DNA of 22,547 nucleotides from positions 1-22,547 of IMG/VR virus record IMGVR_UViG_3300046836_000050; one strand, 5' to 3'. Within the stretch, counting starts at the first letter, position 1, and the number at the start of each line of letters is the position of its first letter. A program made the translations under genes and the position numbers. Source of the stretch: a virus. Of this stretch, positions 1 to 22,547 are shown piece by piece. Under the pieces are notes generated by a model, which was given only the letters and a program-made list of their open reading frames with translations, was not told the DNA's origin and did no database searches.

Positions 1-166
1 CGCCAGTATCTTGTGACGGTCGCCATGCCTTCACATTGGGCAAGAACTGATGCAGATACCAGTCTTTGATGACGGTGGCGCCATCGCTGCCGAAGTAATT
101 CCGTAGCCGCATCGCATCCTGCTTGGCGGCGGCTTCGCTCGTCCATCGGCAGAAATAGTCGATCAT
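1..166 (-). CDS. Hypothetical protein, truncated at the window edge
   Basis: A partial gene running off the left edge. It starts at an ATG (164-166) that overlaps the TGA of the upstream fibre gene in an ATGA junction, so translational coupling is likely. The 55 visible residues begin MIDYFCRWTSEAAAKQD and contain an aromatic and Trp-rich stretch (KDWYLHQFLPNVKAW). No signal peptide or membrane segment is seen, and I do not recognise a family. Small proteins of this type often follow fibre genes in phage late operons and may be fibre-associated or chaperone-like, but that is inference from position only. The reading frame is open to base 1 and has sensible codon use, so I am fairly sure it is a real gene. 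Confidence 0.6.
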   Translation of the reverse strand, partial: MIDYFCRWTSEAAAKQDAMRLRNYFGSDGATVIKDWYLHQFLPNVKAWRPSQDTG

Positions 167-1416
167 GGATAGGTAAATCCTTGTAACGTGGTATCGGCGA
201 GTTTGCTGGTCCAGACGGTGAGGCGACGGAGATACGCATATAAAGGGTGGCCACCGCCATTGCCGCGCCCAATTACCAGGGTTGTTTCTTGAGCTACCGG
301 CCCCCCTCCAGTAGTCACTGTTCCGCCCGCGGCTACAATGGACCGCCCTCCGGCGGACATCCCGACCCCAACCTTGGCCCCAATGGTGAAAGTTAATGAA
401 TTGCCAAGAGTTGCCTGGGGAAATGTCACGCCGTCATAAGTGGAGGCCACTGTATTGGAGTCTATGTTGTTTGTAGCTATATCGCTGGCAGAATCAGCAA
501 TGATAGCTTGAGAGCTTGGACCGAAGCTAGCTTTGACGTCAGAAACAACTGAAAATGGCATATTCGATAGATCCGTAAACAAAGCAGCAATAGGACTTAT
601 CGCATCCGCCGCCCTCGCTACGGATACTGTGGTCGTGGGAATGTACGACGTGAATAAATTTGGTATGCCACGCTCTAGTTGTCCGCCCCAGATGAAAAGA
701 CCCGACGACCCATCTCCAGTATAACTGTAGGTTCCACCTGTTCCGGTGTCGGCATCCCCCAATTGTATTCTGAGATCGGTTTGTCCCGCAGAGGCATATG
801 CTTTGCAACGATACCAACCGTTCGCTAATGCCTCAATCGAGGTATTAGAAAATCCAGTAAATGTCCCGACTACTCCTGTGCCTACGTTGAAGTTGGCAAC
901 TACACTCCGTGTAGCATTTGCTATAGCTACCCAAGACCGTTCGGCGGCCTTGACATATATAGATTCATTTGAATCGTTCCCTGTCCCACCGACAGTGGCA
1001 GTAACATAATGTTCTGCGCTTCCGGCCGCTTCGACAAGTTTTTGCGCTGTGCTCGTGCCGTCTGGTGCAGTTGTTGTTGTCCCAATGCTGGAATTGGTTT
1101 TAGTCCAATTAGCATTGGAGAAATCCTGTGAGAACAGGACATAATTGGTCTGCGATCCCTCAATCAGCAATCCAGAATCGGCGATGCGCAAGGTATTGCT
1201 ACCGAATGATGTCAGCGTCCCGGCTGCGGTTGTGATAAAAGCGGTGGAGGCACGGGTGAGGGATAGATAGCTGGTTACCGATTGGCCTAATCCACCGGCC
1301 CCACTGTCATAGTATTGATTGTTGGCAAACCACAGATCGATGGCGGCCCCAGCAAGGGGAATGAGAACTGGAACCGGAACCGGCAAAATCCCAGAGGAAG
1401 CAAACGAAATGGGCAT
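163..1416 (-). CDS. Tail fibre / carbohydrate-binding appendage protein
   Basis: A 417-residue protein, probably a virion appendage that binds host surface sugars. Residues about 80-110 carry the hallmark of phage fibre-type carbohydrate-binding modules: an LLIEGSQTN segment, then DFSNANWTK and APDGTSTAQKL, followed by a beta-rich domain closing at GGQLERG near residue 245. The remainder (about 270-417) looks like a LamG/concanavalin-type beta sandwich found in phage minor tail proteins. The N terminus is short and hydrophobic with a PVPVPV stretch, and lacks a clear signal peptide cleavage site. The start ATG lies two bases after the TGA of the preceding gene and its own SD is weak, so coupling is likely. 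The gene is visibly richer in A+T than the ejection-protein genes, which fits module exchange of receptor-binding genes. The family assignment is from pattern memory; the exact role in the virion is inferred. Confidence 0.65.
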   Translation of the reverse strand: MPISFASSGILPVPVPVLIPLAGAAIDLWFANNQYYDSGAGGLGQSVTSYLSLTRASTAFITTAAGTLTSFGSNTLRIADSGLLIEGSQTNYVLFSQDFSNANWTKTNSSIGTTTTAPDGTSTAQKLVEAAGSAEHYVTATVGGTGNDSNESIYVKAAERSWVAIANATRSVVANFNVGTGVVGTFTGFSNTSIEALANGWYRCKAYASAGQTDLRIQLGDADTGTGGTYSYTGDGSSGLFIWGGQLERGIPNLFTSYIPTTTVSVARAADAISPIAALFTDLSNMPFSVVSDVKASFGPSSQAIIADSASDIATNNIDSNTVASTYDGVTFPQATLGNSLTFTIGAKVGVGMSAGGRSIVAAGGTVTTGGGPVAQETTLVIGRGNGGGHPLYAYLRRLTVWTSKLADTTLQGFTYP

Positions 1417-1418
1417 GC

Positions 1419-1940
1419 TCAGGTTGTCTCATAGATGATGTGCGCATCGGCAAGACCGGACACGCCACCTGCGGATGAACTATTCCACAAAATACTGCCG
1501 CCGCCGGGAGCCGTATTGCCGACCATCGTCCATTGCTGCGTGGGAGCTGCGTTCCATCTGATGATGCCACCAAACACGTTGATCCCGAGTTCAAGTTTGG
1601 CATCCGTGGTCGCATTGGATGGAATCACCTGGTTGGTTGCGTAGGACACGGCAGGAACCACGGGAGCCGCCAAGGCTGCAGTTGCAAAGTGCATCGGACC
1701 ATCCGAATTTTGCGCTGCTAGCGCGCCGACGGTGCCGGTTCCTATGCTGCCTTGTCTCGCAAGATATGTTGCCAATACCGCTGCGGTGCCGGCCTTGCCT
1801 GAGATCATGACCTCCAGCACATCGGTTATCTGTGTCGCTGAAGCACCTGTCAGCGCCATGTAGCCGCCCGACGTGGCCTGCGAACCGGCTGCAGTCGCGG
1901 CAAAGGTCAAGTTGCCTGAAGTGAATACTCTTTTAGCCAT
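1419..1940 (-). CDS. Small virion-type structural protein, unknown
   Basis: A 173-residue protein (MAKRVFTSGNLTFAATAAGSQ...) rich in Ala, Gly, Thr and Val, with alternating beta-like segments and no cysteines, membrane segment or enzymatic motif. The composition resembles small beta-sandwich proteins that decorate phage tails or fibres. A good SD (GGAGG, eight bases before the ATG) supports the start, and the gene overlaps the end of the zinc-ribbon gene by eight bases. It sits directly upstream of the fibre gene, so a tail or fibre-associated role is plausible. I do not recognise a named family; the structural role is inference. Confidence 0.55.
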   Translation of the reverse strand: MAKRVFTSGNLTFAATAAGSQATSGGYMALTGASATQITDVLEVMISGKAGTAAVLATYLARQGSIGTGTVGALAAQNSDGPMHFATAALAAPVVPAVSYATNQVIPSNATTDAKLELGINVFGGIIRWNAAPTQQWTMVGNTAPGGGSILWNSSSAGGVSGLADAHIIYETT

Positions 1941-2313
1941 CTGAGTGGCCTCCAGTTCTGGTTAGGGTTGGGCGGTGCATAGAACCGCTCAGGACATACT
2001 TTCCGCTGGCCACCATCTCCTTGATTTGCTCGATGGTCATGTGGACGTAATTCGGCTCACGCCGGACAGCATCGCAGCCGTCGCAGATGTAGGCATTGCA
2101 CTGGTAGCAGTGCGCGCGCTCGCGCGTGCGCAATGGGTTCATGACGACACACGACCCGCAGTGCGGACAGCCCAGCGTCGGTGCCTCGAAGATGGCACCC
2201 TCCTTGACTTGCTCGGGAGCGTAGCCAAGCCTGCGGGCAATCTCTGCGGGAATACCGGGCGAGGCTCTATGGTCGACGAGGATCTCGCCGTCTCGACTCT
2301 TCTTGCTGAACAT
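1933..2313 (-). CDS. Zinc-ribbon protein
   Basis: A 126-residue protein with a central cysteine-rich segment. Cys49-x2-Cys52 (CPHCG), Cys69-x2-Cys72 (CYQC) and Cys77-x2-Cys80 (CDGC), with further Cys55 and His51/His68, should coordinate one or two zinc ions in ribbon-like knuckles. The N terminus (MFSKKSRDGEILVDH) is followed by a helix-type segment, AEIARRLGYAPEQV, and the C terminus carries a helix, TIEQIKEMVASGKYVL. The start ATG shares one base with the TGA of the upstream gene (TGATG). Zinc ribbons in phage late operons can be DNA-binding or protein-contact modules; nothing here decides between them. Presence of the zinc site is well supported, function is not. Confidence 0.6.
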   Translation of the reverse strand: MFSKKSRDGEILVDHRASPGIPAEIARRLGYAPEQVKEGAIFEAPTLGCPHCGSCVVMNPLRTRERAHCYQCNAYICDGCDAVRREPNYVHMTIEQIKEMVASGKYVLSGSMHRPTLTRTGGHSDG

Positions 2314-2723
2314 CAGCTCAGGGCTGCGGTCAGCGCGCCCGAGGCAAACACCAGCGAATCACCAGCCTGCGTGATGCGGGCCACCGAGAGTGGACCGTAC
2401 CACAGCATGTTGCCGGAATTATTTGATAACACCGTGTCCCAGACCTGCACGCCGGAGAATGTTCCCACCGACAGATTGGAGTAGGTGATCGCCGCCGTGT
2501 TGGTGACCGTGGCCACGCCCGCCGCGACGACCGCCGGGTTCTGGAATAGCCCAGAGGCTCGGCTGTAGTTCGACGACGACAGCGTGATCTCGCTGCCTGA
2601 TACGGACGTTGGCGCACCCAGCGAAAGGCCGACGCCCCACGCAACCGGCCTGGTGGCGGCGCCAGCAGTGTTCATCCACCAGTTCATGGTGTTGAGCGCC
2701 ATATAAGAGCTTATGTTAGCCAT
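2313..2723 (-). CDS. Small phage tail/fibre-associated beta protein
   Basis: A 136-residue protein resembling a widespread phage family whose members read 'MNxxxNTxAxATRPxAWxVGLSxGxPT' and end in a beta strand of the type 'GDxLxFASGALTxxL'. Here NTMNWWMNTAGAATRPVAWGV, the GVGLSLGAPTS strand and the GDSLVFASGALTAAL ending are seen. Such proteins are often annotated as phage tail fibre proteins, with no enzymatic role. A strong SD (AGGAG, six bases before ATG 2721-2723) is formed partly by the stop region of the preceding gene. It is probably co-translated with its neighbours. The family resemblance is from memory; location in the virion is unknown. Confidence 0.6.
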   Translation of the reverse strand: MANISSYMALNTMNWWMNTAGAATRPVAWGVGLSLGAPTSVSGSEITLSSSNYSRASGLFQNPAVVAAGVATVTNTAAITYSNLSVGTFSGVQVWDTVLSNNSGNMLWYGPLSVARITQAGDSLVFASGALTAALS

Positions 2724-2885
2724 TTACTTCTCCTCTGCTTTGCTGGGTTCAATCTTTTCTTCTCTCCCGTCATGGAAGATCTTGTAGTCGCCATCCGCTT
2801 TGCGGCGGACGATGTAGACCTTGCTATCGTCGATGCTCAGGCTTCCGCGGCCACCGAAAGTATCGCCTCGCTTTTCGTCTGGCAT
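2724..2885 (-). CDS. Small charged hypothetical protein
   Basis: A 53-residue, strongly charged protein (MPDEKRGDTFGGRGSLSIDD... ending EPSKAEEK). I choose the ATG at 2883-2885 because a clear SD (GAGGAG, five to six bases upstream) precedes it; a longer reading from an ATG at 2909 lacks this. The first 49 bases overlap the 3' end of the methyltransferase-glycosyltransferase gene in another frame. A likely small beta hairpin is visible (KVYIVRRKADGDYKIFHDG). No family is recognised. The strong SD and tight packing suggest it is real. Confidence 0.5.
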   Translation of the reverse strand: MPDEKRGDTFGGRGSLSIDDSKVYIVRRKADGDYKIFHDGREEKIEPSKAEEK

Positions 2886-4732
2886 TGTCTCTCCTCGTTC
2901 TGCAGCCAAAGCGCCTTGGTGTGCTGCATGATGGTTTCGACGCTGATGTCAGAGATGCACGCCGTTCCTGTGTTGTCGGAATTCGGCGTGCAATAGGGCG
3001 GGAATTGCCCCTTCTCTGCGTTATGCAGACAGTGACATGGCCAACATGGGACTTTCTGCTGATCGGCGTGCAACGTCACGGTATTGATCCAGTGCTTGGT
3101 GGTGTTCTCCGGCGAGGCATGCCCGAGCAGCATGATCTTTGGCACCGGATCCATCGCCACGCTCCACATCAGTCCGGTATCGGGACCGATCACCAGATCG
3201 CTGACGGCGCACATTGCCAGCGCGCGTCGGATCGGCCAGTCGATCGCGCCATTGCCATGCGTGATGGCGATGTGCAGGCCCTTGGAAGAGCCATTGGTAT
3301 TGATGATGTACTGCTCGACCTGCCTGGCGGTTTCCAGATTGCGATCGGGATCGCCGAGCATGACGACAGGCACCTCCATCTCGTTGATGATGCGCGCCAC
3401 CAGCGCGCCCAGCCTGGGATGTGTCTTGTCGACCCGCGAGCCCGACATGGCGATGGCGATGCAGCGTTCGCCGACCTTGGCCTTGGTCTTCATGATGTCT
3501 TCGTATTCGCTCGGATGCAGATAAAACAACGGCCCGAAATCATAGCCGCAGCCGGCGATATCGAGCACCATCTCGAGGTAACTCTTGTTGGCGATCTTGC
3601 GTCGCACGTGCGCCGGCCAATGGAATTGCGTCATCTCGGGGAAGAAGGCCAGTGAGGACTCGCAGGAATGCGACAGGTGGCAATAGACGTCATACTCGTC
3701 GGCTCGTCCCCTGTGCCATTTCTGCCAGCCACCCATGTCACTCGGCATCTCCGAGCGCGTCTTCACCGACAACTTGTCGATGTTTGGGTTATACAAAAAC
3801 ACCTGCCACGCCGCTTCGTGCGAGGTGATCATCTCGACCTTGAGCCCCTTGCGCTTGAGCGCGTGAGCAGCAGCGCAGGCCATCAGATTGTCGCCGATAC
3901 CGCCGAATCTAGCGATGCCGGCCCAGCCGTTGCACAGTTTGACGTGCTGCGGCAGTTGCTGCGCGCGGCCATCCTCACGATCATAGGACGACACCACGCG
4001 GCGCAAGCCCGAAGTTTGTTTGATGGTAACGCCCATCGGCACGCACAGCATGTTGATGGTGTTGCAGCCGACCAGGACATTCTCTTTGTGGCCGCGAAAA
4101 TTATTCGGGTTAAATAATTTTGGCGCGTGCCAATACATCTCGTATTCCAGTTCGCGGAGCAGCGTGATCAGCGCCACTGATTTCTGCAGCCGGTCGTTCT
4201 CGACGTACAGGATCGGCTTGCAGCGCTTAAGTGTCTCCGCAGCACCGCGCAGAACATCAGCCTCCATGCCCTCGACGTCGACCTTGATGAAATGACACTT
4301 GTCGAGGTTGAAACTATCGAGTGTAGCGACCTTGACGTCATCGCCCAGCGTCAGCGTGCAGCCGCCAAAATCACCGATCTTCTCGTAATCCGTTTTTGCT
4401 ACGCCGGCCGCGCCGAAGGCGGCGCCGAGCGCCATGTTTTTCGCCGTGACATTCTCGAGATCATTCTGCGCGATGTTCTCTTTCAGCAGTTCAAACATGC
4501 GCGACTGCGGCTCGAAGGCGTATAGATGCCCGGCCTTGCGCGCCAGAGGAACGACGGTGCGGCCCAGGTTGGCGCCGACATCGACGACGGTGTCGCCTTC
4601 CTCGAACAGCGAAAGCATCAATTCGGTCTGGATCTCTTCGATCTCGCCGTAGAGTTCTAGCGCTCTTGCATTGTAGGCATCTGTCTCCAGCAGCGTAAGT
4701 TTGCCGTGTTTGAAGTCGATCGTCTTTTTCAT
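2837..4732 (-). CDS. FkbM-type methyltransferase fused to GT9-type glycosyltransferase
   Basis: A 631-residue two-domain enzyme. Residues about 1-235 are a class I SAM-dependent methyltransferase of the FkbM type, with SAM-binding VVDVGANLG (49-57), the acidic strand end FEP (73-75) and the typical KVDVEGMEADVLRGA segment (150-164). Residues about 270-610 resemble glycosyltransferase family 9 (ADP-heptosyltransferase-like): the GGIGDNLMA loop (278-286), the donor-site PDTG (517-520), and a following strand and HASPEN motif (538-543). A CWPCHC cluster (563-568) and further Cys near 581 and 592 may bind metal or be structural. FkbM enzymes O-methylate sugars or small molecules and GT9 enzymes add sugars to LPS, so the fusion may build or cap a methylated glycan on host LPS or on the phage's own fibres. 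The start ATG overlaps the TGA of the collar-fibre gene (TGATG), with an AGGA SD. The two domain calls are strong; substrate is unknown. Confidence 0.8.
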   Translation of the reverse strand: MKKTIDFKHGKLTLLETDAYNARALELYGEIEEIQTELMLSLFEEGDTVVDVGANLGRTVVPLARKAGHLYAFEPQSRMFELLKENIAQNDLENVTAKNMALGAAFGAAGVAKTDYEKIGDFGGCTLTLGDDVKVATLDSFNLDKCHFIKVDVEGMEADVLRGAAETLKRCKPILYVENDRLQKSVALITLLRELEYEMYWHAPKLFNPNNFRGHKENVLVGCNTINMLCVPMGVTIKQTSGLRRVVSSYDREDGRAQQLPQHVKLCNGWAGIARFGGIGDNLMACAAAHALKRKGLKVEMITSHEAAWQVFLYNPNIDKLSVKTRSEMPSDMGGWQKWHRGRADEYDVYCHLSHSCESSLAFFPEMTQFHWPAHVRRKIANKSYLEMVLDIAGCGYDFGPLFYLHPSEYEDIMKTKAKVGERCIAIAMSGSRVDKTHPRLGALVARIINEMEVPVVMLGDPDRNLETARQVEQYIINTNGSSKGLHIAITHGNGAIDWPIRRALAMCAVSDLVIGPDTGLMWSVAMDPVPKIMLLGHASPENTTKHWINTVTLHADQQKVPCWPCHCLHNAEKGQFPPYCTPNSDNTGTACISDISVETIMQHTKALWLQNEERQCQTKSEAILSVAAEA

Positions 4733-5709
4733 CAGAGCTTCCTGTAGTACGTGCCGGGAATAGAGATCGGGACGTTGTTGTGCGCGCTGCCGCTGCCGCT
4801 AGAACCAATGGTGCCGCTCGGTGTCCCGCCAGAGACACTAGTTGTGGTGGATGTATTGCCGCCGGATGTCACGGACGTGATGACCGTTCCGCCCGAACCA
4901 AGCACGGCGTTATTGGTAGTGAAATTGAAACCATGGCTATGGGCGCTCAGGGCATCGCCGGAAAAGGTATGTCCGTGCGCCGGCATTTCCGCCGTAGTCG
5001 TGACGTGCGTATTCTCGCCGATTACCGAAGCCGCCGTGAGTGCATCACCTACAATGGTTGGCGCACTACTCAAGCGCCCAGCACTGCTGTTGCCCATATT
5101 GTCGAGCCCAACCAGAAATGCGCCGCGGCGATCGGGTGTGTGGATGCGCTTATTGGCGGTCCAGTCTGATAGCGACGATCCTCCGCGCCCACCATCCACC
5201 GGACAAATTGCGTCGATAAAATTATTCCAGAGAAACTCGAACAATGGCTGGCATGCTGCTACGTTGCCGCCGGGCTCGTTTGCACCCGAGGAGGCCGAGC
5301 CAATGGTATTGCCATTGTCGCGTACCCAGCCGGTGCGCGTACCTTGCCGATCGAGCCACATGACGTCGCCGGTCTGGAAGATCGCGGTAGCGTCGACACC
5401 ACCGGATGGCGCCGCGCCTGCGGAGGCGCCGAGAGCCAGAATTGTCTGCTGGTCGAAATAGGTGATCGCACCATCTGAGCTCGTGGCCCGCGCCCGGTAG
5501 GAGCCGTCGGCCAGCCAGAATTGCCGCATCATCCCGTAGGCGTCGGCCGGGATCGGCCAGGGATTGAGCACGGTCAATGCCGTGTCCTGATAGGAATTGA
5601 CTGGCGTCGAGGTATTGGCTTGGTAGAGATATAAAAGCCACCCTACCGAAGGGATGCCGTTTAAATCCACACGCTGCGAGAGCGGAAGGCCAAAAATAGT
5701 GCCAGCCAT
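4732..5709 (-). CDS. Tail-collar-like fibre protein
   Basis: A 325-residue protein. The N-terminal part (1-100) has a virion-attachment look (VGWLLYLYQANTSTPVNSYQD, then FWLADGSYRARATSSDG). The middle (about 114-215) follows the phage tail-collar pattern: GDVMWLD, GWVRDNGNTIGS, LFEFLWNNF and a TPDRRGAFLVGLDNMG loop. Further on are metal-ligand-type HGH (245-247) and HSH (257-259), as in short tail fibres of the T4 gp12 type, then a Ser/Thr/Gly-rich run (271-309) and the ending AHNNVPISIPGTYYRKL. It is likely a receptor-binding fibre. It lies 28 bases after the gp16-like gene and is translationally coupled to the sugar-modifying enzyme that follows. Collar-like identity is fairly sure; the receptor is unknown. 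Confidence 0.72.
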   Translation of the reverse strand: MAGTIFGLPLSQRVDLNGIPSVGWLLYLYQANTSTPVNSYQDTALTVLNPWPIPADAYGMMRQFWLADGSYRARATSSDGAITYFDQQTILALGASAGAAPSGGVDATAIFQTGDVMWLDRQGTRTGWVRDNGNTIGSASSGANEPGGNVAACQPLFEFLWNNFIDAICPVDGGRGGSSLSDWTANKRIHTPDRRGAFLVGLDNMGNSSAGRLSSAPTIVGDALTAASVIGENTHVTTTAEMPAHGHTFSGDALSAHSHGFNFTTNNAVLGSGGTVITSVTSGGNTSTTTSVSGGTPSGTIGSSGSGSAHNNVPISIPGTYYRKL

Positions 5710-5737
5710 TGTTCTCTACCTTGCTGCCGTGATGCTG

Positions 5738-7612
5738 TTAGCGGCCTGGCCGTGGAACCTGTTGCTGGTTCTCATCGGCCTGGGCATTCGATGGGCTCTC
5801 CACCGTCGAGCGTATGATCTGTTGCGGCGTCAACGTGGTGCCCAAAGTGCCGTTGATGGTGTTGGCCAGTTCACCAGAGGTGCGTTGGAACGCCGCCAGT
5901 CCAGCCGGCGTCGGCCGTGCGGCGACAGTCTGGTAGACGCGGGCCCAGCGCGCCAGAGAGGCAGCGGTGGATGGCGCGGCCAGAATGCGGGCCATGATAT
6001 TGTTGCCAACCATGCCACCGATGGCGAGTGCCGGCGGAATGAGCGCCTTTGGACCCAACGTCGCCACTGCACCCAGGCCGCCGAAGATCGAGGCTATTGT
6101 CGTATAGAAGACCTGATGACCGGCGGTGCCGGATGTATTTGCGAGTTTCCCAGCCTGAACGAAACGCTCGCTTACATGCGCAATGTCGTCAAGGAATTGA
6201 ATGACCTGGCCGGAGCCGACGCTGCCGAACAGCACCCGCTTTCCCGTATCGCTCAGCCTGGCATAGTCGTTGAGAAAGATGGCCGGGCTGAAGGCCCCCT
6301 TTCTATCGCGCCCTAGTGTTGCGATCGCGGTCGAGGCAACATCCTGCCACACTTCTGGCGGCACTGCCGCCCGGGCCGCAACCAGGCCAGCCTGATCAGC
6401 GCTGGACCCCGTACCCGCCATGCGCACGATAGCCTGATAGACGCCCTCGCTGGAGCGTGTGCTTGGCCCGACGACCTTGCGCAGTCCCTCCTTCAAGTCG
6501 GCAATGCCTGCTGCCATCTTGTTGGCGCGTTCGAAAGCGATTGCCGCGCGTGGTCCTCCGGCATTGATCACCGAGGTGCGCAGATCGTCCGACAGCGTGC
6601 CGTAGATCCGCCGCAGCTCACCTTCGGAGAAACCCTCCGGCAGAATGCCGGTGTCGAGCAGTTCACCTATATTCGTGCGTAGATCCTTGATGCCGCTGTA
6701 GGTCAGGCCGCCCGGTCTATTGACGGCCTCGCCGACCAGATCAGCGGCACGTCCTGCACCCGGCAAACCGGCGGCCGCGCGCCGCGCGGCGATATCGGCA
6801 ACCGCAGCACCTGTGGCCTCAAGCGGCTGGGTACGGTTTGGATCAAGCAGACGTTCTACCGCGCCGTAGGCTTGCGATGTCTCACCGGCCACTCGCGGCT
6901 TGAACACCTTCTCGACGCCCTGCACAAAGCCTTGGCCGGCGAGCGCCGGATCTACCGCACCGCCTGCCAGATCCGCCGCACTGCTGACCTTACCGCCGAG
7001 CTGCTCGATCGACTGCGGGATTGCCTCCTGTAGGGGGCCGCCGCCTGGCACCTTGGCAATCGCCTGACCGGCAAAGCGGACCAGGGGACTTTCTGTGGCG
7101 ATCGCCCGCGGCACCTCGGTGCCGAGCCGCTCGGCCGCCTGGATTGCTACAGGTGCCGCCTTGGAAACCATAATGTTGCCGGGGCCCATCATGGTGCCGG
7201 CCATGCGACCGGTAGCCGACAGCACACCTTCATCTGTCGCTGGCGTGCGGGCGTAGACCTTGCGCGTATTGTCGGCCGGATCAGTCAGTACGACGTGCTT
7301 GTTCTTATCGGTAAGTACGAATTGCCCGTTGGCATCCTTGTAGCCGACATTGCCCAGTTCATCCTCTGTGGCTGGGCCTAGAAAATTAGGCGCCTGCGCC
7401 GAAATAACCGGCGTTGTTCGCTGCCCGGCCGCTTGCTGCTGCGCCATGAAGCCGGGATAGATCTCCTGTACTGCCTTAGCTGCGCTCTGCAGGAAGCCTT
7501 CCGGCTGCGGGGTTCGTGATGCAGCAAACGCCGCCGCATCACGCGGGTCTATTCCCTGCGATTGCGGCTGTTGCTGCTCAAATGCAGCAAGGTCGGCCGG
7601 ATCGATTGGCAT
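5738..7612 (-). CDS. Ejection-type internal virion protein (position of P22 gp16)
   Basis: A 624-residue protein of mainly helical, Ala-rich character. It begins with two short similar Asp-Ala-Ala-Phe blocks (DPADLAAFEQQQ and DPRDAAAFAASR) and ends Gln-rich. A hydrophobic stretch at about 505-545 (GGLGAVATLGPKALIPPALAIGG) could insert in or cross a membrane, as expected for proteins injected with the genome. It is third in a run of 255, 500 and 624 residues after the gp10-like hub, matching the order and sizes of P22 gp7, gp20 and gp16 (229, 471, 609). No lysozyme or peptidase motif was seen. Its start overlaps the stop of the 500-residue gene (TAATG). The ejection role is inferred from position, size and the membrane-like segment, not from a recognised domain. 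Confidence 0.5.
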   Translation of the reverse strand: MPIDPADLAAFEQQQPQSQGIDPRDAAAFAASRTPQPEGFLQSAAKAVQEIYPGFMAQQQAAGQRTTPVISAQAPNFLGPATEDELGNVGYKDANGQFVLTDKNKHVVLTDPADNTRKVYARTPATDEGVLSATGRMAGTMMGPGNIMVSKAAPVAIQAAERLGTEVPRAIATESPLVRFAGQAIAKVPGGGPLQEAIPQSIEQLGGKVSSAADLAGGAVDPALAGQGFVQGVEKVFKPRVAGETSQAYGAVERLLDPNRTQPLEATGAAVADIAARRAAAGLPGAGRAADLVGEAVNRPGGLTYSGIKDLRTNIGELLDTGILPEGFSEGELRRIYGTLSDDLRTSVINAGGPRAAIAFERANKMAAGIADLKEGLRKVVGPSTRSSEGVYQAIVRMAGTGSSADQAGLVAARAAVPPEVWQDVASTAIATLGRDRKGAFSPAIFLNDYARLSDTGKRVLFGSVGSGQVIQFLDDIAHVSERFVQAGKLANTSGTAGHQVFYTTIASIFGGLGAVATLGPKALIPPALAIGGMVGNNIMARILAAPSTAASLARWARVYQTVAARPTPAGLAAFQRTSGELANTINGTLGTTLTPQQIIRSTVESPSNAQADENQQQVPRPGR

Positions 7613-9114
7613 TATTCGACCAATTTTCCGTTGATGACTCTGTAGGTTCGACCGCTCGGACCAGTGAAGGTTTCCGGCCTAACTCCGGCCGGTCCAGGCT
7701 TGGGCTGTTGCATGCGCCCCTCGATCGGTGGCGGCATTTGCACCCTGAACGGCTCGAGCTGACCGGCAGCGTTCGGGCTGGCCTTGATCACGCGGTCGAG
7801 ATTGGAGTTATGCTGCTTGATTGTCTCTCTGCCGATCTTGTCGTTGATGTCGAGGATGCGGCGGATCGATGTCTCGTCCAGAGAGATGTCGCCGCCTTCC
7901 ATCTTGTTCACGTACTCGCGGTCTTGATTGGTGATCGAGGTGCCGGAGCCGAAGGCCTTGACGCCTGCGGCTACCCGCTTGCCCATCAGCGCCATGAAAG
8001 TTTGCGTAGAGGTGATTTGCTCGGGCGCGATCGGATAGCCAATTTGCTCGGCGATCCGTGCCAATTTCAATCTCTGCTCAGCCCACGCACCGGCGAAGAT
8101 ACCGGATTTTGAATTGAGTTGATCGACCAGATCCTGCGTGACAGCAGCGCCCTGCGCCAGCACCTCGGCCTTCTCTTGACCCTTCTCCAGTCTGGACACG
8201 TTGGCCTTGCCGGCGGCCTCGGGCAGCACGCCCTGCTGCTTCAGGTCGTACTCCATCCTCTTCTCTTGCGCCTTGCCGAGTTGCTCGCGGATCAGTTTTG
8301 CCGTGTCGGAATATTGTGCGCCGGTACGCTCCATTGCTGCGGCAGCGGGCGCCATGTTGGCGATGCCCAATTGCGTTGCGGCGTATCCGGCACGGCGCGC
8401 AGCCGTCTCATAGGCCGCCGCATTGGCCTCGGTGAAGAACCCGGGCGAGCCCGGCTGCGCCAATGGTTGCTCCGGCATCGCCGGCGGTGCCGGCCTTGCT
8501 GCGGGCGTTTGCGGTGCCGGCTGCGCCTGCGCCACCTGGAAGCGCCCGGTGGGCGGTCCCGTATCAGGGGCTTGGCTAAATTGCGAGGGATAGCGCGTAT
8601 CGCCAGGTGGTTCAGGTGCATACGAAGTCGATGGTTGCCCGTATTCAACCCCGGTGACTTCACCCAAATTGCCCGGCTGATCGGGACGTAGGCGCCGCTC
8701 ATCGCCTGAATCTGTTTGATCCGTCGGCAGCGAAGACGTGCGGTTGATGCTCGGCGGCAATTGCGGCCGCGGCTGCTGTGGCTGCTGTGGCTGTCCGAGC
8801 GGCGAACCAAATATTGCCGGCCCCTGCGACTCAAGTCCCTTTATGGCCTGCTGCTGGATGTCGGCGGAGCGCAGAGCGGTTAGCGTCGGAATAGCGCCGG
8901 CACCTGAGGCGCGGGCGAGCTGCTCGGCGATCTGATTGTAGTCGATGTCGCCGCCCGGCGTGCGCGGCAGGCCACCCGAGAACAGGTTTTGCAACTGCTG
9001 TTTCTGCGCCTGATCCTGCCCGGCGAAATATCCGGTGAACGCCGTACCGTAATCCGGCACGTTGACACCGCGGGCGATGACCTCGTCGGGCAGAAGGTTG
9101 AGCGAGACAGGCAT
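7612..9114 (-). CDS. Ejection-type internal virion protein (position of P22 gp20)
   Basis: A 500-residue protein with an N-terminal helical part (1-100), a long disordered Gln/Pro-rich linker (about 105-230, with repeats such as QPQQPQQP), and a helical C-terminal region (about 235-430). The latter includes FGSGTSITNQDREYVNKMEGG, a segment type I associate with internal virion proteins of proteobacterial phages. The protein ends in a short GRTYRVINGKLVE tail. The start ATG is followed by SLNLLPDEVIARG and has a weak SD (GGGG). Second in the 255-500-624 series. The likely role is to be packaged in the head and released through the tail with DNA; this is positional inference. Confidence 0.5.
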   Translation of the reverse strand: MPVSLNLLPDEVIARGVNVPDYGTAFTGYFAGQDQAQKQQLQNLFSGGLPRTPGGDIDYNQIAEQLARASGAGAIPTLTALRSADIQQQAIKGLESQGPAIFGSPLGQPQQPQQPRPQLPPSINRTSSLPTDQTDSGDERRLRPDQPGNLGEVTGVEYGQPSTSYAPEPPGDTRYPSQFSQAPDTGPPTGRFQVAQAQPAPQTPAARPAPPAMPEQPLAQPGSPGFFTEANAAAYETAARRAGYAATQLGIANMAPAAAAMERTGAQYSDTAKLIREQLGKAQEKRMEYDLKQQGVLPEAAGKANVSRLEKGQEKAEVLAQGAAVTQDLVDQLNSKSGIFAGAWAEQRLKLARIAEQIGYPIAPEQITSTQTFMALMGKRVAAGVKAFGSGTSITNQDREYVNKMEGGDISLDETSIRRILDINDKIGRETIKQHNSNLDRVIKASPNAAGQLEPFRVQMPPPIEGRMQQPKPGPAGVRPETFTGPSGRTYRVINGKLVE

Positions 9115-9123
9115 GGGTTACCC

Positions 9124-9891
9124 CTAGTATCCGGGTCCGTACGCGGGGCCCGTGTAACCAAATAAGTTTCCGATGCCAGCGCCTAGGTTATTGGCGCCAG
9201 CGCCAAGACCGCCAAGACCGCCAGAGCCACCCCCGCCGTATCCAAGCAGCCTGCTCCCGAGGCCGAGGAGGCTGTTGATTTCACCGGTCCTCGCCTGTGC
9301 CGCTCCGAGAGTGCCAGCCGCTTCCGCCGAACCAATCCCGGCCTGCGTGCCGTAGCCGAGCTTGGCCTGATCGGTGAGATTGCCAGACAGCGCTGTCCCT
9401 TCTCCGGTATAGGCACCACCCAATTGACCGGCAGTACCGAGCGAATAGGGGAGGAACGGCGCCAGTCGCTGGACGTAATTTCCATATTGCTGTTGGGCGA
9501 GGCCTGAGGCACGGTCCTCCAGCGCACTCAATACATTGCCGGAGTATTGTCCCCCGCCGGTGCCACTTTGACGCTCAGTTGCCTGCAGCGCTTGATCGCG
9601 GGCAAACTGATAACCGGGATCTGTCTGGAATAGCGCACGAGCTCGATCCTGCCCTGCCTGTCCGGCGGCTCCGGTGATGTCGGCGTAGGCCTGCGCACCA
9701 CCCTGTCCGATGTTATAGCCCGGCTGGAAAACACCTTGCGCCTGTCCATAGCCAGACGTCAGTGCGTTTTGGCTCTGTGAGTACAGCGGATCGGCATAGG
9801 CCTGCGCATTCTGTAGTCCCTGGATCTTTTGCTGGGCCGCGGTCTGCGCCGCCGCTTGGCCACCGCCGAACAGTTCGTCAAATAATCCCAT
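9124..9891 (-). CDS. DNA-transfer / ejection protein (gp7-like position)
   Basis: A 255-residue Gly/Ala/Gln-rich protein. Residues about 88-145 carry the pattern DPGYQFARDQALQATERQS, then GGQYSGNVLSALEDRASGLAQ and YGNYVQRL. This is the signature of small phage DNA-transfer and tail-associated proteins, which read roughly 'DPxYQFRxxxGxxALxRxxAxxGxxxSGxxLxAL'. The N terminus (MGLFDELFGGGQAAA) may be a weak amphipathic helix. The C-terminal 60 residues are almost all Gly/Ala/Leu/Tyr. A GGAG SD precedes the ATG. It stands first in the 255-500-624 ejection series. The family call is reasonably sure; injection through the tail is inferred from relatives. Confidence 0.65.
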   Translation of the reverse strand: MGLFDELFGGGQAAAQTAAQQKIQGLQNAQAYADPLYSQSQNALTSGYGQAQGVFQPGYNIGQGGAQAYADITGAAGQAGQDRARALFQTDPGYQFARDQALQATERQSGTGGGQYSGNVLSALEDRASGLAQQQYGNYVQRLAPFLPYSLGTAGQLGGAYTGEGTALSGNLTDQAKLGYGTQAGIGSAEAAGTLGAAQARTGEINSLLGLGSRLLGYGGGGSGGLGGLGAGANNLGAGIGNLFGYTGPAYGPGY

Positions 9892-9894
9892 GGG

Positions 9895-10131
9895 TTACTC
9901 CGTTAGACTTGCGGCAAAGTTTTCCATCGCCGCCTGGTCGACCTCTCCCGCCGGCGCCACCACGATAGCCGAACCGTCGAGCGGCCACGGTGTGCGGCGG
10001 AACGACACCAGCCCGTAGCGCATGGTTTCAAAGGCGAACAGCGGATGATCGGCGCGATCGATCCACGCCTGCACCAAGGGGGTCAGGAAGTTATAGAGGC
10101 TCGTCGGCACCTCTGGCGCGAACGTGAACAT
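9895..10131 (-). CDS. Small hypothetical protein
   Basis: A 78-residue protein (MFTFAPEVPTSLYNFLTPLVQ...) between the second spike and the ejection genes. The stop of the spike gene forms part of a strong SD (AGGAGG, ending four bases before the ATG), so it is very likely translated. It contains helical and aromatic segments (PLVQAWIDRADHPLFAFETMR) and an acidic C terminus; no motif or membrane helix is visible. In P22 the tail needle and gp14 lie in this interval, but this protein is too short and has no trimeric coiled coil to be a gp26 equivalent. Function unknown. Confidence 0.6.
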   Translation of the reverse strand: MFTFAPEVPTSLYNFLTPLVQAWIDRADHPLFAFETMRYGLVSFRRTPWPLDGSAIVVAPAGEVDQAAMENFAASLTE

Positions 10132-10139
10132 TTGGCCTC

Positions 10140-11363
10140 CTAGAAATATGTACCGCCGTTTGATGTGGTGCCAGCTACGGTACCGGGAATAAAATTTGGA
10201 CCGCCGCCAAACGTCATGATGTCGGCGGCATTATCAGAAGCATAGCGCTTGCCGGTGACGGTGTGCCCGGCAAGATTGAATGTCACGCCGCCAAGATTCA
10301 GCCTGCCGGCCTGTTGCACGAGGGCCACCGTATTGTAGGTGACGTTCGCCGAGAACGAGACGGTCGCGCCTTGGAAGGTTATGTAGCCGGTGTCCTGCGC
10401 CGCGAACAGATAGCCATTGCCGCCAGCGGGACTGTCGCTGACCGTAATCCCGCTCGCACCATTGATAATCTGGCCGCCCAGCCAGGAGCGCAACTGCAAT
10501 CCACCGGCGGCGCAGGTGCCAAGGGAAACACCATTCAACAGATGCAAGATGGACCCGCTTTCAACGGAAACGAGCCCGGGCGCAACACTGTCCTGCAGCA
10601 GAAGATTTTCAATTTGCAGGATCGCACCGTCAAATAATGAAAGCGGCCGCGTCGAACTGTCTCCGGCCCATACCACGTTGCTGGGTGTTGTGGCATTGCC
10701 GGTAACGCGCACTGTGGCATTGCCGGCCATGCCAACCATTGGCCCGGGCAGATGCAGGCCGCCGCTGTGCGTACCGTCGGCCAATTGAACGAGCACTTGC
10801 GGCGCGGCTTGCGCGTACAGGTCGAATTGATCCTGTGCGACCCGGGTGATGGCAAAATTTATAGTCTGCAGGGCATTGCCGGCACCGGCGGCCAATCCAT
10901 CGTTGGCATCATTCCCGCTGACCGGGTGGACGTAGAGCGTGATCGGTCCCGTATCGATCGTCGTCTTCCAGCGCGTCCGTCCCAATACGCGCCAGCCATC
11001 GTCTATGCTGCGTACGACAACTGACTGTCCAGGCCACAGGATAAAATCAAAATCGCCATTCTCGGCCGTCAGATGCTTTCCGCGCCCGCCAGCCTGGTAC
11101 ACGTCTGAATTAATTACGGTAATAAAAAAGCCGTCTCCTATGGCACTATTCGGAAACAACAATGGGTAGAAGGCATTGCCGGCGAGGACGATCACCGAGC
11201 CGGAATCGCTGGCTGAAATCGTATAGCTACCGGTTACTATATTCGGCGCGCCTCCGCGCACCGTATCGGAGAGCGACTTGATCCAGTTAAAAAAATCCTT
11301 GCTCGGCTTGCCGGTTTTTTCGTCGACGTAATTGGCGACGATGTCGGGCGGCGGCAGCAGCAT
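10140..11363 (-). CDS. Beta-helix spike / tail protein (pectin-lyase-like)
   Basis: A 407-residue protein that looks like a tail spike or appendage. Residues 1-35 (PPPDIVANYVDEKTGKPSKD) look like a virion-attachment end, and 40-130 form a beta-rich cap domain. From about 143 the entry motif LYVHPVSGNDANDGLA, typical of right-handed parallel beta-helix (pectate-lyase-fold) proteins, is followed by repeated short strands (GAILQIENLLLQD, SILHLLNGVSL, TGYITFQGATVSF) to the end. It may bind or cleave a surface polysaccharide; catalytic acids cannot be assigned by eye. The start overlaps the TGA of the gp10-like gene (TGATG), with an AGGA SD. It lies where P22 encodes its needle (gp26). Confidence 0.68.
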   Translation of the reverse strand: MLLPPPDIVANYVDEKTGKPSKDFFNWIKSLSDTVRGGAPNIVTGSYTISASDSGSVIVLAGNAFYPLLFPNSAIGDGFFITVINSDVYQAGGRGKHLTAENGDFDFILWPGQSVVVRSIDDGWRVLGRTRWKTTIDTGPITLYVHPVSGNDANDGLAAGAGNALQTINFAITRVAQDQFDLYAQAAPQVLVQLADGTHSGGLHLPGPMVGMAGNATVRVTGNATTPSNVVWAGDSSTRPLSLFDGAILQIENLLLQDSVAPGLVSVESGSILHLLNGVSLGTCAAGGLQLRSWLGGQIINGASGITVSDSPAGGNGYLFAAQDTGYITFQGATVSFSANVTYNTVALVQQAGRLNLGGVTFNLAGHTVTGKRYASDNAADIMTFGGGPNFIPGTVAGTTSNGGTYF

Positions 11364-12802
11364 CAGTAGTTCCTGATCTCGGCGCTCATCTTGCCGCCAG
11401 TCAATTCGACGTCGACAGGATCAAACACCTGCACGCGGAAACGTCGTCCCTGGTCCTTGGTCTGTCCGACACGATTGACCCGCACTGGAAACATCGACGT
11501 TGCCTGCCGTCCCAGTTTACGCTGGATCGGCGTCGACCAGTTCATGCCACCGTCATCGGTCCACGAGATATACACCCGAGGATCGGTCTGGATCGGATCC
11601 GTTCCGGTCGCCCGCCCTACTCCGCGCGCTACGTCGATCGTCACCTGCGACACCCGCAGACGATTGGGAAATGCCGTCACCGGCCCCGAGTAGATATCGA
11701 AGGGAATGTCCTGGCCGAGCTCGGTCTGCACCTGCTCGGTGATCTGCAGAATATTGGCCGAGGTCGTATCTCCGGCCAGCCACTTACCGAAGGCATTAAC
11801 CGAAGCGTAGGCACGCCACGTCTGCTGCAAATAAGATTGTCGTTCGTGCCAGCGCAACCGATCGACATCAAAGGCCCATGTCGCTGTCGGCATGCGCAGC
11901 ACGGCATAGGAATTGCCGTTGGCGACGTAGGGAAACATCTCGATATCGTCAGCCAGTCCGCCGCCGTCGACGAACGAAGAGATGGCGCGATCAACATCCG
12001 GCGTCGAGATCGCCGTCGGCGTATAGCCGTTCAGCGCATAGACCTTGCGATCGTCGCCGACAAAGATCAGTCCCTTGCCGAAGCCGGGCTCGTAGCCAGT
12101 GACGGCGTAGCGCCCGAGTAATCCTCTTGGGATCACCTTGACGCGCGTGAACGGGAACGCCGTCGGGTTGGCCGTATTCTGCCACGGCTCGATGGTGTGC
12201 GAGCCCATCAAATACAATTCGCCAAACGGGATGGCGCGCAGCAGGCCACCGGGATTGCCGAATACGCGGATAAAATCGAGCGGGTTGATCGCCGTGTCAT
12301 TAATGGCTGATGCGATACAGGTGCCGTCGCCGCTGGTGAAGAAGAAATAGCCGTCGAGAAAGCACACCGAGTTAGGCGCACCGACATCGACGTCGGGATA
12401 GTTGATCACGCTCGGCGCCGTCGTCACTTGAAAGGCGCCGTTGTCGGGATCGACCAGCACCACGTCGGGCGGGCTCTTGTTATTGCGCGCCCAGAATATT
12501 TTCTTGGTACCACCGAGCGATCCGAGCAGCGTTTCGGTACCTGACGAAGTGTAGCTCGCCACCTTGCCGGCAGAGCCGGTGAACGCTGCATAGAGCAGCG
12601 AGCCGATGACGATACCGCCGCGCCAGCCTGTATAGGTCGAGAGTTTGAATGATGTCAGGCCTGGCGCCCTGCGCCACACGGTTTGCGAGCGCGCACCATT
12701 GACCAGATCCTCGGCGTAGCAATTGATCAGGCGTCCGGCCGAGTCATGTACGTTCTTTCCCGGTGCCGAAGTAACCGGGAAGGGGATCGCGGCCTCTGGC
12801 AT
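11363..12802 (-). CDS. P22 gp10-like packaged-DNA stabilisation / tail hub protein
   Basis: A 479-residue protein (P22 gp10 is 472) with the family's features: an N-terminal APGKNVHDSAGRLINCYAED segment, repeated beta-propeller-type strands (GWRGGIVIGSLLYAAF, VVLVDPDNGAFQV, VCFLDGYFFFTSGDG, ELYLMGSHTIEPWQN), and a C-terminal beta domain ending in RRFRVQVFDPVDVEL. In P22 this protein closes the portal vertex and forms the hub on which spikes and needle assemble. It follows the gp4-like adaptor with only the small Pro-rich gene between, as in P22-type phages, and is translationally coupled to the next spike. The call is strong on length, motifs and position. Confidence 0.85.
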   Translation of the reverse strand: MPEAAIPFPVTSAPGKNVHDSAGRLINCYAEDLVNGARSQTVWRRAPGLTSFKLSTYTGWRGGIVIGSLLYAAFTGSAGKVASYTSSGTETLLGSLGGTKKIFWARNNKSPPDVVLVDPDNGAFQVTTAPSVINYPDVDVGAPNSVCFLDGYFFFTSGDGTCIASAINDTAINPLDFIRVFGNPGGLLRAIPFGELYLMGSHTIEPWQNTANPTAFPFTRVKVIPRGLLGRYAVTGYEPGFGKGLIFVGDDRKVYALNGYTPTAISTPDVDRAISSFVDGGGLADDIEMFPYVANGNSYAVLRMPTATWAFDVDRLRWHERQSYLQQTWRAYASVNAFGKWLAGDTTSANILQITEQVQTELGQDIPFDIYSGPVTAFPNRLRVSQVTIDVARGVGRATGTDPIQTDPRVYISWTDDGGMNWSTPIQRKLGRQATSMFPVRVNRVGQTKDQGRRFRVQVFDPVDVELTGGKMSAEIRNY

Positions 12803-12803
12803 G

Positions 12804-13133
12804 TCAGTACCGGCGCAGGCCTAGCTGCGCGGCGTAATCCTGCCCCATGCCAGGTCGCATCTGCGGCATTCCCACTCCCGGCGGTAGCCCTTGAGGCGGG
12901 CCACCATAGCCGGGCGGTGCCATCCCTAAGGCGCCCGGCGGGAGTTGCGGCGGCATCTGTGGTCTAGGTGGTGGCATCGGCACTGGCCCCGAGGGCTGCG
13001 GTGCGCCTGTCTGCGGCGGGAACATCTGCGGCGGATAGCCGGCGCCGTACTCGCCCATGCCTCTCATTGGTGAGAGCGCATTGAGCGCATCGCGCAGCGA
13101 GTTGCCACCGCCTAAGCCACCATAGTCAGCCAT
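12804..13133 (-). CDS. Proline/glycine-rich hypothetical protein
   Basis: A 109-residue protein with almost no predicted fold: residues about 25-100 are Pro/Gly/Gln/Met repeats (PPQMFPPQTGAPQP, PPRPQMPPQLPPG). The N terminus (MADYGGLGGGNSLRDALNAL) has one short helix. A GGAG SD eight bases before the ATG, and a start overlapping the gp4-like stop (TGATG), show it is read within the operon. Its place between head-closure proteins suggests a flexible virion or assembly component; no family recognised. Confidence 0.55.
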   Translation of the reverse strand: MADYGGLGGGNSLRDALNALSPMRGMGEYGAGYPPQMFPPQTGAPQPSGPVPMPPPRPQMPPQLPPGALGMAPPGYGGPPQGLPPGVGMPQMRPGMGQDYAAQLGLRRY

Positions 13134-13495
13134 CAGAAGTACTCCGTTTTCTGCGTCTCATACGTCGGCCGCGCGTATGTCGCGAGCCGCAACTGATCGA
13201 TCGCCACAGCCACAGGTGACGGCGAATTGGGCGGCGCCGGAACACCCGGAAGTCCGAACTCCAATGCCGCATCATCAGCCAATAGCGTCGTCAGCGGGCT
13301 GAACCATTCATCGGGGATAGCATCGATGGTGTTATCCATATCGATGATCTGCGCCGCCTCGAGCCATGCGATCAGCGGCTCAAAATGATCGTCCACCGCC
13401 TCGAAGTCCTCAGCGTCTGGCTGTTGCCCGGCCGCCAAAATGCCAAGGTTGGCGAGCGCCGCAGTGACGAGTTCGCGCCGGGTTCTAGTTGCCAT
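13133..13495 (-). CDS. P22 gp4-like head-to-tail adaptor
   Basis: A 120-residue mainly helical protein. The N-terminal pattern RELVTAALANLGILAAGQQP, then AEDFEAVDDHFEPLIAWLEA, matches the opening helices of P22 gp4 and related tail-accessory/adaptor proteins, where an 'ALxxLGVLxxGExPS' turn is typical. It is shorter than P22 gp4 (166), lacking a long C-terminal extension. In relatives it docks under the portal ring after packaging and carries the gp10 hub. It lies immediately before the hub genes, as expected. Its own SD is weak and its ATG sits inside the end of the overlapping 69-residue ORF, so initiation may depend on coupling. Confidence 0.75.
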   Translation of the reverse strand: MATRTRRELVTAALANLGILAAGQQPDAEDFEAVDDHFEPLIAWLEAAQIIDMDNTIDAIPDEWFSPLTTLLADDAALEFGLPGVPAPPNSPSPVAVAIDQLRLATYARPTYETQKTEYF

Positions 13496-13694
13496 GCGGC
13501 AAGATCACCTGGTCATGCGTCTGCGGCGGGAATTCCGCCTGCAATTGCTGCTGGCTTGGTTTTTCTTTTTCTGCTCTTTTTCTTGACCGGCGAGTAGCCG
13601 CTGTTTTTTTCGGCTTTGCTGTGATCCGTTTCCTCGGCGGGCTCGACTTGCGTTTCGATCTTGGCTTGCTCTTCGATTTTCGTTTCGGTTTCAT
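13485..13694 (-). CDS. Overlapping very basic small protein (alternative frame)
   Basis: A 69-residue ORF nested in another frame inside the 3' half of the 114-residue gene and extending past its end. The first 45 residues are mostly Lys, Arg, Ser and Pro (KPKRKSKSKPRSKRKSS), ending in a protein-like AEFPPQTHDQVILPHGN. The ATG is preceded at ideal spacing by AGAGGAGG, a stronger SD than that of many genes here. Its stop (13485-13487) overlaps the start of the gp4-like gene by 11 bases, which fits translational coupling. A nucleic-acid-binding role is suggested only by charge. The SD bases also encode Glu-Glu of the other frame, so chance is possible. Confidence 0.4.
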   Translation of the reverse strand: MKPKRKSKSKPRSKRKSSPPRKRITAKPKKTAATRRSRKRAEKEKPSQQQLQAEFPPQTHDQVILPHGN

Positions 13695-13857
13695 GCTTTG
13701 CCTCCTCTACGGAAAAATACTGGTTGCCTCTCGCCTTGCGGATCATGTGTTCGTCGGTAACCTCGACCGCGACATTGAGCGGAAAAGTGATCCCATTCCA
13801 GGCAATGAAGGGCGGATCGTCGGCATTTTTGAAACCGATCCACATGATCTTCGTCAT
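13513..13857 (-). CDS. Hypothetical head-region protein with basic tail
   Basis: A 114-residue protein between capsid and head-tail adaptor. Residues 1-50 form a compact beta domain (TKIMWIGFKNADDPPFIAWNG, then TFPLNVAVEVTDEHMIRKARGN). A charged helix-like linker follows (VEEAKHETETKIEEQAKIE) and a basic tail (SPVKKKSRKRKTKP). The ATG has a good SD (AAGGAG). Small proteins with this N-terminal fold pattern commonly follow capsid genes in phages, where they may be decoration or head-completion factors; this is inference. The tail coincides with the region that is also open in two other frames. Confidence 0.6.
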   Translation of the reverse strand: MTKIMWIGFKNADDPPFIAWNGITFPLNVAVEVTDEHMIRKARGNQYFSVEEAKHETETKIEEQAKIETQVEPAEETDHSKAEKNSGYSPVKKKSRKRKTKPAAIAGGIPAADA

Positions 13858-13961
13858 GGTGTCTCCTTCGAGTGATGGGCGGCGCCGAGTGCTGCTGGGG
13901 GCAGCCGCTGGTAATACGGGTTAAGGCCCGACACCGCCCACCGGTTCAGTATTAACTCAGA

Positions 13962-15113
13962 TCACGTGTCGCTGACACTGGCAAAGAAGCCGGTGAACAC
14001 GCCCCAGTCCTTCAGCAGAGCCGAGGTGTTCTTGGCAACCTTGCCGATGCCGTAGGCCATCTCGATGCCGACGCCACGGTTGAAGCCATAGTCGGTCTGA
14101 TCGAGTTGGGTCGGGCGCGGCAACTGCCCGTAGAACTGGGCTACCGCCGATTGTCCACACAGCGCGGCAATATTGACCGCAATGCCGCCAGCGCCGGCCG
14201 TGGCAAAGTAGACTGGACGTCGGGTCAGCATCTCCGGCACTTGGCGGACGATTATCCCGTCGTACAAAATATCGCCGTCATTGAACAGCGGGTTTTCCTT
14301 GTAGCGGTTCTCGCGCGGACGCGAGTACAGGTTGGCGTTGAGGATGGTCTGATCGTTGGACAAATCCCTGAATTGGTTGGGATCACAGAAACAGATCCAA
14401 TAATCGTAGCCATCATTGTCCTGGTATGGACGAATACGCGGCACCGCCAACATGGCGCGACGTTTCATCAGCCGCAGCGAGGCTGCGGTCAATTTGTCCG
14501 TCGTGTTGTCGACGTTGGCCAACGATGCGATGGTGGCACCGGTATTATTGCTGATCGACGCGCCGAACAGAACACGATCGACATTGGCAGTCAGCCACAC
14601 GTCTCTTTGTCCGGTACCAGCCGTTGCAGTAGCTGTCTGCCAGTTGACACCGTTGACGCGCTGACCTGCTGCAGAACCCAAGCCAGCGGGGGCAATTTCG
14701 AGCGGGATCGAGAAGAACGAATCGACGATCTCGTTCTTGATCAGTTCCTTGCCCCAGTCTGTGAGAAGCGGCCGGGCGATATCGAAGATATCCGCACTGT
14801 CGCGGTGATCTTCCTGCCGATTTGTCTTCACGGCATTGCGCGCCCAGTCGATGTACATCCTGAAGCCGTAGTTGTCGATCGCCTCTTCGGCACCGGTCAG
14901 GGTGCCGTTGGCAATCGCCGTTGCGCGCAGCGAGTTGACGAGCGGGACGTTGACCTGCTCGCCACCGGATTTGAGGTCATTGAGCACGCGGATGACCGAG
15001 TTCATCGACGAGCCCATGTACGGCGAGAACATATTCTGCCGCACGAATTCGCGAGTTATCTCTTCGCGAAAGACGATGAGTTTATTGTTAGCCTGGACTT
15101 GAGTAAGCGCCAT
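13962..15113 (-). CDS. Major capsid protein, N4-gp56-like
   Basis: A 383-residue major capsid protein with the N4-gp56/DUF4043 family look: an N-terminal FREEITREFVRQNMFSPYMG, then a SGGEQVNVPLVNSLRATAIA strand, GAEEAIDNYGFRMYIDWARN followed by a basic segment, a long central beta domain with DNDGYDYWICFCDPNQFRDL, and a C-terminal YGFNRGVGIEMAYGIGKV strand typical of HK97-fold coat proteins. It sits directly after the scaffold-like gene, with a strong GGAGG SD eight bases upstream. The gene should be among the most highly expressed of the operon. P22 coat is about 430 residues and N4 gp56 about 400, so length fits the latter. The coat identity is strong; family choice is from motif memory. 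Confidence 0.85.
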   Translation of the reverse strand: MALTQVQANNKLIVFREEITREFVRQNMFSPYMGSSMNSVIRVLNDLKSGGEQVNVPLVNSLRATAIANGTLTGAEEAIDNYGFRMYIDWARNAVKTNRQEDHRDSADIFDIARPLLTDWGKELIKNEIVDSFFSIPLEIAPAGLGSAAGQRVNGVNWQTATATAGTGQRDVWLTANVDRVLFGASISNNTGATIASLANVDNTTDKLTAASLRLMKRRAMLAVPRIRPYQDNDGYDYWICFCDPNQFRDLSNDQTILNANLYSRPRENRYKENPLFNDGDILYDGIIVRQVPEMLTRRPVYFATAGAGGIAVNIAALCGQSAVAQFYGQLPRPTQLDQTDYGFNRGVGIEMAYGIGKVAKNTSALLKDWGVFTGFFASVSDT

Positions 15114-15138
15114 TGTTTAGTCCTCCGGCGCCGAGATC

Positions 15139-16062
15139 TCAGCGCCGCTTGGGTTGCATGGCATAGTTAAACAACGCCGCCTCCGAACCGTCTGTGTGCG
15201 TATTCGACACCTCAGATGTGCCGGTCGCCTTTGACAGCGAAGGTGGCAGTTTGACTACGGTGTTTTGCGGCTGACTTACGCCTGTGGCGATGCGCCGATG
15301 CGCCTCGACCGCCTGCGCCAGAAATTCAGGATCCTTGAGCAGTTCGTCTTTGGTCTTTTGCCGAAACGCGGGGATGTCCTGACCAACCTCACGCATAACT
15401 TCGTTCTGCGTGAACCAGCGCATGATCGCCTCGCCCGGGTTGGGCTGCGTCACGAAATGGTTGACGATCCGTTGGTCACCGCGTTGCGCCTGTACCAATA
15501 GAGCTTCGTAGGCCTTCTCGAACTTCTCGCCATGCCGCATGTGCGTCATTTCGAGGTTCATATTGAGACGGTCACTAGCCTGCTGCTGCTGGAATTCGCG
15601 CCGCAGCGTTTCCTGCACGTGCTTGGTGTAGCCGGCGGGATCGATGACGGGATCGGGTGCCGGCGGTGCCTGTGCCGGTGCTTGCGCCCGCTGCAGTTGT
15701 GCCACGTGCGCCTGCATACGGGCGTGTTCGGCCCGCATCCGCTCCAACTCGCCCTGGACCTGGCGCCTTTCCTCGTTGATCTCGCGGGCGCGCCACGATG
15801 GCAGGACTTCGTCTTCCACCTTGGCGGTTTCTGCGGTTTCTACGGGTGCAGTCGGTCCCTTGACGGCAAAACGCCCTGTTTCGGGATCACGCGTCCTTCC
15901 CTCTTTCGGAGGCTCGGGCGGTGCTTCCTGCGCTGGTGCTTCCGGTATTGCTTCCTTGGACTCGGCTTTTGCCTCTTCTTTGGGAGCAAACGCGCTCTTC
16001 AGCAGTTCGTTTTCGGTTTCTACTACGCTCTGCTCGACTTCTACCTGTTCTGGATCAGCCAT
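15139..16062 (-). CDS. Scaffolding-like protein
   Basis: A 307-residue acidic, Glu/Pro/Ala-rich protein immediately before the capsid gene, as expected for a capsid scaffold. Residues 1-100 are low complexity (KEEAKAESKEAIPEAPAQEAPPEPP, shortened here to its key Glu/Pro/Ala run). Residues about 95-125 form a charged coiled coil (ERRQVQGELERMRAEHARMQ), followed by further helices and a basic C terminus (FNYAMQPKRR) of the kind scaffolds use to contact coat. The ATG at 16060-16062 is chosen because it has a good AGGAG SD; the frame stays open further upstream through the tandem repeat and into the neighbouring gene, but without a start signal. P22 scaffold is 303 residues. Confidence 0.72.
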   Translation of the reverse strand: MADPEQVEVEQSVVETENELLKSAFAPKEEAKAESKEAIPEAPAQEAPPEPPKEGRTRDPETGRFAVKGPTAPVETAETAKVEDEVLPSWRAREINEERRQVQGELERMRAEHARMQAHVAQLQRAQAPAQAPPAPDPVIDPAGYTKHVQETLRREFQQQQASDRLNMNLEMTHMRHGEKFEKAYEALLVQAQRGDQRIVNHFVTQPNPGEAIMRWFTQNEVMREVGQDIPAFRQKTKDELLKDPEFLAQAVEAHRRIATGVSQPQNTVVKLPPSLSKATGTSEVSNTHTDGSEAALFNYAMQPKRR

Positions 16063-16104
16063 AAGTATCTCCTGGTTGCGCCCATCTCGCTGGGTGCCGG
16101 CGCT

Positions 16105-16152
16105 TGTCCCGTGTCGTGGGTCTGACGCTGTCCCGTTTCGTGGGTCTGACGC
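16105..16152. repeat. 24-base direct tandem repeat (two copies)
   Basis: Two adjacent 24-base units (16105-16128 and 16129-16152) differ at one base. Each reads TGTCCCGTgTCGTGGGTCTG followed by ACGC, with the lower-case base changed to t in the second copy. They lie in the short gap between the 81-residue gene and the scaffold gene and could be a binding site or a recent slippage duplication. Because 24 is a multiple of three, the scaffold frame stays open through both copies. Confidence 0.85.
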
Positions 16153-16157
16153 GAAAA

Positions 16158-16403
16158 TTATCTGCGCTTGCGCACGATGGTGCGGCGCACGAAGGCATTG
16201 AGCGGCACGTACTTGCCGAACTCTGGTGGCGGCGGCGGCGTCGGCGGCGGTCGCGCTATGACGTCGGCAACAGCGAACAACCCACCGACGCCGGCAAATG
16301 CAGCCGCGATCTGTAGCGGCGCGTCCAAAGTCACCATCATGCGGCCACTGACAGGATCGACAAACGAACGGCCCGCGCCGTCGGTGAGCGCCCGCATTGC
16401 CAT
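16158..16403 (-). CDS. Small proline-rich hypothetical protein
   Basis: An 81-residue protein with a possible hydrophobic helix (LQIAAAFAGVGGLFAVADVIA, about residues 30-50), a polyproline run (RPPPTPPPPPEF) and a basic C terminus (RRTIVRKRR). The ATG at 16401-16403 directly abuts the TAA of the tailspike gene, so coupling is likely; its own SD is weak and a second ATG lies two codons on. The hydrophobic-polyproline-basic layout could suit a small membrane or virion-inner protein, but no family is recognised. Confidence 0.5.
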   Translation of the reverse strand: MAMRALTDGAGRSFVDPVSGRMMVTLDAPLQIAAAFAGVGGLFAVADVIARPPPTPPPPPEFGKYVPLNAFVRRTIVRKRR

Positions 16404-18890
16404 TTAGTTGCTCTGTATGATTTCCCAGGTAGTGCCGTTGGCCGTCAACTCGGCCCACTTGCCAGCCGTAGCAGCAAGGATTGCCGTAGCGGCGGCACCG
16501 CCGATAAGCGGGATTACGTTGGCCGATGCAGAGACGACCGTGAAGGCCTGGATGGTTTTGATCTTGATGGTGCGGCCGTTATAAAGCGCTGCCGAGGGCA
16601 GCGTGACCGTACAGGTCGAGCCCTTGTTGACGATGATGAAATTCTCCAACAGGCCGACAGTGAAGTCCGCCGTTTTTGTCACCGCCTTCGCGGCGCCGGA
16701 GACAATCTGGATGGCGAGCGGCTGCGATTTGATCGTTGCGCCAGTGAAGACAGTTGTCTTGTTACCGGAAAGATTACCGGCGTTTATATTATCGCCCCTG
16801 CCAACCGTAAAATACCCGAGCCCACTATAGACCCCAGTCACATAGTAGAAAACATCGGTCGCGCCATCGAAGAGTTTGATGCCCAAGCCAGGAAACATGA
16901 GTTCGAGTGTCCGGTCATTGGCATAGACAGCGAAACCTGCGCCCTTGTAGTTCCAACTCAACGAAGGGACGTTGGTGGTCGTGAGGTCTTGCCCATAGGT
17001 ATAGAATTGATGATTGCTGACAATCTCGGTGGCTGACTGCGCCACGCCGTTAAACCAGTTATCGGCAACGGTATAGATCTGGTTGCCCAACAATATTGGA
17101 TAGTCGACATGCCAATTACCGCCGCTGTAGGCGATCGTTGGCAACGGACTGACCGCTAAAGTATTTTCCAGATTGTCCCGGGTAATGAGCGGTCGCGACC
17201 ATGGCGCAGGACGGTAGCCCCAAGTCGGAGCCTTTCCCGGCTCTCTTGCGCGCAGAATGTCGCCGGAATTGAATTTGTTAGGGTAACTTGTAAATGGCGT
17301 AACGTCATACTCCCCCCTGCCGAGATCTGTCTCATTCTGTGATCTCACTCCGCGACGAATATTGATGGGACCAAACTGCGCATTCTCCCGCATAATCAAC
17401 CTCCCATCCTCGCCCGACTCCACATCGACGATGACAGGATCAAAGCCGTTAATGTATTGCCCCAGTTGCGAGCCCTGAATGGTTACATTCGATGCCGTAG
17501 CGTCCAGCCAGATAAAGGGCCATGATTGCTGAATGTAGTACTTCGCTATGTTGTCGGACGGGTCAGGTGAAGCCCTCAAATCAAACAATGACGGATTGAC
17601 GTTGAATTGTATTGCATTCAACGTAGACGGGTTCTTCCCACCAAAACCTTCACCGGCACGAATAAGCGTCATCGGTGCGTAGGCATTCTCGCTATGAGCG
17701 CCGTAGACCTGGATGCCGTTGCCCCAGAACGTGGTGACACGCTCGGCACAATAAACCCTCGGGACTACTTGCACCTCTGCTGAAAGATCGGTGCCAGTGA
17801 CGGCATTGAATTGTGAAAAGAATTGATGACACCAGACCGGCAACATCTGGAAAGTGCCTACACCTGTGCCGGAGTTATATGCACTCAGAGTTAACGGAAT
17901 GATGCCGAAGTGCGCGGTTTTTATTGCATATGAGTTGTAGACATTGCCGACAAAGACATCAGGGCTGACAACAGTAGCAATGAAACTGTAGAGAAAGTCA
18001 TTGCCGTCCGCTGTTGCGGTGACGGGTTGAATGGATGTGAGATTGAAGCATGCCGACAGGCTGTTGTTATTCGACCAGTTGCCACCAAAGACACGGCAGC
18101 CACTGGAGAAGCCGTTGAATAGACAGACCGTGGCCTCGTTCGGATTGCAGTCATAGAACGAGTTGATGTAATTTTGTGTCCCAGCAATCCAGAACCCATA
18201 ATAGACATTCCCGGTGAAGCATTTTACGAAAGTATTGCTGTCGCACAGCGTTCCGTTGCCATTGGCGGCGGTCTTGAACCCGGTATAAAGACCGTACACC
18301 TCGCAATTTTCGATCCACGCCCGCGACGATCCTCCTCCAGTGCCGGTCAGGCCAATGCCGACGCCGTTTGGATCCTGTTTGCCCCGCCAATCGAAGGATA
18401 TGGATTGCCCTATGATCTTGAGATTGGCCACCGTCATGCCTTGCCCGGGGCCGACATAGAGCACTACGTCGTTCTTGAAGGTCGGGCGAATGAAGGTGCC
18501 GAAGTTATTCTGGTTACCCTGTCCAACCTCGCCGATCAGCGAAAGCGAGAATTGATAGTTGGCTGGATTGGATAGATTCTGTCTCAAGCCACCTGGCAGG
18601 CCTGGTGGAATATAGGGCGGGTCGAGGTAGAGCGGTGACGTAGTCTTGTATGTCCCACCCGGCATGTAGATCGATTGCTTGTTGTTGGCGCCGGCATAGT
18701 CGATCGCCGCCTGGATCGCCGCGGTGTCGTCGGCGATGCCGTCGCCAACGGCCCCGAAGTCCTTGACGTTCACCTGCTCGCCAAACCGAGTAGCCAGTGT
18801 CCTGGTCGTGGTCGAGCCTGTTGCGGTGACCAGGCCCTGCTCCAACAGCAAAGTTGGGATCGGGAATGCCGTAAAGTCAGGTGTCGGCAT
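16404..18890 (-). CDS. Tailspike with pectate-lyase-type beta helix
   Basis: An 828-residue spike. After a short N terminus, residues 41-82 carry the pectate-lyase-3 entry motif NVKDFGAVGDGIADDTAAIQ followed by a MPGGTYKTT strand, common to phage polysaccharide depolymerases and lyases. Repeated short strands typical of a right-handed beta helix fill about 100-520, and a beta-rich trimerisation or binding region follows. The C-terminal 90 residues (GRTIKIKTIQAFTVVSASAN, then TAGKWAELTANGTTWEII) are a capping domain widespread in phage fibres. Probable role: cleaving or binding capsule, EPS or LPS. Unusually, it sits between portal and scaffold genes. Composition in the middle is more A+T rich than its neighbours. 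Enzymatic residues were not assigned. Confidence 0.8.
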   Translation of the reverse strand: MPTPDFTAFPIPTLLLEQGLVTATGSTTTRTLATRFGEQVNVKDFGAVGDGIADDTAAIQAAIDYAGANNKQSIYMPGGTYKTTSPLYLDPPYIPPGLPGGLRQNLSNPANYQFSLSLIGEVGQGNQNNFGTFIRPTFKNDVVLYVGPGQGMTVANLKIIGQSISFDWRGKQDPNGVGIGLTGTGGGSSRAWIENCEVYGLYTGFKTAANGNGTLCDSNTFVKCFTGNVYYGFWIAGTQNYINSFYDCNPNEATVCLFNGFSSGCRVFGGNWSNNNSLSACFNLTSIQPVTATADGNDFLYSFIATVVSPDVFVGNVYNSYAIKTAHFGIIPLTLSAYNSGTGVGTFQMLPVWCHQFFSQFNAVTGTDLSAEVQVVPRVYCAERVTTFWGNGIQVYGAHSENAYAPMTLIRAGEGFGGKNPSTLNAIQFNVNPSLFDLRASPDPSDNIAKYYIQQSWPFIWLDATASNVTIQGSQLGQYINGFDPVIVDVESGEDGRLIMRENAQFGPINIRRGVRSQNETDLGRGEYDVTPFTSYPNKFNSGDILRAREPGKAPTWGYRPAPWSRPLITRDNLENTLAVSPLPTIAYSGGNWHVDYPILLGNQIYTVADNWFNGVAQSATEIVSNHQFYTYGQDLTTTNVPSLSWNYKGAGFAVYANDRTLELMFPGLGIKLFDGATDVFYYVTGVYSGLGYFTVGRGDNINAGNLSGNKTTVFTGATIKSQPLAIQIVSGAAKAVTKTADFTVGLLENFIIVNKGSTCTVTLPSAALYNGRTIKIKTIQAFTVVSASANVIPLIGGAAATAILAATAGKWAELTANGTTWEIIQSN

Positions 18891-18893
18891 CTA

Positions 18894-20864
18894 TCAGCCG
18901 AACTGGCGCGCGCCCGGCGGTACGCCGGGGAATGGCAGTACGCCCTGTCCTGCGAAATTGGACGGCACGTCGCCCGCGGGCGTGGCCACGCCAGGGACCG
19001 GACCATAACCGGGCGTCGGGCCTACGGGTACGCCCGGTCCCTGCGGGCTCGGCGCGGGCTGGGCAGCTGACGCGCCGGAGGCCTGTTGTACCGCACCGAA
19101 GGCATCGATCCCGAGCTGCGCCGCCTCGAGCTGTGCGTCGATACCCAACTTCTGCGTCTGCGCGACGTTCTTCACCGTCTCTGACTTTGTCTTATCGATC
19201 TTCGCTGCTTCTCCAGCCAGGGCTATTTGCTTGGCCTGTTGCTGCTGCGGATCCTGCGCCGCCGCCTCCATCTGCTTGAGAAGTTTCTGCTTCACACTGT
19301 TCTGCAGCGGCGCCAGCTCGATCAGCACATTGGGTGGGATCGATTGACCACCGCGCACCAACGCCAACAACGTATCGTAGGCATCCGCCATCATGTTGAT
19401 GTTGTCCGGGCCCTCGTCGATGATGATGTCGACGTCGAGGCTCCCCAGGTAGTTGGCGATCGCCGGCTGTCCGTACTGGTCTGTCGTTAGTCCATTAACC
19501 TGGATGAACTGCGCGACGCCCTCATCGTCGGTGACCCTGATCCAGCGCTCGGCCTGCCAGTGTCGGGAGACGACATTCCATATTCCGCGATAGACCCGCA
19601 TCTTCCAGGTACGATAGGCCAGGATATAGGGCCCGAGCTCGGCAATCCCCGCCTGCTGCAGCAAATTGATGGCGCGACCTGATGAGCCCTCGACGCCCTG
19701 TCCCAGCAATGCCGGGTTGGGTCCGAAGTTTTCGATCTCGGTCTTCGCCTCCTGCAGCATCTGCAATTGCCCGGCAAAATCCGCCTGCTGGTTTTCCGGC
19801 GCCACTTCCTTGCCGGGATTCTTTTCGATCAATCCATCCGGCCGCGCCCATTCGATACGCGCCTTCTCCACGTCATCGACCGCGCCCTTGTCCATGATCA
19901 AGCGACGTGAATTGAGAATGTGCAGCGCCTTGGACCGACGATGATTGATCTCGTCCTGCGGGCCCTTGAAGTTTCTCACAAACCCATAGCGGTCGCCGTC
20001 ATGATCGACCGCGGCGGAAAACATGATGAACTTGGAGAAACTTTTCCCCCGTTCATCGATGTAGGGGCTGTGTCCCTGCATCAGGATCGTGTTGCCGACG
20101 TACAATGCCCAGCACCAATGCCCTTCATGGATGTACCAATGGTCCACCATGCGCAATTTCTTCGCCGTGGTGTTAACCCACATGATCTCGCGATCGGAAT
20201 AGGATGTGAGGTCTGTGCCGCTCTCGCTCAGCCCGCCAATTTCATCCTTCTTGGCCGGCACCAATTCCTTCGCCTGCTCGGTATCGATCCACTTGGAGAT
20301 GCCGAGAAAGCGCGCGTCGGTAAAGCCGTCGTCATACGAGCGCGGGTCGTAGAAAAACGTATCCGGGTAGACCAAATGCAAATCAATGTCAGGATCGCCG
20401 TGGTCTCCATAGGCTAGATCAATCTCGATCCCGCCCAAGCCATCGACCGCGGCCATTCGCGCGGCGCGTGCCGACTTGGAATTCCAATCGACATGATCCA
20501 CCGCATAACGCAACACCGCGGTTGCCACCTCGGCGCCCTGCTCGGAATTCGGATTACGCGGATAGGCCTTGGGATCCTGTTTTAATCGCTCGACCAATCC
20601 CACAACCGCATCGACCTTGCGCACGATACGGTTGGATGTGATCACCGGCTGCCGTCTTCGTTTCAGCGCTTTGATTTCCTTGTCGGTCCATTGTGCCCCA
20701 TGATAGTAGCGCCGCGCCTCCTTCGCCTCCTCGATCTCCGGGCGCTTGTTGCCGACGTAGTCATAGTACTGCCGCTTCAATTGCTCGACGGTGTAATAGC
20801 CTTCCTCATCCACTTGCGGCGTGTCGATCGGCGCGTTGGCCTGCGGGATATTTGAGTCAGCCAT
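18894..20864 (-). CDS. Portal protein, P22 gp1-like
   Basis: A 656-residue portal protein of the P22 type. The N-terminal segment YYHGAQWTDKEIKALKRRRQ, then PVITSNRIVRKVDAVVGLVE, is diagnostic of the family, and the DHDGDRYGFVRNFKGPQDEI and INHRRSKALHILNS segments further on match the portal stem region. The C terminus (from about 560) is helical, then Gly/Pro-rich. P22 gp1 is 725 residues. I use the ATG at 20862-20864 (MADSNIPQAN); an upstream extension to 20924 uses a non-conserved, cysteine-rich stretch with no start signal. A modest AAAGG lies about ten bases upstream. The portal forms the dodecameric ring through which DNA is packaged and ejected. Confidence 0.88.
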   Translation of the reverse strand: MADSNIPQANAPIDTPQVDEEGYYTVEQLKRQYYDYVGNKRPEIEEAKEARRYYHGAQWTDKEIKALKRRRQPVITSNRIVRKVDAVVGLVERLKQDPKAYPRNPNSEQGAEVATAVLRYAVDHVDWNSKSARAARMAAVDGLGGIEIDLAYGDHGDPDIDLHLVYPDTFFYDPRSYDDGFTDARFLGISKWIDTEQAKELVPAKKDEIGGLSESGTDLTSYSDREIMWVNTTAKKLRMVDHWYIHEGHWCWALYVGNTILMQGHSPYIDERGKSFSKFIMFSAAVDHDGDRYGFVRNFKGPQDEINHRRSKALHILNSRRLIMDKGAVDDVEKARIEWARPDGLIEKNPGKEVAPENQQADFAGQLQMLQEAKTEIENFGPNPALLGQGVEGSSGRAINLLQQAGIAELGPYILAYRTWKMRVYRGIWNVVSRHWQAERWIRVTDDEGVAQFIQVNGLTTDQYGQPAIANYLGSLDVDIIIDEGPDNINMMADAYDTLLALVRGGQSIPPNVLIELAPLQNSVKQKLLKQMEAAAQDPQQQQAKQIALAGEAAKIDKTKSETVKNVAQTQKLGIDAQLEAAQLGIDAFGAVQQASGASAAQPAPSPQGPGVPVGPTPGYGPVPGVATPAGDVPSNFAGQGVLPFPGVPPGARQFG

Positions 20865-20867
20865 CGA

Positions 20868-20896
20868 TTGACATACCTTTATGCACAGTGAATAAT
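20868..20896 (+). promoter_or_regulatory. Near-consensus sigma70-type promoter, forward strand
   Basis: TTGACA (20868-20873) is followed after exactly 17 bases by AATAAT (20891-20896), matching the housekeeping consensus at 11 of 12 positions with optimal spacing. It points away from the portal gene and would begin transcription about 14 bases before the ATG of the small forward ORF at 20917. Found by eye; activity is not shown. Confidence 0.55.
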
Positions 20897-20916
20897 TGAC
20901 CGAGCAGGCTATATTT

Positions 20917-21144
20917 ATGGTCAAACGCTTCAGCGATAGCGGCGAGAGCTGGTGGCATGAGCCGCCTTATACGCCGGAGGAAGAAGATGAACTGGCGCAC
21001 GCCATAAATGCGCCACCGGTTACTGTTGCGCGGGCTCCTTCACAGCCTGCACCAAAAGATAGCCATCGATCACCATCATTGCGGTGGAGGCGCTTGCGCT
21101 TGCAGGACGCTGCCCATGGTCGGCCCAGCCATCGAGCCAACTAG
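20917..21144 (+). CDS. Small forward-strand protein, possible moron
   Basis: A 75-residue ORF, the only credible gene here against the operon direction. The first 45 residues look like real protein (MVKRFSDSGESWWHEPPYTP, then an acidic EEEDELAHAI helix); the last third is basic and overlaps the 3' end of the 442-residue gene by 69 bases on the other strand. I choose the ATG at 20917 rather than a TTG at 20896, because that TTG falls inside the promoter's -10 box. A weak AGCAGG lies upstream. With its own near-consensus promoter inside a late operon, it resembles a phage moron expressed independently, possibly in a lysogen. Function unknown. Confidence 0.45.
   Translation: MVKRFSDSGESWWHEPPYTPEEEDELAHAINAPPVTVARAPSQPAPKDSHRSPSLRWRRLRLQDAAHGRPSHRAN
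21020..21079 (-). CDS. Possible 19-residue coupled peptide
   Basis: A tiny ORF (MMVIDGYLLVQAVKEPAQQ) whose ATG overlaps the TGA of the 442-residue gene in an ATGA junction, the same junction type used elsewhere in this operon. It has no SD and is shorter than most real genes. It lies opposite the forward small ORF, so at most one of the two readings may matter. Reported because the junction is suggestive. Confidence 0.2.
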   Translation of the reverse strand: MMVIDGYLLVQAVKEPAQQ

Positions 21145-22404
21145 TGCAGGTAGAATGCCTTTCGATCGCAGGAATGCTGAAACCATATCCACCCACTCCT
21201 GGTCTGCCTTCTGGGCTATGGGCGCACCTACGGGCGATCGCGACATGAGGTAATCGTGGCGCAGTGGCGGATAACCCATCTTCTCATAAGCTTGTATGAG
21301 ATCGGGATAGAACAATTCCTTCGGCACGGATGTACCCAAGCCGCCCACATACTGGCCAGGTAACGCCGTGTCGTAAGTGTTGTGCGCAGGATCAACCCGT
21401 GGTGCCTGCGGATCGAGCCGCGACACCGACAGACCAGTGTCTCCAGTCTTCACATCCAACAACCGTGGATCTGTAACGGCGAAGCGAGCCTCTGCCGCAC
21501 TGGGTAGACCCATCTGCTGAAACTTTGCGGTGTCCACCGTCTTGGCGAACTTGTTGCGTGTACCGCCTGATGCTCCTGACAGGTAATCACGCAGCCCTTC
21601 CGAACCGAGTCCTGGCCAATCGCTGATGCTGCCGAAGTCACCACCACCGGCCCGCATCGCCATGTTGAACTCGCCTTTGCTGGCGTTCGATATCTTCGAG
21701 TAGGGCAGCATCTCGGCAAGCGTGTCGGCAACATGGTGCGAGAAATCGACAGCCCGCTCGCCCATCGCAGTGTACGGGAAGTAAACCGGGTCGCCGCTCT
21801 CCGCTAATGTCCCGGCCTTCTTCTCGAGGCCAGAGATCACGCCCTTGTTCGATGCCCAGATAGCGCCGCGCTCGGTATTGGCCGGCATGTAGCCGTGGCC
21901 ACCCTGCAGCGCGACAGGGTCAGCAAACCTGTTGCCGCCAACTCCGGTTAGCTCCGCAGATGCCATCGACCTGTCACCGATCGCCGGCAATAGCCAACCG
22001 CCTTGCAGGTCAGCCGGGGTGATCTTCCGTTCCGCGACGGGAGCCGCCTCGATGCTTGCTTGCATCTCGGACACCGGTTTAGGAAGTTTGACTTGCGAGA
22101 TACCGTGCCAGAGATTCTCTGCCCGACGTGGTCCGCCAACACCAATGATCGGCCCTGCACCCAACGCTGCCTGACCAGGCAACCCGAACGGCGTTGCCCC
22201 CATGGCCAACGTGACTGCACCGATCGACGCGCCGGGGTCGATCTCCTGCCGCCGCGAGGCCTCGATGTTGCGCCGCGCAACATCCTCGAGCGAGCCATAG
22301 GCACTGGTCAGGATGTTACCAAGGTTGACCGGCGTAACGCCTTCCTGCGCCAGCCGATCGTTGGGATCAGCCTGCGCCTGCAGGACTTCAGCCAGCGAAG
22401 GCAA
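21076..22404 (-). CDS. Phage polyvalent-type domain protein, unknown function
   Basis: A 442-residue protein upstream of the portal. The central region (about 135-350) has the pattern LLPAIGDRSMASAELTGVGG, then VALQGGHGYM, a WAS motif, YTAMGERAVDFSH, AVTDPRLLDV and YDTALPGQYVGG. I associate this with a conserved module in large phage and mobile-element 'polyvalent' proteins, whose role is not established. The start is TTG at 22402-22404, preceded by only a weak GGTGG and overlapping the upstream gene by 17 bases, so coupling is likely; the first ATG is over 60 residues in and would remove the N-terminal helix. VLQAQA occurs near both ends (residues 7-12 and 433-438). It may be virion-associated or delivered, which is inference. 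Confidence 0.55.
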   Translation of the reverse strand: MPSLAEVLQAQADPNDRLAQEGVTPVNLGNILTSAYGSLEDVARRNIEASRRQEIDPGASIGAVTLAMGATPFGLPGQAALGAGPIIGVGGPRRAENLWHGISQVKLPKPVSEMQASIEAAPVAERKITPADLQGGWLLPAIGDRSMASAELTGVGGNRFADPVALQGGHGYMPANTERGAIWASNKGVISGLEKKAGTLAESGDPVYFPYTAMGERAVDFSHHVADTLAEMLPYSKISNASKGEFNMAMRAGGGDFGSISDWPGLGSEGLRDYLSGASGGTRNKFAKTVDTAKFQQMGLPSAAEARFAVTDPRLLDVKTGDTGLSVSRLDPQAPRVDPAHNTYDTALPGQYVGGLGTSVPKELFYPDLIQAYEKMGYPPLRHDYLMSRSPVGAPIAQKADQEWVDMVSAFLRSKGILPALVGSMAGPTMGSVLQAQAPPPQ

Positions 22405-22546
22405 GGTCCACCAGGCTCAGTCGGCCCAGTTTCGGCAGGCCGCCCTGGCCGAGCAATGCCTGCACGATCAACAAGAGCGCGATCAGCGCCACGATGACCC
22501 ACAGGATTTTGATCACTTGGGCAGGCAGTGATAACCCGATCTCGCC
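22388..22546 (-). CDS. Truncated single-span membrane protein
   Basis: The C-terminal 52 residues of a gene entering from the right edge. A hydrophobic helix (IKILWVIVALIALLLIVQAL) is preceded by an amphipathic GEIGLSLPAQ and followed by GQGGLPKLGRLSLVDLAFAG and a TGA (22388-22390). The composition is clearly that of a membrane span. The stop lies 17 bases inside the next gene, in line with the packed operon. A holin or a membrane-anchored accessory protein are possibilities; the missing N terminus prevents a choice. Confidence 0.55.
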   Translation of the reverse strand, partial: GEIGLSLPAQVIKILWVIVALIALLLIVQALLGQGGLPKLGRLSLVDLAFAG

Positions 22547-22547
22547 C

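Follow-up and report, generated by a model that had tools for sequence, protein, structure and literature searches.

We find that one clade in a family of phage-encoded GT9 glycosyltransferases, which in the virus studied here takes the form of an FkbM methyltransferase-GT9 fusion, has one constant genomic partner, the gp80 fibre. Among the loci of the clade that contains our virus (clade A), 53 of the 58 with enough sequence carry a gp80-type gene (PF23140) on the same strand and no more than 4 kb downstream, at a median gap of 246 nt from the GT9 gene, compared with 0 of 24 loci in the sister clade (clade B); of 52 viral FkbM loci that lack GT9, 3 contain gp80. Drawing on this linkage, we propose that the fusion is a late-expressed accessory enzyme which would glycosylate and O-methylate a fibre of the phage's own virion, a reading to which we assign a probability of about 0.52. 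The likelier substrate would be gp80, with the collar fibre encoded just upstream as the second candidate.

Results

Genomic setting of the fusion gene

The window (the whole 22,547-nucleotide stretch of DNA analysed) has a P22-like gene order, running from portal, spike-like, scaffold, coat, adaptor, stabilisation and ejection genes to the collar fibre, the enzyme, gp80 and the tail genes (Table 1). Its virion proteins are closest to those of the Pseudanabaena phages Pan3, Pam1 and Pam5, and the virus is an uncultured, soil-type, P22-like podovirus. The original prediction placed the enzyme inside a virion operon and this is what we see, with portal, coat, stabilisation, ejection and fibre genes all on the enzyme's strand. 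The spike-like gene (828 aa, 16404-18890, minus strand) appears by eye to have a pectate-lyase-type N-terminal region, and its position between portal and scaffold is unusual for a P22-like gene order. In phage CBW1004C-Prop1, an annotated sulfotransferase gene (L010:23512-24042) lies between the coat-like gp46 gene and the gene for the DNA-stabilising protein, and, in what is a related operon of virion genes, might encode another enzyme that modifies the virion.

Table 1. Features of the window discussed in the text.
Feature	Position	Strand	Remarks
Portal	18894-20924	-	P22-like order
Coat	13962-15113	-	Virion operon
Stabilisation protein	11363-12802	-	Virion operon
Collar-type tail fibre, 325 aa	4732-5709	-	Upstream of enzyme, translationally coupled (TGATG overlap)
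Ser/Thr/Gly-rich collar-fibre tip	4786-4902	-	Residues 270-308; 79% S/T/G, 51% S/T
FkbM-GT9 fusion enzyme	2837-4732	-	631 aa, intact ORF, ATG start, 0 internal stops
FkbM methyltransferase module	4007-4732	-	Residues 1-242; Pfam/TIGR core residues 48-198
GT9 (GT-B fold) glycosyltransferase module	2837-3949	-	Residues 262-631; model and profile matches
C-terminal four-cysteine finger	2957-3046	-	C563-x2-C566-x14-C581-x10-C592; conservation in 44 sequences
Small ORF, 53 aa from ATG 2885	2724-2885	-	Between enzyme and gp80, overlaps enzyme 3' end
gp80-family small fibre protein (PF23140), 136 aa	2313-2723	-	Conserved partner 3' of enzyme

The gene directly upstream of the enzyme encodes a collar-type fibre that matches the tail protein family phrog_8763 (3e-41) and the Pam5 tail fibre (37%). 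Its stop codon shares one base with the enzyme's ATG, the TGATG overlap that had been noticed from the sequence, and an AGGA lies 7 nt 5' of that ATG. The Ser/Thr/Gly run that had been predicted for this fibre (given as residues 271-309) is equally real. In the other two enzyme-bearing relatives the tip has an S/T/G fraction of 0.62-0.67, against 0.51 in two relatives without the enzyme, and over the last 75 residues Ser and Thr make up 31-35% in the three enzyme-bearing viruses and 21-24% in the two without. Ser/Thr enrichment of the tip may thus track the enzyme (3/3 versus 0/2), a pattern that, in five sequences, is suggestive only. Two related loci, L012 and L013, have collar fibres 68% and 63% identical to that of the window and are missing the enzyme, with a gp80-type gene 16-25 nt 3' of the collar fibre. 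By this comparison of gene orders the fusion gene is accessory, and because fibres this close lack the enzyme, the collar fibre can do without it; the coupling between the two genes, on which the original prediction leaned, is real as an overlap but carries less weight as evidence.

On the other side of the enzyme, the window gp80 gene matches PF23140 at 8e-17 (62.2 bits, gathering score 27), and thus falls in the same family (gp80, or GP4 fibre I) as the gp80-family virion protein of podophage GP4 (PDB 8jou). The gp80 family profile matches 8jou, a 'virion-associated phage protein', at 8e-16, a match from which we take gp80-family proteins to be virion components. The small ORF between enzyme and gp80 gave no family match in domain and phrog searches. 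Directly after gp80, with a one-base overlap, comes a 126-aa protein (1933-2313, minus strand) with a CxxC-rich, zinc-ribbon-like stretch.

The fusion frame is genuine

The original prediction described one 631-residue frame holding both domains, and the ORF is indeed intact, with an FkbM half that is certain and a GT9 half that is real but remote. A rival view is that two genes were joined into this frame by a sequencing artefact, as the original prediction itself envisaged, or by a chimera, which would fit the fact that GT9 stands unfused to FkbM in most homologues (the loci with FkbM undetected or in a separate gene, counted below). The identical frame, however, occurs in a second assembly, IMGVR_UViG_3300046680_000213 (L001, a 31.9-kb contig), which differs from the window by 1 mismatch in 12.6 kb and by that measure is the same virus. 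Fusions of 627 and 632 aa with 62% identity to that of the window are found in two divergent relatives, L130 and L131, whose portals are 71-72% identical to the window portal; substitution between the window's fusion and these two (dN 0.31-0.33, dS 1.04-1.08) gives dN/dS of about 0.30, in a range of 0.22-0.30 for the conserved fusion. Both relatives retain the collar fibre 5' and gp80 3' of the fusion, and L131 also keeps the TGATG overlap, so that the same fusion beside fibre genes, proposed earlier as a check, does recur in other phages. Codon-position GC is moreover even across the whole frame. Because a second assembly and two 62% identical fusions carry the frame, we rule out the artefact, whose probability we regard as negligible even though the two halves are often separate genes. 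The L131 contig (G779:C1:11599-13611) has one in-frame TAG inside its portal match.

Identity of the two domains

The FkbM half lies above both curated cut-offs, with PF05050 at E 4.8e-16 (59.8 bits, cut-off 22.7) and TIGR01444 at E 6.8e-27 (94.7 bits, cut-off 37.7), and both motif I (VDVGANLG) and D-x-EGME can be read in the protein. On these matches, residues 48-198 are with certainty an FkbM methyltransferase domain. It differs from FkbM methyltransferases at large in being fused to GT9, and the FkbM members collected here have in common a C-terminal extension of about 40 residues. The full-length AlphaFold model of the fusion reaches a pLDDT of 65 overall and is poor in the FkbM half.

The GT9 half is more remote. 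The window protein itself matches PF01075 at E 0.0091 (15.8 bits, under the gathering score of 22) and TIGR02193 at E 0.0014-0.0043, and its weak NCBIfam matches are to heptosyltransferase I/II; the domain search suggested with the original prediction therefore finds PF05050 above its cut-off but leaves PF01075 below it. Scans with the single protein returned the window virus itself or nothing from IMG/VR and GTDB genomes, and there was no convincing relative of the GT domain in 50,697 isolated phage records or in plasmids. The wider GT9 family came within reach because one alphaproteobacterial prophage homologue (L024) was found, which matches the whole GT domain of the window and passes PF01075 at 9e-10 (38.7 bits). 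Its locus (G393:C9:67283-71233) holds the sole full GT homologue among 385 alphaproteobacterial genomes; the gene overlaps a phage tail protein gene (ATGA), and a head-tail connector gene is next.

A profile of 38 GT-half sequences matches the solved GT9 enzymes 3tov (5e-7) and 1psw (6e-6). The AlphaFold model of the GT half has a mean pLDDT of 91.4 and a pTM of 0.90, and a fold search with it ranks WaaF (1psw, Z 24.4), 3tov (Z 24.1), WaaC (2h1h, Z 19.9) and TibC (4rap, Z 19.8) among eleven GT9-like rows, after which scores drop to Z 13.6. Taken together, the homologues, the profile and the predicted fold establish residues 262-631 as a GT9 domain. With WaaF, WaaC and the uncharacterised 3tov, the modelled domain has in common a GT-B fold across its entire length, an N-terminal GxGD, a conserved Lys and a (D/E)TG donor region. 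It differs from them in sequence (12-17% identity), in its longer finger loops, in being fused to or beside a methyltransferase, in lying in virion operons and not in LPS loci, and in that the phage proteins form a branch of their own.

Methyltransferase-GT9 pairing and linkage to gp80

Scanning IMG/VR with GT9 motifs and adding the window and the prophage locus, we obtained 117 usable loci, or 89 after dropping those more than 90% identical. Loci that reach 38% identity to the window are counted as clade A (61 loci) and the remainder as clade B (28). A tree of the first scan (45 rows) unites the phage GT9 proteins in one group (support 100/99) and places the window inside a 7-row subclade (100/100).

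Ten clade-A loci have FkbM fused N-terminal to GT9 and 1 (L180) has it C-terminal; in 13 a separate FkbM gene lies nearby, and in 37 FkbM is undetected, the last figure being an upper bound because only three sequences went into the FkbM profile. Of the 28 clade-B loci, 26 have a Methyltransf_11-type domain fused N-terminal to GT9. From these arrangements, a methyltransferase is evidently paired with GT9 repeatedly, with the FkbM-GT9 fusion as one form among several. The enzyme had been called an unusual bifunctional one; two domains are indeed fused, yet the fusion is not unique. A gene with DUF5672 lies nearby in 24 of the 61 clade-A loci and seems to be a third component of the cassette. 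The reverse order, GT9 then FkbM, is seen in L179-L181 (GT ORF 3968-5773), of which one is a phage contig of 83.6 kb and the other two are shorter, and at L031:3059-5663 two tandem DUF5672 copies, the second fused to FkbM, stand just upstream of the GT9 gene.

How should the linkage to gp80 be read? It is not built into the sample, because clade A was gathered by GT9 motifs and not by gp80, and all linkage counts run in the direction from GT9 to gp80. Nor does it appear to follow simply from one phage lineage. One search detected a portal of the window's type in 5 of 16 clade-A contigs, a figure that includes the window virus and no contig as long as 59 kb; a second search detected it in 0 of 8. 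These results indicate that the linkage spans different phage backbones. The number of independent linkage events must nevertheless be well below 58, since 27 of the 61 clade-A loci form one group with at least three common flanking ORF matches. We call the fibre the constant partner because clade-A GT9 recurs with a fused FkbM, a separate one or none, yet nearly always beside gp80.

The cysteine finger and the acceptor

Near its C terminus the GT9 domain has a four-cysteine finger in which C566, C581 and C592 are invariant and C563 is conserved in at least 90% of 44 sequences. The loops are of 2, 14 and 10 residues in the window and mostly 2, 9 and 10 in relatives (range 2, 9-14, 10); the window's lengths are close to those of the iron finger of TibC, with loops of 2, 15 and 11 (C-x2-C-x15-C-x11-C; PMC4358343). 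TibC and AAH, heptosyltransferases of the BAHT family (TIGR04414; PDB 4rap), provide a precedent for a protein O-glycosyltransferase with a GT9-like fold, although their autotransporter substrate is absent here. In hhalign comparisons, the phage family profile scores 66.9 with BAHT L078, 56.1 with a WaaQ-like protein and 34.7 with another bacterial GT9 protein. Loop lengths and hhalign scores weakly favour a protein over LPS as acceptor, while the fold comparison does not decide the matter, WaaF, an LPS enzyme, and 3tov ranking above TibC.

We considered the finger as proof of a protein heptosyltransferase and dropped it as a deciding argument: of 30 bacterial GT9 proteins, 12 have a finger too, shorter and in most of these with loops of 2, 4 and 6. 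We also do not assign the phage enzyme to BAHT, because TIGR04414 is absent from the NCBIfam matches of the window protein (E up to 10) and the GT model has no N-terminal beta-barrel, starting at the Rossmann-like lobe with FkbM preceding it. TIGR04414 is likewise absent among the 25 families listed for 44 family members, and the tree, which has long branches, does not unite the phage family with BAHT. In the clade-B loci L046, L048, L052-L055, L059-L061 and L066 the first finger cysteine sits in an expanded CPGRGxNEAPAC loop and not in CxPC.

Discussion

We picture the fusion as a soluble, two-domain, late-expressed enzyme that would modify one of the phage's own fibre proteins. On the virion mRNA its translation would directly follow that of the collar fibre and precede that of gp80, an order that is seen in the genes, with co-transcription presumed. 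The GT9 domain would use an activated sugar donor of the host, by analogy one of the ADP-heptose type, and place the sugar on Ser/Thr hydroxyls of a fibre, going by the linkage most probably gp80 and perhaps the Ser/Thr-rich collar tip. The fused FkbM domain, if it acts as its family does, would then O-methylate a hydroxyl of the attached sugar with SAM. Across clade A this is a modular cassette, GT9 with a fused, a separate or no FkbM, often with DUF5672 and nearly always beside gp80, and the phage might, speculatively, gain by a change in adsorption or by having its fibre masked. We propose gp80 as the main substrate because it stays when all else changes. Gene location and the gp80 linkage together support a protein over LPS as acceptor, and of the two roles offered by the original prediction, decoration of the phage's own fibre is the better supported, by way of gp80 more than of the collar fibre to which it had been tied. 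Counter-evidence comes from phages that have gp80 or the same collar fibre but no enzyme: besides L012 and L013, these are the isolates CRP-4 and MEP401, in which the neighbours of the gp80 relatives include no annotated glycosyltransferase or methyltransferase.

The other role then proposed, late modification of a host surface glycan such as LPS core, O-antigen or a lipid-linked sugar, we judge unlikely. Its purpose would be to shut out superinfecting phages or to keep progeny from being trapped on debris, and the linkage, which as such is co-inheritance, would reflect a gp80 that binds this glycan or has to avoid it; gp80 could, that is, read a host glycan that the enzyme makes. FkbM and GT9 families generally act on cell-surface or small-molecule glycans, the best solved fold matches of our domain are LPS heptosyltransferases, its weak NCBIfam matches are to heptosyltransferase I/II, and one clade-B locus (L054) adjoins a GtrB-like protein. 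Yet we recognised no flippase, bactoprenol transferase or sugar-nucleotide genes around the enzyme in the window, a late virion operon is an awkward place from which to change a receptor, and across many phage types the constant partner is one fibre and not one LPS gene. Lysogenic conversion is unlikely as a general role because a tyrosine integrase (the only type counted) is present in just 5 of 23 clade-A contigs and absent from 18, with the proviso that contigs may be incomplete.

More doubtful still is that enzyme and gp80 are accessory genes travelling together in a fibre-region hot spot, their linkage being hitch-hiking and the real target another virion protein, for example the capsid, or a small molecule. 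Relatives do differ in this fibre region of the window, clade-B enzymes adjoin head-closure, adaptor, head or tail genes without gp80, and the large group of clade-A loci with common flanking genes also fits. A loose hot spot would, however, hardly be expected to give linkage so frequent at so short a median gap, gp80 is rare beside FkbM genes without GT9, and portals related to that of the window were not found in many of the carriers.

Modification of the phage's own fibre, which we continue to favour, would be no new category of activity, because mycobacteriophages such as Che8 and Rita encode glycosylation of their virion proteins, as reported in PMC11256854, which cites work on Che8. There, phage glycosyltransferases decorate virion proteins as is proposed here, with the difference that the targets there are major capsid proteins of actinophages and the candidate here is a fibre protein, with a methyltransferase built in. 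Within the open-access literature we found no papers on tail-fibre glycosylation, on DUF5672 with glycosyltransferases, or on FkbM in connection with auxiliary metabolic genes of soil viruses.

The gp80 linkage, nearly constant in about 60 diverse phages, suggests that they may decorate their own fibres with methylated sugars. More tentatively, and with somewhat less than even confidence, the genomic pattern may reflect a widespread phage system, as yet without a name, whose dedicated GT9 enzyme, often fused to or accompanied by a sugar O-methyltransferase and DUF5672, would O-glycosylate a receptor-binding fibre of the gp80 family. The contrast between clades A and B in their linkage to gp80 points to a specific candidate pair of enzyme and substrate and thus makes the idea testable. 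Phage tail fibres are usually thought to vary by sequence alone, and GT9 is known mainly for LPS heptosylation. If the proposal is true, how phages adsorb, which hosts they infect and how they escape recognition could hinge on fibre modification, receptor prediction from sequence would miss fibre glycosylation and methylation, and GT9 would gain a second protein-modifying branch.
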